Source: Verrucomicrobiota bacterium
GTDB lineage: Bacteria; Verrucomicrobiota; Verrucomicrobiia; Verrucomicrobiales; Verrucomicrobiaceae
Direction of reading: 5' to 3'
NCBI GenBank assembly: GCA_025360015.1
Contig: JANYCZ010000021.1
Coordinates: 62,001-126,000, forward strand
Length of the DNA stretch: 64,000 nt
This document shows, in pieces, positions 1-64,000 of this stretch (positions within the stretch are counted from its first letter, which is position 1; each line of letters opens with the position of its first letter). Both the position numbers and the translations under genes were made by a program. The notes below the pieces were generated by a model. It worked only from the letters and a program-made list of their open reading frames with translations, was not told the origin of the DNA and did not search any database.

Positions 1-1065
1 TGGCGGTACGCCCGGTGCCGCGACGATCACCGGAATGCGCGTCGCCTGCTCATAGTTCGTATGCTTGCACCACATGCCATGGTCCCCGAGATGCCAGCCA
101 TGGTCGCCCCAGAAAACGATGATCGTATTCCCTGCCAGACCGCTCGCATCCAGGGCGTCCAGCACCCTGCCAAGCTGCGCATCCATGTAGCTCGTCGCCG
201 CGTGGTAGCCATGGATGAGGTGGATGGCCTGCGCCTGCGTCAGCGGCCCTTGCTCCGGCATGTCCCGGTACTGGCGCAGCTCACCCCAGGTCGTCGGCGC
301 GAACTCAGGCGCGCCAGCAGGAGCCGTTTGCAGCGCAGGCACGGTGAAGACCGCCGGATCATAGAGATCCCAGTACTTCTTCGGCGCCACAAAGGGCAGG
401 TGAGGTTTCAAAAAACCGACCGCCAGAAAAAACGGCTCCTCCGGCTTTTGCTTCGCAGCCTCCAGCCGCTTGACCGCCTCGTCAGCGATCATGCCATCCC
501 CATAGCGATTGTCCGGCACGTCGGCGGACTCCGTGGGCGCACCGCGCGGCAGCTTCCAGGCCTCCGTCTTGTTTTCAAACAGCGCCTGCTCCCGCGTGGA
601 GTCCGGCAGGTTGTTCTCCTTCAGCGCGTAGCTAATCGTCTTCGGCGTGAAGTGCGGCACGCTCCAGGACGCCACATCATTCACATTGCCATGACCCACA
701 TGGAAAATCTTGCCCAGCCCTTCCGCCCGGTAACCATTCGCCTTGAAGTGCTGCGGCAGCGTCACCGCATTCGGCACCGCTTTGCGGAAGTTCGTGCTCA
801 GCTCATAGATCCCCAGCGTTTGTGGCCGCAGCCCCGTCAGCAGCGCATTGCGCGAAGGCGAGCACACCGCCTGATTGCAAAACGCCTTCTCAAACACCAC
901 CCCCCGTGCCGCCAGCCGGTCAATGTTCGGCGATTTCACCACCTTGTCCCCATAGCACCCCAGCAGCGGCTTCAAATCATCCACACAGATGAGAAGAACA
1001 TTCGGTTTTGCGGCGGCAAACAGCGAGTTGCCGCAAAGGAGCAGGAGTGTGAGAACGCGGAGCAT
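1..1065 (-). CDS. Sulfatase, iduronate-2-sulfatase-like (partial)
   Basis: A secreted or periplasmic sulfatase that would hydrolyse sulfate esters, probably on sulfated polysaccharides. Only the first 355 codons are present; the C-terminus lies beyond the left edge. Residues 1-18 form a signal peptide ending in a run of Ala. The metal-binding Asp pair is at residues 29-30 (CVDD). The formylglycine motif CxPxR is present as CSPSR at 68-72, so Cys68 would be converted to formylglycine. A second metal-site motif, GDHGWHLGDHG, is at 320-330. The segment LKPHLPF and the LGCYGD motif resemble iduronate-2-sulfatases more than arylsulfatase A. The start is the ATG at 1065, directly followed by the signal peptide. 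It lies downstream of the ArsR-type gene on the same strand, separated by 122 bp. No link between the two is evident. The substrate cannot be told from sequence. Confidence 0.93.
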   Translation of the reverse strand, partial: MLRVLTLLLLCGNSLFAAAKPNVLLICVDDLKPLLGCYGDKVVKSPNIDRLAARGVVFEKAFCNQAVCSPSRNALLTGLRPQTLGIYELSTNFRKAVPNAVTLPQHFKANGYRAEGLGKIFHVGHGNVNDVASWSVPHFTPKTISYALKENNLPDSTREQALFENKTEAWKLPRGAPTESADVPDNRYGDGMIADEAVKRLEAAKQKPEEPFFLAVGFLKPHLPFVAPKKYWDLYDPAVFTVPALQTAPAGAPEFAPTTWGELRQYRDMPEQGPLTQAQAIHLIHGYHAATSYMDAQLGRVLDALDASGLAGNTIIVFWGDHGWHLGDHGMWCKHTNYEQATRIPVIVAAPGVPP

Positions 1066-1082
1066 AGGGGGTGAAGCGGACA

Positions 1083-1180
1083 GTCAAGAAGTCAAAGGCC
1101 AAGGCGTCAAGCAGATGACGTCACGCTCAAACGCGCGACACTTGACACTTCTTGACAATACTTGACCCTCTTGACTTCAC
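1083..1180. repeat. Clustered CTTGAC/GTCAAG words, inverted
   Basis: The gap between the ArsR-type gene and the sulfatase holds two GTCAAG words on the left and four CTTGAC words spaced about 9 bp apart on the right (1141-1175). GTCAAGAAGT at 1083-1092 is the exact reverse complement of ACTTCTTGAC at 1147-1156, so a hairpin can form. It could be a degenerate terminator for the ArsR-type gene or an interspersed repeat; the sequence alone does not decide. Confidence 0.45.
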
Positions 1181-1187
1181 TTTCCCC

Positions 1188-1511
1188 TCACTCCGGCAGT
1201 TGGTCGAAATGGAACTGGCAGCAGCCCAGATCAAGCGTGTTGGTGTCACGCGCGAGCTTTTCGCGAAACGCCTCCGCCAGCGCATAGATGCGCTGCTGCC
1301 CCTGCTTCTCCACTTCCAGCAGCCCGGCCTCTTTAAGCACCCGCAGGTGCTTTGAGACGTTGTAAGGCGTGACATGGAGAGCTTCACACAGCTCGGTGAC
1401 GGGCTTCGCGCCACCGATCAGCGCGCGCACCAGACGGAGACGCGTCGGCTCTCCCAGCGCACGCATGGCGGTGAGGCAGTCGAACGAACGTGTCACGGTG
1501 CGTGGTGGCAT
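1188..1511 (-). CDS. ArsR/SmtB-family repressor with C-terminal Cys pair
   Basis: A 107-residue winged-helix metalloregulator expected to repress its own gene and the divergent operon until it binds a soft metal or metalloid. The N-terminal LGEPTRLRLVRAL segment (about 19-31) and the recognition-helix region around residues 37-60 (VTELCEALHVTPYNVSKHL) are typical of ArsR proteins. The classical ELCVCDL metal site is absent: the matching place reads ELCEAL with a single Cys42. Instead there is a vicinal pair Cys97-Cys98 near the C-terminus (LGCCQFHFD). From memory, vicinal C-terminal Cys pairs occur in ArsR proteins that respond to methylarsenite. That fits the ArsI-like protein encoded downstream of the divergent operon. 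A perfect 12-bp palindrome lies 73-84 bp upstream of its start. The inducer is inferred and not shown. Confidence 0.88.
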   Translation of the reverse strand: MPPRTVTRSFDCLTAMRALGEPTRLRLVRALIGGAKPVTELCEALHVTPYNVSKHLRVLKEAGLLEVEKQGQQRIYALAEAFREKLARDTNTLDLGCCQFHFDQLPE

Positions 1512-1583
1512 GGCGGGATGTTTAGCAGAGAGGCCATGTCATCGCAAGAACGCCCGGGGCTGGGGGTGAAATAATATTTGCCA

Positions 1584-1595
1584 ATATGCGCATAT
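1584..1595. promoter_or_regulatory. Perfect 12-bp palindrome, likely ArsR operator
   Basis: ATATGCGCATAT, set in an AT-rich island (about 1571-1602) in otherwise GC-rich DNA, lies between the divergent ArsR-type gene and the TonB receptor gene. It is 21-32 bp upstream of the receptor start, where a repressor would block RNA polymerase. Dyads of this size and base composition are typical operators for ArsR-family dimers. Assignment to this protein is by position only. Confidence 0.6.
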
Positions 1596-1615
1596 AAGAT
1601 AAAGCACGCGCCGCC

Positions 1616-3808
1616 ATGACTCTCCCGACTCATTCCCTTCACCGTGCCCTGCCGCGTCTTCTCGCCGCGACCGCCCTCCTGTCCACCTGCTCCGCTTTGG
1701 CTCAGCAGGCAGACGTGAAAAAAGACGAACAAGCCACGCCGGTGAATCTCAATGAGATCATCATCTCCGCGCCGAAGCTCTCAGACAAGACCCTGCTCGA
1801 ACTGCCGATCAGCGCCAGCGTGACGACCAGGAAGACTCTGCAGGATGCGGGGATGTACACCGTGAAGGACGCCGCCATGTACGCGCCGAACACCACCTTC
1901 ACCGAATTCAGCGCCCGCGCCATCAGCACCCCTCGCATGCGTGGCATCGGTGGCTCGCCGACCAATCCCGGCGTCACCACTTACATGGACGGCGTGCCTC
2001 AGACCAATGGCAACTCCTCCAGCATCATGCTGCTCGATGTGGAGCAGATCGATTTCGTGCGCGGGCCCATCGGCGCTCTGTTTGGCCGTAACACTGCGGG
2101 TGGTCTGGTCAACATCACCAGCCGCCGTCCCACCATGAAGGGCTGGGAAGGCGAGGCGCAGACCATGATCGGCAACTACAACCTGCAGGACTACCGCGCA
2201 CGCGTCAGCGGCGCTCTCATTGAAGACGTCCTCGGCTTCAGCTTCATGGGCGGCTACAATCAGCGCGACGGCTACACCAAAAACACCGTGAACGGCCAGC
2301 CGATCGACAATCGCGGCTCCTGGTTCGGCAAAACCCAGTTCCTCTGGACCCCGGACAAGCAGTTGGAAGTGCGCCTGATCATCGCCGGTGAAAGCGCCCG
2401 TGACGGCGACTACGCGCTGAATGATGTGGGGCAGTTGCGCGCCAACCCACGGCGTTCCGCCCGTGACTTCGCCGGCTTCACCAAGCGTGACGTGCTCATG
2501 CCCACCCTCCAGGTGACATGGCACGGCGACTCGTTCGATTTCACCTCCACCACCGGCCTGGTGTGGTGGAAAACCCAGGACACCACAGACCTCGACTACT
2601 CCACGTTCAACTTCGTCCCTGGCGGCACCTTCCTGCTGCGCAACAACCGCCAGCAGCAGACCACCTGGAGCCAGGAGTTCCGCTTCTCCAATCCGAAGGG
2701 CGTGCCGGTCACCATCAGCGACTCGGCCTTCCTCACCTGGCAGGCGGGCACGTTCTTCTTTGACCAGACATTCCAGCAGACCACCTTCCAGAATCAGGAC
2801 AATGTCTTCTTCCCGGTCTTCATTCCGGCCAACACCACCAACACTGCCGCCCATCTCCATGACCAGGGCATTGGCACGTATGCTCAGGCCACCCTGACCG
2901 CCTGGAAGAAACTGGACGTCACTGCTGGTCTGCGCTGGGACCTTGAGCACAAGCAGGCGGATCTGTCCGCCAGCCGTGGGCCTGTTGCCCCGCCGTTCCT
3001 GCCATCACTGGACGCCTCCTCACGCACGTCGCGTTCGTTCAGCCAGGTGACGCCCCAGACATCCGTCGCCTATCGTTTCACGCCGGGCCTCATGGGCTAC
3101 TTCGGCTTCGCCGGTGGTTACAAAGCCGGTGGCTTCAACACTGCCTCCGTCACTGGCCGCACGAACTACGATCAGGAGCGCACCTGGAACTACGAAGTCG
3201 GTCTCAAGGGCCGCGCCTTGCAGGACAAGCTCGGCTTCCAGCTCGCCCTCTTCTACACCGACTGGAGAAACCTCCAGCTCAATACCCCCAACGGCGCTTC
3301 CCTCGCCACCTATGACATCGTCAATGCTGGCAACGCGGCCTCCAAGGGCATCGAGCTCTCCCTCAACTACCAGGCCACCTCGAGCTGGACGCTCTTCGGC
3401 AGCGCCGGCCTGCAAACCGCCCGTTTCCTCTCCGGCAGCATGGACAACGGGGCGAACATTGGTGGCAACAAAGTCCCCTACACGCCGAACTACACCGCGG
3501 CCGTCGGCACCCAGTACAACTGGGAGCTGACCCACGGCTGGACCCTCTACGCGCGTGCGGATGTGCAGTTCCTCGGCGGCTTCGTCTATGACAGCACCAA
3601 TCAGGCCGGCCAGAACGCTTACACCCTGGCAAACTTCCGCCTCGGCGTGCGCCGCGCGACTTGGTACTCGGAGTTCTTCGTGAACAACGCCTTCAACACC
3701 CGCTACATCCCCACCGCCATTCCATTCCCCGGCCTCGCCGCTTCCGGCTACGTCGGCGAAAGCGGTGCGCCGCTGACCTGCGGCGTGCGCGCCGGCATCA
3801 AATTTTAG
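1616..3808 (+). CDS. TonB-dependent outer-membrane receptor
   Basis: A 730-residue TonB-dependent transporter of the outer membrane that would import a large or scarce ligand using the TonB-ExbBD energy system. A signal peptide ends near residue 29 (ALA). A TonB-box-like stretch EIIISA is at 47-52. A plug domain follows, with the conserved RGPIGALFGRNTAGG segment and NITSRRP, and then a 22-strand-type barrel ending in the typical C-terminal Phe (AGIKF). The overall layout is that of iron-complex receptors (COG1629) rather than SusC proteins, and there is no SusD partner. It is the first gene of the plus-strand run dioxygenase and MFS, and the palindrome just upstream suggests ArsR control. 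Given that context, the ligand may be an organoarsenical or an arsenic-bearing natural product, but an iron chelate is also possible. Confidence 0.92.
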   Translation: MTLPTHSLHRALPRLLAATALLSTCSALAQQADVKKDEQATPVNLNEIIISAPKLSDKTLLELPISASVTTRKTLQDAGMYTVKDAAMYAPNTTFTEFSARAISTPRMRGIGGSPTNPGVTTYMDGVPQTNGNSSSIMLLDVEQIDFVRGPIGALFGRNTAGGLVNITSRRPTMKGWEGEAQTMIGNYNLQDYRARVSGALIEDVLGFSFMGGYNQRDGYTKNTVNGQPIDNRGSWFGKTQFLWTPDKQLEVRLIIAGESARDGDYALNDVGQLRANPRRSARDFAGFTKRDVLMPTLQVTWHGDSFDFTSTTGLVWWKTQDTTDLDYSTFNFVPGGTFLLRNNRQQQTTWSQEFRFSNPKGVPVTISDSAFLTWQAGTFFFDQTFQQTTFQNQDNVFFPVFIPANTTNTAAHLHDQGIGTYAQATLTAWKKLDVTAGLRWDLEHKQADLSASRGPVAPPFLPSLDASSRTSRSFSQVTPQTSVAYRFTPGLMGYFGFAGGYKAGGFNTASVTGRTNYDQERTWNYEVGLKGRALQDKLGFQLALFYTDWRNLQLNTPNGASLATYDIVNAGNAASKGIELSLNYQATSSWTLFGSAGLQTARFLSGSMDNGANIGGNKVPYTPNYTAAVGTQYNWELTHGWTLYARADVQFLGGFVYDSTNQAGQNAYTLANFRLGVRRATWYSEFFVNNAFNTRYIPTAIPFPGLAASGYVGESGAPLTCGVRAGIKF

Positions 3809-3883
3809 TCGTCAAAGCTTGGTCAGCGGCGGTTGATGGCGATAACACGCTGTCAGCCGCCGTTGCGTGTCCACTTCTCTTCC

Positions 3884-4645
3884 ATGCCACTCACTCCTGA
3901 TCAAATCGCCGCCTACCATCGCGATGGCTTCGTCACGGCTCACGGTGTCTTTGCCGCCGACGCCGCTGCGCTGCAGGACGAAGCCGTGCGCCTCACCGGC
4001 CTCACGCCGCTCATCGACGTCAACAACATCCGCTGCCGCTGGCAGGACCATGCAGAGACCGGCGAGTGCCGCTTTGACTGCTTTGATCCCGTGATCGACA
4101 TCAGCCCCGTCTGCGAGCGCATCGCCCGCTCGCCCATCTTGCGCGACATGGCCGCCCAGCTCTACGGCGAGCCCGCCTTCCTCTTCAAAGACAAGCTCAT
4201 CTTCAAGCCGCGGGGTGCCAAAGGTTACGACATGCACCAGGACTACATCTCCTGGGACAGCTTCCCCGAGTCCTTCCTCACCGTCATCGTCGCCATCGAT
4301 CCCTCTGACACCTCCAGCGGCGCCACCGAAGTCTTCCCCGGCTATCACCAGCGAGGCTGCATGAGCCCACGTGACGGCATGTACCACACCCTGAAAGTCG
4401 ATCAGGTGGACCTCACTCAAGGCGTCGTGCTCGAGCTCCAGCCCGGCGACGTCGCCTTCTTCAGCGGCTTCACCCCCCACCGCTCCGCGCCAAACCAGTC
4501 CGCCCACTCCCGCCGCCTGCTTTACCTCAGCTTCAATGCCGCACGCGATGGCGGCGACGTCCGCACCGCGCATTACGAGTTCTTCCACAACTGGCTCCAG
4601 GAGCGCTACGCCGAGTACGGCAAAACCGAAACCTACTTCCGATGA
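3884..4645 (+). CDS. Phytanoyl-CoA dioxygenase (PhyH)-family oxygenase
   Basis: A 253-residue non-haem Fe(II)/2-oxoglutarate oxygenase of the PhyH family, cytosolic (no signal peptide). The iron facial triad is visible as His118-x-Asp120 (MHQD) and His199 (TPHRSAPN); an Arg at 210-211 (SRRLLYLS) would bind 2-oxoglutarate. I chose the ATG at 3884 because MPLTPDQIAAYHRDGFV is the usual beginning of the family; an in-frame ATG at 3833 would add a 17-residue tail of unconvincing composition. The stop overlaps the ATG of the MFS gene by 4 bp (ATGA), so the two are translationally coupled. Family members act on lipids, ectoine, antibiotics and phosphonates such as 2-aminoethylphosphonate. In this neighbourhood an arsonate- or arsenolipid-type substrate is conceivable, but that is speculation. 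Confidence 0.88.
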   Translation: MPLTPDQIAAYHRDGFVTAHGVFAADAAALQDEAVRLTGLTPLIDVNNIRCRWQDHAETGECRFDCFDPVIDISPVCERIARSPILRDMAAQLYGEPAFLFKDKLIFKPRGAKGYDMHQDYISWDSFPESFLTVIVAIDPSDTSSGATEVFPGYHQRGCMSPRDGMYHTLKVDQVDLTQGVVLELQPGDVAFFSGFTPHRSAPNQSAHSRRLLYLSFNAARDGGDVRTAHYEFFHNWLQERYAEYGKTETYFR

Positions 4646-5850
4646 ACGACTCAAAACACTGCGACATCCCCGCCGTGTGGACACAGGTCATCGCCGGTGC
4701 CCTGCTCATGCTCGCCACGCTGCCCGGCCGCACCCAGGGCCTCGGCCTCATCACCGAGCCCCTGCTTGAGGACCTGCGGCTCACCAAGGCCAGCTACGCC
4801 CACATCAATCTCTGGGCCACCCTCCTCGGCTCCCTCGTTTGCCTCCCTGTCGGCCTGTGGCTGGACCGCCGTGGCCCCCGTCTCGCCACCGGCGTGTTAC
4901 TGGTAGGGCTGGCCGCAGTGGTCTGGGCCATCAGCGCCCTTCCTTCGCCGCCCCCTCAATCCGTCATGATGCAGCTTTTCGCCCTCATCTTGCTCACACG
5001 CGCGCTCGGCCAGAGTGCCTTGTCTGTCGTCAGCATCGGCGTCGCTGGCGCGGCCTTTCGCCAGGGGCGCAGCGGTGCCGCAGCAGCCTACACCGTCCTG
5101 CTCTCCGTCTTCTTCATGGTGGCATTCGGCATCCTCGGCGGCCTCATTCGCAGTGCAGGCTGGCGCAGCGCATGGGCAGACGTCGCCCTGGCTCTCCTCG
5201 TGCTCGCACCCCTCGCGTTCATGCTGCCAAAGAAGATCCACAAAGAGAAATCCACCATCAGCTCCGCTGAAGGCTTCACCCTCGCGCAATCCCTGCGCCA
5301 GCCCGCCTTCTGGCTTTACAGCGCCGGCATCGCTCTCTTCGCCGGAGTGCAGGCAGGCATCGGCCTGTTCAATGAAGCCCTGCTCGCCGAGCGCGGTTTT
5401 GATCGTGAAACCTATCACCACTTCCTCGCTGGCACCGCCATCATCTCCCTCATCGGCCAGGGTCTGGGTGGCGGCACGCGCTGGATGCCCCTCCGCCACT
5501 GGCTGGGACTCGCTCTCATCGTCCAAGCCGGCGGTCTTGCAGCCTTCTCCCTCATCTCCGGCACCGGCCAGCTCTGGGGCCTGGCCTCCATCATGGGCAT
5601 CTCCGCCGGCATCATCACCGTCGCCTTCTTCGCCATCTGGCCGGAGGTGTTTGGCAAGCGCCACCTCGGCCGCATCATGGGCGCCGCCCAGATGCTCACC
5701 GTTCTCGCCTCCGCCCTCGGCCCCCTCCTCTTGGAGCGCGGTGCCGCCCTCACCGGCACCTTCACCCGCAGCCTCCTCCTCGTCGCACCCCTCTCTCTGC
5801 TCCTCGGCCTCCTCACCCTCTGGCTCCGCCCCAAGTCACCCATCGCTTAA
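4642..5850 (+). CDS. MFS transporter
   Basis: A 402-residue major facilitator with about 12 hydrophobic segments. The MFS signature between helices 2 and 3 is visible as GLWLDRRGPRLA (about 72-83). The centre has a polar loop with KKIHKEKS, as expected between the two six-helix halves. It overlaps the dioxygenase stop by 4 bp, so the product of one reaction may be the cargo of this carrier. It does not look like the arsenic permeases ArsB, Acr3 or ArsP, and I see no clear resemblance to ArsJ or ArsK. Direction of transport and substrate are unknown; export of a modified compound or inner-membrane import of what the TonB receptor delivers both fit. Confidence 0.88.
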   Translation: MNDSKHCDIPAVWTQVIAGALLMLATLPGRTQGLGLITEPLLEDLRLTKASYAHINLWATLLGSLVCLPVGLWLDRRGPRLATGVLLVGLAAVVWAISALPSPPPQSVMMQLFALILLTRALGQSALSVVSIGVAGAAFRQGRSGAAAAYTVLLSVFFMVAFGILGGLIRSAGWRSAWADVALALLVLAPLAFMLPKKIHKEKSTISSAEGFTLAQSLRQPAFWLYSAGIALFAGVQAGIGLFNEALLAERGFDRETYHHFLAGTAIISLIGQGLGGGTRWMPLRHWLGLALIVQAGGLAAFSLISGTGQLWGLASIMGISAGIITVAFFAIWPEVFGKRHLGRIMGAAQMLTVLASALGPLLLERGAALTGTFTRSLLLVAPLSLLLGLLTLWLRPKSPIA

Positions 5851-5960
5851 GGAGCGCGGAATTCATTCCGCAGCACCCCGCAAGCACCCGCCGCTCCGCA
5901 TCTCCCCATGCCCTCTCCCGTGGGATGGGTGTGGCGTCAGCCCGCCCGTCTCCGAGCGCG
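5851..5960 (+). repeat. Interspersed repeat (AGCGCGG family plus GTGGCG family)
   Basis: Starting one base after the MFS stop is a GC-rich unit containing GCGGAATTCATTCCGC, a near-perfect dyad that can act as a hairpin, followed by CCGCAAGCA and GCTCCGCA words. The same unit recurs at 8504-8563 and in diverged form at 17529-17585. It is followed by a second word family, GGATGGGTGTGGCGTCAGCC, which recurs at about 8622-8651 and 45296-45320. The unit may serve as terminator of the receptor-dioxygenase-MFS operon. Confidence 0.7.
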
Positions 5961-6186
5961 CCACCAACACCCACGCCCCATTACTCGAGAAACATTTCGG
6001 GACAACACCCCCGCAAGCATCTGCGGAGACCACAGGTCCATTCTGAAAAGTCTCTGCGGCTTTCCAATCTCTTACGGTGCAAAATCAGGGGCCTCTTTGC
6101 GCCCCCTCCACGTCTTTTCTGTCCTTCAGCCTCAGAAGCCGCAGTCTGGTCCACTTCCGTGTATTCCGAGTATTCCGTGGTTGATC

Positions 6187-6216
6187 AAATCGGGCCTCAC
6201 ATAAGCCCTGATTTTT
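6187..6216 (+). terminator. Hairpin with T-tract in leader of the fusion gene
   Basis: AAATCGGGC pairs with GCCCTGATTT (one bulged T) across an 8-base loop and is followed by a short T run. It sits about 70 bp upstream of the fusion-gene start. It could end transcription from upstream, or work as a leader attenuator. The rest of 5961-6286 shows only repeat-like TTCCGTGTATTCC words and no gene. Confidence 0.45.
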
Positions 6217-6286
6217 GCCCATCCGCGCAAATATCCGCCTCCCCAGCTCCGTTCACTGCGTTCCTTGTTCCCCCCCGTTGCCACGC

Positions 6287-8500
6287 ATGAGCGCCCCCGC
6301 CCGCAAATTCCATCTCTCCCTCAACGTCTCCGATCTCACCCGCTCGGTCGCCTTCTACCGCGTGTTGTTCGGACTCGATCCCGCCAAGCATCACCCCGAC
6401 TACGCCAAGTTCGAAGTCGAATCACCCCCCACCGTCTTCTCCCTCATCCCCGGCCGCGCTGGTGGCGGCGGCTCGCTCAATCACGTCGGCCTCTGCCTGC
6501 TCGACTCCGAAGAACTCGTCGCCATCCAGATGCGTCTGGAACAAGCCGGCCACAAAACCCTGCGTGAAGACGGCGTCGCCTGCTGCTACTCACGCCAGAC
6601 CAAGTTCTGGGTGCGCGATCCCGACGGCGTCCTCCTCGAACTCTATATCTTCCACGAAGACCTCGACGATCACGGCGACCACCACGTACCCGAGTCCGAT
6701 CCCCCCACCCTCATGGGCCGTGATGCCGAAGCCCCCGCCCCTGCGGTAACGTGGACCCATCATCTCGGCGAATCCATCGCGCTACCGCTCGCGCAAGATG
6801 CCTTCAGCGTACAGGAAGTCGTGCTCGAAGGCACCCTCAACGCCACCGGCATTGATCTCCCCGCTCTGCTCAAAGATGCCCTCCGCATCCTCAAACCCGG
6901 CGGCACCATCTCACTCCACGGCCTCGTCGCCGATCGCCCTCTGGCAGATCCCGCGCCACCCTTGCCCGGCCCCGCCGCCGCCGTGCAGCACGTCCCAGAT
7001 TTCCCCAGTCTCGCGCCCCTGCTGCACGCTGCCGGATTTCGCAACGCCCGCTTCACCAAGCTCTCCGAAAAAGGTTGGTTCGAAGCCGAAGGCGTCCCTC
7101 TGCGCGAGGTGCTCCTCAGCGCCACCAAGCCCGGCTTCCGCGCCTCCAAACAAGATCAAACCGTCGTCTATCTCGGCCCGCAACACGCCATCGAAGACGA
7201 CTTCGGCAATCGTTTCATCAAAGGCAGCCCGGTGGCCCTCAACACACACGACTGGCAGTCCCTGAAAAACACCGCCGCCTCATCATTTGCCTTGTTGCAG
7301 CCGCAGGTCGAAACGCCCAACCTGCCAGCCACCCCCATGCCTTCCAAAGCACGTTACATCATGATCGGCGGTTTCCTCGGCGCTGGCAAAACCACCACCG
7401 TCGGCCGCCTCGCCAAACATCTCACCGACCAAGGACTCCGCGTCGGCCTCATCACCAACGATCAGGCCGGTGGCCTCGTCGATACCAAACTCCTGCGCGG
7501 CCAGGGCTATGCCACCGAGGAAATCGCTGGCGGCTGCTTCTGCTGCCGCTTCAACACCCTCGTTGACGCCGCCAGCAAGCTCGCCAATGACGCCAAGCCG
7601 GACGTCTTCATCGCCGAGCCCGTCGGCAGTTGCACCGATCTCGTTGCCACCGTCACCTACCCGCTCCGCCGCATGTACGGCGACGCCTTCACCGTCGCCC
7701 CCCTCAGCGTCCTTGTGGACCCCATCCGCGCACGCCGTGTCTTCGGCCTCGATCAAGGCGGCACCTTCTCCGCCAAGGTCGCCTACATCTTCAAGAAGCA
7801 GCTCGAAGAAGCCGACATCATCGTCATCAGCAAAAGCGATCTCATTGAAGACGCCTCGCGCGAAGAACTCCGCTCCGTTCTCGCCAAGGAGTTCCCCCTG
7901 GCAAAGATCGTCACCGCCTCACCGCGCCAGGAAACTGGCCTCGATGAACTCTTCGCCAGCCTCATGACCGACGAGCAGGCCCGCCGCAATCCCATGTCCG
8001 TCGATTACGAAGTCTATGCCGATGGCGAAGCCCTCCTCGGCTGGCTCAATGCCACGGTGACGCTCAAGGCAGACGATGAGTTTGATGCAAATGAGTTCCT
8101 CAAACAGCTCGCCTTGATCGTGCAGGCCCAGTTGCAGCGTGAAGGCACCGAGATCGCCCATTTCAAAATGACCTTCAGTCCCGACGATGGCATCGCCGGC
8201 GAACTTGCCAGCATCAATCTCGTCCGCAGCGACTACGTCGCCGAACTCGGCATGGAACTCGACGAGCCCACCACCGGCGGCCAGCTCATCATCAATCTTC
8301 GCGCCGAAGCCGACCCCGCGTCACTCATGACCGCCGTCAAAGACGGCCTCGATGAAGCCACCCTGAACTTCTTCGGTCTCAAAGCCACCACCGATCACGA
8401 AGAACACTTCCGCCCCGGCAAACCCACCCCCACCCATCGCGATGGCGAAGTCGTCATGGAAACCAAAGGCGGCTGCAAACCCGGCAGCGGCTGCTGCTAA
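6287..8500 (+). CDS. ArsI-like lyase / ArsM-like C-half / COG0523 GTPase fusion
   Basis: A 737-residue cytosolic protein with three parts. (1) Residues 1-125 are a VOC/glyoxalase-fold domain resembling ArsI/CadI: His9, His66 and Glu118 fit the Fe site, and vicinal Cys99-Cys100 (GVACCYS) fits the arsenic-binding pair, with nearly the spacing I recall for ArsI. (2) Residues about 150-330 look like only the C-terminal half of an ArsM-type methyltransferase (DALRILKPGGTISLHG, then REVLLSATKP and VVYLGP..IEDDFGNRF). The SAM-binding motif I region is missing and there is no Cys. (3) Residues 357-737 are a COG0523/CobW metallochaperone GTPase: Walker A GFLGAGKTT (362-370), CFCC metal motif (417-420), SKSD guanine motif (515-518). 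The protein ends in CKPGSGCC, a likely metal-binding tail. I start at 6287 because the ArsI-like fold begins there. Role inferred: cleavage or handling of trivalent organoarsenicals with GTP-driven metal loading. Confidence 0.85.
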   Translation: MSAPARKFHLSLNVSDLTRSVAFYRVLFGLDPAKHHPDYAKFEVESPPTVFSLIPGRAGGGGSLNHVGLCLLDSEELVAIQMRLEQAGHKTLREDGVACCYSRQTKFWVRDPDGVLLELYIFHEDLDDHGDHHVPESDPPTLMGRDAEAPAPAVTWTHHLGESIALPLAQDAFSVQEVVLEGTLNATGIDLPALLKDALRILKPGGTISLHGLVADRPLADPAPPLPGPAAAVQHVPDFPSLAPLLHAAGFRNARFTKLSEKGWFEAEGVPLREVLLSATKPGFRASKQDQTVVYLGPQHAIEDDFGNRFIKGSPVALNTHDWQSLKNTAASSFALLQPQVETPNLPATPMPSKARYIMIGGFLGAGKTTTVGRLAKHLTDQGLRVGLITNDQAGGLVDTKLLRGQGYATEEIAGGCFCCRFNTLVDAASKLANDAKPDVFIAEPVGSCTDLVATVTYPLRRMYGDAFTVAPLSVLVDPIRARRVFGLDQGGTFSAKVAYIFKKQLEEADIIVISKSDLIEDASREELRSVLAKEFPLAKIVTASPRQETGLDELFASLMTDEQARRNPMSVDYEVYADGEALLGWLNATVTLKADDEFDANEFLKQLALIVQAQLQREGTEIAHFKMTFSPDDGIAGELASINLVRSDYVAELGMELDEPTTGGQLIINLRAEADPASLMTAVKDGLDEATLNFFGLKATTDHEEHFRPGKPTPTHRDGEVVMETKGGCKPGSGCC

Positions 8501-8503
8501 ACC

Positions 8504-8665
8504 GGAGCGCGGAATTCATTCCGCAACACTCCGCAAACATCCCCCGCTCCGCGTGCCGCATAGCATCGCTGCGCGCGTTGAATAGGTTTTCAAAGCACAA
8601 CAGCGGAGGCATGCGCATTCGTAGGATGGGCGTGGCGACAGCCCGCCCGTCCACCAGCGCATGAA
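8504..8665 (+). repeat. Second copy of the interspersed repeat pair
   Basis: The AGCGCGG unit (8504-8563, with the dyad GCGGAATTCATTCCGC) begins four bases after the stop of the fusion gene, exactly as the first copy follows the MFS stop. The GGATGGGCGTGGCGACAGCC unit follows at about 8622-8651. Both operon ends in this locus therefore carry the same repeat pair. The dyad may serve as a terminator. Confidence 0.7.
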
Positions 8666-8757
8666 AAACACCTCGATCCTCCGAGTCCAATCCGGCATTT
8701 CATAATGCCTATATCAGCGTCACATCGGCGGTTAAAATCTCTGCTCCCTCTGCCTCC

Positions 8758-9282
8758 AAGTGGCCCGCACAGTCCTCTGTGCGGTTCTGGGCGGTCGCTC
8801 ACGTTGAAATCTCACAAAGACTGTCAGCCCTCTTGGGTGCGCCAGCTTGCAGCCCTCGGTCCGCGAGCGTGTCGAAAGCACCACCGACCACTTCCTTTTT
8901 CCCCTTTTTCGGCCATCCCCCCCCTCCCTGAATTCCGCAAGCAAATCCCACACCTTGGCGTAGCCTCTGCTCCCCTCAAAACCTGATGATCCACATCTCC
9001 ACGCCCCGCGCTCCCAAGTGGCCCGCACAGTCCTCTGTGCGGTTCTGGGCGGTCGCTCACGTTGAAATCTCACAAAGACTGTCAGCCCTCTTGGGTGCGC
9101 CAGCTTGCAGCCCTCGGTCCGCGAGCGTGTCGAAAGAACCACCGACCACTCCCTTTTTCTCCTTTTTCTCCTTTTTCGGCCATCCCTCCCCTCCCTGAAT
9201 TCCGCAAGCAAACCCCAGACCCTGGCGTAGCCTCTGCTTCCCTCAAAACCTGATGAGCCACATCTCCACGCCCCGCGCTCCC
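8758..9282 (+). repeat. 258-bp tandem duplication reaching into DUF1552 gene
   Basis: A unit beginning AAGTGGCCCGCACAGTCC occurs at 8758 and again at 9016, so the period is 258 bp. The two copies are nearly identical. Both end with the sequence around the DUF1552 start codon and its first ten codons (to 9282). Copy 1 therefore carries an ATG at 8986 followed by HISTPRAP, a dead copy of the gene's start. Both copies contain a CCTTTTTCGGCCATCCC word shared with the flank of the GxxExxY gene near 57.8 kb. Confidence 0.92.
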
Positions 9283-10650
9283 ATGTCCCGCCGTGCTGCT
9301 CTGCGCGGACTCGGCGCCACCATTGCGTTGCCGTTTCTGGATGCCATGGCTCCCACCGCCCGCGCCTCCCAGGGAGCAGGGAAAGCCTTCCCCACCCGCA
9401 TCGGCGTGCTCTTCATGCCAAACGGCGTGCACCAAGACCGCTGGACCCCCGAAGGCGAAGGCAAAGACTTCAAGTTCTCTCCCATCCTGCAGCCTCTGGA
9501 GCGGCATCGCGCGGACATCAACATCCTCACCCAGCTCGGCCACGCCAACTGCCAGGGCGGGGATGGTCACTACGCCAAAACCGCCAACTGGCTCACCGGC
9601 ACCGAGATCGAAAAAACCACCGGCAAGAACCTCCGCTGCGGCGTCAGCATGGACCAGGTCTTCGCCCAGCAGGCCGGCAGCCTCGCACGCTTTCCCTCCC
9701 TCGAACTCGGCACCGAGCCCGTCATGACCGGCGTCGATTTCAACGTCAACTACACCATGCTATACGGCTCCCACGTGGCCTGGCGCACCCCCACCACCCC
9801 ACTACCGCCGGAGATCAATCCGCGTTTCGTTTTCGACCGTCTCTTCCGTGGCAATCCCGAAGAGCGCAAAGCCTCCGCCCTCGAAAACAAAAGCGTCCTC
9901 GACCTCGTCATGTCAGACGCCAAAGCCCTGCGCGGTCGCGTTGGCGCAGATGACCAGCATAGACTCGACGAGTACCTCGAAAGCATCCGCAGCGTCGAGC
10001 AGCGCATCGAGGCCGACATCGCCCGCGTTGCCAGCGGTGAAAATCTCGATCCTGCCGCCAAAGACGCCATCACCCAGCTCGACCAGCGCATCACGAACTC
10101 CATGGCCCAGCAGAAAGACCCCGGCAGCAGTCTTCGCTTGGATCACACTGAGCACTCACGCCTCATGATGGAGCTCATGACCCTCGCCTTCTGGAACGAC
10201 TCCACCCGCGTCAGCACCTTCATGTTTGGCTGGGCTGTCAGCGGCAAGAGCTTCACCTTTCTCGACGGCGTGAAGCACGGCCACCACGAATGCTCCCATC
10301 ACGAAAAGAAGCCCGAGAAACTGGAGCAATATCAAAAGATCAACACCTGGCACACCGAGCAGTTCGCCCACCTGCTCGACCGCATGAAATCCATCAAGGA
10401 AGGCGACGGCACCCTGCTCGATCACACCCTCCTCCTCTTCGGCTCCAGCATGCGCGACGGCAATGCCCACAGCCCCAAGAATCTCCCCCTCGTCCTCGCC
10501 GGTCACGGCGGCGGTCTCACCGGCGGCCGCCACCTCGTCAGCCCCACCGACACCCCCCTCTGCAATCTCTTCCTCAGCATGCACCAGCTCGGCGGCCTAA
10601 AAACCGACCACTTCGGCGACAGCACCGGTCCCCTCAAAGGCCTGGTATAG
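9253..10650 (+). CDS. DUF1552 domain protein, Tat-type leader
   Basis: A 465-residue protein of the DUF1552 family, found mainly in Planctomycetes and Verrucomicrobia, usually next to DUF1592-type cytochrome proteins. Biochemical function is unknown; the fold is related to the alkaline-phosphatase/DUF1501 group. The twin-arginine leader SRRAALRGLGATIALPFLDA points to Tat export. The ATG at 9253 gives 10 residues before a second ATG at 9283 (MSRRAALRG). The second start looks more natural for a Tat leader, because the first ten codons lie inside the duplicated upstream unit. The stop codon (10648-10650) lies inside the first copy of a 139-bp tandem repeat. The partner-type DUF1592 gene lies downstream in the opposite direction, not in an operon with it. 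Confidence 0.87.
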   Translation: MSHISTPRAPMSRRAALRGLGATIALPFLDAMAPTARASQGAGKAFPTRIGVLFMPNGVHQDRWTPEGEGKDFKFSPILQPLERHRADINILTQLGHANCQGGDGHYAKTANWLTGTEIEKTTGKNLRCGVSMDQVFAQQAGSLARFPSLELGTEPVMTGVDFNVNYTMLYGSHVAWRTPTTPLPPEINPRFVFDRLFRGNPEERKASALENKSVLDLVMSDAKALRGRVGADDQHRLDEYLESIRSVEQRIEADIARVASGENLDPAAKDAITQLDQRITNSMAQQKDPGSSLRLDHTEHSRLMMELMTLAFWNDSTRVSTFMFGWAVSGKSFTFLDGVKHGHHECSHHEKKPEKLEQYQKINTWHTEQFAHLLDRMKSIKEGDGTLLDHTLLLFGSSMRDGNAHSPKNLPLVLAGHGGGLTGGRHLVSPTDTPLCNLFLSMHQLGGLKTDHFGDSTGPLKGLV

Positions 10651-11058
10651 CGTGGTAGAAACCTCCGCGGTCGGCTCAGAGGTAGGGCGGCTGGTCCCCC
10701 AGCCGCCGCGAACGTCTCTAGACCTTCAAAAACCTCCAAGCCCCCGTCCTGCAAGCTCCCCAGCCCCCCAAGGGGCGACACCTGGTATAGCATGGTAGAA
10801 ACCTCCGCGGTCGGCTCAAAGGTAGGGCGGCTGGTCCCCCAGCAGCCGCGAACGTCTCCACACCTTCAGAAACCTCCAAGCTTCCCTCCCGCAGGCTCCC
10901 CAGCCCCAAAGGGGCGAAGCCTGGTATAGCGTGGTAGAAACCTCCGCGGTCGGCTCAGAGGTAGGGCAGCTGGTCCCCCAGCCGCCGCGAACGTCTCCAG
11001 ACCTTCAAAAACCTCCAAGCCCCCGTCCTGCAAGCTCCCCAGCCCCAAAGGGGCGACA
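10641..11058 (+). repeat. 139-bp tandem repeat, three copies
   Basis: Three direct copies begin CCTGGTATAGCGTGGTAGAA at 10641, 10781 and 10920 (periods 140 and 139 bp). They differ at a few positions (CATGG for CGTGG, CAGCAGCCGC for CAGCCGCCGC). Each ends with CAGCCCCAAAGGGGCGA-type sequence, a small dyad. The stop codon of the DUF1552 gene is formed by the TAG in the first copy. 11059-11237 holds no gene but has an inverted pair GCCCAGGGC / GCCCTGGGA similar to repeats at 30.9 and 31.3 kb. Confidence 0.93.
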
Positions 11059-11237
11059 TAACGTAGCCCAGGGCAAGCGAGCCTCAGCGAGCGCCGCCCT
11101 GGGACAGGCATAGTCCGACCGGAAAGCAAACCCGGCACTCCGCCACATCCATCGCCCACCAGCAGCGCCTGCAACGAGCTCCGCCACGCATTTGCGCCTT
11201 CATCGGACAGCGCTTCGAATCATCCCAGCCCGCCCCT

Positions 11238-13112
11238 TCACCACCTCCCCCGAAACGCCTCACTCTTCACTACCGCGATGATCAGCGCCTCACTCCGGTA
11301 GTCCCCATCCCGCAGCACCTTCTCCAGCCTCAGCAGCGTCGGCTGGTCATGCAGCTCCACCGTCCGCCCCGTCGCATACCCCAGCAGTCGCGTGCACAGC
11401 GACCGCACAAACAAACCCTTCTCCTCCATCAGCAGCCGCCGAAACTCCGCCGGCGTCGCAAACGCCCGCCCGCCCGGCATCACCCCCGTCGCATCCAGCG
11501 GCTTCCCATTCTCGGTGTCCCGCCATTGGCCGATCGGATCAAAATTCTCCAGCGCAAACCCCGGCGGATCCAGCCGCGTGTGACACCCCGCGCACGCCGG
11601 CTTGTTGCGGTGCGCCTCCAGGCTCTTGCGCAGCGTCGTCTCCTTCAGCGCACGATCATCCTCCGGAAGCTGTCCCACATTGGCTGGTGGCGGCGGTGGT
11701 GGCGTGCCCAGCAGTTGCTCCAGCACCCACTTCCCCCGCAGTACCGGGCTCGTCCGCTGCGGATACGCCGTAGTGGCCAAAATCGCCGCCATGCCCGTGA
11801 GACCTCCGCGCCGTGCGTTGTTAAACTTCACCTGCCGCATCTCCTTGCCCTTCACCCCCGGCACTTCATACACCTTGGCCAGCGCCTCATTGAGAAAGCT
11901 GTAGTCGCTGTCCAGGAAATCCAGCACGCGCCCGTTGTGCCGCAGCAGATGATCGCAGAAACTGAAAATCTCATCGTACATGGCCTGCCGCAGTTCGCCG
12001 TTGAAGCCAGGAAACTTGCGCGGATCGGGATCCACGTTGTTGAAAATCTGGTCAAAGCGCAGCCACTGCCCCGCGAAGTTTTTCGTGAAGGCCAGTCCCT
12101 TCTCATGCGCCAGCATGCGCCGCACTTGCCCCTCCAGCACCGCATCCTCCTGCAGCTTGTTCTCCGCCGCCAGCCTCATGAGCTCCTCATCCGGCATCGA
12201 CGACCACAGGAAATACGACAGCCGCGAAGCCATCTCATACGCCCCCAGCCGCCGTGGCTCCTTCGCTCCCTCCCGCGCCGTCTCTTCCATGAAAAGAAAC
12301 CCCGGCGAAACCAGCACCGCCTTGAACATCACCTTCATCGCGTCATCCCAGTTCTGCCGCCGCTGCCACGCCTGACGGAAAACATTCAGCAAAGCCTGCA
12401 CTTCCGGCTCCGCAGGCGGACGCCGAAACGCCCGCACCAAAAAAGGCCTCAGCGCCAGCTCTGCGCCCGTGTCCGGCGGCAGCTTGTCGCTCGTCACCGG
12501 CGCGATCAGCCGTTGCCGCAGCTCTCCCCGTTGCCACGCTTCCGCGATGGCCTCCTCCGCCGCGCCCAGATACTTCTCCACCAGCAAAGGCGAAAGACTC
12601 AGCGTGTCCGGATTATTCGCAAAGCCCTCACCACCCGCGCCATCCGCAGGAAACTTGTCCCCCGGCCGTTTCGCGATGCCCAGCAAATCTCGCAGCGTGT
12701 TGTTATACTCTTCACGATTCAGCCGCCGCGACCGCGCCACTCCCGGCCGCGTAGCAGGCATTTCCAGCACCGCGTTCTCATTGCTCTGGACCCACTTCAG
12801 CAGCACCTCACGCTGCGCGCCTTCCAGCGGCGGCTTCGCCTTCGGCGGCATCGTCCCCGCACGGATCTGCTCCCTCACCTTGCCCCACAGTCGGATGTCA
12901 TGCCGCCCCTCACCAGGCTGGCGCAGAAACTCAAAACTGATGTCGCCCTTCTTTGCATCCGCATCATGGCAGTCCATGCAGCGCTGCTCCAGCAGCGGCA
13001 GCAAATCACGCTCCAGCGCCTGGTTCACAGCATCCACCGCTGCACCAAAGGCACGCGGTGAAACGATCAGCAGAAAAACGATAAAACGAGGCAGCAGCAT
13101 GAGGAGCCTCAA
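11238..13112 (-). CDS. Planctomycete-type cytochrome, DUF1587/1595/1592/1588/1585
   Basis: A 624-residue exported protein. A signal peptide covers about residues 1-23. A PSCyt1-type haem motif CMDCH (45-49) is followed in order by DUF1587 (SRRLNREEYNNTLRDLLGI), DUF1595 (LVRAFRRPPAEPEV), DUF1592 (EMASRLSYFLWSSMPDEEL), DUF1588 (GGLTGMAAILATTAYPQRTS) and DUF1585 with a second CAGCH near residue 505 (LDPPGFALENFDPIGQWR). It is at the short end for this family. Such proteins are predicted c-type cytochromes or oxidoreductases of the periplasm; no activity is established. It converges on the DUF1552 gene, to which it is usually coupled in related genomes, across the tandem-repeat block. Confidence 0.92.
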   Translation of the reverse strand: MRLLMLLPRFIVFLLIVSPRAFGAAVDAVNQALERDLLPLLEQRCMDCHDADAKKGDISFEFLRQPGEGRHDIRLWGKVREQIRAGTMPPKAKPPLEGAQREVLLKWVQSNENAVLEMPATRPGVARSRRLNREEYNNTLRDLLGIAKRPGDKFPADGAGGEGFANNPDTLSLSPLLVEKYLGAAEEAIAEAWQRGELRQRLIAPVTSDKLPPDTGAELALRPFLVRAFRRPPAEPEVQALLNVFRQAWQRRQNWDDAMKVMFKAVLVSPGFLFMEETAREGAKEPRRLGAYEMASRLSYFLWSSMPDEELMRLAAENKLQEDAVLEGQVRRMLAHEKGLAFTKNFAGQWLRFDQIFNNVDPDPRKFPGFNGELRQAMYDEIFSFCDHLLRHNGRVLDFLDSDYSFLNEALAKVYEVPGVKGKEMRQVKFNNARRGGLTGMAAILATTAYPQRTSPVLRGKWVLEQLLGTPPPPPPANVGQLPEDDRALKETTLRKSLEAHRNKPACAGCHTRLDPPGFALENFDPIGQWRDTENGKPLDATGVMPGGRAFATPAEFRRLLMEEKGLFVRSLCTRLLGYATGRTVELHDQPTLLRLEKVLRDGDYRSEALIIAVVKSEAFRGRW

Positions 13113-13192
13113 ACATACGCCACCCTCACAGTCCTGCCATGTACACGATGCAGAAAAAGATCACGCCGCCGCTTTGCGCCCAGCCAAGCAGC

Positions 13193-13211
13193 CCCGTTGC
13201 GCCGCAACGGG
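13193..13211 (-). terminator. 8-bp hairpin between TPR and cytochrome genes
   Basis: CCCGTTGC and GCAACGGG form a perfect 8-bp stem with a 3-base loop, 82 bp past the stop of the TPR gene. No clear T-tract follows on the minus strand, so terminator function is uncertain. Confidence 0.35.
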
Positions 13212-13292
13212 AGTTCTCTTCATTCCGTGCACAGCATCTCCTCTGCTCTCTTCCTGCCTTCCTCATTCAAAAAAGGTTTTCAGACACACACC

Positions 13293-13838
13293 CTACGGCT
13301 TCCACGTCTTGTTCCACAGCACATAGATCTCATGCATCGCCCGCTGCTCCAGCGGCGTCCATTCCAGCGTGCGTTCAAACAGGGTCTTGTAGCTGGCAAG
13401 CCGTGGATCTTTCTCCGCAGCGATCTGATAATTCTCCAGCGCCTTCTGCGTGTCCCCCGTGCCCCAGTAGCCCAGCACCAGCGAGTAATAGTCGTAGTGC
13501 GCCTGGTGGTCGCTCAGTTTGCCTGCCAGCTCAAATTCGCGCACCGCATCCGTGTAGTCGCCCATGTTAAAATACGCCCAGCCCGCGCGGTTATGCATCG
13601 GTGCCTTGTCACGCAGCTCCACCGATTTCTTCACGTCCGCCCGCGCCTCCTCCTTCCGTCCCAGCAGCGCCAGCACATACCCACGGTTGGAATAAGCCTG
13701 CGCATCTTCAGCATTCGCCTCGATCTGCTTGTTCAGGATCTCCAGCTTCGGCGTGGTCTGCACCGGCGTTGCCGGTTCGGCACCAGCAGCGGACAAGACC
13801 AGGGCGGCATAAAAGCAGGCAAAGCGGGAGTAATTCAT
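13293..13838 (-). CDS. Exported TPR-repeat protein
   Basis: A 181-residue protein with a signal peptide (residues 1-20, cleavage near AAGA/EP) and three to four tetratricopeptide repeats. Examples are AYSNRGYVLALLGRKEEARADV, APMHNRAGWAYFNMGDYTDAVREFELA and YSLVLGYWGTGDTQKALENYQ. It is expected to act as a periplasmic scaffold. It lies 180 bp upstream of the cytochrome gene on the same strand and could form a unit with it, though the intervening hairpin argues against that. No partner can be named. Confidence 0.88.
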   Translation of the reverse strand: MNYSRFACFYAALVLSAAGAEPATPVQTTPKLEILNKQIEANAEDAQAYSNRGYVLALLGRKEEARADVKKSVELRDKAPMHNRAGWAYFNMGDYTDAVREFELAGKLSDHQAHYDYYSLVLGYWGTGDTQKALENYQIAAEKDPRLASYKTLFERTLEWTPLEQRAMHEIYVLWNKTWKP

Positions 13839-13985
13839 GAGAGGATCGCGTGAGGGGTGAAATCAAAGAACGAAGCGAGATGCCACGTGCATTCCAAAAG
13901 AACGAAGACTATTCGTCGCCGCGTTCTGCTTCGGGCAGCCGTCACCACGGTCACACTCCACTTTCATCTCCACTCCCCGCATCCC

Positions 13986-14642
13986 ATGAGCTGGTTCCAA
14001 CTCGACCCCCAAAGCATCGCCACCCGCGCCCGCACGGCAGGCTCCCCCGTGCCTTCCCTCGGCTCTTCGCTCATGCGCGGCACGCTCGGCTTTACCGTCG
14101 TCAGCGTCGCCGGCTTTGTGCCCTGGGCCGTGTTCGGCCATTGGTTCCGCCTGCACCTGGGAAAGTCCGGAGAGGTGGGCATGTATGCAGCCTGCGCGGT
14201 GGTCTTCATCTCCCTCACCTCACCGCTGCTGCACCGTCTCATCATCGGCCCCGGTTCGTTGTCACGTTTCTACAAGCTCTTTGGCATTTCCTTCACCGCC
14301 TATTCCATCGCGTGGATCGCGGGCTGGATGCTGCTGCGCGGCCATCCCGGCAGCCTCGCCGGACTGTTTGTCGGTACCGCAGTGATGGCCTGCATGCTGG
14401 TGGCGGCCTTTGACGCTTTGCGTTCCATCGTCAAAGTCGCCCTCGCGTTGTTCATCTTGAACTCCATCGGCTACTTCGTCGGTGGTATTTCGGAGGCCGC
14501 CATCATCAAGCACTATCCGGCATACAAAATTTACGGCCAGCTAAGCTGGGGCGTCTTCTATGGCCTAGGTCTTGGTGCCGGCCTAGGCCTGGCCTTCCAC
14601 TTCTGCCAGGCGCGTGCGCGAAAGCTCATCGCAGCCGGGTGA
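13986..14642 (+). CDS. Unrecognised inner-membrane protein
   Basis: A 218-residue protein with about six hydrophobic segments after a short cytosolic start (MSWFQLDPQSIATRARTAG). Gly-rich helices occur in the second half (WGVFYGLGLGAGLGLAFHF). I recognise no family. The ATG at 13986 is preferred over one 129 bp upstream because the extra N-terminus is Arg/His-rich and not conserved-looking. It is followed by a terminator-like hairpin and so is probably a single-gene unit. Its start is 147 bp from the divergent TPR gene. 13839-13985 shows no other feature. Confidence 0.7.
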   Translation: MSWFQLDPQSIATRARTAGSPVPSLGSSLMRGTLGFTVVSVAGFVPWAVFGHWFRLHLGKSGEVGMYAACAVVFISLTSPLLHRLIIGPGSLSRFYKLFGISFTAYSIAWIAGWMLLRGHPGSLAGLFVGTAVMACMLVAAFDALRSIVKVALALFILNSIGYFVGGISEAAIIKHYPAYKIYGQLSWGVFYGLGLGAGLGLAFHFCQARARKLIAAG

Positions 14643-14661
14643 CTTGTACCCATTTTGAAAA

Positions 14662-14680
14662 ACGGGCAGTTTTCGCCCGT
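14662..14680 (+). terminator. Hairpin after the membrane-protein gene
   Basis: ACGGGC (14662-14667) pairs with GCCCGT (14675-14680) across AGTTTTC. It lies 20 bp after the stop of the preceding gene and 75 bp before the PiT-family gene. There is no strong T-tract, so this is a weak call. Confidence 0.45.
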
Positions 14681-14755
14681 GAAAATGTTGTCAACGCGGT
14701 TGGTTTTCATTGCTTAGTTGCAGATGTGCGCAAATAGACGCGCCTCTCTCTCTGC

Positions 14756-15706
14756 ATGCTTTTACTCATCACTTTGGCCGTCATCGTCGTGGCTTATGCC
14801 AATGGGGCGAACGCCAATTTCAAAGGCGTGGCGTCCCTCTTTGGCAGCGGCACCACCAGCTACCGCACAGCGGTAAACTGGGCCGCGCTCACGACCGCTG
14901 CAGGCTGTGTCGCGGCGATGTCCATGACGGTCGGCTTGCTGAAGGCTTTTTCCGGCAAAGGCCTCGTGCCAGACGCGCTGATCGCGCAGCCCCTGTTTTT
15001 ATTCGCCGTGGCGGCAGGCGCAGGAGCCACGGGCCTGCTGGCCACGCGCATCGGTTTTCCCGTCTCCACCACCCACATGCTCACCGGCGCTCTGCTTGGC
15101 GCAGGCTGGATCGCGGGCGGGGTGGACCTCGACAAGCTGTGGGACAGCTTCATCAAACCCCTCCTCCTCAGCCCGGTGCTAGCCGTGCTGGCGGGCTCCG
15201 TGATTTATCTCGTTTTAAAGACCCTGCGCCTCGCACCAGCTCACCGCACCCGCACGCTGGATGCCCTGCACTTCCTCAGCGCAGGCGCAGTCTGCTTCGC
15301 GCGCGGCGTGAATGACACGCCCAAGATGGCGGCGCTGCTGCTCGGCGTCGGCTGGCTGCACGGCAGCACCGGCATGATCTTGATCGCGGTGGCCATGGCC
15401 GCAGGCGGTTTGGTCAGCGCACGCCAGGTCGCCGAGACATTGGCGCACAAGATCACCGGCATGAATCCAGGCCAGGGCTTCGCGGCAAATCTCGCCACCG
15501 CCGTGCTGGTCACCACGGCCAGCATTCACGGCCTGCCGGTTTCGACCACTCACGTCTCCGTCGGTGCGCTGCTCGGCATCGGCATCACCACCCGGCAGGC
15601 AAAATGGCGCACCGTCATCCCCGTGCTCGCGGCCTGGGTCATCACTCTCCCGCTCTCGGCCGTGGTGGCAGGCTGCCTCTTCACCCTCGGCCGCCATCTT
15701 TTCTAA
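14756..15706 (+). CDS. PiT-family anion permease, possibly sulfur-oxyanion
   Basis: A 316-residue inner-membrane permease of the PiT family with the two inverted family repeats. The first has ANGANANFKGVASLFG near residue 16 and FPVSTTHML; the second has ARGVNDTPKMAALL and LPVSTTHVSVGALLG. In PiT proteins I recall GAND in the first repeat; here the Asp is replaced by Ala (GANA), while the second repeat keeps its VND Asp. There is no DUF47/PhoU-like partner next to it, unlike the second PiT gene at 33.2 kb. The two following genes, spaced 28 and 25 bp, encode an outer-membrane protein and a periplasmic rhodanese. Because CysP sulfate permeases belong to the same superfamily, sulfate or thiosulfate is a plausible substrate; phosphate remains possible. 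Confidence 0.82.
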   Translation: MLLLITLAVIVVAYANGANANFKGVASLFGSGTTSYRTAVNWAALTTAAGCVAAMSMTVGLLKAFSGKGLVPDALIAQPLFLFAVAAGAGATGLLATRIGFPVSTTHMLTGALLGAGWIAGGVDLDKLWDSFIKPLLLSPVLAVLAGSVIYLVLKTLRLAPAHRTRTLDALHFLSAGAVCFARGVNDTPKMAALLLGVGWLHGSTGMILIAVAMAAGGLVSARQVAETLAHKITGMNPGQGFAANLATAVLVTTASIHGLPVSTTHVSVGALLGIGITTRQAKWRTVIPVLAAWVITLPLSAVVAGCLFTLGRHLF

Positions 15707-15734
15707 ATTTTCCCTCCCCAGGGATCTCTCAAAC

Positions 15735-16427
15735 ATGACAAAAAAACGCACCCGCACCCGCATCCTCACGCTTGCCGCTTTCGCGGCAGTCACCTCCGCC
15801 TTCGGGACTCCGACCGGTCTCAACAACATCCCCACGGCTGACACCATTGATCATCGCACCGTCGCGGTGCAGTTCTTCAGCAGCTTCGGCGGCTCAAATC
15901 AGTTCGCCACCAGCAGCCCCGGCAAAACGTCCGACTGGGTCGGTTTCAAGACCGGCTGGGACTTCAAACCCGTGCACCTTGAGTGGGGTCTCGACAGCAT
16001 CCTCGGCACCGGCTACTCCGGCCCGCTGCTCTTCCAGACCAAGGCCCGCATCAAGCCCTGGGAAGACGGCATGTTCGCCCTCGGCGTCGCCGGCGTCGCT
16101 CTCACCGACACCCGGCGCGCGAAAGACCCCTTCACCTATGCGATGCTGTATCATGATTTCCATGTGCTGCGTCTGCACGCAGGTTACGGCCTGCAAACCC
16201 ATGGCGACAGCTACCTCTTCGGCGTGGACCGCACTTGGAAGCTCTTTAACCACGACTTCAATCTGAACGCCGACCTCGTGCAATCGCGCAACCAGCAGGG
16301 CCACATCGCCTCGGTGGGCGCCAAGTACTTCCTCAGCAAGCACATCGTGCTCGAAGCCTGGGCCAACTTCCCGGATCGCGACCGCGTGAGCGCCATCGCC
16401 AAGATCAACTACGTCTTCACCTTTTAA
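15735..16427 (+). CDS. Outer-membrane beta-barrel-like protein
   Basis: A 230-residue exported protein. The start MTKKRTRTRILTLAAFAAVTS gives a basic N-region and a hydrophobic core with cleavage near AFG (about residue 24). The rest alternates polar and aromatic residues in strand-like stretches and ends in NYVFTF, with the terminal Phe typical of barrels folded by BamA. It is too short for a classical trimeric porin but fits an 8-12 strand barrel. No named family was recognised. It is the middle gene of the PiT-rhodanese operon and could provide outer-membrane passage for the anion. Confidence 0.72.
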   Translation: MTKKRTRTRILTLAAFAAVTSAFGTPTGLNNIPTADTIDHRTVAVQFFSSFGGSNQFATSSPGKTSDWVGFKTGWDFKPVHLEWGLDSILGTGYSGPLLFQTKARIKPWEDGMFALGVAGVALTDTRRAKDPFTYAMLYHDFHVLRLHAGYGLQTHGDSYLFGVDRTWKLFNHDFNLNADLVQSRNQQGHIASVGAKYFLSKHIVLEAWANFPDRDRVSAIAKINYVFTF

Positions 16428-16452
16428 TCCCCGCTACCAACCAGCCAACCTC

Positions 16453-17379
16453 ATGAAATCCATTCTCTCACTCCTCACCATCGCCCTGCTCAGCACAGCT
16501 GCGCATGCCGAGATCGCCCTCATCACCTGCGCTGATGCGAAAGCTCTCATCGAACACCCGGACGCCTCCAAGCGCCCCATCGTTCTCGACACCCGCGGCG
16601 GTTACAAAGACTACTTCCGCGGCCACCTCCCCACCGCACATCACATCAATTTCGACACCCTGCGCGGCACCAACGAAGCCGTGCCCGTGCAGTACCTGCC
16701 CGATGACCTGACCAGCGCCCTCCTCATCCGTGCCGGCGTGGACAAAGACCGCCTCCATCTCATCTATGCCACTGGCGATGCCCTGCCGAACGACGAGATT
16801 CTCAGTTCCACCATGGTGGTTCATGTCCTCGAAAAATTCGGCGTCCAAAACATCCGCATTGTCGATGGCGGCCTCGCCGAATGGAAGAAGCAGGGATTTG
16901 CGCCCACCCAGGAATACTTTGGCAATCCCACCGGCACCCTTCCTGAAAAACGCAATCCCGGTACCGCCGTCACCATCACCGATGTGCAGGCCCATGTCGG
17001 CAAGCCCGGCAACGTCCTCGTCGATGCCCGTCCCATCAATGAATTCCGTGGCGAAGACGAAGTCTGGCTGCGCAAAGGCCACATCCCCGGCGCCATCAGC
17101 TTCCACTGGGCACGCCTGGTGGAGAAGGACAACACCCACAAGTTCAAGCCCTTCACCGAAGTGAAGGCCGAGCTCGAAAAAGCCGGCATCACCCCGGACA
17201 AAAACATCATCGCCTACTGTGGCACCTCCCGCGAAGGCAGCCTGCTGCTCTTTTACCTCAAGCACGTCGCCGGTTATCCCAACGTCCGCCTCTACGAAGG
17301 CGCCTGGAAGGAATACGTCTGGCTCAAAAACAAATCCCTCCCCGCCGAAACCGGCGGCGATGCCGCCGGATCGAAGTAA
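16453..17379 (+). CDS. Periplasmic tandem rhodanese sulfurtransferase
   Basis: A 308-residue protein with a signal peptide (residues 1-19, AHA/EI) and two rhodanese domains, as in thiosulfate:cyanide and 3-mercaptopyruvate sulfurtransferases. The N-terminal domain (about 25-140) lacks a catalytic Cys; the loop reads YATGDALPNDE. The C-terminal domain (about 170-295) has the active-site loop YCGTSREGS with Cys256. The CRK(G)xT loop of thiosulfate enzymes is not matched, so the acceptor and donor are uncertain. It is the last gene of the three-gene operon and is followed by a strong intrinsic terminator. The context suggests handling of sulfur compounds taken up by the PiT-family permease. Confidence 0.9.
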   Translation: MKSILSLLTIALLSTAAHAEIALITCADAKALIEHPDASKRPIVLDTRGGYKDYFRGHLPTAHHINFDTLRGTNEAVPVQYLPDDLTSALLIRAGVDKDRLHLIYATGDALPNDEILSSTMVVHVLEKFGVQNIRIVDGGLAEWKKQGFAPTQEYFGNPTGTLPEKRNPGTAVTITDVQAHVGKPGNVLVDARPINEFRGEDEVWLRKGHIPGAISFHWARLVEKDNTHKFKPFTEVKAELEKAGITPDKNIIAYCGTSREGSLLLFYLKHVAGYPNVRLYEGAWKEYVWLKNKSLPAETGGDAAGSK

Positions 17380-17400
17380 TTTTCGTTAGGTTAGGTTGAG

Positions 17401-17434
17401 AACAGCGCCGTCACCTCCAAGTGCCGGCGCTGTT
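17401..17434 (+). terminator. Intrinsic terminator after rhodanese gene
   Basis: AACAGCGCCG (17401-17410) and CGGCGCTGTT (17425-17434) form a perfect 10-bp stem, 22 bp after the stop codon, followed by a short T-rich stretch. It ends the PiT, outer-membrane protein and rhodanese unit. Confidence 0.75.
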
Positions 17435-17528
17435 TGCGTTGATGGGCCTTGCCCAATAAACGACTGCCATGGACGGCATTCAGATAAAGCCGTGCATGAC
17501 GGAATTAAGCGCCCGAGTCAGAAAGAAC

Positions 17529-17585
17529 CCCGGCGCGCGGGCCTCCGAGCCCGCAGCACTCCGCGAGCACGCTCGGCTCCGCAGC
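17529..17585 (+). repeat. Diverged copy of the AGCGCGG interspersed repeat
   Basis: GGCGCGCGGGCCTCCGAGCC, then CCGCAGCACTCCGCGAGCAC and GGCTCCGCA, match the units at 5851 and 8504 in order and spacing. The central EcoRI-like dyad is replaced by GGGCCTCCGAGCCC, which keeps the hairpin while changing its sequence. The rest of 17435-17685 shows no gene. Confidence 0.6.
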
Positions 17586-17685
17586 CACCCTGCCGCCATC
17601 GCTCTATCGTCCTCGAAGTCCTCATGCTTCCGCTGTTCTGCATGCAGCCACACACCATCGCTCTGCCGTCCTCGTCCATCATCTC

Positions 17686-18660
17686 CTACCCCCCATCACT
17701 CGCCACACCAATCACCGCAACGCGCGCCGTCAACCGATGCCCTTGCAGCAGCACCCGCAGCGCATCCAGCCCCTGTGGCACCGCATCAGGCTGCCACGAC
17801 TGCCCTTGCACAAAACTCATGAGCACCACCGCCAGCGAATCCCCCTCATCAGCCGCCAGCCGCGCCCACCCCGTCTCATCCACCATCACCAGCGTCACAT
17901 CCACCATCTCCGGCAGCCGATGCCGTGAAACCGTTGCATCATTGGAGCCCGCCTCCCATTGATAGCGCCGTGTATCATAACACCGCTGTGCCGAAGGAGA
18001 AGTCTGCACAATCATCGCCACCACATTCTCCGCCACAATCGAGACACTGCTTTTAAACAGCGTGCTGTCGCCGATCGGCTGCGCAAACCACCCATACAAA
18101 TCAGCGCGGTTCGTAAACTGCGAAAGACGCGAAGGCTCGCCCATCACTGACGTCGGCTGAAACAGCGTGAGACTGCTCGCTGGCTGATGAAACTGCAGCA
18201 GCCGAAAGCGTCGGCGCACCGGCACGGCAGTCAGAAAAGTCGGCCGCCACGCCTCATCACCTCCATATTGAACAAAGAACCCGCAGGCTTGCAGCGCCCG
18301 CTGCAGACCGCCCTCCGCCACAGGCCGCTGAAAAAACACGGCGTCACCACACGCTCCGGCCACTCCCATCAGCAGCTCCCCCGCCGGGCCGCAGACAAAG
18401 TGCAGGTCGGAGGCCGGCACAAGCTGGTTGAGGGTGGTATCGTAGCCCGCGCGCGATTGCAGCGTCGCCTGCTTCAATGCTTGGCTCAGCATGCGCGTCG
18501 CAGAGTCCAGGGTCTGCTGCCGGTCCACCGCAGACTGGCTCGACAGCCAGGAACGCTGTGTCGTGTTCAGCGCCTCCGCCATCACCACCACCAGCATGGC
18601 GAGAATGGAAATCGAGACCAGCACCTCCACCAGTGTCCACCCTTGCTGCCGCCTCTTCAT
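17686..18660 (-). CDS. Verru_Chthon cassette protein C (pseudopilin-like)
   Basis: A 324-residue protein with a type IV pilin-like N-terminus: basic leader MKRRQQG, then WTLVEVLVSISILAMLVVVM, in which Gly precedes the mature residue and Glu is the usual fifth mature position. A prepilin peptidase would cleave after Gly7. The rest is a predicted extracytoplasmic beta-rich domain. Its position after the B-type and A-type genes matches the third member of the cassette that TIGRFAMs names Verru_Chthon A-D. It overlaps the upstream gene by 4 bp. I found no fourth (D-type) gene downstream: the next 305 bp hold only repeats and the convergent terminator. The likely role is assembly of a type II-secretion-like pseudopilus. 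Confidence 0.78.
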   Translation of the reverse strand: MKRRQQGWTLVEVLVSISILAMLVVVMAEALNTTQRSWLSSQSAVDRQQTLDSATRMLSQALKQATLQSRAGYDTTLNQLVPASDLHFVCGPAGELLMGVAGACGDAVFFQRPVAEGGLQRALQACGFFVQYGGDEAWRPTFLTAVPVRRRFRLLQFHQPASSLTLFQPTSVMGEPSRLSQFTNRADLYGWFAQPIGDSTLFKSSVSIVAENVVAMIVQTSPSAQRCYDTRRYQWEAGSNDATVSRHRLPEMVDVTLVMVDETGWARLAADEGDSLAVVLMSFVQGQSWQPDAVPQGLDALRVLLQGHRLTARVAVIGVASDGG

Positions 18661-19091
18661 CGCGTCCCTCCATTCGTGACCGGTGCCAGCACCAACGTCT
18701 GCACCCGCACCTGCTGCGGATCAGCAAACGGATCATCATTCACCATGCGATCACTCAGCGCCACACGGATGCTGCGCAAAGTCCCGCTGGTATCTCCTGG
18801 CAGAGCCACAGCCGCAGCGGCTGCCACACGCACCGCAAAAGCAGCATCGGCGGTCCGGCTCGTCAGCGGCCGACCCATCACATCAAAGTAAAAATCCCCC
18901 GCCAGCGCAGCCACCCCGCACTGCTCGCGCACGTGCGCAAGAATGCGCGTCTGCACTGTACGCTGGGCCGCATCCCGCGAAGCATCCAGTCCCGCTGGCA
19001 GCAGCGCGAGAAGTGTGAGCAGCCCCGTGGCAGCGATGCTGATGGCCAGCAGGCTTTCGATGAGCGTGAAGGCCGTGCGACGCTGAATCAT
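18657..19091 (-). CDS. Verru_Chthon cassette protein B (pseudopilin-like)
   Basis: A 144-residue prepilin-like protein. The leader MIQRRTA is followed by FTLIESLLAISIAATGLLTL, a classical N-methylation motif with Glu at mature position 5, although the residue before Phe is Ala rather than Gly. A small globular domain follows, with LPGDTSGTLRSIRVALSD. It overlaps the A-type gene upstream and the C-type gene downstream by 4 bp each (ATGA), which implies tight translational coupling and fixed stoichiometry. The second cassette member by size, order and motif. Confidence 0.8.
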   Translation of the reverse strand: MIQRRTAFTLIESLLAISIAATGLLTLLALLPAGLDASRDAAQRTVQTRILAHVREQCGVAALAGDFYFDVMGRPLTSRTADAAFAVRVAAAAAVALPGDTSGTLRSIRVALSDRMVNDDPFADPQQVRVQTLVLAPVTNGGTR

Positions 19092-22000
19092 GGTCCAAAA
19101 GGTGTCTGCGAAAGAATACCAAACGTCTGCGCCTCGTGCAGTGAACGCGCCGTGCTGCTCGTGGCAGAATCAGGCAAGGGTGTACTCTGATGCCCGAGAC
19201 GCCGCTCGATCATATGGCTCCCACGCCGCTCAGTCTGCACATGATCACGCGTGTTGTCCCACTCGTTCGGCTTGCTGCCCCGCGCCTGCTTCAGCGACTG
19301 CACACGGTAGTGCACACAATAGACATTCGACTGCGTGCAAAGGCGCGGATAAAGCTGCGCATAGGGGGACTCGCGCAGGTTGTCACCCGTTGCTTCAAAC
19401 GCATCGGCGGCATTGCCGGCCGCGCCATTCCACCACGTGGTCATGCCCCCAGCCTGCACATTGGCGGGATCGGCCGGACTGAAGCCATTGCCGTCATAAG
19501 CATGACCCGTGATGCGGCGGGGCACGAGGAACTGCTCACAAATTTCCGAGGCCGTACGGAAGACATCGCCATTGTCCAGCCGCTGATTGAGCCCGTTCAC
19601 CGTCTTCTCCGCATCGACTTCATAGCGAAACGTCGCATCCAGCGGGCTGCCATCACTGCGGCCTTTGGCCGAGTCCCCCTGGTCATCCAGCGCCGCCGTT
19701 GGGATGGCGGGAATGCGCACCCCCTTGAGCGCCCCATGCAGCGCGGTGGCTCGCTGCACCCACGTGAAAGGCATGAGCTGGTGATTGAGATTAACCTTCC
19801 CCTCCGTGGCAAAGTCCGAGCTCATCGGCCACGGTTCCGTCACCGGTGTCCAGAAAAACTCCAGCCAAAGATGATCGGGCGGCGAGCCAAAGCCAGGGTG
19901 GTCGGTGGCACTCTGCCCCGGTTGGTCCGCAGGCGTGCTGCGGCCTGCGGGATTCGGGCAAAACAACAGCGTCTGCCACGGTCGCGGCGTGCTGCTGCTG
20001 CTGTCCCCATACACACCAGAAGGCAGTGCCCCAAAGCAGATGGCCGAAGAGATCTCACCCAGCGGTTCAGTCGTCGCAGTGCTGTTCATGGCGCTGCTGC
20101 CACGCGTAAACGCAGCAGAGGGCAGCAGTCGGCTGCGATTCACCAACGGCCCGTCTTCCAGCACACCCATGCCGCTTTCCCAATCTCCAGGAGCCCCATT
20201 CATCCCCACCGGCACCGCCGGAATGGCATTGTCAGCAAACCGGACATTCGCCAGCAATGTCCCCGCCGTACTGCGTGTCGGCTGAAGGCTGCTGCCAAAC
20301 TGACCAGTGCTCATAAAGGCACCATCGCGCAGGCTCTGCGCCTGAGGCTTGAACTGACCCGCTGGCGTGTCAGCGGTGCCATAGTCAGGATGGGTGCAGT
20401 ACCAGTTGGTGGCCTCCGGCAGAAACAGCTCCCGCCGTGCCGCCACCAGCCGTGCATCGCCATTGGAAGGCCCGTTGGCATTCAAAACCATCGACCGCAC
20501 GATGTCGCCGCGCTGAATGATCGGCAGCCGCATTTCATTGCCCACCATCGCCGGAGTGAACCGATTGGCGATTGAACGCGGCCCACTTGCGAAATCCGAC
20601 ACAAGCAATGACGGCATGGGGATGATCTGATCCGGAAATTCCATCTCCACCGAATGAATCGAATCATGGTCTTTAGGCGAGGTCATCGGCGAGTTCGCAT
20701 CCATCAGATCCACCACGATCGCGCCGCCGCTGAAGCGCAGCGTGCTGCCCGCCATGCCCATCCCGCTCTGCAGGCTCACATCCCCGCTGCTCATGAAAGG
20801 AAACCCACGCGCCGGATCATTGACCACCCCCATCTGCTTCGGCGTGCCATCTGGCTGCGTAAATTGCGACGCAAAGCACGCATACGCACTCGTATTCCCA
20901 CCCCAGGCCGTTCCCCCGCTCAGCGGCAGCGAACTGGAAAGCGAACAACGATTCCGCGCCGTGCCACCCGGGAACAGCAAACCAATCCCCTGACCCAGCG
21001 TGAGATGCTGCAACCTCCGGATGCGCACGCTCCACGCAGGGCTGACAGCGGGCGGGCCACCTGCGGGCACGAAGGTATTGACCACCAGGAAAACACGCAG
21101 CTTCGTCGCGCGATCACAGATGCCATCGCTGTTGGTATCCAGGGGCTTGCCGTCGGAGCCGCGCTCAACATCCGTGAAAGCAAAGACCACCGCCACTTCA
21201 CTCACGGTGGGAAAGCGGCCAAAGCCATGCGTGGAGCTGGCCGGATCAATGCCAATGCTCAGCGGCACGGCGCTTTGTTCTGCCAGGCCGAGAGGATTCG
21301 ACGTGCCGGGCGCAGGTGGCAGATAGGCGCTGGTGTTGGCCGTCCAGCGCAGCATGTCCAGCATGGAGGTAAGCAGTTGGTCTCGGCTGTGCGCACCGTA
21401 TTTGTCGAGAAACTTGCCACCCCAGCCGGGCAGGGCCGTGCTACTGAGTTGCTGCAGCCACGCGTAGAGCTGGCCATTGCGCTTCACCAGCATCCAGTCA
21501 TCGCTGATGCTTTGGGAAGACCCCGGGTTCGTCGCGCTGCTCCAGTTTGCAGCACGTTGGAAGGCAAACTCATACGGCTGAGCGGTTCCTCCATTGAGGG
21601 TGCAGCCCGCCATCACCCTGCGGTCCACCGCGCTGCGCTGGGTGGCATCCTGCGGCACCATCCAGAGAGAGATCTTGGGCCCGCCAAAGGGGTTCAGCTC
21701 CGGTGCAGCAGAGCACGTGGTGACGAAGAACCGCGCCATGTTCAAATCCACCGGCTCCATCAGAAAGCTCGTGCTGCCTCCATTGGGCTGGCGTTGGTTG
21801 TTGTAGTAAAACTCATCCACCGTGGCGAAGTGCCGGTCCTGCCGCACGATCAAATCGCTGCTGACACCATGCGGCACCAGCGCCTGATAACCATTCACAT
21901 ACCTCTGCCACGGCGTGGAGCTGTCCGCCGTCAGCGGATTCACAACGTCGGGTTTTGGCCATTGCGTGCTGCCTGCTGCAGCACCGCCGAAGTTTTTCAA

Positions 22001-22861
22001 AACCGGACTCAGCGAGGTGAAAGCCGGATGCCCGCTGATGCGGTGCCGTTCCACGGATGACGGTGCCTTCATTGCATGGCCACGCTCCACCTGCGTGTTG
22101 GCGGCGGGCATGTCCCAAGCGGCGGCCTCGCTGGCCGTGTTCAGGTTCAGCTTGCAGCTTTCATCATCCGTCCAGAACGCGATGCGGCCGACGATGGGGT
22201 TGTCCGCCGTGACGGTGTCTGCTGAAAAAACGGCCCGGCTGCCGCTGACACTGGCAGGCACCACCAGCCGCCCATCGCGCAGCACATAGATCCACGCGGC
22301 AGGCATGGGCAGGGGATGCAGTGTGTCCACTCCAGGTGCAGCAGAGCGCAGCGCAAAACCATCCACCCGGCCCACAGCCGCCGGATCAGCAATCGGGAAT
22401 CTTTTTTCCAGCGTGCCATCCCGATTACCGGCTACGGGCTCATTCAGATCCGTGTAGCCCGCTGTCTGCGTGTTCCACGGATTCAGCGCAGCCGCCTCCT
22501 GCGTGAGGTCGAGCGTGGCGGAGTTCATCACCGGCGCGGAATAGAGCCGGTAATGCATGCGCGCCGCCCTGCTGTTGGTGCCAAACACGCGGATCATGCC
22601 CGGCTGGGATGCCCAGAGCAGGTGCTCTCCATCTGCCGTGGTGCTGGGCAGCGTGGCACGCTGCAGCTGGGTGATGATGATTTGCGCGGGCAGGCGCTCC
22701 AGTGCCTCCACTTCCTGAATTTTGGCCACTGCCGCGCTCTGCTTCCGGCTCTGCATTCCCGTGCCCAGCACCGCGAGCACCAGCACCATGATCATCGCCA
22801 CAAACACCAGCACGATCACGATGGCGCTGCCGTTCCGTCTGCAATGCCCGCGCGTCCTCAT
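19088..22861 (-). CDS. Verru_Chthon cassette protein A (giant)
   Basis: A 1257-residue protein with one N-terminal hydrophobic segment (GSAIVIVLVFVAMIMVLVLA, about 11-30) behind a basic start (MRTRGHCRRN), followed by a very long extracytoplasmic region rich in Ser, Thr, Pro and Asn. This resembles GspK/PilX-type minor pseudopilins, which also begin with a hydrophobic helix lacking Glu5 and carry a large domain at the pseudopilus tip. Size, N-terminus and linkage to the B- and C-type genes support the Verru_Chthon A assignment. It begins 11 bp after the TupA-like gene and overlaps the B-type gene by 4 bp. No enzymatic motif was recognised. Confidence 0.75.
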   Translation of the reverse strand: MRTRGHCRRNGSAIVIVLVFVAMIMVLVLAVLGTGMQSRKQSAAVAKIQEVEALERLPAQIIITQLQRATLPSTTADGEHLLWASQPGMIRVFGTNSRAARMHYRLYSAPVMNSATLDLTQEAAALNPWNTQTAGYTDLNEPVAGNRDGTLEKRFPIADPAAVGRVDGFALRSAAPGVDTLHPLPMPAAWIYVLRDGRLVVPASVSGSRAVFSADTVTADNPIVGRIAFWTDDESCKLNLNTASEAAAWDMPAANTQVERGHAMKAPSSVERHRISGHPAFTSLSPVLKNFGGAAAGSTQWPKPDVVNPLTADSSTPWQRYVNGYQALVPHGVSSDLIVRQDRHFATVDEFYYNNQRQPNGGSTSFLMEPVDLNMARFFVTTCSAAPELNPFGGPKISLWMVPQDATQRSAVDRRVMAGCTLNGGTAQPYEFAFQRAANWSSATNPGSSQSISDDWMLVKRNGQLYAWLQQLSSTALPGWGGKFLDKYGAHSRDQLLTSMLDMLRWTANTSAYLPPAPGTSNPLGLAEQSAVPLSIGIDPASSTHGFGRFPTVSEVAVVFAFTDVERGSDGKPLDTNSDGICDRATKLRVFLVVNTFVPAGGPPAVSPAWSVRIRRLQHLTLGQGIGLLFPGGTARNRCSLSSSLPLSGGTAWGGNTSAYACFASQFTQPDGTPKQMGVVNDPARGFPFMSSGDVSLQSGMGMAGSTLRFSGGAIVVDLMDANSPMTSPKDHDSIHSVEMEFPDQIIPMPSLLVSDFASGPRSIANRFTPAMVGNEMRLPIIQRGDIVRSMVLNANGPSNGDARLVAARRELFLPEATNWYCTHPDYGTADTPAGQFKPQAQSLRDGAFMSTGQFGSSLQPTRSTAGTLLANVRFADNAIPAVPVGMNGAPGDWESGMGVLEDGPLVNRSRLLPSAAFTRGSSAMNSTATTEPLGEISSAICFGALPSGVYGDSSSSTPRPWQTLLFCPNPAGRSTPADQPGQSATDHPGFGSPPDHLWLEFFWTPVTEPWPMSSDFATEGKVNLNHQLMPFTWVQRATALHGALKGVRIPAIPTAALDDQGDSAKGRSDGSPLDATFRYEVDAEKTVNGLNQRLDNGDVFRTASEICEQFLVPRRITGHAYDGNGFSPADPANVQAGGMTTWWNGAAGNAADAFEATGDNLRESPYAQLYPRLCTQSNVYCVHYRVQSLKQARGSKPNEWDNTRDHVQTERRGSHMIERRLGHQSTPLPDSATSSTARSLHEAQTFGILSQTPFGP

Positions 22862-22872
22862 GATTGCGGCGG

Positions 22873-23712
22873 CTAGGGTTTCACCACTTCGCTCATTGCC
22901 GGGTAAAACAGATGCGGCTCATCCGGCTTGCGCGTGAAGTACTCGCGCAGAAAGGCCTGCCCCGGCTCTCCCGTCATCCAGGTGTGCAGCGCTTTGCCTC
23001 CGGCCTGATTGCTCTGCGGAAATTTCTTTTCACTGGCGATCATCACCACATACGGCCTCCGCATCACGGGATCTCCCTGCACCATGACCTCCATCCCGGC
23101 GGAGGGGATCTTGCCCTTCAGAATCGGAATGCGGCCCACGATGACATACGCCTTCTTCGTCGCGGCAAACTCCACCACCGCCTGCGGCACGCTGCTTTCA
23201 TCTTTGAGCACCCAGTCGCCTTTCGGTTCCACTCCTGCCGCCTGCCACAGCCGGTGGGACACCTCCCGGCTGCCCGGCCCCATGAAGTCAATGAAGGGCG
23301 ACTTGCTCAGCGCGATCTTTTTCAAAGCCGCTGCGCCATCATTCATCCCTCGAATGCCCGCTGGATCATCCGCAGGCCCCATGATGCAGTGTTCATTGCG
23401 CGCCCAGGGCAGCGAGTCTTTGGCAAAACCGTTCGCGATCATCTCCGTCGCCTCATCACTCGCATGCAGCGTGATGAGATCCACCAGCCCGGCTTTGAGC
23501 GCCTGAGTGAGGATGGCCTTCGGCCCCGTTGCCACCAGTTCCACCGGCCAGCCCGTGTCCTGGGTGAATTTCTCCTCCAGCTCCGGCCACATGCCACCCA
23601 GCGTCATGCCGCCGATCACTGCGACCCGCACCGGTTCCTTTTTGGCGGCATCGGCTGCCAGAGCCACGAAAGGGCACAGCAGGCCCGCGATGAAAGTAAG
23701 ACGTAGGTTCAT
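22873..23712 (-). CDS. TupA/ModA-like periplasmic binding protein
   Basis: A 279-residue protein with a signal peptide (residues 1-19, ALA/AD) and a class II periplasmic-binding fold. The segment ELVATGPKAILTQALKAG, then LITLHASDEATEMIANGFA and CIMGPADDPAGIRG, follows the order seen in tungstate/molybdate-binding TupA-type proteins (GxGxAL, HA, GPxxDPA). No ABC permease or ATPase gene is adjacent, so it may be a carrier, sensor or secreted protein rather than a transporter subunit. The start at 23712 overlaps the stop of the PEP-CTERM gene (ATGA); an upstream ATG at 23748 would put 12 poor residues before the signal peptide. It is embedded in the pseudopilin operon. Confidence 0.82.
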   Translation of the reverse strand: MNLRLTFIAGLLCPFVALAADAAKKEPVRVAVIGGMTLGGMWPELEEKFTQDTGWPVELVATGPKAILTQALKAGLVDLITLHASDEATEMIANGFAKDSLPWARNEHCIMGPADDPAGIRGMNDGAAALKKIALSKSPFIDFMGPGSREVSHRLWQAAGVEPKGDWVLKDESSVPQAVVEFAATKKAYVIVGRIPILKGKIPSAGMEVMVQGDPVMRRPYVVMIASEKKFPQSNQAGGKALHTWMTGEPGQAFLREYFTRKPDEPHLFYPAMSEVVKP

Positions 23713-24503
23713 AAAATAGATCGGATCCGCCGACGGCGCAGGGTGCAAACCAGGCCAGTCATCAGCAGCAGCGCCCGGCTGGGCTCAGGCGCGGCAACGG
23801 CAGCCGAGGCCGTGATGATCAAACCCGGGCGTCGTGCTGAAGTGCCGAAATTGCGCGAGTTAAACAGCACAGCGACAGCATTGTCCAAAGCGTCGGCGGT
23901 CATCGTCAGGCTGACTGGGCTGCCGCTAAGAATGTCGTACAGCAGGCTGCTCGAAGGCGTCAGCGTGTAGGTGGCCGTGACACCGTCCCCTACATTGGCA
24001 ACGGTGAAGGCACCTTGCGCCTCCGCCCCGCTGCTCAGACCCGCAAAGTCCGTCCATTTCACCCCCGTCGTGCCCGGGGTCATCGGATTCCCGGAGCCTT
24101 CCACCCACGAGTCCGAGGGAATCCATTTCACATCAAACGTGCCTGCCTGGCTGGCATTGAAAATTGGATTCATCGTCGTCGTCGTCGTCAATTGCAGGCC
24201 TACGCTGTCAATGCTCCAGCCCCCGACGCCGTAAGTGCTGTCAAAAGTGGACTTCACACTGGAAACCTCAAACCGCAGCAGGCTCGCAAACGTGCCGCTC
24301 GAAAGAGCGGCCGAGACGGCCAATGCACCTGCCGCACCGTAGTTGTTGCCAGAAAGGTCGGTTGATGCGGAACCGGTGGTCACAAAGGCGTCGCCATTGC
24401 TCGTCCCCGTGCTGTCAGGACGGAGAGTGACCGTGGTCGCTGCTTGGGCTGTGCCCAGCATGAGCAAAGAGGCCCACAAGAGGGTATGGCGGTGGTTCGA
24501 CAT
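23709..24503 (-). CDS. PEP-CTERM sorted exoprotein
   Basis: A 264-residue exported protein. A signal peptide ends near AQA (about residue 21). The body is Thr/Ser/Gly-rich and beta-like, with LLRFEVSSVKSTFDSTYG and TFDVKWIPSDSW segments. The C-terminus has PEPSRALLLMTGLVCTLRRR, the verrucomicrobial PEP-CTERM sorting signal: PEP, hydrophobic helix, Arg cluster. An exosortase would process it. The start is 9 bp downstream of a truncated paralogue, and the stop overlaps the TupA-like gene. The operon arrangement suggests that this protein is cargo or a structural partner of the pseudopilin cassette. Confidence 0.88.
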   Translation of the reverse strand: MSNHRHTLLWASLLMLGTAQAATTVTLRPDSTGTSNGDAFVTTGSASTDLSGNNYGAAGALAVSAALSSGTFASLLRFEVSSVKSTFDSTYGVGGWSIDSVGLQLTTTTTMNPIFNASQAGTFDVKWIPSDSWVEGSGNPMTPGTTGVKWTDFAGLSSGAEAQGAFTVANVGDGVTATYTLTPSSSLLYDILSGSPVSLTMTADALDNAVAVLFNSRNFGTSARRPGLIITASAAVAAPEPSRALLLMTGLVCTLRRRRIRSIL

Positions 24504-24512
24504 GGCGGCGAA

Positions 24513-25055
24513 TCAAGCTTGTCGGCGTCGGATGATCATTCCCGGATTGTAGTTGAACGTGCCCTGTGATTTCGCGCCGGACGTGTACTTGCCAAGGGTG
24601 TTCCAGTTCAATCCTGCGACCGCCGATCCAGCAGGTGTTCCCGTGCCTTCCGTCCAGCCATCATTGCCGATCCAGCTGACATCGAAGCTTCCCGCGATAT
24701 TCGCATTGCTGGCTCCGCCGTTGAAAATGGCATTGTTCGGAGCCCTGGAAGCCAGGGACAATTGAACGCCGCTCAGAGTCCAGTTGCCCGCGCCATACTG
24801 AGTGTTGAAACTGGTGATGGCACTGGAGACATTAAAGCTCATGACACTGCTGAACTGGCCAGTGGCCAGGGCGGCGGTCACCCCCAGAGCACCAGCACCG
24901 CCGAAATTGCCCGTTGTTCCCGCGCTGTCGCCAAAAGTGTCAGCCACAGCACTGAGCGTCACGGAGGCTTTGCTGACCGTCGCCGCCAGCAATATGAAAG
25001 ACACCCCCGCAATGAGGCTGCAAAAAAGCGAAGCGGATGAGTTCATGACAGTCAT
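24513..25055 (-). CDS. Truncated paralogue of the PEP-CTERM protein
   Basis: A 180-residue exported protein homologous to the next gene: VSAVADTFGDSAGTTGNFGG-like start of the mature part, FSSVMSFNVSSAITSFNTQY and GSFDVSWIGNDGW line up with it. About 70 residues are missing near the end, including the PEP motif and hydrophobic helix. The sequence goes from SQGTFNY straight to NPGMIIRRRQA, where PGMII matches PGLII of the paralogue and RRR matches the final Arg cluster. An internal deletion is the simplest explanation. The protein would be exported but could not be exosortase-sorted. The ATG at 25046 (MNSSASLFC) is an equally good start. First gene of the pseudopilin operon. Confidence 0.72.
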   Translation of the reverse strand: MTVMNSSASLFCSLIAGVSFILLAATVSKASVTLSAVADTFGDSAGTTGNFGGAGALGVTAALATGQFSSVMSFNVSSAITSFNTQYGAGNWTLSGVQLSLASRAPNNAIFNGGASNANIAGSFDVSWIGNDGWTEGTGTPAGSAVAGLNWNTLGKYTSGAKSQGTFNYNPGMIIRRRQA

Positions 25056-25186
25056 GACGGTATTATGTCGTGAAGAGACAGTATCATGTCAAAGTCGAAA
25101 ACAGGCGGCACCTTTCAAAGAGTTTATGCTTTCGATGAAAGCTATTCCCTGTTGCAGCTGGCTGCTGCGGAGTCAGGGTCAATACC

Positions 25187-25933
25187 TTAGCCTGCGGTGG
25201 TTTCTGGAAGCGCTGGCGTCATCAGGGCGCGCCGACCACGATTCAGGCCAGGTAGCGTGAGATAGTCGAGCACATCGCCCATCAGGGCATTGATGCGGGC
25301 ATACGCAGCGGGTGCCATAGAGCGGAGAGTGGCTTCGGATTGAACGAAGGTGTCCTCAATCAACTCGTTACGACAATGGGTGATGATGGCGTCGGCGCTT
25401 GCTGGCGAGGTCTCCAGATGAAACTGCAGACCGATGACGTTGGCGCCGATTTGAAAGGCCTGGTGCTCGCAGGCGGCGCTGCGTGCGAGATGCACCGCAC
25501 CCGCAGGCAGATCAAAGGTCTCGCCGTGCCAGTGGAAGACGGTGGTTGCAGGTGGGAAGTGGAACGTGTGGCCAGTGTTGGGAACTGCGGTGATGTCGAA
25601 CCAACCGATTTCGCGCTGTCTGCCTGCATAAACACAGGCACCGAGCGCGCTGGCGATCAGTTGTGCGCCGAGGCAGATCCCGAGCACGGGGACCCCTTGC
25701 TGAATGGCCGCGCGGATGAACTCTTTTTCGGCCACCAGCCAGGGCAATTCGGCTTCGTCGTTGACACTCATGGGACCGCCCATGGCGATGATGAGATCCA
25801 TGCTGCTGACATCTGGCAACGTCCAAGGCTCGAAGAATCGAGTGCTGCTGATGTTCGCAGACCGTGCGCGCAGCCAGTGCTCCATGCTGCCAATGCCTTC
25901 AAAGGGGACATGCTGAAGAATGTGAACGTTCAT
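25187..25933 (-). CDS. Class I glutamine amidotransferase (GMP synthase-like)
   Basis: A 248-residue stand-alone GATase1 domain. The nucleophile elbow GICLGAQL holds Cys87, and His172-Glu174 (QFHLET) completes the catalytic triad. The MGGPMSVNDE loop is typical of GMP-synthase-like amidotransferases of unassigned function. It would release ammonia from glutamine or act as a gamma-glutamyl hydrolase. It is divergent from the XRE-type regulator, with 107 bp between the starts, and lies 131 bp upstream of the pseudopilin operon on the same strand, so it may be the target of that regulator. A direct repeat TATTATGTC / TATCATGTC lies in the gap at about 25061-25088. Confidence 0.88.
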   Translation of the reverse strand: MNVHILQHVPFEGIGSMEHWLRARSANISSTRFFEPWTLPDVSSMDLIIAMGGPMSVNDEAELPWLVAEKEFIRAAIQQGVPVLGICLGAQLIASALGACVYAGRQREIGWFDITAVPNTGHTFHFPPATTVFHWHGETFDLPAGAVHLARSAACEHQAFQIGANVIGLQFHLETSPASADAIITHCRNELIEDTFVQSEATLRSMAPAAYARINALMGDVLDYLTLPGLNRGRRALMTPALPETTAG

Positions 25934-26040
25934 AGGGTGTGGCTGCTTTTAAACGATACGCACGAGGCTGCACAACAGAGAATCAAGGGGACTGGTGCTG
26001 CATTGACTCTGCTGCGATTCGGACACATCATGGCAGCATC

Positions 26041-27102
26041 ATGTCACGAGCCAGGTCACAACAGCATCCGGTGGCATCACGGCGCAAAGCGCGTGAATGG
26101 TCGCAGGACGAGCTTTCGGTGCGCGCAGGCGTTCCGCGCAGCTCGGTGAGCGCGATTGAGGCCGGGCGGCTCACGCCTTCGGTCACGGCGGCCCTGGCGG
26201 TGGCGCAGGCGCTGGAATGCAGTGTGGAGGAGCTGTTTGGCTCGGGCGACAAGAAGACGGGGGCAGACGTGGCATGGGCTTGGGAACCGCTGTTGGACAG
26301 GGATCGTTATTGGGAGGCCGAGGTCGGTGGATGCAAATGGCTGTATCCTGTGGAAGCGCTGCCCGGCAGCGCGTGGGCGCACGACGGCTTCTGCCGTGAG
26401 AAGGTGCTGCATGAGCGCGGTGACTGGGAGCCAACGCAGACGCTTGTGCTGGCAGGCTGTGATCCGGCGGCGGGACTGCTGGCGGCGGAATATGCGGCGG
26501 CGTCGGGCTTTCGGCTGCTGGCTTTCACGCGCGGGGGCGGAGTTGCACTGGAACTGTTGCAGCAGGGGCTGGTGCATGTGGCGGCGCTGCACCGCTCCAC
26601 AGCGGAGCAGCCGCACCGAAATGAACAGACGGTGCGCGAGAAGCTGGGTGGTGGCCACTGTCTGCTCCGCAGCGCGGACTGGGTGGAGGGCATCGCGCTG
26701 GCGGCGCAGGATCATACGCGCAGCGTCTCGGCCTGCGCGCGACAGGTGCGTCAGTGGGCCATGCGTGAGCCGGGATCGGCCGCGCGGGAATGTCTGGATG
26801 ACCTGCTCGGGAAACCCCAGGCATCGAAGCACATCCTGTTGAGCCATCAGGCCGTGGTGGAAGCTGTGCGCGGGGGCTGGGCGGAGGCGGGTGTGTGCGT
26901 GCGGCTTTGTGCCGAGGAGGCCGGGCTGCGCTTCCTTCCTGTGCGCACTGAGTCGCTCGATCTATGTTTCTCCGCCGCGATGGAGCGTGACCCGCGTGTT
27001 CAGGCGCTCATCCGATTGCTGCGCAGCCGTGTGTATCGGCGTTTGATTGATGAACTGCCGGGGTATGACGCGAGCCACACCGGCGAGATGGTGACGGTGT
27101 GA
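26041..27102 (+). CDS. XRE-type regulator with binding-protein-like domain
   Basis: A 353-residue transcription factor. Residues about 10-65 form a Cro/C1-type helix-turn-helix (REWSQDELSVRAGVPRSSVS and IEAGRLTPSVTAALAVAQAL). The rest resembles the PBP-like domain (related to molybdate-binding proteins) that is often fused to such helix-turn-helix domains: TLVLAGCDPAAGLLAAEYA, GLVHVAALHRST, and a C-terminal DPRVQALIRLLRSRVYRRLI. This suggests sensing of an oxyanion such as molybdate or tungstate, or of a pterin-like ligand. A TupA-like protein is encoded 2.3 kb away. The ATG at 26041 is chosen because the helix-turn-helix follows it; the frame is open for 102 bp upstream without family-like sequence. 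Confidence 0.8.
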   Translation: MSRARSQQHPVASRRKAREWSQDELSVRAGVPRSSVSAIEAGRLTPSVTAALAVAQALECSVEELFGSGDKKTGADVAWAWEPLLDRDRYWEAEVGGCKWLYPVEALPGSAWAHDGFCREKVLHERGDWEPTQTLVLAGCDPAAGLLAAEYAAASGFRLLAFTRGGGVALELLQQGLVHVAALHRSTAEQPHRNEQTVREKLGGGHCLLRSADWVEGIALAAQDHTRSVSACARQVRQWAMREPGSAARECLDDLLGKPQASKHILLSHQAVVEAVRGGWAEAGVCVRLCAEEAGLRFLPVRTESLDLCFSAAMERDPRVQALIRLLRSRVYRRLIDELPGYDASHTGEMVTV

Positions 27103-27216
27103 GGGGCCGAGGCGGAGTTTACGGCTGTTGACGACGATGTTTCCGATCCGTTGAAGAGGCTTTGCCGCTGGGATGGAACGACTGCCAACCCTCGCAAACA
27201 ACTGCTAACTTCCCCC

Positions 27217-28131
27217 TCAGGGAGCTGCGGTGGGCTTCATGGAGACGAGGCGTGTGGTGACTTGCTGGTGCACGGGCATGGGCCTGCCCTCGACTTTGAG
27301 CTGAATGGAGGCGGCGAAGACGGCGAGGGAGATGGTTTTGGTCTCGAGGTCAAAGAAGACGTGGCCGTTGGCTTTGGAATTGTCGCCGAGGGTCACAGAG
27401 CGCTCGGTGGTGAGATCGCGGCCGGTGCTGTCTTTGTCGGGCCTGGATTTCATGGTGCCTTCGAAGGCGATCTGGGCTTGGCGGTGGCCTTCGCGGTCCA
27501 CGATGCCGTCGAATTTGGCGTTGAGCTTGACCTGGACCGTGCCGGCCTGGGGGAAGGTGACGAGTTCGTCGGTGATCCATTTGTCGCCCGGGCGGACGGG
27601 TATTTTGGGCAGGCCCATTTCGAGGGAGCGGCGGTAGAGCGCGGCGAGCTGGCGGGCGGTGGCGATGGAGGCCAGGTCGGGCTCGATGCCGCCGGTGACC
27701 ATGGAGCCGAGGTCTTTGGCGTCGAGGAATTCGCCCTTTTCATCATAGACGAGGGTGAAGCCTTTGCCTGCGGCACCGCCGAGGGTCTGCTGAAGCTGGG
27801 GGCTGGAGGAGGCGGGGTTCTTCGAATCAAAGGCATAGCTTTTACCCTCGAAGGTCATTTCGCCGATCAGGGACTCGATCAGGACAGTGGCGGCGGTCTG
27901 GCCGGTGGGTGTTTTTTTGACCGCGATGGAAGTGGTCTGGTGCAGGCGCAGTTTTTGGTCGGTGGACTTGCCGAGGGCGGTGAGGAAGTTGGTGGTGTCG
28001 GTGTCTGACTCCTGGAGGTAAGTCATGCCGGGCTCCCAGTGCAGCTTCAATGCCACCGGGGAATCCTGGGCGGGGCAGGAGAGAGAGAGGCAGAGGAGGA
28101 AAGAGGCCAGAAGCGCGGCGGAGCGGGACAT
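27217..28131 (-). CDS. Exported DUF6263-like protein
   Basis: A 304-residue protein with a signal peptide (MSRSAALLASFLLCLSLSC, possible lipobox at LSLSC). The body has LHWEPGMTYLQESDTDT, then repeated Thr-rich beta segments and a conserved-looking PGDKWITDE. This pattern fits a family of uncharacterised secreted proteins (DUF6263) frequent in Planctomycetes and Verrucomicrobia; no function is known. The frame is open for 234 bp upstream, but that part covers an hsdM scrap, so the start at 28131, right before the signal peptide, is preferred. It converges on the XRE-type gene, with 114 bp between the stops and no clear terminator. Confidence 0.72.
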   Translation of the reverse strand: MSRSAALLASFLLCLSLSCPAQDSPVALKLHWEPGMTYLQESDTDTTNFLTALGKSTDQKLRLHQTTSIAVKKTPTGQTAATVLIESLIGEMTFEGKSYAFDSKNPASSSPQLQQTLGGAAGKGFTLVYDEKGEFLDAKDLGSMVTGGIEPDLASIATARQLAALYRRSLEMGLPKIPVRPGDKWITDELVTFPQAGTVQVKLNAKFDGIVDREGHRQAQIAFEGTMKSRPDKDSTGRDLTTERSVTLGDNSKANGHVFFDLETKTISLAVFAASIQLKVEGRPMPVHQQVTTRLVSMKPTAAP

Positions 28132-28194
28132 GGCGCGAAGTAAGCGCAGCCCGGGTGCTTTGCAATCCAGCTCTCCTTGCAGGCAGGAAGGGAG

Positions 28195-28310
28195 CTTTGC
28201 GCCAGCGGCCTTCGGGGTTCTTCTCGGGGTGCCAGGTTTCTTTGCGCTTGTGGCGGTCCGCAGGGTGGTAGCAGGTGATGAAGTCGGCCAGATCCTCCGC
28301 GCGCAGAAGG
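28195..28310 (-). pseudogene. hsdM: Relic of hsdM (type I methyltransferase) 3' part
   Basis: About 38 codons on the minus strand read LRAEDLADFITCYHPADRHK, then RKETWHPEKNPEGRWRK. These match in order the C-terminal region of N-6 adenine methylase HsdM (xxFxxCYxPxxRHxRxxT...NPxGRWR). Before it, at about 28320-28365 in another frame, is FDLKRTNL, a possible piece of the upstream HsdM sequence (RTNLHT-like). After GRWRK the similarity stops. No start, no catalytic NPPF motif and no target-recognition subunit are present. It lies in the same orientation as the hsdR remains at 29.1-30.7 kb. Confidence 0.7.
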
Positions 28311-28348
28311 TCAGCATGTGGGCACCGCAGAGGTTGGTACGTTTCAGA

Positions 28349-28777
28349 TCAAACGGCCGGCTCATGCTTCCAAGGATTCACGACGGTGACACACGTGCCG
28401 GCGAAGTCGGCTTCGTTGCGAGTGGCAAGGGTGAGGTCGTGCACGAGCGCGGTGGCGGCGATGAGGGCGTCGTTGTAGGAGGTGCCGTGGGCTGCGCGGA
28501 TTTCGGCGGCTTGTTTCGCTATGTCGAGGGTGATGGGCAGAAGCGTGTAAAGAGCGGGAGCGGCCAGGATTTCGCCAAACCAGATCCAGCCGCTGAGCAA
28601 AGCGGGATCTTTCGCCGCCACTTTGCGGCAGCCATACCAGATCTCATTCATGGTGACGACGCTGACCCCTGCCTGCTGGCCCTGAGCGGCGTATTGCCAG
28701 CGGAGTACGGCGGCGTCTGCTTTGGTTTTCTTCCGCAGCTCAGAGAGAGTGACGGTATCGAGCAGGTAGCGGCTCAT
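28349..28777 (-). CDS. PIN-domain toxin (VapC/FitB-like)
   Basis: A 142-residue PIN-domain ribonuclease toxin. The acidic metal-binding residues are in place: Asp7 (YLLDT), Glu45 (TMNEIWYG), Asp103 (SYNDALIAAT) and Asp124 (TRNEADF). Its start overlaps the stop of the antitoxin gene by 4 bp (ATGA). It would cleave RNA when the labile antitoxin is lost. The pair sits inside the decayed type I restriction locus, between the hsdR and hsdM remains. Confidence 0.9.
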   Translation of the reverse strand: MSRYLLDTVTLSELRKKTKADAAVLRWQYAAQGQQAGVSVVTMNEIWYGCRKVAAKDPALLSGWIWFGEILAAPALYTLLPITLDIAKQAAEIRAAHGTSYNDALIAATALVHDLTLATRNEADFAGTCVTVVNPWKHEPAV

Positions 28778-29082
28778 TCTTCGTCAGGCTCGAAGGAAAA
28801 ATCGCGGATCGGCATGGTCTTCCGATCTTCCAAGGGGAAGTCACGCGCCAGAAACTCGTCGTTGGCATCACCGCTGAAGGCGTCGATCCAGGAACGAGGC
28901 TGAGCTTGCAGGCACGTCTTTTCCTCCTCACGGGAGAGGCGGTCCAAGTTTGTTTCTGCACCTGATGAAAAGCTCTTCAACCAGGCGACGACAAACGTCG
29001 GCAGCGGCTTGCCTGCTTTCCTGGCCTGACTTTCCGCAGAGGCGAAGGTCGCATCATCAAGGGTAAGGGTCAGTTGTTTCAT
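28774..29082 (-). CDS. Antitoxin of the PIN toxin
   Basis: A 102-residue protein with a ribbon-helix-helix-like N-terminus (MKQLTLTLDDATFASAESQA, then RKAGKPLPTFVVAWLKSF) and an acidic C-terminal tail (DFSFEPDEE) suited to bind and block the PIN toxin. The Thr/Leu alternation in the first strand would contact the operator, so it probably represses its own operon. It is coupled to the toxin by a 4-bp overlap. Confidence 0.82.
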   Translation of the reverse strand: MKQLTLTLDDATFASAESQARKAGKPLPTFVVAWLKSFSSGAETNLDRLSREEEKTCLQAQPRSWIDAFSGDANDEFLARDFPLEDRKTMPIRDFSFEPDEE

Positions 29083-29141
29083 GAGCCGATATTAACAGCT
29101 TCGCAGCCGGTGGGCAAGACGGCGGATTTGAGCAGGTTTTC

Positions 29142-30742
29142 TCATGCCACCAGCGCCTTATTGAGTTCACTCAAGACGCCATCCATCCGCTCCCCAAAGA
29201 GCTGATGCATCGTCCCCAATCCGCCTTGGGAATCAAAGGGGACGAGTTCGAGATCGTCGCGGTCGGTGTGGAAGGAGGTCATCATGTGGTCGCGGATCAT
29301 CTGCAGCCAGGTGGTCTGCGCTTCGGTGAATTTGGGGCCGGGTTCGTTGTGCTTGGCCATGATCCAGGTTTGGAAATTCCTGCGGACCACATCGTCAAAG
29401 GCGGTCAGCTTCGCATCCACCCCGCAGGCGCGGCGGATGAGGGCGACGAGGGCGGTGAGTTCATTGAGCGGGGCTTTGGCCTTTGACTCATCCAGATGCT
29501 GGTAGGCCTGATACACCCGCAGCGGGGCCAGACGTGGCGCATCGGCACGCAGCGCGGTCATGACCTGCTCCAGCATGGCAAAGGTGATCTCCCGCCGCCG
29601 GAAGGGCTGGTCATAGAAGATGGTCAGCGCAGTGAGGGCGTCCTTGTGCGCCTCCATCCATGCGGCAAATTCCTGGGCGAGTGCCGCCGCCTGAGCCTGC
29701 TTGTCCTGCGCCCAGCCAGCGGAGACGAGGGTGTCTTGGTGGTCGTGGTTGATCTTCTGCTCCTTGTCCCGGCGGATGCTGTCAATGAGCTCGATGAGAT
29801 CTCCGGTGAAGAGATTGGCGGCGGCTTTGACGAGTTGCTCTTGTGCCTTCTCGCGGTTCGTGTCACCGGGGTCACCTGGGGTCTGTCCGGCGAGTTCCAG
29901 CGCCTTGGCCTCCACGTTGTCCCCATCAATGGCGGCGATGAGGCCGCTGACGATGCTGCTGAGCGTGACGCCGCCGGACTTCTCGGCGATGCGGGCGTGG
30001 TCGTGCTTGTCGAGCTGCTTGTTCAGCCGCGCGAGGCGTCCGCCTGCTCGCGAAGGTTCTTGGTATCGACCAGAAACAGGATGCGCCGAGCCTTGCCAAA
30101 CTTCAGCAGTCGATAGACCTCCGTGATGGCGGTGAAGGTCTTGCCTGAACCTGTGGCCATTTGGATTAGAGCGCAGAGCTTGGCCCTTTTTAGCGAGTCT
30201 TCGAGATTCGTCACGGCGATTTCCTTGCAGTCTCGCAGGCCGAGTTCGGCAGCGGGGCGCTTGGTGGAATTCAGGAGTGGGATGGTGGTGAGACGCGTGC
30301 GCAGGGAGGCGCCGTCTTCAATCCAGCGCTGCAGCATCTCGGGCCGGTGAAAGCTGAAGACCTCGCGGGAGCGTGGCTTGGGATCGGCCATGTCGGTGAA
30401 GCGGGTGAGCACTCCTGTGCTCTGGTAGAGGAAGCGCAGCGGCTGCTTGTTGCTGACCCACTTGAGCTTGGCGGTGGCGTATTCGGAGGTCTGATCTTCT
30501 ACGGTGGTGATGTTTTGGCCCATCTCCTCCTTTTTGGCCTCAATGACGCCGCAGGCCTTCTGGTCCACAAAGAGCACATAGTCCGCCGGTCCGGTATCCG
30601 TGGTGTACTCCCGCACGGCGATGCCGGGACTCGCATTGAAGTTGATATTCTTCATGCCCTGCACCTTCCATCCTGCAGCCTCCAGCATCGCGTCGATACG
30701 ATCACGCGCGATTTGTTCCGGGTTTTGGTTGGGGGGCGGCAT
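29142..30742 (-). pseudogene. hsdR: hsdR with its motor deleted and a frameshift
   Basis: Remains of a type I restriction endonuclease R subunit of the EcoEI-R type. The N-terminal piece (30742 to about 30045) holds the nuclease region (GIAVREYTTDTGPADYVLFV, ACGVIEAKKE) and Walker A ALIQMATGSGKTFTAI. It breaks off after LFLVDTKNLREQA. The following sequence (about 30044 to 29142, another frame) reads RLARLNKQLDKHDHARIAEK, then RRDKEQKINHDHQDTLVSAG, and ends with GGLGTMHQLFGERMDGVLSE, matching the family's C-terminal region. The helicase domains after motif I (DEAD box and motifs III-VI, some 400 residues) are gone, and the two parts are out of frame at the junction near 30045. Without the motor it cannot restrict DNA. 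Confidence 0.9.
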
Positions 30743-30842
30743 GTGTTGGGGAAAATATCTAGTGCAGAGTCGCTAACAAAGCTGAGGCGGCTAGGGGTGG
30801 CAAAGATAAAGTTTGGAGCGGAGCCGAGGCGTGGGAGAGACG

Positions 30843-31456
<614 letters not shown>

Positions 31457-31480
<24 letters not shown>

Positions 31481-31612
31481 GCAAGCTTCGCTTGGGCGTG
31501 GGAGGTGGCCCATTCTTCGCTGAAGCCTCGAGGGGCAAGCTTCACTTGGGCGTGGGAGGTGGCCCATTGTTCGCTGAAGCTTCGAAGGGCAAGCATCGCT
31601 TGAAGATGGGCC
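31457..31612. repeat. 54-bp tandem repeat, about three copies
   Basis: Units start CATTCTTCGCTGAAGC at 31457, CATTCTTCGCTGAAGC at 31511 and CATTGTTCGCTGAAGC at 31565, with a period of exactly 54 bp. Each contains GGGCAAGC and CTTGGGCGTGGGAGGTGG, though the third is diverged at its end. Period and composition do not fit a CRISPR array, as there are no unique spacers. Confidence 0.92.
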
Positions 31613-31914
31613 GTCAGGCAGGCAAGGAAGTTCAGGGGGGTGATGCGGCGGGAGTCGCACAAGGCACGATCCGCGTCTTATCCGAGTGCTGTTTTTGCCG
31701 GGCTTTATGCTGAGGACACCGATTCAGAGTATTGATTTTCAATCGACTGAAGGCGCTATTTTAACTATGCGGTGGTATCAGCAAACCCAGTGTACGCTCA
31801 AGAATGAGGGAGGGAACGCCACACGCGCCGGGGCGTGAGCGGGCAGCGTGCAAAATGGGGGCCAGAGGGTTTGGACGGGGGGTTTTGGCGTAGGGGAAAA
31901 TCAATTGGAGAAGT

Positions 31915-31930
31915 TGGCACGATTCTGGCT
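31915..31930 (+). promoter_or_regulatory. Sigma-54 promoter of the P-II gene
   Basis: TGGCACGATTCTGGCT matches the sigma-54 consensus TGGCACG-N4-TTGCW at every position but one (T to G before the -12 GC). GG and GC have the required 10-bp spacing. It lies 97 bp upstream of the P-II start. Nitrogen-limitation control through NtrC is the usual arrangement for glnK/glnB; no NtrC site was identified by eye. Confidence 0.7.
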
Positions 31931-32014
31931 TAGACCTATTTTCGCAAAAGATTGGGCCAGGAAAATCATCTTCCCACGGTTCTGATCGTTGCAATTCGTG
32001 AACCACACTACTAA

Positions 32015-32374
<360 letters not shown>

Positions 32375-32398
32375 TTTCACCCCCAAAAAACCAATCTA

Positions 32399-32434
32399 CA
32401 AAACCCATTCGCGGGCTGCTGCGGGTGGGTTTTT
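32399..32434 (+). terminator. Intrinsic terminator after the P-II gene
   Basis: AAAACCCATTCGC and GCGGGTGGGTTTTT form a GC-rich stem flanked by A- and T-tracts (32399-32434), 25 bp after the stop. It separates the P-II gene from the phosphate genes. Confidence 0.75.
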
Positions 32435-32555
32435 GCTGTCCGGGCCCGGCGAAATTGTGACCGTTTCGTCACATCAGGGTGATGCGGTTGTCTTGACAGC
32501 CCCATGGGTGCTCGCTCTAACTGGCGGCCCCCCGTCCTCGGGCGGGCCTCTCTCC

Positions 32556-33185
32556 ATGATTTCCTTCCAAAAAATCTTCGGCAAATCAGACATTTTTTAT
32601 GATCTGCTGGAATCCAGCGCCAGCCATGCGCGGCAGAGCGTGCAGACTTTGCACCAGCTGCTTTCTGATCCTGCCGCACCGCAGAACCTCGACGCCTTCA
32701 CGGCTCTACGCCGTGAGGACAAGAAGATCACGCAGCAGATCGACGAGGCGCTGTGCAAGACCTTTGTGACCGAGCTGGAGCGGGAGGACATCGAGGCGCT
32801 GGCGAATGCGCTGTACAAGATTCCGAAGACGGTCGAAAAAATCGCCGAGCGCCTGCTGATTTGCAGCGCGCGCCTGACCGGAGTGGATTTTTCCCGCCAG
32901 ATCAAACTGATGGATTCGGCCGCTGAGGTCGTGCTGATCATGGTGGTGGAGCTGCGCAAGAAGATGCATCTCGAACGGGTGAAGGATTTGAATGACAAGA
33001 TTCAGCAGGTCGAGGGGGAGGCGGACAAGCTGGTGGTCGAATGCCTGCGGGCGCTTTACACCACTGAGAAGGACGCGGTGATGGTGGTGATCCTCAAGGA
33101 TCTCTATGACCTGATGGAAAAGGTCGTGGACCGGTGCCGTGACGCGGGGAACGTGGTGGCCAACATTGTTTTGAAGAACTCCTGA
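32556..33185 (+). CDS. DUF47 (PhoU-like) phosphate transport regulator
   Basis: A 209-residue all-helical DUF47 protein, related to PhoU, which usually regulates the Pit transporter encoded next to it. It contains the family patterns ALRREDKKITQQIDEAL, EDIEALANALYKIPKTVEKI and the closing DLMEKVVDRCRDAGNVVANI, near which metal-binding acidic residues lie. The ATG at 32556 (MISFQKIFGKSDIFYDLL) is the natural start; the frame is open upstream across the P-II terminator, which is not coding. The Pit gene follows after 13 bp. Confidence 0.93.
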   Translation: MISFQKIFGKSDIFYDLLESSASHARQSVQTLHQLLSDPAAPQNLDAFTALRREDKKITQQIDEALCKTFVTELEREDIEALANALYKIPKTVEKIAERLLICSARLTGVDFSRQIKLMDSAAEVVLIMVVELRKKMHLERVKDLNDKIQQVEGEADKLVVECLRALYTTEKDAVMVVILKDLYDLMEKVVDRCRDAGNVVANIVLKNS

Positions 33186-33198
33186 CCGCCCGCCGCGA

Positions 33199-34311
33199 AT
33201 GACCCTCGTTCTTACCGTGGTGCTGGTGGCGTTGATCTTTGAGTACATCAACGGCTTCCACGATACCGCCAATTCTATCGCGACGGTGGTATCCACGAAG
33301 GTGCTGACGCCGCGCATGGCGATCATTCTGGCGGCCGTGACGAATCTGGCCGGCGCGTTTATGGGTACGGCGGTGGCGAAGACCATCTCTTCGGGGTTGG
33401 TGGATTCAGCGTTCGTCACCACGCAGACGATTATTTGTGCGCTGCTGGGCGGCATCATCTGGAATCTGATCACCTGGTGGTTTGGTCTGCCATCGAGTTC
33501 GAGTCACGCCTTGATCGGCGGGCTCACGGGGGCCACGCTGGCCACAGCCAGTGGCAACTGGTCGGTGCTTATCTGGTCCAAGGCTCCCGCAGCCGGGAAG
33601 CCGTGGTTCGAAGGTGGCGGCCTGCTGTACAAAGTCGTCGTGCCGATGATCAGTTCACCGATCGCGGGATTGCTGCTCGGATTCCTGGTGATGTCGTTTC
33701 TCTATCTGCTGATATCGACCTTAAACCATCTGTTTGGCATTCTCAAACCGCACATGGTCAGCACCCTTTTCGGCAAATTGCAGATCGTCAGCGCGGGCAT
33801 CATGGGTTTCAGCCATGGTTCGAACGATGCGCAGAAAACGATGGGCATCATCGCTCTTGCCTTGCTGGCAGGGACAAAGTCCGGCGATCTGGCGCAGATT
33901 CCCGACTGGCTCAGCTTCCTGCGGATCGAGTCGCTGGGGGAGAAGAGTGATCAGATCCCGGTCTGGATCAAAGTCGCCTGCGCCTTTACGATGGCAGCCG
34001 GGACGGCTGCAGGTGGGTGGCGCATCATCAAGACGCTGGGCCACAAGCTGGTGAAACTGCAGCCCGTGCATGGTTTTGCGGCTGAGACGACTGCCGCCAC
34101 CGTGCTGCTGACAGCGGCGCATTTTGGCATGCCGGTTTCCACCACGCACGCCATAACCACGAGCATCATGGGAGTGGGCACAGCCAAGCGACTCAATGCG
34201 ATCAAGTGGGGAGTCGTGACGCGCATTCTGTGGGCATGGGTTCTCACCATCCCGGCTACTGGGCTGATGGGTTACATGCTCTTCAAGCTGTTTGGCACGC
34301 CAGTGGCGTGA
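33199..34311 (+). CDS. pit: PiT-family low-affinity phosphate transporter
   Basis: A 370-residue inner-membrane transporter that imports phosphate as a metal-phosphate complex using the proton gradient. Both PiT signatures are intact: EYINGFHDTANSIATVVSTK (about 15-34) and SHGSNDAQKTMGIIAL in the second half. LPSSSSHALIGG and MPVSTTHAITTSIMG are the matching second elements. Its DUF47 partner precedes it. Its last 29 bp overlap the 3' end of the convergent bioA gene, so no separate terminator exists between them. Confidence 0.95.
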   Translation: MTLVLTVVLVALIFEYINGFHDTANSIATVVSTKVLTPRMAIILAAVTNLAGAFMGTAVAKTISSGLVDSAFVTTQTIICALLGGIIWNLITWWFGLPSSSSHALIGGLTGATLATASGNWSVLIWSKAPAAGKPWFEGGGLLYKVVVPMISSPIAGLLLGFLVMSFLYLLISTLNHLFGILKPHMVSTLFGKLQIVSAGIMGFSHGSNDAQKTMGIIALALLAGTKSGDLAQIPDWLSFLRIESLGEKSDQIPVWIKVACAFTMAAGTAAGGWRIIKTLGHKLVKLQPVHGFAAETTAATVLLTAAHFGMPVSTTHAITTSIMGVGTAKRLNAIKWGVVTRILWAWVLTIPATGLMGYMLFKLFGTPVA

Positions 34312-35557
34312 TCTCGTCCAAGGCTGCTTTTAGCGCAGCGACCATGTGCTCGATTTCGTCCAGCGTGACGCAGAGCGGGGGCATGAGCACGAGGGTGTTG
34401 CCGATGGGGCGAGTGAGGAGGCCGTGTTTGCGGGCGGCGAGGCAGACTTTGGAACCGAGGGTGAGGTCGGGGGAGGCGATGGTCATGGCGGCGATCATGC
34501 CGCACTGGCGGTAGCCGGGGAGAGGGGACATTAATTCACCGAGACGGGCGATTTTGGCGGGGAGCTGTTCCAGAACGTGTTCGTCACGGAAGACCTGCAG
34601 GCTGGCGAGGGCGGCGGCGCAGCCGAGCTGGCTGCCGGCGTAGCTATGGCCGTAGAAGAAGGTGCGGCCTTCGTGAGGCTCGCCCAGGAAGCCTGCAAAG
34701 ACGCGCTCCGTGGTCAGGGTGACGGCCAAGGGGAGATAGCCGCCGGTGAGGCCTTTGGCGAGGCAGAGGAAATCGGGTACGACGCCTTCGTGCTGACAGG
34801 CAAACATTTTCCCGGTGCGGCCAAAGCCGGTCATCACTTCGTCGAGGATCAAAAAAATGTCCTGCTCTGTGCACCAGGCGTCCAGCTTTTTGAGCATGCC
34901 CTGCGGCCAGAGGCGCATGCCGGCGGCGCCTTGGATGAGGGGTTCGATGACGACGGCGGCGATACGGCTTTTTTCGTCAAGGGTCAAGGAGTCAAGAGCG
35001 TCAAGAGTCGGGACGGTGATGACTCGGTAGCCGAAGTCGTTGCCGCTGCCTTTGAAGAGAGGGATGCCGCCGAGGCTGGCGGCGCCGAGGGTGTCGCCAT
35101 GGTAGGCGCGGTCGAAGGAGACGAGGGTGTCGCGCTCCGGCCTGCCGTTTTGCTTCCAGTACTGCAGGGCCATGCGGACGGCGGACTCGATGGCGGTGGA
35201 GCCGTTGTCGGTGAAAAAGGCGCGGGTGATTTTGCCGCCGGGCAGCAGATCGACGAGTTCTTTGGCCAGCCGGATCGCGGGTTCATGGGTGAAGCCGAGG
35301 AAGGAGGTGTGGGCCACCTTGCCGAGCTGGTCGATGATGGCGGCATTGATGACGGGATGAGCGTGGCCGTGGATGTTGGTCCAGATGGAGGCGTTGCCGT
35401 CGAGGTACTCGTGGCCGGACTGGTCGCGCAGGGTGCAGCCTTGGCCCGCGACGAGCATCAGCGGGGTGTGATCTGGGGCGCACCACTGGCGCATGGGGGT
35501 GAAAGGGTGCCAGAGATGCCGCTGGTCGAGGATGGTGAGAGCCGGAAGAGATGGCAT
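34283..35557 (-). CDS. bioA: Adenosylmethionine-8-amino-7-oxononanoate aminotransferase
   Basis: A 424-residue PLP enzyme of biotin synthesis that aminates 7-keto-8-aminopelargonate to 7,8-diaminopelargonate with SAM as donor. It starts with the characteristic HLWHPFTPMRQW. The PLP site is present: FFTDNGSTAIESAVRMAL, DEVMTGFGRTGKMFACQ, and the Schiff-base Lys268 in LCLAKGLTGGYLPL. No other bio genes are in the window. It is divergent from the ECF sigma gene (92 bp between starts) and overlaps pit tail to tail. Confidence 0.96.
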   Translation of the reverse strand: MPSLPALTILDQRHLWHPFTPMRQWCAPDHTPLMLVAGQGCTLRDQSGHEYLDGNASIWTNIHGHAHPVINAAIIDQLGKVAHTSFLGFTHEPAIRLAKELVDLLPGGKITRAFFTDNGSTAIESAVRMALQYWKQNGRPERDTLVSFDRAYHGDTLGAASLGGIPLFKGSGNDFGYRVITVPTLDALDSLTLDEKSRIAAVVIEPLIQGAAGMRLWPQGMLKKLDAWCTEQDIFLILDEVMTGFGRTGKMFACQHEGVVPDFLCLAKGLTGGYLPLAVTLTTERVFAGFLGEPHEGRTFFYGHSYAGSQLGCAAALASLQVFRDEHVLEQLPAKIARLGELMSPLPGYRQCGMIAAMTIASPDLTLGSKVCLAARKHGLLTRPIGNTLVLMPPLCVTLDEIEHMVAALKAALDEITPLACQTA

Positions 35558-35649
35558 GGAGCTTGCGTTTTTCTCACATTAACGGTCTTTCGTCATGAAC
35601 TGACGTTGTTTAATTTTTTAAAGCCCTTAGTATCACCTATTTCTTAAGA

Positions 35650-36420
35650 ATGGATAGCCACAGGCCCGCCCAAAACTTTGCCGACTCAGCCAGCCTTCCC
35701 GCAGGGAACAGCGGGTTGTTTCCTGCCACGCTGTGGTCGATGATCCAGGCGGCTAAAGAAGAGGCGGATGTGCTGACCGGGCTGGAGCGGCTGGCCAGGG
35801 CCTACTGGCGGCCGTTGTATGTGTTTGCGCGGCAGCGTGGATCCACGCACGATGCGGCCTCGGACGAGGTGCAGGGATTTTTTGAGCATCTGCTGTCGTC
35901 CGACATGCTGAGGAATGTGCAGCGCGGGGAAGTGAGGTTCCGCAGCTTTCTGCTGCGCTGCTTCACGAACTGGCTCCTCAATGAACATCACCGCAATCAG
36001 GCGGTGAAGCGCGGCGGCGGTGCGGTCTTGCTGCCGCTGGATGACATGAGTTTGAAGATCGAGGATCCGGCCTTGATTGAGGGGCAGTCCCCGGACAAGG
36101 CGTTTGACCACGGCTGGGCGCGGGCGCTGGTGGACCATGCGATGAAGCGGCTGGAGGGGGAGCTGGAGCAGCGTGAGCGCAGCGAGTTTCTGCTGGAACT
36201 GCGGCAGCGCACCTTTGCCAGCCATGGGGCGGGTCCTGACTGGGAGGAGATGGCCGGGCGCCATGGGATGTCCCACGGTGCGGTGCGGAAGGCGGCCACT
36301 GATTTGCGCCGGCGGTTTGGCCTCCTGCTGCGCGAAGAGGTGAGGAGCGTCGTTTCGAAAGATGAAGAGGTGGACGAAGAACTGCGGTACCTGGTGAGCC
36401 TGCTCTCCATGGCCGCATGA
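35650..36420 (+). CDS. ECF-type RNA polymerase sigma factor
   Basis: A 256-residue sigma-70 family factor of the ECF type that is abundant in Planctomycetes and Verrucomicrobia. Region 2 is visible as RLARAYWRPLYVFARQRG followed by AASDEVQGFFEHLL. Region 4 is DWEEMAGRHGMSHGAVRKAA, followed by TDLRRRFGLLLREE. The long linker (about 110-180) and the absence of an anti-sigma gene suggest control by the Ser/Thr kinase encoded 31 bp downstream. It probably transcribes the kinase and autotransporter genes as well as distant targets; no promoter was defined. Confidence 0.9.
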   Translation: MDSHRPAQNFADSASLPAGNSGLFPATLWSMIQAAKEEADVLTGLERLARAYWRPLYVFARQRGSTHDAASDEVQGFFEHLLSSDMLRNVQRGEVRFRSFLLRCFTNWLLNEHHRNQAVKRGGGAVLLPLDDMSLKIEDPALIEGQSPDKAFDHGWARALVDHAMKRLEGELEQRERSEFLLELRQRTFASHGAGPDWEEMAGRHGMSHGAVRKAATDLRRRFGLLLREEVRSVVSKDEEVDEELRYLVSLLSMAA

Positions 36421-36451
36421 TGAGCACCCGAGTAGCGTATTCGTTTCTTCC

Positions 36452-39031
36452 ATGAGCGCCCCCCCCACCGAGCCGCATCACTGCCCCGTCTGCTCCGGAC
36501 GGCTGGAGCGCGATGGAGTGTGTCTGATGTGCCTGCTACAGGAAGGCCTGGAGGCGGAGCAGGTGGCTGGGCAGGAGGGCGCCGCGCCTGAGTGTTCAAC
36601 GCGGGCATTGACCTTGCCGTGTGAGTTTGCGGGCTACCGGCTGGTGCGTGAGATCGCCAGCGGGGGGATGGGGATCGTGTACGAAGCGGAGGATGTGAAG
36701 CTGAAGCGAGTGGTGGCGCTGAAGGTGGTGCGCAATGCACACTTCGCCACGCGGGAGGAGGCGGCGCGGTTCCGAGGGGAGACGCAGGCCATCGCGCAAC
36801 TGGACCACCCGGACATCGTGCCGATTTACGAGAGCGGCGAGGAGGATGGCATGCCCTACTTCACCATGCGTCTGGCGGAGGGAGGATCACTGGCGGACCG
36901 TTTGAAAAGACGTGGGGTCATGGCTGACCGGGAGGCGGCGACGTTCATGGCCCGGATAGCGCGCGCGGTGCAGTATGCGCATGAGCATGGCGTGCTGCAC
37001 CGGGATCTGAAGCCGGCGAACATCCTGCTGGATGTGGCAGGGAAGCCGATGCTGTCTGACTTTGGGCTGGCGAAGCTGCTGGACGCGGAGTTTCAGCTCA
37101 CACGCAGCAACGCCTATGTGGGAACGCCGCACTACATGAGTCCGGAGCAGGCGGCGGGGAAATCCAAGGAAGTCACCATGGTGAGCGATGTGTGGGCGCT
37201 GGGGGTCATGCTGTTTCAAATGCTGACTGACAAGCTGCCCTTTACAGGGGGCAGTGCGGTGGAGGTGATGCGGCGCATCACGCAGGAGGAGCCGGAGATC
37301 AGCTCCTCTGGAAAGCTGACCGTGCGCAAGAATCTGAAGCCGGAGGCGGTGAAGCCGGAAAGTTTATCTGCGGGCCCGCTGCGGCGTGTGCAGCCGGACT
37401 TGGCGACACTGATCCTGCGCTGTCTGGAAAAACAGCCGGCGAGGCGTTTGCCCAGCGCGGGATTCCTGGCGGATGAGCTGGATCGCTTCCTGAATGGGGA
37501 GCCGATCCACTCAAGGGCGGTGGGTACGCGTGAGCGGCTGTGGAAGCTCGGGCTGCGGCACAAGGCGGCCGCTTCGGCCATCCTCGGCGTCTCGCTTTCC
37601 ATGGTGGTCGGTATATGGGTGTCGCTGTGGCAGGTGGTGAAGGCGCGGGATGCGGAGAGAGTGGCGGTGAAAAACTCGGCGGAGGCGAATGCGGTTTCGC
37701 AGATGATTTTGGACACGGTCAATGACCTGGACACGCTGAGCAATGGCCGGCGCATTGACATGCAGGAGATGCGGAAGCAACTGCTGACGCGGATCAACGA
37801 GTTTCAGGGCGATCCGATGCGCAAAGCCAATCTGCTGCATGGGATTTATCTGGTGTATGCGGACAAGGATTCCATCGATGCCTGTCGTGAGGCGCTGGTT
37901 CAGGTCGAGAAGCTACTGGGGGCGAATGATCCGACGGTGTGGATGATCCGCTCCACCATCGCCTCAAAGACAGCGCTGCTGGACCTGGATTCCGCGGAGA
38001 CCATCGCCGAGTTCCGGGCGGTGCTGGCGTGGAAGCGGCGGTATTATGGTTCCGGGGCTGCGGAAACCATCTTTACCATGGCGGATCTTGGCCAATGCCT
38101 GACGGCTTCTGGAGTGGACGGGGCGAAGGAAGCGGTGGGGCTGCTGGCCGAGGCCCGTGCAGCGGCGGAAAGCTGTGAGGATATTGAGGCCAGCTATCCT
38201 GTGAGATGCCGGTTTTTGCATGCCGCCGCTGTCTTCCGTGCGGGCCGGCAGGAGGAAGGACTGAAGATGGGGCGTGAAAACTGCCAGCGGGCTGTGGCGG
38301 AACTGGGCAAGGCCCATTTGCGGGCGGCACTGACCTTTGACAGGCACGGTAAAAACTGCCGGGAAGCTGGATTGCTGGATGAAGCGATCGCCGTCAGCGC
38401 CGCTGCATTGGAGAGTTACTGGTCTTCAGTCGGGCCCGAGAACAGCTATGCCAAGGGCTGCCTCCGCAGGCAGTCTGAAATGCTGCTGCAAAAGGGCGCG
38501 CTCGAAGGGCGGCTGGCTCTGATGCGTGATGTGCTCCGGGTGTGCGATCAACAGCTGGGCCCGCTGCATGCATTGACGCTGTTCAGGGTGGAGGCCTGCG
38601 TCGTCGCACTGAACGACATGGATCGGGAGAAGGAAGCTGCGGCTCTGGGTGGTTCGTGGCTGGAACGGGTGAGGCAGCGGGACGGCATGCTGCCCCTTGT
38701 CGCCGAAGAACTGCTGCGAGAGCAGGCCCTGACGCTGCGCCGCCTCAACGAGCACGCGAAGGCGGAGGCGGCATTGCGAGAGCTGGTGGCCATGATGGAC
38801 AAGGAGAAACCGGACACGCTCCGGCGCTTTGCCGACTTGTCCCATCTGGCGGAAACGTTGATCCATCAGCAACGGGCGGCCGAGGCTCTGCCGCTGCTGA
38901 AGGAGGTGATTCAAGTCTTTGAAGAGCGTGGGGAGACTGGGGCAGCACTGACGGCGAAGGCTCTGCCCCTGGCTAAAAAGAGGCTGGCAGAGGCGGAGCA
39001 GGCGCTGGTGGCGCAAAAAACTGCCGGGTAG
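36452..39031 (+). CDS. Membrane Ser/Thr protein kinase with TPR-like sensor region
   Basis: An 859-residue Hanks-type kinase. An N-terminal zinc-ribbon-like segment has CPVC (11-14) and CLMC (24-27). The kinase domain spans about 60-345: glycine loop GGMGIVYEAED, Lys91 (VALKVV), catalytic HRDLKPAN (183-190), DFG at 203-205 and GTPHYMSPEQA. A transmembrane helix follows at about 370-395 (ASAILGVSLSMVVGIWVSLW). The C-terminal 460 residues form helical, TPR-like repeats, probably outside the membrane, that would sense or bind partners. It lies between the ECF sigma gene and the autotransporter gene. Phosphorylation of the sigma factor is a reasonable inference. Confidence 0.95.
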   Translation: MSAPPTEPHHCPVCSGRLERDGVCLMCLLQEGLEAEQVAGQEGAAPECSTRALTLPCEFAGYRLVREIASGGMGIVYEAEDVKLKRVVALKVVRNAHFATREEAARFRGETQAIAQLDHPDIVPIYESGEEDGMPYFTMRLAEGGSLADRLKRRGVMADREAATFMARIARAVQYAHEHGVLHRDLKPANILLDVAGKPMLSDFGLAKLLDAEFQLTRSNAYVGTPHYMSPEQAAGKSKEVTMVSDVWALGVMLFQMLTDKLPFTGGSAVEVMRRITQEEPEISSSGKLTVRKNLKPEAVKPESLSAGPLRRVQPDLATLILRCLEKQPARRLPSAGFLADELDRFLNGEPIHSRAVGTRERLWKLGLRHKAAASAILGVSLSMVVGIWVSLWQVVKARDAERVAVKNSAEANAVSQMILDTVNDLDTLSNGRRIDMQEMRKQLLTRINEFQGDPMRKANLLHGIYLVYADKDSIDACREALVQVEKLLGANDPTVWMIRSTIASKTALLDLDSAETIAEFRAVLAWKRRYYGSGAAETIFTMADLGQCLTASGVDGAKEAVGLLAEARAAAESCEDIEASYPVRCRFLHAAAVFRAGRQEEGLKMGRENCQRAVAELGKAHLRAALTFDRHGKNCREAGLLDEAIAVSAAALESYWSSVGPENSYAKGCLRRQSEMLLQKGALEGRLALMRDVLRVCDQQLGPLHALTLFRVEACVVALNDMDREKEAAALGGSWLERVRQRDGMLPLVAEELLREQALTLRRLNEHAKAEAALRELVAMMDKEKPDTLRRFADLSHLAETLIHQQRAAEALPLLKEVIQVFEERGETGAALTAKALPLAKKRLAEAEQALVAQKTAG

Positions 39032-39086
39032 TGAAAATAATTTCGATCATGAGGTAACACGCCTGCCGGGAAGTTGTGGATGCCGG

Positions 39087-39104
39087 ATGCACGACTCCGT
39101 GCAT
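39087..39104 (+). promoter_or_regulatory. Hairpin covering the autotransporter ribosome-binding region
   Basis: ATGCACG and CGTGCAT form a perfect 7-bp stem with loop ACTC, ending 4 bases before the ATG at 39109. No purine-rich Shine-Dalgarno sequence is visible in the spacer. The stem occupies the position where the ribosome must bind, so it may control translation of this huge protein, or be a REP-type element that landed there. Confidence 0.5.
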
Positions 39105-39108
39105 ACCC

Positions 39109-42100
39109 ATGAAAACACACCATATCCTATTCCGAAAAGTGCCGCAGGCGGCGCTCGCAGCGATCTTGTCGCTGTCACTTGTTCTCAGGCCGGCTTATGC
39201 CGCTCTTCCTGGGGTCGTTCTGACTGGCAGCAATGCCGTAACCAGTGCCAATGCCAACAGTGATGGAATCATTGATGGCAGCAGCAGCACTGGTTATTTT
39301 GTGAAATCAGGCAGCCTGAGCATTAGTAACGTCACTCTGCAGAATTTTTCCACCACGGGTGGTTCGGGCAGCGGCGGGGGGGCAGGGTTTGGCGGAGCTT
39401 TGTTCATCAACAACGGGGCCACGGTCACACTGAACAATGTGAACTTTCTTTCCAACAATGCCACTGGCGGTACGGGCGGTATTGGAAGCACGGGCGGCAT
39501 CATCAACAACTTGGTCAACGCTGTCAGCAGTGGTTCCAATGGTGGCAATGGAGCCAATGCACCCGGCGGCGCGGCTTATGTCAACGGCGGCAACGGTGGT
39601 AACGGCTACAATGGCGGCATCGGTGGCAATGCAGTCAATGGCTTTGGTGGCAAAGGCGGCACTGGTGGTGGCGGTTCGGACGGTTCATCCGTCACGGCAG
39701 ACACTGTAAAAACGGCTCTGGATGTGACCTATGATGGACTGACATCAGGTGATGATCTCACCGAGGCTGGGATTTTTACCAGCATTGCGGCGACGATGAC
39801 AGCCCAGTCGATTGCAGCCGCGGCGGGAGCCAATGCTGGCGGACCTACCACCATCAACCTGACGGCGGCCTTTGATGCACTGGCAGTCGAGTTTACCACG
39901 AAGGCCACAGAGGCCTCGACAGGGAAGCTCACCAAAGACACCGCTAAAGCGGTCTTTGATGCCGCCTATTTGACGGCCATCACAGTGACCAATCTTGCCG
40001 TGGGTGTTGCCGGAAATGGCGGCGCTGGTGGCAATGGAGCGATGGGTGGCAAGGGCAGCGATTTCTTTGGAGGCGGTGCGGGCGGCGCAGGCGGAGGCGG
40101 TGGCAATGCCTATGCTTCTTCAGCAGCCCAAGGGGGGGCTGGTGGCAATGGTGGCTACGGCGGCACCGGCGGCTTTGGTGCCGGTGGTGGTGCCGGTGGC
40201 TCTGGTGGTGCTGGCGGTACTTCAGCCTCGGGTGAAAATGGCGTCCAAGGCGGCGGCGGTGCAGGTGGTTTGAGTGGCTTTGGCGGAGGCAGTGGAGCCT
40301 CAGGCGATGGTTTTGGTGCGCTTGCTGTAGGTGGTTCGGGTGGTAACGCTTTTGGTGGGGGCATTTTTGTGCGCTCAGGAGCCACACTGACCATTACGGG
40401 CAATGCCTTGTTTGATGGCAACGGTATCCACGGTGGCAGCGGTCAAGCCGCAGACGCCAACACGACGCAGGGAGCCAGTGGCATTGGAGTCGGGACTGAC
40501 TTATTCATGATGACAGGCTCCACAGTTAACCTCGACCCTGGGGCTGGAAACACCATCACCTTCAATGGCAACGCTTACAATACGTCCATTGCGGACGATA
40601 GTGCTGCATCCATGATTGCGGGAGGTGGCGCATCGCCCATCGCTCCTGGCGCAGGGGCGGACATTCATATTAAGAGCGGCTTGGTGCAGTTCAATGGCAA
40701 CAATGTGTACTCCGGCCATACCTACATTGAAGGTGGTACTCTTCAAGCCCAGGACGGTGCGGGGATTTACTGGGACAGCAACATCACCTTCAAGGGCAGC
40801 CTGACTTCGGATGCTGTCCTGCTGTCGAGCGGCAACTTTACCCGCTACGTCGGCGCGCAGAGCAATCGCGTGCAATGGAATGGCAGCGGCGGATTTGCAG
40901 CGAGCGGCGGTGATTTGACGGTGAGGCTGAGCAATGGCCAGACCATGAAGTGGGCGACCAACAGCTTTGTCCCGACGGGCAGCGCGCTGGTGCTCGGCTC
41001 GCTCTATGCCACCAACAATGTGAACTTCCAAAACAACATTGATCTCAACGGTGCCAACCGCACGATCCTTGTGACGGCCAATGATGCCGATCTGAGTAAA
41101 GTGGCTGCCAACACCGACCAGGCCATCATGAACGGAGTCATCTCGAATGGCTCCCTCACGGTGAATGACGCCAATCACAGCGGCATCCTTGTCCTTACGG
41201 CGGCAAACACCTTCGCAGGTGCCACGACGATCAACGGTGGCGGCCTTGCACTGACTGGCAAAGGTGCGCTGACAAGCTCGACTGCGGTGACCATGGTCAG
41301 CGGTACGAGCCTCGACATCTCGGGCATCACGGCCACAAGCCAGACGGTGGCCTCACTCGCCGCTGACACGGGTACGTCCGTGATTCTGGGTGCGAAAAAC
41401 CTCACGGTGGGCGACGCCACCAGCACCACGGTGGCAGGCGTCATCAGCGGTGACGGCGGCTCCGTGACCAAGCAGGGCACGGGCACGCTCACGCTGACGG
41501 CGGTCAACACCTACACGGGTGCCACCACCATCACCAACGGCACAGTGGCCCTGTCGGGAGCCGGGTCCCTGGCTGACACTTCCCCGGTGAACATCACCGG
41601 TGGGAGCGGCACATTCGACATCTCGGCCATCAGCGCCAGCGGCGAAACGATCGGCTCCATCGCCGGCGTGGCTGGCTCCCAGGCAGTTCTGGGTGCGAAG
41701 AATCTGACAGCAGGCGGTTCTGCCGACACCACGATGGCAGGTGTCATCAGCGGCACGGGCGGTTCACTGACCAAAACCGGCAGCGGCAAGCTGACTCTGA
41801 CGGCGGCCAACACGTATACGAGTGACACGACTGTCGCTGCAGGCACGCTCGCTCTTTCTGGAGCAGGCTCAATCGCCGATACTTCGGCGGTGAAAATCAC
41901 GGACGCCACCAGCACACTCGACATCTCGGCCAAAACAGGCAGCAGCGAGACGGTGGCATCACTCTCCAGCGTCGCGGGTTCTTCCGTGATCCTGGGTGCG
42001 AAAAACCTCACGGCCGGTGACTCCAATGACACCACCGTGGCAGGCACGATCAGCGGCACCGGCGGTTCCTACACCAAGACCGGCAGCGGCACGACGACCT

Positions 42101-45100
42101 TCACCGGAGCAGACACCTACACGGGCGCCACCACCATCAGCGGCGGCACTTTGGCGCTCTCCGCTGGCGGCTCTCTTTCCGATCTCAGCGCGGTGAACAT
42201 CAACAGCGGCACGGGCGTGTTTGACATCTCGGGCATCACGGCCAGCAGCGAAACCATCGCATCCATCGCGGGTGTGGCGGGCTCCCAGGTGTTCCTGGGC
42301 GCGAAGAACCTCACGGCTGGAGATTCCAGCGACACAACGATGGCAGGAGTCATCAGCGATGGCGGCATCGTTGCTGGAACCGGCGGCTCATTGACCAAGC
42401 AGGGAACCGGCAATCTGACGCTCTCCGGCGCGAACACCTACACGGGTGACACGACGGTGAACGCAGGAACATTGATCACCTCCGGTGATGAACGCATTGC
42501 CAACGCATCGGACCTCATCGTGGCCGCCGGCGCCGCCTTCCAACTCGGGGGATATGAATCGATCAGCAGCATCTCGGGCGCAGGCAGCATCAACCTGCAG
42601 TCCAACACCCTGGTCTCCAATGCGAATGTGGACACCACATTCTCCGGCGTCATCAGCGGCACGGATTCCTCGGTTCTGACGAAGACCGGCACCGGCAAGC
42701 TGACACTTTCCGGCGCGAACACCTCCACTGGCACCGTCAACTTCAATGGCGGCAGTGCGGATCTCACCGGCAGCCTGGAGAGCAAGTCGGTCAATGTGGC
42801 TTCCGGCGTCACGCTGGACAGCAAGACGGGTGGTCTCTCTTCCTTGGCGGCGGTCAACAATGACGGCACGATCAATCTGGGCTCCACCAACGACACCGTC
42901 AGCTCCTACACCAGCACCGGCACACTCAACGGGCCTGGCACGCTGACAGCAGCGACCTACAACCTCAACGGTGGGTCGGTTGTCCACGCCAATCTCGGCG
43001 CGGGCACCATCACCACCAACGGCAACGTGGATCTGTACGGCACCAGCGCAGCGGCGACGATCGTCGTCAATGCCGCGAGTGTTCTGAACCTGAAGGGCCC
43101 CGAACTGATCCTGAATACTGCTACGGTGACAGTGAACGGCACACTCAACCTGGACTACACCCCAGCTGGCACAGAGACTTTCCAGAAGCTCATGGGCTCT
43201 GGCACCATCCATACCTTGGGCAATGCGCTCATCGTGGCAGACGGCGGCAGCTTCACCGGCACGCTAGACGCGGCAGGTGCAAGCCTCACCACGGGTGGTG
43301 GCAGCAGCGGCAGCGGTGGTGGCGGCGGATTGACTCTTGGCGGCGGCACGACCACCACCAAAAGCACTGAAATCGACAGTGGTCTCACTGTTGGCGGCGG
43401 CGCCACGCTGGACAGCACCACGATCATCATCGCCAACGGCAGCACGCTGGACCTGAGCGGAGGTGGCACGGTCAACTTCACCACACTGAGCAGCCTTAAA
43501 GGCGGTGCTCCGGGGATCATCAACATCGGCACGCATGACTTCATCATCCCCTTCGGCTCCACGCTGGCGGGCAATATCATCTTCATCGGCACCGGTCATG
43601 TGATCAACAACGGCACGATCTCTCCTGGTTTCTCTCCGGGGTTCACGGTGCTTGCAGGCGGTGCGCAGGCTGACAACCCCGGCAGTATCTTCAATGTGCA
43701 GCTGGCTGCGAACACCGGCGTCGATGGCGTCGATTTCGACCAGAAGCGCGTTCCTGGAACGCTCCAGGTCGGTGGTACCTTGAATGTGTCTGGCACCAGC
43801 CCAGTTCCCGGTCCTGCCTTCCAACCTGTGCAGGGCAACTCGTTCCAAGTGATCTCCACGAACACCTCCGTGGGCGGCCACTTCGGCTCGATCGCTCTTA
43901 CGGGCAGTTTTGCGACCGTCACGTATGATCCGACGGGAACCGGTGTGGTGAATCCGAACGCCGCAGGCTTCGTCTTCGACCTGCACACTGGCAAAATCAC
44001 CACCACGGGCCTCAACGGCGCCACCAGCACTTACGCTGATCTGGGCTCTAACTCCAACCAGCGGGGTGCAGCCAATGCACTCTTCAGCGTCGCAACGGCG
44101 GGACATCCGAATCAGATCGATTCGTCCACCATCGCCGGTCAGCTCGCGCTGCAGATCACGGATGCCAATGGCAATTCCTCCTCGGACCTTGCCAAGTACA
44201 CGCCGTCTTATTACGGCTCACTGGCCGACTATGCCTTCATGGGCAACCAGTCGCTGGTGCGCAGCGTCCAGGACCGGGTCTCGCCGATGAACTACATCCC
44301 CAGCCAGGTGAGTGAAGACAGCCTGAGCCAGGTGCCAGAGACGATGTCGGTGTTCATGGGCTACACCTACGCCAACCTGAACTCGGCGGACGCCGCACGT
44401 GCGACCCGCAACGACTACTACATGGGGATGAACCTGCTGGCCTCCGAGGACTATGTCTTCGGCATCGCCGGCAGCGCCAGCCAGGGGAGCATCAGCTCCG
44501 CGCTGGGCAGTGCGAAGTCAGACGGCTGGGGAGCGATGACCTTTGGCCGCTACACGGTGGCGAAGAGCTTCACGTTCTTCGGCAGCTTTGGGTTCAACCA
44601 GCAAACCATGGACCTGCGCCGTCAGACGGTGAACGGGATGGTGAATGGCTCGACGGATGTGACCAGCTACGTGGGCTTCCTCGGGGTGCAGTACAAAGGC
44701 TGGCGCGTGGGCGGAGTGTCCATTGCTCCACGCATGTCGTTCAGCTACTCGAACTCGAAGGTGAAAGGGTTCAATGAAAGCGGAGCGATCGATGCGCTCA
44801 ACGTGAGCGGCTACAACAACACCCGGTTCATGGGAGAAGCGGGTCTGTCCGCACTGTGGAGCACGGAGCTGGCAGGGCATGGGTTCAATCTGGAAGTTGC
44901 GGCATCGGTGCAGCAGTATTTCCTGAACACGAAGAGCACGATGGCGGTGAACGTCGCCTCGGTGCCATCAGCCAGCTACGGCGTGAACTTTGCCAAGACG
45001 GGCAACACGCAGGCGGTGATCCAGGTGAACGCGGGCTTCTCCATCACCAATTCCATCACCAGCTATCTGGGCTACGAAGGCCACTTCGGCAACCAGACGA

Positions 45101-45138
45101 CGCAGTACGCGAAAGCGGGCATCCGGGTCAACTTCTAA
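39109..45138 (+). CDS. Giant autotransporter with PATR repeats
   Basis: A 2009-residue type Va autotransporter. The signal peptide is about residues 1-31 (basic MKTHHILFRKV, then AALAAILSLSLVLRPAYA). Residues about 80-460 are extremely Gly-rich (repeated GGAGGxGG units), reminiscent of PE-PGRS proteins. At about 690-1210 are at least six autotransporter-associated (PATR) repeats of the form LTLxxANTYTGATTI...GTLALSGAGSLADTSAV, about 100 residues apart, giving a long beta-helix passenger. A further Gly/Ser stretch is near residue 1400. The barrel domain occupies about 1740-2009 and ends KAGIRVNF. The ATG at 39109 is the start before the signal peptide; an in-frame ATG at 39076 would add 11 residues. 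Likely a surface adhesin under the sigma factor/kinase pair. Confidence 0.95.
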   Translation: MKTHHILFRKVPQAALAAILSLSLVLRPAYAALPGVVLTGSNAVTSANANSDGIIDGSSSTGYFVKSGSLSISNVTLQNFSTTGGSGSGGGAGFGGALFINNGATVTLNNVNFLSNNATGGTGGIGSTGGIINNLVNAVSSGSNGGNGANAPGGAAYVNGGNGGNGYNGGIGGNAVNGFGGKGGTGGGGSDGSSVTADTVKTALDVTYDGLTSGDDLTEAGIFTSIAATMTAQSIAAAAGANAGGPTTINLTAAFDALAVEFTTKATEASTGKLTKDTAKAVFDAAYLTAITVTNLAVGVAGNGGAGGNGAMGGKGSDFFGGGAGGAGGGGGNAYASSAAQGGAGGNGGYGGTGGFGAGGGAGGSGGAGGTSASGENGVQGGGGAGGLSGFGGGSGASGDGFGALAVGGSGGNAFGGGIFVRSGATLTITGNALFDGNGIHGGSGQAADANTTQGASGIGVGTDLFMMTGSTVNLDPGAGNTITFNGNAYNTSIADDSAASMIAGGGASPIAPGAGADIHIKSGLVQFNGNNVYSGHTYIEGGTLQAQDGAGIYWDSNITFKGSLTSDAVLLSSGNFTRYVGAQSNRVQWNGSGGFAASGGDLTVRLSNGQTMKWATNSFVPTGSALVLGSLYATNNVNFQNNIDLNGANRTILVTANDADLSKVAANTDQAIMNGVISNGSLTVNDANHSGILVLTAANTFAGATTINGGGLALTGKGALTSSTAVTMVSGTSLDISGITATSQTVASLAADTGTSVILGAKNLTVGDATSTTVAGVISGDGGSVTKQGTGTLTLTAVNTYTGATTITNGTVALSGAGSLADTSPVNITGGSGTFDISAISASGETIGSIAGVAGSQAVLGAKNLTAGGSADTTMAGVISGTGGSLTKTGSGKLTLTAANTYTSDTTVAAGTLALSGAGSIADTSAVKITDATSTLDISAKTGSSETVASLSSVAGSSVILGAKNLTAGDSNDTTVAGTISGTGGSYTKTGSGTTTFTGADTYTGATTISGGTLALSAGGSLSDLSAVNINSGTGVFDISGITASSETIASIAGVAGSQVFLGAKNLTAGDSSDTTMAGVISDGGIVAGTGGSLTKQGTGNLTLSGANTYTGDTTVNAGTLITSGDERIANASDLIVAAGAAFQLGGYESISSISGAGSINLQSNTLVSNANVDTTFSGVISGTDSSVLTKTGTGKLTLSGANTSTGTVNFNGGSADLTGSLESKSVNVASGVTLDSKTGGLSSLAAVNNDGTINLGSTNDTVSSYTSTGTLNGPGTLTAATYNLNGGSVVHANLGAGTITTNGNVDLYGTSAAATIVVNAASVLNLKGPELILNTATVTVNGTLNLDYTPAGTETFQKLMGSGTIHTLGNALIVADGGSFTGTLDAAGASLTTGGGSSGSGGGGGLTLGGGTTTTKSTEIDSGLTVGGGATLDSTTIIIANGSTLDLSGGGTVNFTTLSSLKGGAPGIINIGTHDFIIPFGSTLAGNIIFIGTGHVINNGTISPGFSPGFTVLAGGAQADNPGSIFNVQLAANTGVDGVDFDQKRVPGTLQVGGTLNVSGTSPVPGPAFQPVQGNSFQVISTNTSVGGHFGSIALTGSFATVTYDPTGTGVVNPNAAGFVFDLHTGKITTTGLNGATSTYADLGSNSNQRGAANALFSVATAGHPNQIDSSTIAGQLALQITDANGNSSSDLAKYTPSYYGSLADYAFMGNQSLVRSVQDRVSPMNYIPSQVSEDSLSQVPETMSVFMGYTYANLNSADAARATRNDYYMGMNLLASEDYVFGIAGSASQGSISSALGSAKSDGWGAMTFGRYTVAKSFTFFGSFGFNQQTMDLRRQTVNGMVNGSTDVTSYVGFLGVQYKGWRVGGVSIAPRMSFSYSNSKVKGFNESGAIDALNVSGYNNTRFMGEAGLSALWSTELAGHGFNLEVAASVQQYFLNTKSTMAVNVASVPSASYGVNFAKTGNTQAVIQVNAGFSITNSITSYLGYEGHFGNQTTQYAKAGIRVNF

Positions 45139-45163
45139 GCGGTTTGGAGCCTCTCCACCGTTT

Positions 45164-45260
45164 GGGTGGATGATACGCCAATCATCCACCCGGCGGCGGG
45201 GAGTGTCTCAGACAGCTTAAAAAATCAGCAGGCGCGATCTTTTCATGGGGGTCGCGCCTG
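45164..45260 (+). terminator. Two hairpins after the autotransporter gene
   Basis: GGGTGGATGAT (45164-45174) and ATCATCCACCC (45181-45191) form a perfect 11-bp stem with a 6-base loop, 25 bp after the stop. CAGGCGCGA (45229-45237) and TCGCGCCTG (45252-45260) form a second 9-bp stem followed by TTTC. Together they probably end transcription from the autotransporter gene. Confidence 0.65.
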
Positions 45261-45284
45261 TTTCATGTCTTGAAATAACGGACC

Positions 45285-45345
45285 GGCTTGTGAAAAGAGG
45301 TGGCGACAGCCCGTCCGTCTGTGGGCGTGCTGCAAATACCAGGGC
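45285..45345. repeat. Copy of the GTGGCGACAGCC interspersed repeat
   Basis: AAGAGGTGGCGACAGCCCGT then CCGTCTGTGGGCG matches the word pair at about 5930 and 8630. It lies in the 360-bp gap between the autotransporter and the convergent TlpA-fusion gene. The rest of that gap (45346-45497) contains no supported gene. Confidence 0.55.
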
Positions 45346-45497
45346 GTACGGACGCCCTCGCAGTCGGGCGGTTTGGCGGAGCGTACGTTGGAGCATGCGC
45401 CGCACTCGACGCCAAACACGCCCAACCTACGTTAAGAGCAGTCCCGCTATTCGGGAACAAGTTTATTGGAGCTCGCCATACTGCGACGAGCAGGCAG

Positions 45498-48400
45498 TTA
45501 CTTTTCCAGAAGCTTTTTCACTGCCTCGGCGACCTGTTTTGCGCCATCGGATTCGTAACCTGTCTTTACATACGCCACCTTGCCATCGGGGCCGATGACG
45601 ACGGTGTGGGGGATGCCTTCGACACCGAAGTTCTGGCCGACGCGCTGATTGGCATCGAGCGCGACTTCGAACTTCCAGCCGCGGGTTTCGAGGAAGGTTT
45701 TCACGGTCTCTTTGTCTTCGGCCTGATTGATGCCGATGAAGCGAACTTTTTTCGGATCGAAGGCGGACATTTCATCGATCATCTGGGGCAGCGCTTTGAT
45801 GCAGGGGCCGCACCAGGTGGCCCAGAAGTCGAGGACGATGACTTTGCCTTTTTCATTGGCGAGATCGAAGTCGTCACCGGCGAGCAGCGGCAGCTTGAAG
45901 GGCTTCGCGTCCTGATTGAGCAGAGGCGAGCTTTGCCCGCCGGATGCGGGAAGCACGGGCTCGGGGGCAAACTTCAGCTTCCACTCACGGAGGGCGAGCA
46001 TGGCGGCGTTGTCCGGTGGTGTGGTGGTGCGAATGACATGAATCTGCGGCAGTGGCACGCGGCAGTCACCGAGGAGCGGATGAGTGCCGAATACCGCGTC
46101 TTCAGAGAAGCGGTTCACGTTCAAACCGAGGCGTCCACCGTTGTTGAGCAGCAGCCAGTGGGTGATGACGGGCCGCTCACTTTCTTTGTCGAGGGCCTCG
46201 AAGGCGGCGCTGACGGCGTCCGCAGGCTTGATGAGCCACACGGCTGCTTTCACGCGATCACGCGGCACCTGAATGGTCTCCAAACCGGAGCGGATGGCAA
46301 AATGCTCCGCGGTGGCGGCTTCGATCACGCCACGCAGCAAATCGCCATTCGCGGCGAGCAGCGCATGGCGGGGGGGATCTTCTTTGCGGAAGCGCGGGAC
46401 GGTGAGGGCATTCTCCCTGGCGCGCGCATCCACGACCGGCACGGCCACCCGGCCAGGGGCGATGCGTGCGCTGAAGGAAGTGATCTTCGCCGTGCGCTCG
46501 CCATTTCCCCACAGGCTGAAGGGCTCGATGATGATGCCGCTGCCGGAGCGCATCTTCGAATTGAGCAGGATCTTACGCGCGGAGACGCCGTTGAAGAAGA
46601 CTTCGACCGTGGTCTCGGTGATGGCGATGCGGACGGGCATGGATCCGTTTGTGCGCAGGCGGAACTGGCGGTCCATCTGATCGCCGCTGGTTTCGAGGCC
46701 GAAGCACACCTCGCTGCCCATGTGGCCGAACAGCAGATTCATGCAGGGCGCTGCTGGATTGACACCATCGCAAAACAAACGCATGCGCATGGCGGAGAAG
46801 CCGTTGTTGTTGAACAGGGTGAAGTTGATTTCATTCACCTGCATGAAAGAAGGATGGCCCCATGAACCGCCGGCATCCAATTCGAGCCCTGCCTTGCCAT
46901 TGCGTTTCACCAGCGCGGCGCCACCACGCACGCGCTGCCAGCCTGGATCTTCGAAACCGTCGAGATTCAAAGCGGCGCCGCCGAACTGGATCGCCTGGAG
47001 CTTGTCGGCGGAGAGGTGCTTCACCGCAGACACGTCGGATTCCAGATCGATTTGTTTGGCGTCAATGGCACGCAGTCTGCCGGGGACGACATCACCGTCC
47101 TGAAGATAAAACAAGGCCTCGCTGCGGAGGCCCGGAGGCTGCTCTGCCATGGCGCGGGTGATTTCCATCTCGCCGGTGCTGACCATGGCGACTGGCTTGA
47201 GAGCGCCGACCGGCTTCCAGCGTGGCTGGGCCTCGCCGCCGGCATCCAGGGTGCCGTGGAGGACGTTTTTGTTGAGGGTGAGGGTGTCGAATTTCGCGAG
47301 GTCGATGTTTTTTGGAGTGGTTTCGGAGCCTTTGAATTCCAGGTGATGAAGGGTGGTGATTTTGAAATTCACCGGTGCCACGGCGAACGTGGTTTTGAAG
47401 GTGGCCACTTCATTGCGCACCTGCTGCAGCGTGCCATTGATCCATTCGCCATCGGTGAACCACATCTCTGTGAGCGGCGGCGCGGCCTGGGTAAACGGCG
47501 AGGCGGTGGGGGTCAGCTCCACCGCCAGCACCTTGTCCCATGGGAGGGTGGTTTCTTTGCCATCTTGAGTGCGTGCTGTGAGAGAGGTGGCATCTGCGCG
47601 CAGGGCTTTGGCTTTGAGATAGCGGCCGTCTGTGAGCTCGATGCGTGGGCGCACATCGGTGATTTCCGTGGGCAGTTTGCCGTCCCAGGCACGGATGCGC
47701 AGGGCCTCCAGCGTGAGGTCGGGCCCTTTGTTTAACAAGCTCAGGCCGGTGGGGGAGGTGTCTCTGACGACGTTGGAATTGAGCGCCTGAGCCTGTGCCT
47801 GTGCCACAGCTTCAGCCCGGACCTGGACCGCACCCTGCACTACGCCAAGCAGGGCACCAAAAAGGCCGCCGCCAGCTTTCGGGGCTGGTTTTTTTTCTTC
47901 GGCTTTCGGTTCGGGTGCCGGCTCCGGGGCCTCCACCGGCTCCTTGCTTGTTTCCGCCAGCTTCCGGCCATCCGCGCCATAGATGGAGCACAGGCCGGTT
48001 TTGCGGTTCCAGAACAATGTGAGTGTGACGCGCCGTGCATCGTCGCCGAGTTTTTGGACACTTTCAAAGACGCGGCCCTGGAGCACGACGTCATCCACCC
48101 AGGTCTCGACGATCACGCGCTCGTCATCCGCAGCCTTGAGTTCGATTTTGAACTCCGGCCTGACGGAGGAGCTCAGGGTGAACTGCATTTCCAGCTGCTC
48201 CGGCGCTTCGATGGGAAGACTTGCACGGCGATTCCAGCCCACCTGCTGCAAGGCCGCGCCTGGCACCATACGCCAGAGTTTTTCTTTGGAGGGTGTAATG
48301 TTTGCAGGGGTGGATTCGGCCCAGCCGTGGGTGCCCGCCAGCGTGGGAAGGGGCATGCCTTCCGCTTTGAGGCGCTGCACGCTGACCACTGCCTCACGCA

Positions 48401-48731
48401 GCACCTGGATGCTGCCAAAGCGCGCGGATTTCACGCTCAGTGTCTTCGCGTCCAGCCCGGTGACGGAGCCATAGAGGAGGCTGCCGTCGGCGAGGCGAAT
48501 GCTGAAGGGCTCCTCTGTTTTGGCGTCCGTCTTGAAGCGGTTTACGCGCTGCAGCACGTCCATGCTCACCTGGAAGTCTTCGCTGAACATGGGATTGCGC
48601 CAGATGACATGACCGTTTTCGGCCCCCACGAAATGACCGCCGAGCCACTCGCCATTCAGCCAGTGCAGCTCAGAGGCATGGCCGGTGATGCCTGCCAGCA
48701 TCAGCGCGGTGATGAGGTGTCTAGCGTTCAT
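45498..48731 (-). CDS. Large exported protein with C-terminal TlpA-type thioredoxin domain
   Basis: A 1077-residue protein. A signal peptide is at residues 1-19 (GITGHAS). About 930 residues of beta-rich sequence follow, with several repeated LxDGxxLxGxV-like segments (IRLADGSLLYGSVTGLDAKT, ELTDGRYLKAKALRADATSL, LQDGDVVPGRLRAIDAKQID) and a central Ala/Pro/Lys-rich linker. The last 130 residues are a TlpA/ResA-like domain: FWATWCGPCIKALPQMIDE with redox CxxC near residue 970, and GVEGIPHTVVIGPDGKV with the cis-Pro. It would act as a periplasmic thiol-disulfide reductase tethered to a binding module. It is the last gene of the MoxR-type operon and overlaps the previous gene by 11 bp. Confidence 0.88.
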   Translation of the reverse strand: MNARHLITALMLAGITGHASELHWLNGEWLGGHFVGAENGHVIWRNPMFSEDFQVSMDVLQRVNRFKTDAKTEEPFSIRLADGSLLYGSVTGLDAKTLSVKSARFGSIQVLREAVVSVQRLKAEGMPLPTLAGTHGWAESTPANITPSKEKLWRMVPGAALQQVGWNRRASLPIEAPEQLEMQFTLSSSVRPEFKIELKAADDERVIVETWVDDVVLQGRVFESVQKLGDDARRVTLTLFWNRKTGLCSIYGADGRKLAETSKEPVEAPEPAPEPKAEEKKPAPKAGGGLFGALLGVVQGAVQVRAEAVAQAQAQALNSNVVRDTSPTGLSLLNKGPDLTLEALRIRAWDGKLPTEITDVRPRIELTDGRYLKAKALRADATSLTARTQDGKETTLPWDKVLAVELTPTASPFTQAAPPLTEMWFTDGEWINGTLQQVRNEVATFKTTFAVAPVNFKITTLHHLEFKGSETTPKNIDLAKFDTLTLNKNVLHGTLDAGGEAQPRWKPVGALKPVAMVSTGEMEITRAMAEQPPGLRSEALFYLQDGDVVPGRLRAIDAKQIDLESDVSAVKHLSADKLQAIQFGGAALNLDGFEDPGWQRVRGGAALVKRNGKAGLELDAGGSWGHPSFMQVNEINFTLFNNNGFSAMRMRLFCDGVNPAAPCMNLLFGHMGSEVCFGLETSGDQMDRQFRLRTNGSMPVRIAITETTVEVFFNGVSARKILLNSKMRSGSGIIIEPFSLWGNGERTAKITSFSARIAPGRVAVPVVDARARENALTVPRFRKEDPPRHALLAANGDLLRGVIEAATAEHFAIRSGLETIQVPRDRVKAAVWLIKPADAVSAAFEALDKESERPVITHWLLLNNGGRLGLNVNRFSEDAVFGTHPLLGDCRVPLPQIHVIRTTTPPDNAAMLALREWKLKFAPEPVLPASGGQSSPLLNQDAKPFKLPLLAGDDFDLANEKGKVIVLDFWATWCGPCIKALPQMIDEMSAFDPKKVRFIGINQAEDKETVKTFLETRGWKFEVALDANQRVGQNFGVEGIPHTVVIGPDGKVAYVKTGYESDGAKQVAEAVKKLLEK

Positions 48732-49779
48732 AGATGGGCAGGAAGCGGTAGTTTAAAGCCAGGGCCAGCAGCGACATGCCGGTCTCATAATAAGCGCCAT
48801 TGCCAAAGCTGCCGTCCGCAGCCTGGCTCTCGCCGAGCGCGCGTGCCGTGGCGGCATTCCACTTTTGCCAGGAGGCATAGTCGCCCTGGAACAAGGCCTG
48901 GGCCATGTAGTAGCGGAAGTATTCCTTGTAGCTGCCTTCGCTGTGCTCAAGGCGGTCGGTGATGTGCTTGAGCGTGGCTTTGAATTCCTCGCTGTCCTTG
49001 TGCTTTGACACGGCGGCCACCAAGGTGGCGATGGCGCTGCGGTTCATGGATTCGCCAAAGCCGCCGAAGCCGCCCGAATAGGCCACGCTGCCGTCCTTGC
49101 CGGTGCTGCGTTTCATATATTCGAGTGCGGTGTCGATGACTTCATCGGGGACTGCCATGCCGGCATTGCGCGCGGCAAGGAGGCCCATGAGGACGGCACC
49201 GGTCACGGAGGTGTCAGCGTCGGTGGAGTTTGGCATGTAGCGCCAGCCACCCCAGCGATTAACCTTTTGCGCGCTGCTGGCGCAGCGGATGGCGAGATCG
49301 AGCGCCTGGCCGATGGAGCGCACGGGCTTGCCACCTTCCCACAGGAGGGACTCGTCCACCGCGCCGTAGGCTTCTGAGAGGGAGAGCATGGCAAAGCCGT
49401 GGTGGTACATGCTGTTGGGCAGGTAGCCGCTGGTGGCATCCTGGCTGCGAATGATGGCACGCAGAGCGCGGCGGATATTCGGCGCATAGCGGCCGAAGTT
49501 TGGGTCTTCACCGCTGGCGAGAAAGGCCATGAGGCAGATGCCGTCGAGGCCGGCGCCATCATGGCCGCCCTGCCAGCTGCCGGTGTCGCTTTGCTTTGAG
49601 GCGAGCCAGGCGAGGCCGCGCTCGTACACGGTTTCGACCTCTTGAGGGATCGCGCCGCCGAAGCGCAATGAAGGGTCTTGGGCTGAGATGTGTGAGGATA
49701 GAAGGAGGAATGACGAAATCAGAATGACGCCATAGCTGGCGGTCTGCAGAGGCTTCGTGATGGATGTTGGGTCATTCAT
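48721..49779 (-). CDS. Exported prenyltransferase/squalene-cyclase-repeat protein
   Basis: A 352-residue protein with an N-terminal hydrophobic leader (SYGVILISSFLLLSSHISAQ) and an alpha/alpha-barrel of the squalene-hopene-cyclase/prenyltransferase type. Repeats include RGLAWLASKQSDTGSWQGG, IIRSQDATSGYLPN, NRWGGWRYMPNSTDADTS and ARALGESQAADGSFGNG. The DxDD catalytic acid motif of cyclases is not seen; DADTS holds a similar place. Export makes terpene cyclisation unlikely, and a binding role in the MoxR-type system is more plausible. It starts 3 bp after the 782-residue gene's stop. Confidence 0.86.
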   Translation of the reverse strand: MNDPTSITKPLQTASYGVILISSFLLLSSHISAQDPSLRFGGAIPQEVETVYERGLAWLASKQSDTGSWQGGHDGAGLDGICLMAFLASGEDPNFGRYAPNIRRALRAIIRSQDATSGYLPNSMYHHGFAMLSLSEAYGAVDESLLWEGGKPVRSIGQALDLAIRCASSAQKVNRWGGWRYMPNSTDADTSVTGAVLMGLLAARNAGMAVPDEVIDTALEYMKRSTGKDGSVAYSGGFGGFGESMNRSAIATLVAAVSKHKDSEEFKATLKHITDRLEHSEGSYKEYFRYYMAQALFQGDYASWQKWNAATARALGESQAADGSFGNGAYYETGMSLLALALNYRFLPIYER

Positions 49780-49782
49780 TGG

Positions 49783-52131
49783 TCATTGATCGATGAGGAT
49801 TCCGCCATTGATGATCTGGTTGCCGTTGGCGCGTGCGCCCTGCTTCATGCGCTGCTCGTGATTGTTCTTGATGCCCTCCCAATATTGCATCGCGTCGGGC
49901 AGATCGCGTTCCTTGCAGAGCTTCCACTGCTCCGGGGTGAGGATGGCCTGCATCTCCTTGTCCGCCACGCCTGCCACAGGAACCAAGGCGTAGTAGTACT
50001 GCATGTACCACTGGAAGGACATGTAGCGCTCGATGTCCGGGAGGTAGTCGGAGAGCACCTGCTGGATGGCGGTTTCGATCTTGGCGCATTGACTGGCTGA
50101 AAGCTTGCGGCGGCGGTCGAGTTCCGAGGTGCTCATGCCGGCCATGGCCTTGAGCCGGTAGTCCTGCCGCTGATCCTTCGCCTGCTGGAGCGTTTTCTGC
50201 TGGGATTCACTCAGCGTTTTCTGCAGCGTTGTTTTCCACAGGTCCGTGTTTTGCGGCTGATTTTCGGTGCGGTTGAAACTCGCGCGCTCCGTGCCTGCCA
50301 GCGCCTGCAGGAGGTTCTTCGGTGTGGCAGTCTGCACGCTCTGGCGAACGAAGTTTTCGGTGAACTGACGCCAGTATTCCAGACTGGTCTCCACGGCCCC
50401 CTTCGCCGCCGTGGTGAGCCGGGCGATGGCGGGCTCAGGCAGGGAGAGCAGGCGTGAGGCTTCCTCGACCTGGGGCATCATCGCCGCGAGTGTCCTGCTC
50501 CGCTCGGTGAGAAACATCTTGTAAAGGTGCTGCGAGATCGCCGCCTCCATGTCCGGGACCTCGGCAAAGGTGGTGTTCATGTCGGGCAGGGAGGTGCGCG
50601 AAGAGCTGTTGTTTGAGACGATCAATTCCTTCCAATGTTTCCACTGCACCTCATCAAGAATGGGGCGCAACTTCTCCTCCTTCACCTTGCCTGCGTTTTG
50701 AAACAACTGCGCGGCATTGTAGTTCCAGTACTGCTGGCGTCTCTGATCGAGGAGCGGCTGCATCGTTTCCATCAGCAGCGGTTCCAGCTTGATGCGCTGA
50801 TCTTGGGAAAGGACGAGGATCTTGTCCATTTCCGCGAGACAGGCGCGTGAGATCGCCATGGTGGAGCGCTGCTCGCGCTGTTTGTTTTCGGCCGCCATGC
50901 GCGTGCGTTCGTCTTCAGACAGCAGCTTCTTGATCCCTTCGGTCCAGACCGGGAGTTTGCTGGCATGGAGGTCTTCGTTGATGCCAAAATAGACGTTGCT
51001 GCGGATGCGCTTGCGCTCCGTGACCGAATAATTTGCCGCCTGCTGCAGCCAGCCTTTGCGCGCCTGCTTTAGTGATTCCTGGACCGCTTGTTTCGACAGC
51101 TTTTCCAGCGCCAACTGCCGCTCCTTGTTCAAATTCAGCGACAGGACCATGCCGTCGATCTCCGTTCTCATCGCCGCCTCCATCTGCTGCTCCGCCTGCT
51201 GCTCGGAGGGCTTGATCATATCGGCCAGTTCGGCCGCCGCCTTGCCGCGTTCTTCCTTGTCGGCCTTGTGCCACTGGGTGAGAAGCTCCGCAGGCAGGAT
51301 CTTGGCCGCCGCTGCATCCCAGGTTTTGTCCCACACCTCACCGCGTGGACGATCGAAGCGGATGTAGAAAGAATTGCGGCCCATGATGTTCTCACGGGCA
51401 GCGGGCGGCAGGGTGCGCAGCATGCTGGTGGCGCGTTTTTTCTCCGCGTTGCTGAGCTGATCGAGCAGATCCTCCGCCGCTTTGTTCAAGGCGGTGACCT
51501 GAGCGTCTGAAAGTGCGAGCTTCTTCTGCATCAGCTCGATCCTAGCCTGGAGGTCTTCATTCATGGGCCCGCGTGATTCACGCACCCAGCGTTCGAGATG
51601 TGAGGAGATGTCCTTGTCCGTCTGCTGTTTTGCCTTCTCATCCGCCGCATGCCAGGTGGCGTAGCGCGCCTCGCCGAGGGTGGCTTTCAAAGCGGCAACC
51701 CACGCGGCGTCTTCGTCTGGCGGAGTCCAGTCTTCGACGGGTTCATTGGGACCTGCGACATCCGGCTTCCACATGCCGATGTGGCGGATGGCCGCCGAGT
51801 CGGAGTTGCGTGAGAGGTAGGTGCGCATCATCACCACGGCCAGCGGCTGCCAGGTTTTCAGCGTTGATTCGACGGCTTTGGCGGACTCCTCGTGGAGCTT
51901 GGTTTTTTCTTCAGGCGAGAGTTTCACAGCAGAGTCGATGGTTTTGACAACCTCCTCCATATGCGCCGTGAGCTGCTTCTGTTTTTCCGGCACGCATGAT
52001 TGTACAAAGTCTGCCAGTGTCTTTTCGACCGCTTCTGAAAGCGGCTTCTTTGATTCGGCACGCGAGGGTGTCTGTGCCTGCGTTCCACCGGAACTGGTCA
52101 GCATCACTGCCAGCAGCATCAGCTTGATCAT
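49783..52131 (-). CDS. Exported helical protein with internal repeats, unrecognised
   Basis: A 782-residue protein with a signal peptide (residues 1-19, TQA) and an otherwise almost wholly helical, charged sequence. Similar segments recur, each beginning with Leu-Ser/Asn: LSPEEKTKLHEESAKAVEST, LSDAQVTALNKAAEDLLDQL, LNLNKERQLALEKLSKQAVQ, LSQDQRIKLEPLLMETMQPL, LSASQCAKIETAIQQVLSDY. Their spacing is 125-260 residues. The pattern is like LTxxQ helical hairpins of Spy/CpxP-type periplasmic proteins, but I cannot assign a family. It overlaps the upstream 1107-residue gene by 4 bp, so the two are probably made in fixed ratio. Confidence 0.78.
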   Translation of the reverse strand: MIKLMLLAVMLTSSGGTQAQTPSRAESKKPLSEAVEKTLADFVQSCVPEKQKQLTAHMEEVVKTIDSAVKLSPEEKTKLHEESAKAVESTLKTWQPLAVVMMRTYLSRNSDSAAIRHIGMWKPDVAGPNEPVEDWTPPDEDAAWVAALKATLGEARYATWHAADEKAKQQTDKDISSHLERWVRESRGPMNEDLQARIELMQKKLALSDAQVTALNKAAEDLLDQLSNAEKKRATSMLRTLPPAARENIMGRNSFYIRFDRPRGEVWDKTWDAAAAKILPAELLTQWHKADKEERGKAAAELADMIKPSEQQAEQQMEAAMRTEIDGMVLSLNLNKERQLALEKLSKQAVQESLKQARKGWLQQAANYSVTERKRIRSNVYFGINEDLHASKLPVWTEGIKKLLSEDERTRMAAENKQREQRSTMAISRACLAEMDKILVLSQDQRIKLEPLLMETMQPLLDQRRQQYWNYNAAQLFQNAGKVKEEKLRPILDEVQWKHWKELIVSNNSSSRTSLPDMNTTFAEVPDMEAAISQHLYKMFLTERSRTLAAMMPQVEEASRLLSLPEPAIARLTTAAKGAVETSLEYWRQFTENFVRQSVQTATPKNLLQALAGTERASFNRTENQPQNTDLWKTTLQKTLSESQQKTLQQAKDQRQDYRLKAMAGMSTSELDRRRKLSASQCAKIETAIQQVLSDYLPDIERYMSFQWYMQYYYALVPVAGVADKEMQAILTPEQWKLCKERDLPDAMQYWEGIKNNHEQRMKQGARANGNQIINGGILIDQ

Positions 52132-55100
52132 TTGGAGCCGCCTCCTGCTTCCAGTTTGTTGAAATAGGCATCCAGACCGGTCTTGAATTCTTCGGGAAGC
52201 TCACGGCCTGTCTTGCCGGTGGACTGGCCCACGGGGCGTGCGTTCACATTGGTATCCGCATCCTGGCCGGGTCCCAAATCTGAGAGTGCTGCATCGCCTG
52301 TAGCTGCGCCGCCGCTGCCTCCGCCCGGATTGGAGCCGCCACCGCCGCCGCCTTTGCCCTGGCGCTTGGCCTGTAGCAGCAGTTCAATCGCCTCTGTCTC
52401 GGCGGCAATCGCCGGTGCGCCGGTGTCGGGTTTGTCGAGGATGCCCGCCGACTCATCCATCACATGCATCACTGCATCGAGCAGTTTGAGTTCTTTGCCA
52501 AACTTCACGTTTCCCTGCGGCAAGCGCAGGATGTCATCGAATGCACCGCGTGTGTTGGCCTGGACGCCAAACTGCTTGGAGGCAAGCGTGGCGGACTTCT
52601 TGCCGTGCTCTCCCTCTTTGAGCGCGGCTTTCGCATTTTCCAGTTCGCGGGTTTCGTCGCGCAGCTTCATCTCGTCGCGCAGGGATTTCATGACCTTAAG
52701 GACGATCTCCGGTGGCAGGCTGTCTGCGCTGCAACTGCTGCATGATTTGCACTCGCTGGCAGCGACCATTTCCTCCGCCCAACGGTCCAGCGTGTCCGCC
52801 CAAAACTCCGCGCCAGCCATGCTGTTGCCGCTGAGATTCACTGCGGCCTGATCTCCCAGATGGGTGAGCATTTTCACCACCTGGGTGTCCTTCATCTGAC
52901 CGATGATGTTCTTGAAGTGCATGTCGGGCTTGCGGGCGAAGTAGGCCTCGAGATCGCTCTGGATCACGCGCACGGTTTCGCTCTGGGTCTTTTCATTTTC
53001 GGCAATCGCTGCGGCATCTTTGACCGGCTTGCGCTCCAAACCGAAGGCGCTGAGGGTCTTCGTGTTCAGATCTTTCGACACGACCAGCTGCTGGCGTGAG
53101 GCAGCTTTGAAGCGCTTGACAAAGGTGCTGGCCTCCAGGCTTGCGAGGATCGCGCCCAGTTCATCGGAGACGCGGGCGAACTCGGCCAGCAGCAGCTTTT
53201 GCTCGTCGAGGGCATCCTGCATTTTCTTCTGTGCCTGGGTGGCTGGCGGCTCCTGCGGCTTCTCTTCTGCTTTGTCGTCTTTCTTCTTGGTGCCTGGAGC
53301 TGCTGCCATCTGCGTTGTCGGCAGTTTCATCGAACTCGGTTTGGGCGGCGAAGGCTTGGCATTGGGGTCGGCTGGCTGCGGCTCGGCCTTGCTCATCGAA
53401 CCTTCCTTGTCGGTGATGCTGGGCATGTTGTCCTTCTTCTGTTCCTCTGTGGAGGCCTTGCCACCCTTGGGTGCGCTGGGAATGTCCGGGCCATTCGCAA
53501 TCTGGGGCGCGCCGGGTTTGCTCTGGCCGGCTTTGCCTTCACCCGGCTTGCTTGTCTTCGAGGGTGGAGTGGCGGGGGTGGACTGGCCGGGTTTGCCGCT
53601 TTGTGCATTCGAGCTTTGCTTCAGCAAGTCTGCCACGCTGGGCATGCGTTTGGCGGAGATGTCCTGGAGTGATTTTAGCATCGTGGCCCAGGATTCGAGG
53701 CGCCTGGCGTCGAACTCATCATTGCGTGTGGCCTGTTCCACCAGACTGCGGCCGCTTTGATTCAGCATGCCCAGGCGCGCGGCGTTCGCGTTTTCAGCGC
53801 TGGCCTGCTGCGCGATCTTGCGGCGGTTCTCAGGGCGGTCCAGCTCGGCTGGAGTGAGGGCGCGCAGTTCCTTGTTCGTGGCGTGCAGCTGCTGCTCGCG
53901 CTCATAGCTCTCGCGTGCCGATTCGAGCCATTTGCCAAACTGCTCTGTCAGCCACAGCGCGTGGTCTGTTTTGTTCAACACGTGGAGGAGGAAGGCTGTG
54001 GAGTAGGCGCGTTTGCGTTTGGGCAGGTAATCCTCGGCCCAGGCGCGAACCTCCAGGGTCTGCGGTGCGACGCCGTCGCGGCTGGCGCAGAAGGTAGCCT
54101 TGGACGAAAGAGTCTTTTTTTCGGGTTCGCCTGCTGCGGCGATTTTGTCGCCCTTGGTTTTGTCATCATTCACGCTGCGCCATTCGAGGCCGGCGCGCTG
54201 GATGCCGAAGTCGTCCTGCACATCCAGATCGAAGGCGACGACTTCGGAGTCGAGCACGACCTGCTCCTGTGTCTCGCGGCGTGCCGCGAGGCGTGGGGCT
54301 TCGTCTTCGATGGCGTTGATTTTCAGAACCAGCGGCTCGCGTGGGGTGAGGCCATCGCGGTCCTGCCACATCACGTGCTTTTCGGTGTCTGCGGTGACGG
54401 GATGGAAGGGAGTGGTGACTTTCGCGCCGGAAACTTTTTCTGCTTCGCCGTCCACCTGTGATGAGGCGAGTTCACGGGAGGCGGTGGCTTCGAGTGAAGC
54501 TTGTGCTCCTTTGAGCACGCTGACCGAGCCGCCGCGCACTTCGGTCATCGGCTCTGTCTTGTATTGCAAATACTGTGGCAGACGGGTGCGCACGGACAAG
54601 GCGGTCAGTTCTGGGCGGGTGCGGGGCAAGACGTTCACCGTCTTGCGCACATCTCCGAGTGACAGGGACAGTGCGGCATCTTCCTTTTGAGGCGGGAAAG
54701 CCAGTGGATATGCGCCTTCGTGCAGGCTGCTGACCACGGCGGGCTGATCGTTGATCTGGGCTTTGGCGGAGGCAGGGTACCAGCGGGTGTCCTTATTGAG
54801 CTGGACCTTTAAATCAAACGGCTCCGCGTAGGGCACGACGAGGCGGTTTGGCAGGGTCTCGATCTGCGCGAAGGTGAAGCGCTCCACATCACGCCATGGC
54901 GTGGCCCAGCGTGCGAGGGCATTCCACGCGGCGTCTGGAACGAGGGTCAGCGCGGCTACGGCGAGGAGTGCTGTCACTCCGGCGGCCCAGCCCCACTGGA
55001 AATGTTTCGCCTCTGGGACGGCGTGGGTGAAGTCCTTGTCCTTCACGGCTTCTGCCGCCTGGTCCATCGCTGCCTGGACGAGGCGTTCGCTGCGACCTGC

Positions 55101-55451
55101 GGAACCTGCTTCGACGTGGGCCAGCTCGACGATGCCGAGCAGTTGATCGCCGAGGCGGGGGAAGGTGCGCTTCAGCAGACGTGCGGCGTCTTCCAGACTG
55201 CGCTGACGCCAGACCCAGCGGTGCCACTTCAGTGGCAGGCCGAGACCCAGGACGGCCGCACCAGAGATCAACAGCGTGGCACGCAGCCATGCCGGCGTCT
55301 CCATGACGCGATCCAGCGCGAAGACCAGGAGGTAGGAGAACACGATGCCGAAGGCCGCCGCGAGCAGCCCCTCGGTGAGCTTGACGATCCAGACGCGCTT
55401 GCGAAAATCCGCGAGCTTTGATTCGAGGATGACCGGCAGTGCTGTTTTCAT
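52128..55451 (-). CDS. Membrane-anchored DUF4175-like giant protein
   Basis: A 1107-residue protein with two N-terminal transmembrane helices (about 25-48 and 58-75) and a third near 150-172, followed by a large periplasmic region. That region has beta domains (about 200-470), a coiled-coil stretch (AWLTEQFGKWLESARESYER-type region), a Pro/Lys/Ser-rich disordered middle (about 620-720), helices, a Cys cluster ECKSCSSCSA, and a Gly-rich tail (KGGGGGGSNPGGGSGG). The layout resembles DUF4175-type proteins of MoxR-type operons. No catalytic motif was found. It lies between the VWA gene (53-bp gap) and the helical-repeat gene (4-bp overlap). Confidence 0.78.
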   Translation of the reverse strand: MKTALPVILESKLADFRKRVWIVKLTEGLLAAAFGIVFSYLLVFALDRVMETPAWLRATLLISGAAVLGLGLPLKWHRWVWRQRSLEDAARLLKRTFPRLGDQLLGIVELAHVEAGSAGRSERLVQAAMDQAAEAVKDKDFTHAVPEAKHFQWGWAAGVTALLAVAALTLVPDAAWNALARWATPWRDVERFTFAQIETLPNRLVVPYAEPFDLKVQLNKDTRWYPASAKAQINDQPAVVSSLHEGAYPLAFPPQKEDAALSLSLGDVRKTVNVLPRTRPELTALSVRTRLPQYLQYKTEPMTEVRGGSVSVLKGAQASLEATASRELASSQVDGEAEKVSGAKVTTPFHPVTADTEKHVMWQDRDGLTPREPLVLKINAIEDEAPRLAARRETQEQVVLDSEVVAFDLDVQDDFGIQRAGLEWRSVNDDKTKGDKIAAAGEPEKKTLSSKATFCASRDGVAPQTLEVRAWAEDYLPKRKRAYSTAFLLHVLNKTDHALWLTEQFGKWLESARESYEREQQLHATNKELRALTPAELDRPENRRKIAQQASAENANAARLGMLNQSGRSLVEQATRNDEFDARRLESWATMLKSLQDISAKRMPSVADLLKQSSNAQSGKPGQSTPATPPSKTSKPGEGKAGQSKPGAPQIANGPDIPSAPKGGKASTEEQKKDNMPSITDKEGSMSKAEPQPADPNAKPSPPKPSSMKLPTTQMAAAPGTKKKDDKAEEKPQEPPATQAQKKMQDALDEQKLLLAEFARVSDELGAILASLEASTFVKRFKAASRQQLVVSKDLNTKTLSAFGLERKPVKDAAAIAENEKTQSETVRVIQSDLEAYFARKPDMHFKNIIGQMKDTQVVKMLTHLGDQAAVNLSGNSMAGAEFWADTLDRWAEEMVAASECKSCSSCSADSLPPEIVLKVMKSLRDEMKLRDETRELENAKAALKEGEHGKKSATLASKQFGVQANTRGAFDDILRLPQGNVKFGKELKLLDAVMHVMDESAGILDKPDTGAPAIAAETEAIELLLQAKRQGKGGGGGGSNPGGGSGGAATGDAALSDLGPGQDADTNVNARPVGQSTGKTGRELPEEFKTGLDAYFNKLEAGGGSK

Positions 55452-55504
55452 AATGGGTGAATGTTATCCTGATGAAACGTTTCTGACGAGCTTTTGATTG
55501 GGGA

Positions 55505-57709
55505 TTAGAACGTACCGGCGGCTTTTCTGCCGACCCAGAAAAGGCTGAGGAGGAGCACGAGCAGGCCGGCCCAGGCGGGGTGGGACCAGAGCTGCAGGCG
55601 GTGCTCCTGCACGGCGGGCTCTGGGATGGCGGAGATGGCGGCGAGGATGGCTGCGGGGGTACTGGCATCGAGGATTTCGCCTTTGGTGAAGCGGGCGATT
55701 TCGCGCATGACATCGAGCCGTGCTGGCTGGCCGCGTTTTTCGCGGCTGGTGCCTTGGATGGAGATTTTCGTTTCCAGTGAGGAGCCTGCTTCTGCGCAAC
55801 TGAGCTGCACGATGTGCTCGCCGGGTTCCACGGGGCTGAAGATACCGCTGAAGAGGCCCCAGGCTTCTTCACCGGCGGGCAAAAGGCGGACGCTGCTGAC
55901 CTTGCCGCTGGGGGCGGCGATTTGGGCGATGACGACGCCATCGCGCAGGGGCTCGCCGGTGAGGCTCATGACGTTGGCGTTTAGAGTGAGGACATCGCCG
56001 GTGCGGGGGCGGTCGGGAGAGTAGAAGAGGCGCATTTTTTCGCCGCTGCTCATGTTGCGCTGGTAGGCCATCCAGCGCACGACCTGGCCCCAGAAGCGGT
56101 AGTGGTATTTGTCCTCGACGCCTTTGCGCCAGCGCCAGGCACCGTCGGTGCCCATGAAGAGGATTTTACCCGCACCGTAGGTCTTGGTGACGATGAGCGG
56201 CACGCGGCCAAACTGATTGGACTCGGTGCCGTGCGTGGCCAGCACCTCGCTGCCGGCTTTGACTCGCAGCGCGGGGGCGTACCACTGGAAGCCGGGCAGA
56301 TTGCTCCAGACGCGGGCGCTGGCTTCGTCGCTGTCTTCGAGCTTGGTCAGGAGGCTGTGGGTGCCGGCTTCGGTGAGGGCGAACTTGCCCGGTGAGGAAG
56401 AGCCCCAGCCGCGTGGCTGCGCGGCGTCCCAGATCACGGGCAGGAGATCGGCGAGCGGTGTCTCCTGCAGGGTTGATTGAAAGCCGTGGAAGCCGGGCAT
56501 GAAGACGAGGCCGGTGGCTTGATCGCGCACGAGTTTTTGCAATGCGGTACACTGAGCTGCGGTGAGCTGGCCTTTGGCGAGACCGACATCGCCGAGGAAG
56601 ACGACATCGTATTTGGTGAGTTCATCATCCTTTGGGAAGGCTTTCAGGTAGCCGCGGCCATCGCCCATTTTGCCGAGGCCGGGCTGCAGGAGCAGGCAAC
56701 TGACGTCCACGCCGGGGTCACGCTCCAGGGCATTGCGCAGGTAGCGGTATTCCCAGCGCGGGAAGGATTCGATGACCAGGACGCGGAGCTGCTCCTTGCG
56801 GATGGAAAGGGGGGCCTCTTGGGAATTGTTTTCGGGATAACGCTCGCTGGGTGACTTTGGGATGGTGAGGGTGAGCTTGACCTCGCCGGGTTTGTCGGGC
56901 TTCCAGGCGATGGCGTCCTGCAAGCGGCCCATGGCGGGGAGCGTGACTTCTTTGGTGATGATCTCGCCGCTGGAGGATTTCATTTCCAGCGTGACGACTT
57001 CATCGCGTGGGAGGGAGCTTTCGATGGTGAAGGGAATGCGCAGGGGCTTGCCTGCGACGGCGAAGGTGGGGACGTCGAAGCTGCTGAGCTCGACGTCTGG
57101 CAGACGCGTCTCCGCGCCGGTGGGCACGGCAAAGACGGGAACCTCGCGCATGCGCAGCCGGGTGGTGGCCTGGGAGGGTGCGGCACCGGTGTTCCAGTCG
57201 CCATCGCTGATGAGGACGATGGCTTTGAGGTTGGGTTGTTTTTCCAGCACGTCTGCGAGTGCTGCGTGGATGTCTGTGCCTTCGGTGGGAGGTGTCTGCG
57301 CGGAGGAGAAGGGCTCGATGACTACGTCCATGCGCTGCTTCAGCGGCTCCCAGAGCTTGGGGTCGATCAAGGGCTTGGCGATTGCTTCGCGCGACTTGGG
57401 CTCTGCATTCGGCTGCGTTTTGTCGATGACATCCTTGGTGGTCATGCTGCCGGAGACATCGTGCAGCACGGCGAGGACGGGCTTGGTTTCGGGCTTGAAG
57501 GTTTCGAGCCACTCCGGCTGCAAGAGGGTGATGGCGATGCCGAGGGCGATGATGAAGCGCAGAAGCTCCAGCCAGCCGATGATGGTGCGATAGCCGCTGC
57601 GACGCCAGGCCATGAAGGCGAGGCCACCCATGGCGACGACAAACGCCACACCGACGCCGAAGGAGGCGGGTGTGGGGTTGAAGACGAGCTGGGAGGTGGT
57701 GGAGGTCAT
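55505..57709 (-). CDS. Membrane VWA-domain protein of the MoxR-type operon
   Basis: A 734-residue inner-membrane protein. Two N-terminal transmembrane helices (about 17-35 and 47-65) precede a von Willebrand A domain with MIDAS motif DVSGS (84-88). A GATase1-like fold region at about 400-560 (VFMPGFHGFQ, FGRVPLIVTKTYGAGKILFM) is followed by beta domains and a C-terminal helix (GLLVLLLSLFWVGRKAAGTF). The start at 57709 (MTSTTSQLVF) precedes the first helix; the frame is open a further 267 bp upstream, but that stretch is repeat sequence antisense-like to a GxxExxY tail. It would bind metal and partner proteins for a MoxR chaperone. Confidence 0.88.
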   Translation of the reverse strand: MTSTTSQLVFNPTPASFGVGVAFVVAMGGLAFMAWRRSGYRTIIGWLELLRFIIALGIAITLLQPEWLETFKPETKPVLAVLHDVSGSMTTKDVIDKTQPNAEPKSREAIAKPLIDPKLWEPLKQRMDVVIEPFSSAQTPPTEGTDIHAALADVLEKQPNLKAIVLISDGDWNTGAAPSQATTRLRMREVPVFAVPTGAETRLPDVELSSFDVPTFAVAGKPLRIPFTIESSLPRDEVVTLEMKSSSGEIITKEVTLPAMGRLQDAIAWKPDKPGEVKLTLTIPKSPSERYPENNSQEAPLSIRKEQLRVLVIESFPRWEYRYLRNALERDPGVDVSCLLLQPGLGKMGDGRGYLKAFPKDDELTKYDVVFLGDVGLAKGQLTAAQCTALQKLVRDQATGLVFMPGFHGFQSTLQETPLADLLPVIWDAAQPRGWGSSSPGKFALTEAGTHSLLTKLEDSDEASARVWSNLPGFQWYAPALRVKAGSEVLATHGTESNQFGRVPLIVTKTYGAGKILFMGTDGAWRWRKGVEDKYHYRFWGQVVRWMAYQRNMSSGEKMRLFYSPDRPRTGDVLTLNANVMSLTGEPLRDGVVIAQIAAPSGKVSSVRLLPAGEEAWGLFSGIFSPVEPGEHIVQLSCAEAGSSLETKISIQGTSREKRGQPARLDVMREIARFTKGEILDASTPAAILAAISAIPEPAVQEHRLQLWSHPAWAGLLVLLLSLFWVGRKAAGTF

Positions 57710-57717
57710 GAATTGAG

Positions 57718-57885
57718 TTGGCCGAAAAAAAGGAAAGAGGAGAAAAAAGGAGGGATTTAGAAAAAGGAGCAGAGGAACTGGAGGAGCCTGTGGGAGATCT
57801 TGAGATTCTTGAATGGGGATGGCCGAAAAAGGGGAAAGAAGGAGAAAAATAAGAGGCTTAGAAAAGGGCGCAGACGAATTGGGCG
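57718..57885. repeat. 65-bp direct repeat at the 3' end of the GxxExxY gene
   Basis: TGGCCGAAAAAAAGGAAAGA..TTTAGAAAAAGGAGCAGAGG (from 57718) is repeated as TGGCCGAAAAAGGGGAAAGA..CTTAGAAAAGGGCGCAGACG (from about 57820). The second copy includes the last codons of the GxxExxY gene. The first copy reads on the minus strand as a similar tail, HRLLQFLCSFF then stop, against QRFAQFVCALF then stop. It is probably the 3' scrap of a second GxxExxY gene. The GGCCGAAAAAGG word also occurs inverted at about 8890-8920 and 9150-9190. Confidence 0.8.
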
Positions 57886-58289
57886 AAGCGTTGAAATGGT
57901 GAGGACTGGGTGAGGTCTTGTTTGCCGAGTTTGCGGATTTGGAATTTGGGTGCGCCGAAGTTGACGATGGCGCCATGCTCCATGCCGGAAGCGCGAATGT
58001 AGCCGAGGATCTGGGCGATGTGCTCGTTGGCGATGGCTTTGGCGGCTTTCAGTTCAAGGATGAGCAAGTCTCCGACGACGATGTCTGCGTAGTACTCACC
58101 AACAAGGGTGCCATCTTCATCACGAACGATGAGCTGTTTCTGCTGCTCGACTTTGAGGCCTAGTTTGCGCAACCGGTGCGCGAGGGAGTTTTCATAGACT
58201 TTCTCCAGATGTCCCGGACCGAAATAACGGCGGACCTGATAGCCTGTTTCACGAACAATGTCAGCAAGTTCAAAGGCGCGGTCTTTCAT
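57858..58289 (-). CDS. GxxExxY protein (PD-(D/E)XK-like)
   Basis: A 143-residue protein of the GxxExxY family. The name-giving motif is GHLEKVY (Gly26, Glu29, Tyr32) inside FGPGHLEKVYENSLAHRL. A PD-(D/E)XK-nuclease-like core is visible: ADIVVGDLLILELKAAK with Asp69 and the Glu79-x-Lys81 pair. Biological role is unknown; the family occurs in many copies per genome in Verrucomicrobia and Planctomycetes and behaves like a mobile or selfish gene. It sits between two genes of the MoxR-type operon, in the operon's orientation, with a duplicated 3' scrap beside it. Confidence 0.9.
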   Translation of the reverse strand: MKDRAFELADIVRETGYQVRRYFGPGHLEKVYENSLAHRLRKLGLKVEQQKQLIVRDEDGTLVGEYYADIVVGDLLILELKAAKAIANEHIAQILGYIRASGMEHGAIVNFGAPKFQIRKLGKQDLTQSSPFQRFAQFVCALF

Positions 58290-58348
58290 AGGAATGGCGG
58301 CGGTGTGAGGGTTGTTTTCAGATTTTTTAATTCTTTCCTCTTTTTCGG

Positions 58349-60340
58349 TTAAACAGTGGTTGGGACACGTTCTCTTCGCGCTGGCATGCAGAGAAGGGCT
58401 TCGCCCAGGAGGGCGAGGGCCATGATGAAGAGGAAGGTGCGCCAGACTTCGCTGGCGAGGCTGGCGTCGTTTTCGACCTGGTCTTCGATGAGGTGGTAGT
58501 CGAGACCGGCGAAGAGTTCGGCAAGGGCGGTTTTGCCAAGCGTCTCGGGATGATCTTCGCGCAGGGGGCGATTGAGGGCGATGAGCCGATCGCCGTTTTC
58601 GACGACGCCAGCGCGGAGGGGTTGTTCGGAGCTGAGGATGGTTTGGCCGTGGCGTTTCCAGGCGCTGAGATCGCCGGTGCCGAGGGCGGTGGGGCTGGCT
58701 TCGCGCTGCTGGGCTTTGCCGAGACTGCGTGCGCCTTCATTGAGCGCGCGATGCAGCATGGCGAACATGACGACGCCATCGCGGGCGAGGCTGGAGGAGC
58801 CGGAGCCGGGGAGCGTGCCGAGGAACCAGGCATTGCCATCGCCGGGGATGTCGGCGCGCATGAGGAGAGGAAGATTGCCGGTGAGGCGGGCCAAGGGCGT
58901 GCCTTCGCCGAGGATGTCGCAGCGGCGGGTGACTTCGAGATCGCCTACGGGGAGTGCGGTGCCGCTGCGGGTGTTGGCGAGGAGGCCGGAATCATTGCGC
59001 CACCACTCGACGCTGGCGGGCTTGCTCTCGGTGCTCCATGCGCCCCAGTGCAGGCCGCCGAAGGCTTCTGCGTTCGCGGACTCGGTGGGCAGAAAGAGAA
59101 GGCTGCGGCCGGAGCTGAGATGATTGGTGAGCTGCTTGGAGATCAAGTCGTCTGCCTTTGGCAATGCTGCATGCCAGATGATGAGGGCGACGTCGTCCCA
59201 GGGAATCTCTGCGGCGCGCGAGGGAGGAAGCACGGTGGATGCGTATTTGCGGCTGGGATCAGCGGCGGCTTCGAGTGCGGCCTGCATGGGGCCGGCTTCG
59301 GCTTCGTCATCGCTCACGATCACAGACTCCAACACGGCGGGTTCATCAAAGACGAAGTAGAAAACGTTGTCGGATGGCGAGGCGTCGGCGGGGAGTTCGA
59401 TGCGGCCTGAGCCGCGTTTGGTGGTTTTGTCGATAGGGATGGCGTGGCCTTGCAGCACGAGCTGGGAGTCTTTCATCTCCACCTTGATCGTGGTGCTGAC
59501 GTCGTTGATGACGAAGCGCAGCGGGAGTTCCATCGGATCGTGGGAGGAGGCTTCACGAGTGATACGCAGATCGAGCAGCAGTTCGGCTTTGGCGGCGGTT
59601 TCATTGCGCACGACGCGCTGGACGGACACGGAGAGGTTTTGGGATGCAGGCTGCGCGTAGCTGAGCAGATGCAGGCGCAGGCCCTTCAGGGTGGTGAAGG
59701 CGCTGCGCAGGGCCTGCCAGCGGCCGCTGGCTGCATCCCAGTCGCTTTGGCGGAGGTCGCTGAGCACCCAGACGTCGGTGCGGCCGGTTTGATTGGTGGT
59801 GATGTAATCGAGCGCACCTTGCAGCAGCGCGGGGATGTCCGCCGTGGTGTCGGTGGGGCCGGTGATAGGAAGGTCGATGAGTGACTCTGGCTTTTCGAGC
59901 AACTGCGGCTGCAGGTGGGCGTTTTCGATGAGCACGAGTTTTGAGCGTGTGCCCACGGTGTCGCGCAGGGCCTGTGCGAGTTTGGAGATGCCTGCTGCGC
60001 GTTTGCTGGTGCCGGTGGCGAGGTTTTGCTGCTCCATGCTGGCGGAGCGGTCGAGGAGGACGATCACTGTATCTGGCACGCCGCCGGTGAGGCCGAGCAG
60101 GCCGCCTGCCATGGGGCGGGTGATGACGAAGAGGATGGCGGCTACAGCGAGGACGCGGAAGGCGAGGATGAGGATTTGCCGCAGGCGCGACAGGCCTTTG
60201 TTCATACGCTGCGCCATTTGCAGGAACATCATCGCGGCCCACTTCACCTGACGCCGGCGGTAGAGGTGGATCAAGTGAATGATCACCGGCAGCAGCGCGA
60301 GCGGCAGGGCGAAGAGGAGCGCTGGGGCGAGGAAGGTCAT
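58349..60340 (-). CDS. BatA-like protein with VWA domain
   Basis: A 663-residue inner-membrane protein. The aerotolerance-regulator N-terminal region (MTFLAPALLFALPLALLPVI, then HLIHLYRRRQVKWAAMMFLQ) and a second helix (about 55-75) precede a VWA domain with MIDAS motif DRSAS (97-101), a long beta region and a C-terminal helix (FLFIMALALLGEALLCMPAR). It belongs to the family of Bat proteins that work with MoxR ATPases and DUF58 proteins. In the ancestral operon it would directly follow the DUF58 gene; now a toxin-antitoxin pair separates them. Confidence 0.92.
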   Translation of the reverse strand: MTFLAPALLFALPLALLPVIIHLIHLYRRRQVKWAAMMFLQMAQRMNKGLSRLRQILILAFRVLAVAAILFVITRPMAGGLLGLTGGVPDTVIVLLDRSASMEQQNLATGTSKRAAGISKLAQALRDTVGTRSKLVLIENAHLQPQLLEKPESLIDLPITGPTDTTADIPALLQGALDYITTNQTGRTDVWVLSDLRQSDWDAASGRWQALRSAFTTLKGLRLHLLSYAQPASQNLSVSVQRVVRNETAAKAELLLDLRITREASSHDPMELPLRFVINDVSTTIKVEMKDSQLVLQGHAIPIDKTTKRGSGRIELPADASPSDNVFYFVFDEPAVLESVIVSDDEAEAGPMQAALEAAADPSRKYASTVLPPSRAAEIPWDDVALIIWHAALPKADDLISKQLTNHLSSGRSLLFLPTESANAEAFGGLHWGAWSTESKPASVEWWRNDSGLLANTRSGTALPVGDLEVTRRCDILGEGTPLARLTGNLPLLMRADIPGDGNAWFLGTLPGSGSSSLARDGVVMFAMLHRALNEGARSLGKAQQREASPTALGTGDLSAWKRHGQTILSSEQPLRAGVVENGDRLIALNRPLREDHPETLGKTALAELFAGLDYHLIEDQVENDASLASEVWRTFLFIMALALLGEALLCMPARRERVPTTV

Positions 60341-60360
60341 GCGCTACGGTTCATCCAAAA

Positions 60361-60780
60361 TTAGGGTTTGGGCATGAAACGACCAAGAAAGCTCGCAGGG
60401 TTGATCGCGGGAACTGGCGAGTTTACGAAGTCAGCTTCGTTGCGGGTGATGACAAAGGCGGCACCGTTTTCCTCCGCACTAAGGGCAATGGCCGCATCTT
60501 CGAAATCCGTCATCGGCAGGCCACGCACCCGCTTCCATCCCGCTTTATCAAGTGACACAATCTCAAAATTTTGCAGCACTTCATCAACCGCTGATTCGGC
60601 GTCGCCACGGGAGCCAAACTTGCTGGCGAGATAGTACAAAGTGGTTAGCGCGTGAGCGGGGCAGACACCTTGTAGCGTGCCTGACGCCACGGCTGACATG
60701 ACAGCCGCCGAGGCCATGTAATGGGGCTGCCGACGTAGAAACACGTCAAGCATCACATTGATATCAACGACGACGGTCAT
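60361..60780 (-). CDS. PIN-domain toxin (second pair)
   Basis: A 139-residue PIN-domain ribonuclease. Acidic residues: Asp6 (VVVDINVMLD), Asp92/Asp95 (MTDFEDAAIAL) and Asp117 (TRNEADF). The start overlaps the antitoxin stop by 4 bp. It is unlike the toxin at 28.3 kb apart from the family motifs, so it is not a recent duplicate. The pair is inserted between the DUF58 and BatA-like genes. Confidence 0.9.
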   Translation of the reverse strand: MTVVVDINVMLDVFLRRQPHYMASAAVMSAVASGTLQGVCPAHALTTLYYLASKFGSRGDAESAVDEVLQNFEIVSLDKAGWKRVRGLPMTDFEDAAIALSAEENGAAFVITRNEADFVNSPVPAINPASFLGRFMPKP

Positions 60781-61007
60781 GCGTGTTTGCGCTCCAGGTA
60801 TTCGAGGTATTCTTTCCTGGCATCAATATCGCTCCGAATGATTCCCGTGGCCCGCAGCACGGCGGGGTGCAATGGAGCCTGGAGATGCTTGCGCAGGTTG
60901 CTGGCCTCACGGGTGAAAAATTCTTCGACCGTCGTACCTTGCTCACGAGTCCAGGCCTCAAGAAACTTAAGGTCATCATCGGGAATGGGAATGGTGATAG
61001 AGGACAT
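60777..61007 (-). CDS. Antitoxin of the second PIN toxin
   Basis: A 76-residue protein with an N-terminal strand and helices (MSSITIPIPDDDLKFLEAWT, REQGTTVEEFFTREASNLRK) resembling ribbon-helix-helix antitoxins, and a charged tail (ARKEYLEYLERKHA). It is coupled to the toxin gene by ATGA. The 187 bp upstream, up to the DUF58 stop, contain no other recognisable gene. Confidence 0.8.
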   Translation of the reverse strand: MSSITIPIPDDDLKFLEAWTREQGTTVEEFFTREASNLRKHLQAPLHPAVLRATGIIRSDIDARKEYLEYLERKHA

Positions 61008-61194
61008 GGAGAAATGTTAAGCTTTGAGAAGATAAAGACAAGATGATGTCCGTCTGTGGGGACGCTTGGGCCAGGAAGGTCATTTGAGGTTTACCGGACA
61101 GGAAAGCGTTGCTGTTTTGATTTGCCTGAACGTTGGGGGGAGGAGGCGCGCCATCGTCAATTTTGCAAGGTCATTGGAAATGTTTTCTGCATGA

Positions 61195-62097
61195 TCAGCG
61201 GCCTCCTTTCTTCTGAATTCGCGACAGGAGGAACTTGGCGAGGACGTCGTCGTATTTTTCGTGGAGCTTGACGCGGTGGTAGTCGATGGCGGTGGTGCGG
61301 ACGAGTTCGTCGATCTCGTGCATGTAGAGGCGCACGGCTTCGCGGTAGTTGCGGGCGATGAGGCTGGGGTCGGCGAGGATGGCTTCGCCGCCTTCCATGT
61401 CGATGAAGCGTGCGGGGCGGTCGAAGTCGAAGTCGAGCTCCTGCTGGTCGAGGAGGTGGAAGATAGCGACGTCGTGCTTGCGGAAGCGGAGATGCTGGAT
61501 GGCGGACTTCAGTTCGGCGGGTGGCACGAAGAGATCTGAGAAGATGATGACGAGGGCGCGCTGGCGGATTTTTTCGGCGGCGTCGTGCAGGGAGGTGAGG
61601 AGGGTGGTGCCACCGATGGGCTGGATGCCAGACATTTGATCGAGCACGAGGCCGAGGTGTGAGGCGCCGCGTTTGGCGGGGATTTCGACGGGCTTTTCTG
61701 CGAGGCTCCACAGGCCCACGGCATCGCCCTGCTGAGCGGCGACGTAGCCGAGGGTGCCGGCGAGCTTGCGGGCGTAGTCGAAGCGGGTGCTGCCGACGGG
61801 ACCGTAGTTCATGCTGCCGCTGGTGTCGATGAGGAGGCAGAGGCGGAGATTGGTGTCGGCTTCGAACTCCTTGATGTAGAAGCGGTCGCTGCGGCCCCAG
61901 GTGCGCCAGTCGAGGCGGCGGGTGTCATCGCCGGGAACGTACTTGCGGTATTGCGCGAATTCGAGGGAGGAGCCGCGGACGGGGCTGCGGTGCTTGCCGG
62001 AGACGCCGCCGAGCATGGCGTGACGGGCGTTGAGGGGGAGCGCCATGAGACGGGAGAGGACCGTGGGGTCGAGGAAGGAGCGGGTGTCAGATGGCAT
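61195..62097 (-). CDS. DUF58 domain protein
   Basis: A 300-residue protein of the DUF58 family, the usual partner of MoxR ATPases. The DUF58 core is EFAQYRKYVPGDDTRRLDWR followed by TWGRSDRFYIKEFEAD (about 46-81). A VWA-type MIDAS site DTSGS is at 91-95 (LLIDTSGSMNYG). It probably acts as a metal-dependent adaptor for the MoxR chaperone. Its first codons overlap the end of the four-helix-bundle gene by 11 bp; before that insertion it probably followed moxR directly. Confidence 0.94.
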   Translation of the reverse strand: MPSDTRSFLDPTVLSRLMALPLNARHAMLGGVSGKHRSPVRGSSLEFAQYRKYVPGDDTRRLDWRTWGRSDRFYIKEFEADTNLRLCLLIDTSGSMNYGPVGSTRFDYARKLAGTLGYVAAQQGDAVGLWSLAEKPVEIPAKRGASHLGLVLDQMSGIQPIGGTTLLTSLHDAAEKIRQRALVIIFSDLFVPPAELKSAIQHLRFRKHDVAIFHLLDQQELDFDFDRPARFIDMEGGEAILADPSLIARNYREAVRLYMHEIDELVRTTAIDYHRVKLHEKYDDVLAKFLLSRIQKKGGR

Positions 62098-62554
62098 CGT
62101 GGGCCCCTCCGTGGTTCGTCCTCGTCCTCGTCCTCCTACTCGAACTCGTCCTCGATTCTTGCGCTCTCGTTATACCAGAAGTGTCGTCGAACCGATCCAC
62201 CAGTTTCGTCAGCATGCTCACGATTCGTACCAGCATGGCCTTTCCTTGCTCGACTCGCTTCATCGAGCAAGCCCGTTTGGCGACCAAGGCATCGAGACAC
62301 GCTGCGCACTCTGTCGCAGAGCCACGAGCATCGTCGAAGAAACGTGCGCGTAGCTGGCTCACACGTTTGCCGTTTCCTTCGGCCGTGTTGAGAAGCTGCG
62401 AGATGCTGGCGCGGTCAAGTTGGTCTAGAGTCTCTGCAAGGCGTGCACCTTTGATTTCGCGCAGGTCCTCGAACAAGTCGGTGAGCCACGAGATGAACTC
62501 GAGTTCGAGCTTGTAAACATCGAGCTTTTCGTGGTCGAAGAGGACGGTGGGCAT
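62087..62554 (-). CDS. Four-helix-bundle protein (23S rRNA-IVS/S23 family)
   Basis: A 155-residue protein of the four-helix-bundle family first known from 23S rRNA intervening sequences and related in fold to Avd of diversity-generating retroelements. The start FDHEKLDVYKLELEFISWL is typical. Helices follow: RLAETLDQLDRASISQLLNT, AEGNGKRVSQLRARFFDDAR, GSATECAACLDALVAKRACS, MKRVEQGKAMLVRIVSMLTK. The normal domain ends near DRFDDTSGI. The last 25 residues (ESRTSSSRRTRTRTNHGG) are a translation of the flanking inverted repeat, so the original gene has run into the repeat. Function is unknown. It is inserted between moxR and the DUF58 gene. Confidence 0.88.
   Translation of the reverse strand: MPTVLFDHEKLDVYKLELEFISWLTDLFEDLREIKGARLAETLDQLDRASISQLLNTAEGNGKRVSQLRARFFDDARGSATECAACLDALVAKRACSMKRVEQGKAMLVRIVSMLTKLVDRFDDTSGITRAQESRTSSSRRTRTRTNHGGAHDAI
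62117..62158. repeat. Left inverted repeat flanking the four-helix-bundle gene
   Basis: CGTCCTCGTCCTCGTCCTCC, then TACTCGAACTCGTCCTCGAT, is the reverse complement of the repeat at 62569-62623 apart from unit-number differences (one CGTCCT and one CGAACT unit fewer). It overlaps the 3' end of the gene. With the right arm it brackets a segment of about 510 bp that contains only this gene. Confidence 0.9.
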
Positions 62555-62568
62555 GGCGGTAGCGGTTT

Positions 62569-62623
62569 GATCGAGGACGAGTTCGAGTTCGAGTAGGAGG
62601 ACGAGGACGAGGACGAGGACGAG
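62569..62623. repeat. Right inverted repeat flanking the four-helix-bundle gene
   Basis: GATCGAGGACGAGTTCGAGT, TCGAGTAGGAGGACGAGGAC, then GAGGACGAGGACGAG lies 15 bp upstream of the gene's start and 17 bp before the moxR stop. It is built of GAGTTC and GAGGAC hexamers and mirrors the left arm at 62117-62158. Confidence 0.9.
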
Positions 62624-62639
62624 CCGGAATCGAGAGCGC

Positions 62640-63644
<1,005 letters not shown>

Positions 63645-63745
63645 GGTATTTTTTGGAATGCTGAGACATGCCACCAGAAAACAGGTGTTCTGACAAGGGC
63701 GGTGTATGTAAATAAACTGTCAACGCCGCTGGAACTTGGGTTTGT

Positions 63746-64000
63746 TTATCCAGCGAGTGTTCGCACGTGATGGGTGACGGCGCTGGCGAGGCCCTGAAGA
63801 TTGTAGCCGCCTTCGAGGATGGAGACGAGGCGGCTTTGGCAGTGGGTGTGCGCGGATTCGAGGAGGAGTTTTGTTAACGCGACGAAATCGTCGTCGGTGA
63901 GGCGGAACTGGCCGAGGGGATCGTCGATGCGGGAGTCGAAGCCGGCGGAGATGAGAATGAGGTCGGGTTTGAAGGCGTCGATGGCGGGCAGCAGGCGGTC
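63746..64000 (-). CDS. HDAC-family deacetylase (3' end only)
   Basis: The last 84 codons of a histone-deacetylase/acetoin-utilisation-type (AcuC/AphA) enzyme. DLILISAGFDSRIDDPLGQF contains the zinc-ligand Asp of the SAGFDxxxxDPLG motif. RLVSILEGGYNLQGLASAV contains the LEGGY motif, whose Tyr stabilises the transition state. The N-terminal part lies beyond the right edge. It ends 101 bp upstream of the moxR start and is probably a separate unit on the same strand. Confidence 0.9.
   Translation of the reverse strand, partial: DRLLPAIDAFKPDLILISAGFDSRIDDPLGQFRLTDDDFVALTKLLLESAHTHCQSRLVSILEGGYNLQGLASAVTHHVRTLAG

Follow-up and report, generated by a model that had tools for sequence, protein, structure and literature searches.

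What could an organoarsenical lyase, part of an arsenite methyltransferase and a metal GTPase accomplish together in a single polypeptide? This question is raised by one gene in a stretch of 64,000 nucleotides from a Verrucomicrobiota bacterium, referred to below as the window. The original prediction described a 737-residue frame that joins an ArsI/CadI-like VOC domain, half an ArsM and a COG0523 GTPase, and it suggested that the product might be a self-metallating organoarsenical demethylase. The answer that we propose, and to which we assign a probability of about one half, is that the gene belongs to an arsenic-responsive operon for the uptake and oxidative processing of organoarsenicals, in which an Fe(II) lyase would be fused to a putative metallochaperone. 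The features on which this reading is built are collected in Table 1.

Table 1. Features of the fusion operon, with positions counted from the first nucleotide of the window.
Feature	Position	Strand	Basis
ArsR/SmtB-family regulator	1188..1511	-	HTH_20 E 8.3e-16; NF033788 76 bits (cut-off 55); divergent from operon
Putative ArsR operator	1575..1596	+	TATTTGCCAATATGCGCATATA, TATTTGC-N8-GCAAATA type; upstream of TonB gene; compared by eye
TonB-dependent receptor	1616..3808	+	PF00593 E 2e-35; PF07715 E 8e-16
PhyH-type Fe(II)/2-oxoglutarate oxygenase	3884..4645	+	PF05721 E 2.7e-22; start is the ATG shared with relatives
MFS transporter	4642..5850	+	PF07690 E 9.5e-24
Fusion gene	6287..8500	+	737 aa; one open frame without internal stop
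ArsI/CadI-type VOC domain, residues 1-133	6287..6685	+	PF00903; NF041414; conserved active-site residues
C-terminal half of ArsM, predicted catalytically dead, residues 153-344	6743..7318	+	Profile matches; without SAM-binding half; no Cys
COG0523/G3E GTPase, residues 351-737	7337..8500	+	PF02492 E 2.6e-23; GGFLGAGKTT, GGCFCC, HEEHFRPGKPTPTHR, tail GGCKPGSGCC

A conserved three-part frame under purifying selection

The frame is indeed open from end to end, and separate profile searches with its segments returned, in the order that had been proposed, an ArsI/CadI-type VOC domain, the C-terminal half of ArsM and PF02492, the last of these corresponding to a COG0523 GTPase. All the residues that had been singled out (His9, His66, Glu118, the Cys99-Cys100 pair and GGCFCC) are present. 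When the same architecture was sought elsewhere, the VOC domain, the ArsM half and the GTPase were found in one frame and in the same order in 6 of the 96 genomes searched, including that of the window, and the VOC domain and the ArsM half were found in one protein in 6 of the 48 genomes of the genus (Prosthecobacter-like). A seventh match in the search of the genus is an ArsM. Pairwise dN/dS values (Nei-Gojobori) are ~0.02-0.08 in the VOC domain, 0.07-0.20 in the ArsM half and 0.01-0.07 in the GTPase, and they are higher around the ArsM half, at 0.08-0.43 in stretch 134-152 and 0.10-1.09 in stretch 339-350; all of them come from pairs with a computable dS only, and several other dS values lie above 1. 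Since dN/dS is low in each folded part and the linkers are looser, it is clear that purifying selection acts on all three folded parts, the presumably inactive ArsM half among them. A frameshift that would split the parts into separate genes is, like an assembly artefact or a chance fusion, ruled out by the occurrence of the same frame in six genomes together with this selection. Two AlphaFold models, with a mean pLDDT of 35 and 56 and with the GTPase part better in the second, are too poor to show an interface between the parts.

The VOC domain has the active site of ArsI

The VOC segment matches PF00903 (E 4.4e-13) and the ArsI/CadI model NF041414, for which the cut-off is 116 bits, scoring 119.7 bits as an isolated domain and 115.4 inside the whole protein. 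The isolated domain exceeds this cut-off in 5 of the 6 fused proteins, four relatives scoring 119.0-122.1 and the VOC domain of G043 falling below at 113.4. Among solved structures the 5c4p group comes closest to it (E 1.8e-21, with a gap-free alignment), and the next VOC family is FosA at E 0.21. The available text on ArsI from Thermomonospora curvata gives the positions Gln8, Tyr38, His65, Cys98, Cys99, Gln103, Lys105 and Glu117, places His5 of a Bacillus ArsI where Gln8 would be, and attributes substrate binding to the vicinal Cys pair (PMC12607644). These positions map to His9, Tyr39, His66, Cys99, Cys100, Gln104, Lys106 and Glu118 of the fusion protein, with His9, His66 and Glu118 as the predicted metal ligands, and all eight of the positions described there (PMC12607644) are invariant in the six fused proteins. 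Judged by its residues, the VOC domain has a complete ArsI active site, and C-As lyase activity is probable, with the proviso that NF041414 also covers CadI and that a cadmium or other metal role is compatible with the sequence. Two distant ArsI-like VOC genes (L183 and L184) were found whose neighbours read by eye as phn genes of C-P lyase.

The middle segment descends from ArsM and is predicted to be catalytically dead

The description of the middle segment as half an ArsM holds for its ancestry, the homology to the C-terminal half being real, and does not extend to its chemistry. The segment aligns with positions 190-347 of 356 in NF040538 (E 1.1e-6, with 28 bits where the cut-off for the whole protein is 500), and a profile-profile comparison with 18 full-length Verrucomicrobial ArsM proteins gives a probability of 98.2% (E 3.3e-14). 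The homology begins at about residue 168 of the 387-residue ArsM L119 and continues to the very end of the middle segment. The SAM-binding N-terminal half is absent from the fusion protein, and the window protein has no Cys between residues 146 and 345, whereas Cys177 and Cys229 (L119 numbering) are found in all 18 full-length ArsM proteins. The other fused proteins have a few Cys in the ArsM half, but not where Cys177 would stand; all six read LEG at that point. Methyltransferase activity is not expected of a segment that is without the SAM-binding half and, in the window's copy, without any Cys; an active ArsM is ruled out on the same grounds, and the segment is, as far as its sequence can tell, catalytically dead. 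It nevertheless keeps invariant blocks over the six genomes, which fall in three separate GTPase lineages.

The GTPase domain and its free-standing relatives

The CXCC motif of the GTPase domain comprises Cys417, Cys419 and Cys420, and the window protein ends in a Cys-rich tail. GGFLGxGKTT and C-F-C-C are invariant in an alignment of 38 rows, and Ala366 is nearly so; the base-recognition motif of the predicted GTPase reads SKSD, as opposed to NKxD, which we take to be the usual form. The domain stays far below the NCBIfam cut-offs of the CobW-related selenoprotein (NF041053, 59.6 against 180 bits), ZigA (53.1 against 600), CobW (39.8 against 332.1) and NF008578 (32 against 361). A strong GTPase match is present in 78 of the 96 genomes, fused in 6 and free-standing in 72, and the free-standing relatives are ~60-95% identical to the GTPase domain of the fusion.

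An apparent operon of constant order with a putative operator

The order TonB receptor, PhyH oxygenase, MFS transporter and fusion is the same in all six fused genomes, with the fusion last. In five of them the operon has a divergent ArsR-family gene at its head; in G043 the fusion and its nearest ArsR are 13.7 kb apart. In L134 (G013) the stop of the MFS gene and the start of the fusion overlap, and in the window the two genes are separated by a gap of 436 bases with a REP-like repeat. The TonB receptor has pesticin and siderophore receptors as its nearest solved structures. The best NCBIfam model for PhyH is methylphosphonate hydroxylase, at 82 bits and far under the cut-off of 500, and PhyH homologues that are more than 80% identical occur, among the 96 genomes, only in the 6 with the fusion. 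An imperfect TATTTGC-N8-GCAAATA palindrome, recognised by eye, is situated between arsR and the next gene in the fused loci, ahead of the TonB gene, and an operator-like palindrome is found in the same place in G043 though no arsR stands beside it. In ordinary free-standing loci, the palindrome directly precedes the GTPase gene in 6 of the 7 compared and was not seen in L055. With up to one mismatch the pattern occurs at two sites in the 6.6 Mb genome, and a reversed control pattern at 1. The second site (G000:C9:9848-9869) lies between a PQQ-repeat-like gene, named by eye, and a transposase-like gene, in a neighbourhood of 3 kb in which no arsenic gene was recognised, and it could be due to chance.

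Distribution and history of the fusion

The genome-by-genome search covered the window's own phylum. Among 387 genomes drawn from it, G000 and G043 are the only two in which a single protein holds both the VOC domain and the ArsM half, and eight other genomes match the VOC domain or the ArsM half one part at a time (E 1e-8). Plasmid sequences gave 112 matching records, none of which covers 80% of the VOC domain plus ArsM half, and viral contigs gave no match. A scan of 84,980 species genomes used peptides that are partly specific to the window and considered the best 80 of 321 relatives, and is therefore not a fair negative for the VOC domain plus ArsM half elsewhere. At five loci (L137-L140 and L032) the palindrome precedes a longer leader ahead of a free-standing GTPase gene. 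In the GTPase frame, and behind stop codons, four of the five leaders look like the end of the ArsM half (FALLQPLVETP), and in L140 the likeness is hardly recognisable; full-length ArsM aligns through the same FALLQPLVETP stretch. Since an ArsM end can be read in the leader of the free-standing gene, the direction of change in the window's sister group is taken to be loss: the leader would be a deletion scar, and it seems that the TonB, PhyH, MFS, VOC and ArsM parts disappeared from the five sister genomes, which kept the GTPase under the same operator.

At a larger scale, the history is less simple. In a GTPase tree of 51 rows with a midpoint root, the fused genes fall in three lineages, and the grouping of fused and scar genes as one clade is rejected (p-AU 2e-6, 41 rows), a test that is weakened because this group was named after the first tree had been seen. 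Both results speak against a single, simple origin of the fusion. A coarse scan along the GTPase revealed no evident recombination breakpoint. Either an old fusion that was lost many times or repeated acquisition of the block may account for the pattern. It counts against the preferred reading that the fusion is dispensable for the GTPase, which most relatives have as a free-standing protein and which five sister lineages kept when, as it seems, the lyase part was lost.

These observations bear on the strongest of the alternatives, according to which an accidental deletion brought an arsI, the GTPase gene and, between them, the 3' half of an arsM into one frame; the VOC domain and the GTPase would then work independently, the ArsM piece would be a tolerated linker and the only benefit would be co-expression under ArsR. 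The dead state predicted for the ArsM half, the much greater variation of stretches 134-152 and 339-350, and the sister genomes that live with the GTPase alone are all in keeping with such an event. However, the constraint on the ArsM half, visible both in its dN/dS and in the blocks that stay invariant across the three GTPase lineages, goes beyond what a passive spacer would need. We therefore consider this account possible, and less probable than a lyase that would work together with the domains to which it is joined.

Arsenic, another metal or another substrate

The arsenic link of the fusion operon is well supported, by the ArsR gene at its head, by an arsC-like/MIP/arsR set in one of the six fused genomes and by ArsR or arsC-like genes beside some of the free-standing GTPases, so that this part of the original prediction is sustained. 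The ArsR of the window has Cys at 12, 42, 97 and 98, the last two forming a C-terminal vicinal pair near the place of Cys95/Cys96, which AfArsR needs for As(III) according to the available text of PMC8470949; the likeness is one of resemblance only. In G033 (L135), a further set of genes begins 9 bases past the operon's ArsR, in the opposite direction; it comprises an arsC-like gene, a MIP channel, DUF6428 and another ArsR, which has a CVC motif. G033 is the one genome of the six in which an arsC-like gene and a MIP channel adjoin the fused operon. This set, directly beside the operon's ArsR, ties the fused operon to arsenic in that genome. The arsC-like assignment is made below the TIGR02691 cut-off of 174, with scores of 139 (the best match of the G033 protein) and 132, and the MIP protein of G033 is just over the TIGR00861 cut-off. 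The arsC-like gene is on another contig than the fusion in the draft genomes G000, G002, G013, G021 and G043.

Around the GTPase genes in general, 40 of 78 genomes have an ArsR of the window's family (a match to the window's ArsR with an E value of 5e-16 or lower) no more than 6 kb away, namely 35 of the 72 with a free-standing gene and 5 of the 6 with a fused one, and none was found within 6 kb of the other 37 free-standing genes. Eleven of 76 strong arsC-like genes are within 6 kb of a GTPase gene (10 free-standing and 1 fused, the latter in G033), for a chance expectation below 1 by simple arithmetic (~13 kb of ~6 Mb). Among 76 GTPase loci, a few of which repeat a genome, the recurrent neighbours are phosphate/sulfate-permease-like genes (14), MIP channels (8) and arsC-like genes (6), and the GTPase genes of L036 and L042 have arsA and arsD at no more than 6 kb, the arsA and arsD of L042 passing their cut-offs. 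The GTPase is not an arsenic gene everywhere, because other relatives have as neighbours zinc-type ABC genes (6 of the 76 loci, named by eye) or a set of GcvH-like, cysteine desulfurase and radical-SAM genes (partly named by eye).

The zinc-type neighbours are among the grounds for a second alternative, in which the operon would serve metal resistance or supply, with a CadI-like VOC domain, a regulator belonging to the Cd/Pb/Zn type of ArsR/SmtB proteins, a TonB receptor of the kind used for metallophores and a COG0523 protein handling Zn or Cd. The inclusion of CadI in NF041414, the match of the window's ArsR to the CmtR model (48 bits, below the cut-off of 150) and the siderophore receptors nearest to the TonB receptor would fit this scheme. 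The ArsM ancestry of the middle segment, the arsenic set that adjoins the fused operon in G033 and the arsC-like, arsA and arsD genes beside some free-standing GTPases argue against it, and we regard it as unlikely. It is highly improbable that the VOC domain acts instead on a phosphonate or an arsinothricin-like antibiotic imported or made by the operon, with PhyH as the key step, for although the methylphosphonate model is nearest to PhyH and the distant ArsI-like genes L183 and L184 stand in loci with phn-like genes, the ArsR and ars context and the conserved vicinal Cys pair, to which the accessible part of PMC12607644 assigns substrate binding in ArsI, both point to arsenic.

Discussion

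The preferred reading, an arsenic-responsive operon that ends in a lyase joined to its putative metallochaperone, can be set out as a succession of steps suggested by the anatomy of the locus. ArsR, once freed by an inducer from its TATTTGC-N8-GCAAATA operator, would allow transcription of the TonB, PhyH, MFS and fusion genes. The TonB receptor, perhaps with the MFS transporter, would bring an organoarsenical into the cell, where PhyH and the VOC domain, each belonging to a type of Fe(II) enzyme, would hydroxylate it and cut its C-As bond. By analogy with Nha3 and with the G3E domain of IcmF, the GTPase domain could be the built-in metallochaperone of the VOC domain. The ArsM remnant may have been retained from an ArsM gene as a non-catalytic scaffold or a substrate-docking domain. 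The cell's ars genes, arsC-like ones among them, would deal with the inorganic arsenic released. The self-metallating demethylase of the original prediction is thus a plausible hypothesis, drawn from analogy. A bolder form of it would make the protein the first case of a COG0523 metallochaperone covalently joined to its client, an Fe(II) organoarsenical lyase metallated by its own GTPase. The ArsM part would be a pseudo-enzyme with the task of presenting or shielding the trivalent arsenical, and the ArsR-controlled operon would import organoarsenicals whose carbon these Verrucomicrobiota could then use; this extended version we hold to be doubtful.

To our knowledge, the clients of COG0523 proteins have been established for few of them. 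A stable fusion points straight to a candidate client, and the metal loading of a partner becomes a question about one protein. Many COG0523 sequence clusters are without a characterised member, as stated in the available text of PMC9164220. Natural controls are at hand in the free-standing GTPases of the same genus and in the lineages that lost the lyase. The fusion further connects a subfamily of COG0523, together with a set of TonB, PhyH and MFS genes, with arsenic in Verrucomicrobiota. If it works as its architecture looks, it would be an enzyme that depends on a metal and brings the supplier of that metal with it. The original prediction knew of no description of the three parts joined; among the matches listed in the open-access literature, at the level of titles and the first lines of abstracts, we found none either, nor any of a COG0523 gene in ars operons.

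The known systems nearest to the fusion protein are arsenic proteins on the one hand and G3E metallochaperones on the other. With the ArsI C-As lyases of T. curvata, Bacillus and Nostoc it has in common the VOC domain, the metal ligands, the vicinal Cys pair and the Tyr, Gln and Lys residues; the solved ArsI chains are of 123-126 residues, whereas the VOC domain of the fusion is joined to an apparently dead ArsM half and a GTPase. With the arsenite methyltransferase ArsM it shares the homology of the middle segment to the C-terminal half, but neither the SAM-binding half nor the catalytic Cys. The SAR11 protein CsdB likewise has an ArsI-type domain, C-terminal, in a larger protein, for which a demethylating role was proposed rather than shown; its partner is a cysteine desulfurase and, in the available text, neither a GTPase nor an ArsM piece is part of it (PMC6426599). 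Arsenic proteins are combined in one chain in the ArsR-ArsC, AqpS-ArsC, Acr3-ArsC and ArsN fusions, none of which, in the accessible part of that source, joins ArsI, ArsM or a COG0523 GTPase (PMC6205960). On the side of the metallochaperones, Nha3 is a COG0523 GTPase that is needed for the Fe-type nitrile hydratase and whose CXCC motif is essential, as the available text has it (PMC2770081); it is tied to an iron enzyme, as the GTPase domain of the fusion would be, but as a separate protein and with another client (PMC2770081, PMC9164220, both as available). IcmF, according to the accessible text of PMC9164220, has a cobalamin mutase as its client and belongs to the MeaB subfamily rather than to COG0523, but, as we propose for the fusion protein described here, it bears its G3E chaperone covalently on the enzyme that the chaperone serves.

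Repeats and the transporter of the fused operon

The MFS transporter of the window operon shares just 57-58% identity with its counterparts in the three nearest fused relatives, while the PhyH oxygenase shares 90-92% with the same relatives; given this discrepancy, the transporter may have been replaced. A direct repeat with a palindrome lies at this gene, one copy directly behind the MFS stop and the other directly behind that of the fusion. With at most one mismatch allowed, the genome contains 35 copies of the repeat's 20-base core and none of the reversed control; the repeat is a REP-like element.

Features of the window and of related loci, positions being those of the window unless a locus is named
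Feature	Position	Remark
MFS transporter	4642-5850
49-bp direct repeat	5851-5899 and 8504-8552	copies 90% alike; contains the palindrome GCGGAATTCATTCCGC
Cys-rich GTPase tail, METKGGCKPGSGCC	8440-8500
Two direct repeats	8737-9286	193 nt at 90%, 127 nt at 94%; intergenic, downstream of the fusion
Phosphate/sulfate-permease-like gene	14756-15706	downstream of the window operon
PhnG/H/I/J/K/L-like proteins	L183, 7807-12671; L184, 434-4740
GcvH-like, cysteine desulfurase, CNCTYAQ, ferredoxin-like and radical-SAM set, some or all	L083, L085, L091, L093, L096, L098, L099, L101, L102, L105	near GTPase relatives

Neighbourhoods and relatives of the fused domains

A relative of the permease-like gene is found close behind the free-standing GTPase, which lacks the VOC and ArsM parts, in a number of other genomes. 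Another set of proteins recurs near the GTPase relatives, including the small CNCTYAQ protein, for which no NCBIfam model matched at 1e-6 in the two examples scanned. The tail of the window GTPase is similar to that of Verrucomicrobial ArsM, which is likewise Cys-rich (HPKETKGQDYNATTEAANC...GTSCC) and is taken here from the ArsM loci L119-L132 and L171-L174, and a tail with at least three Cys is carried by 18 of the 75 GTPase genes listed. The two tails may represent a metal(loid)-binding element that is either common to both proteins or convergent.

Three distant ArsI-like VOC genes are present in the same class (family f9), those of loci L182 and L183 having ~32% identity to the window VOC; that of L184 is absent from the ORF list made for this locus. 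Two of the three, in L183 and L184, are accompanied by proteins which, as judged by eye, resemble PhnG/H/I/J/K/L of C-P lyase.
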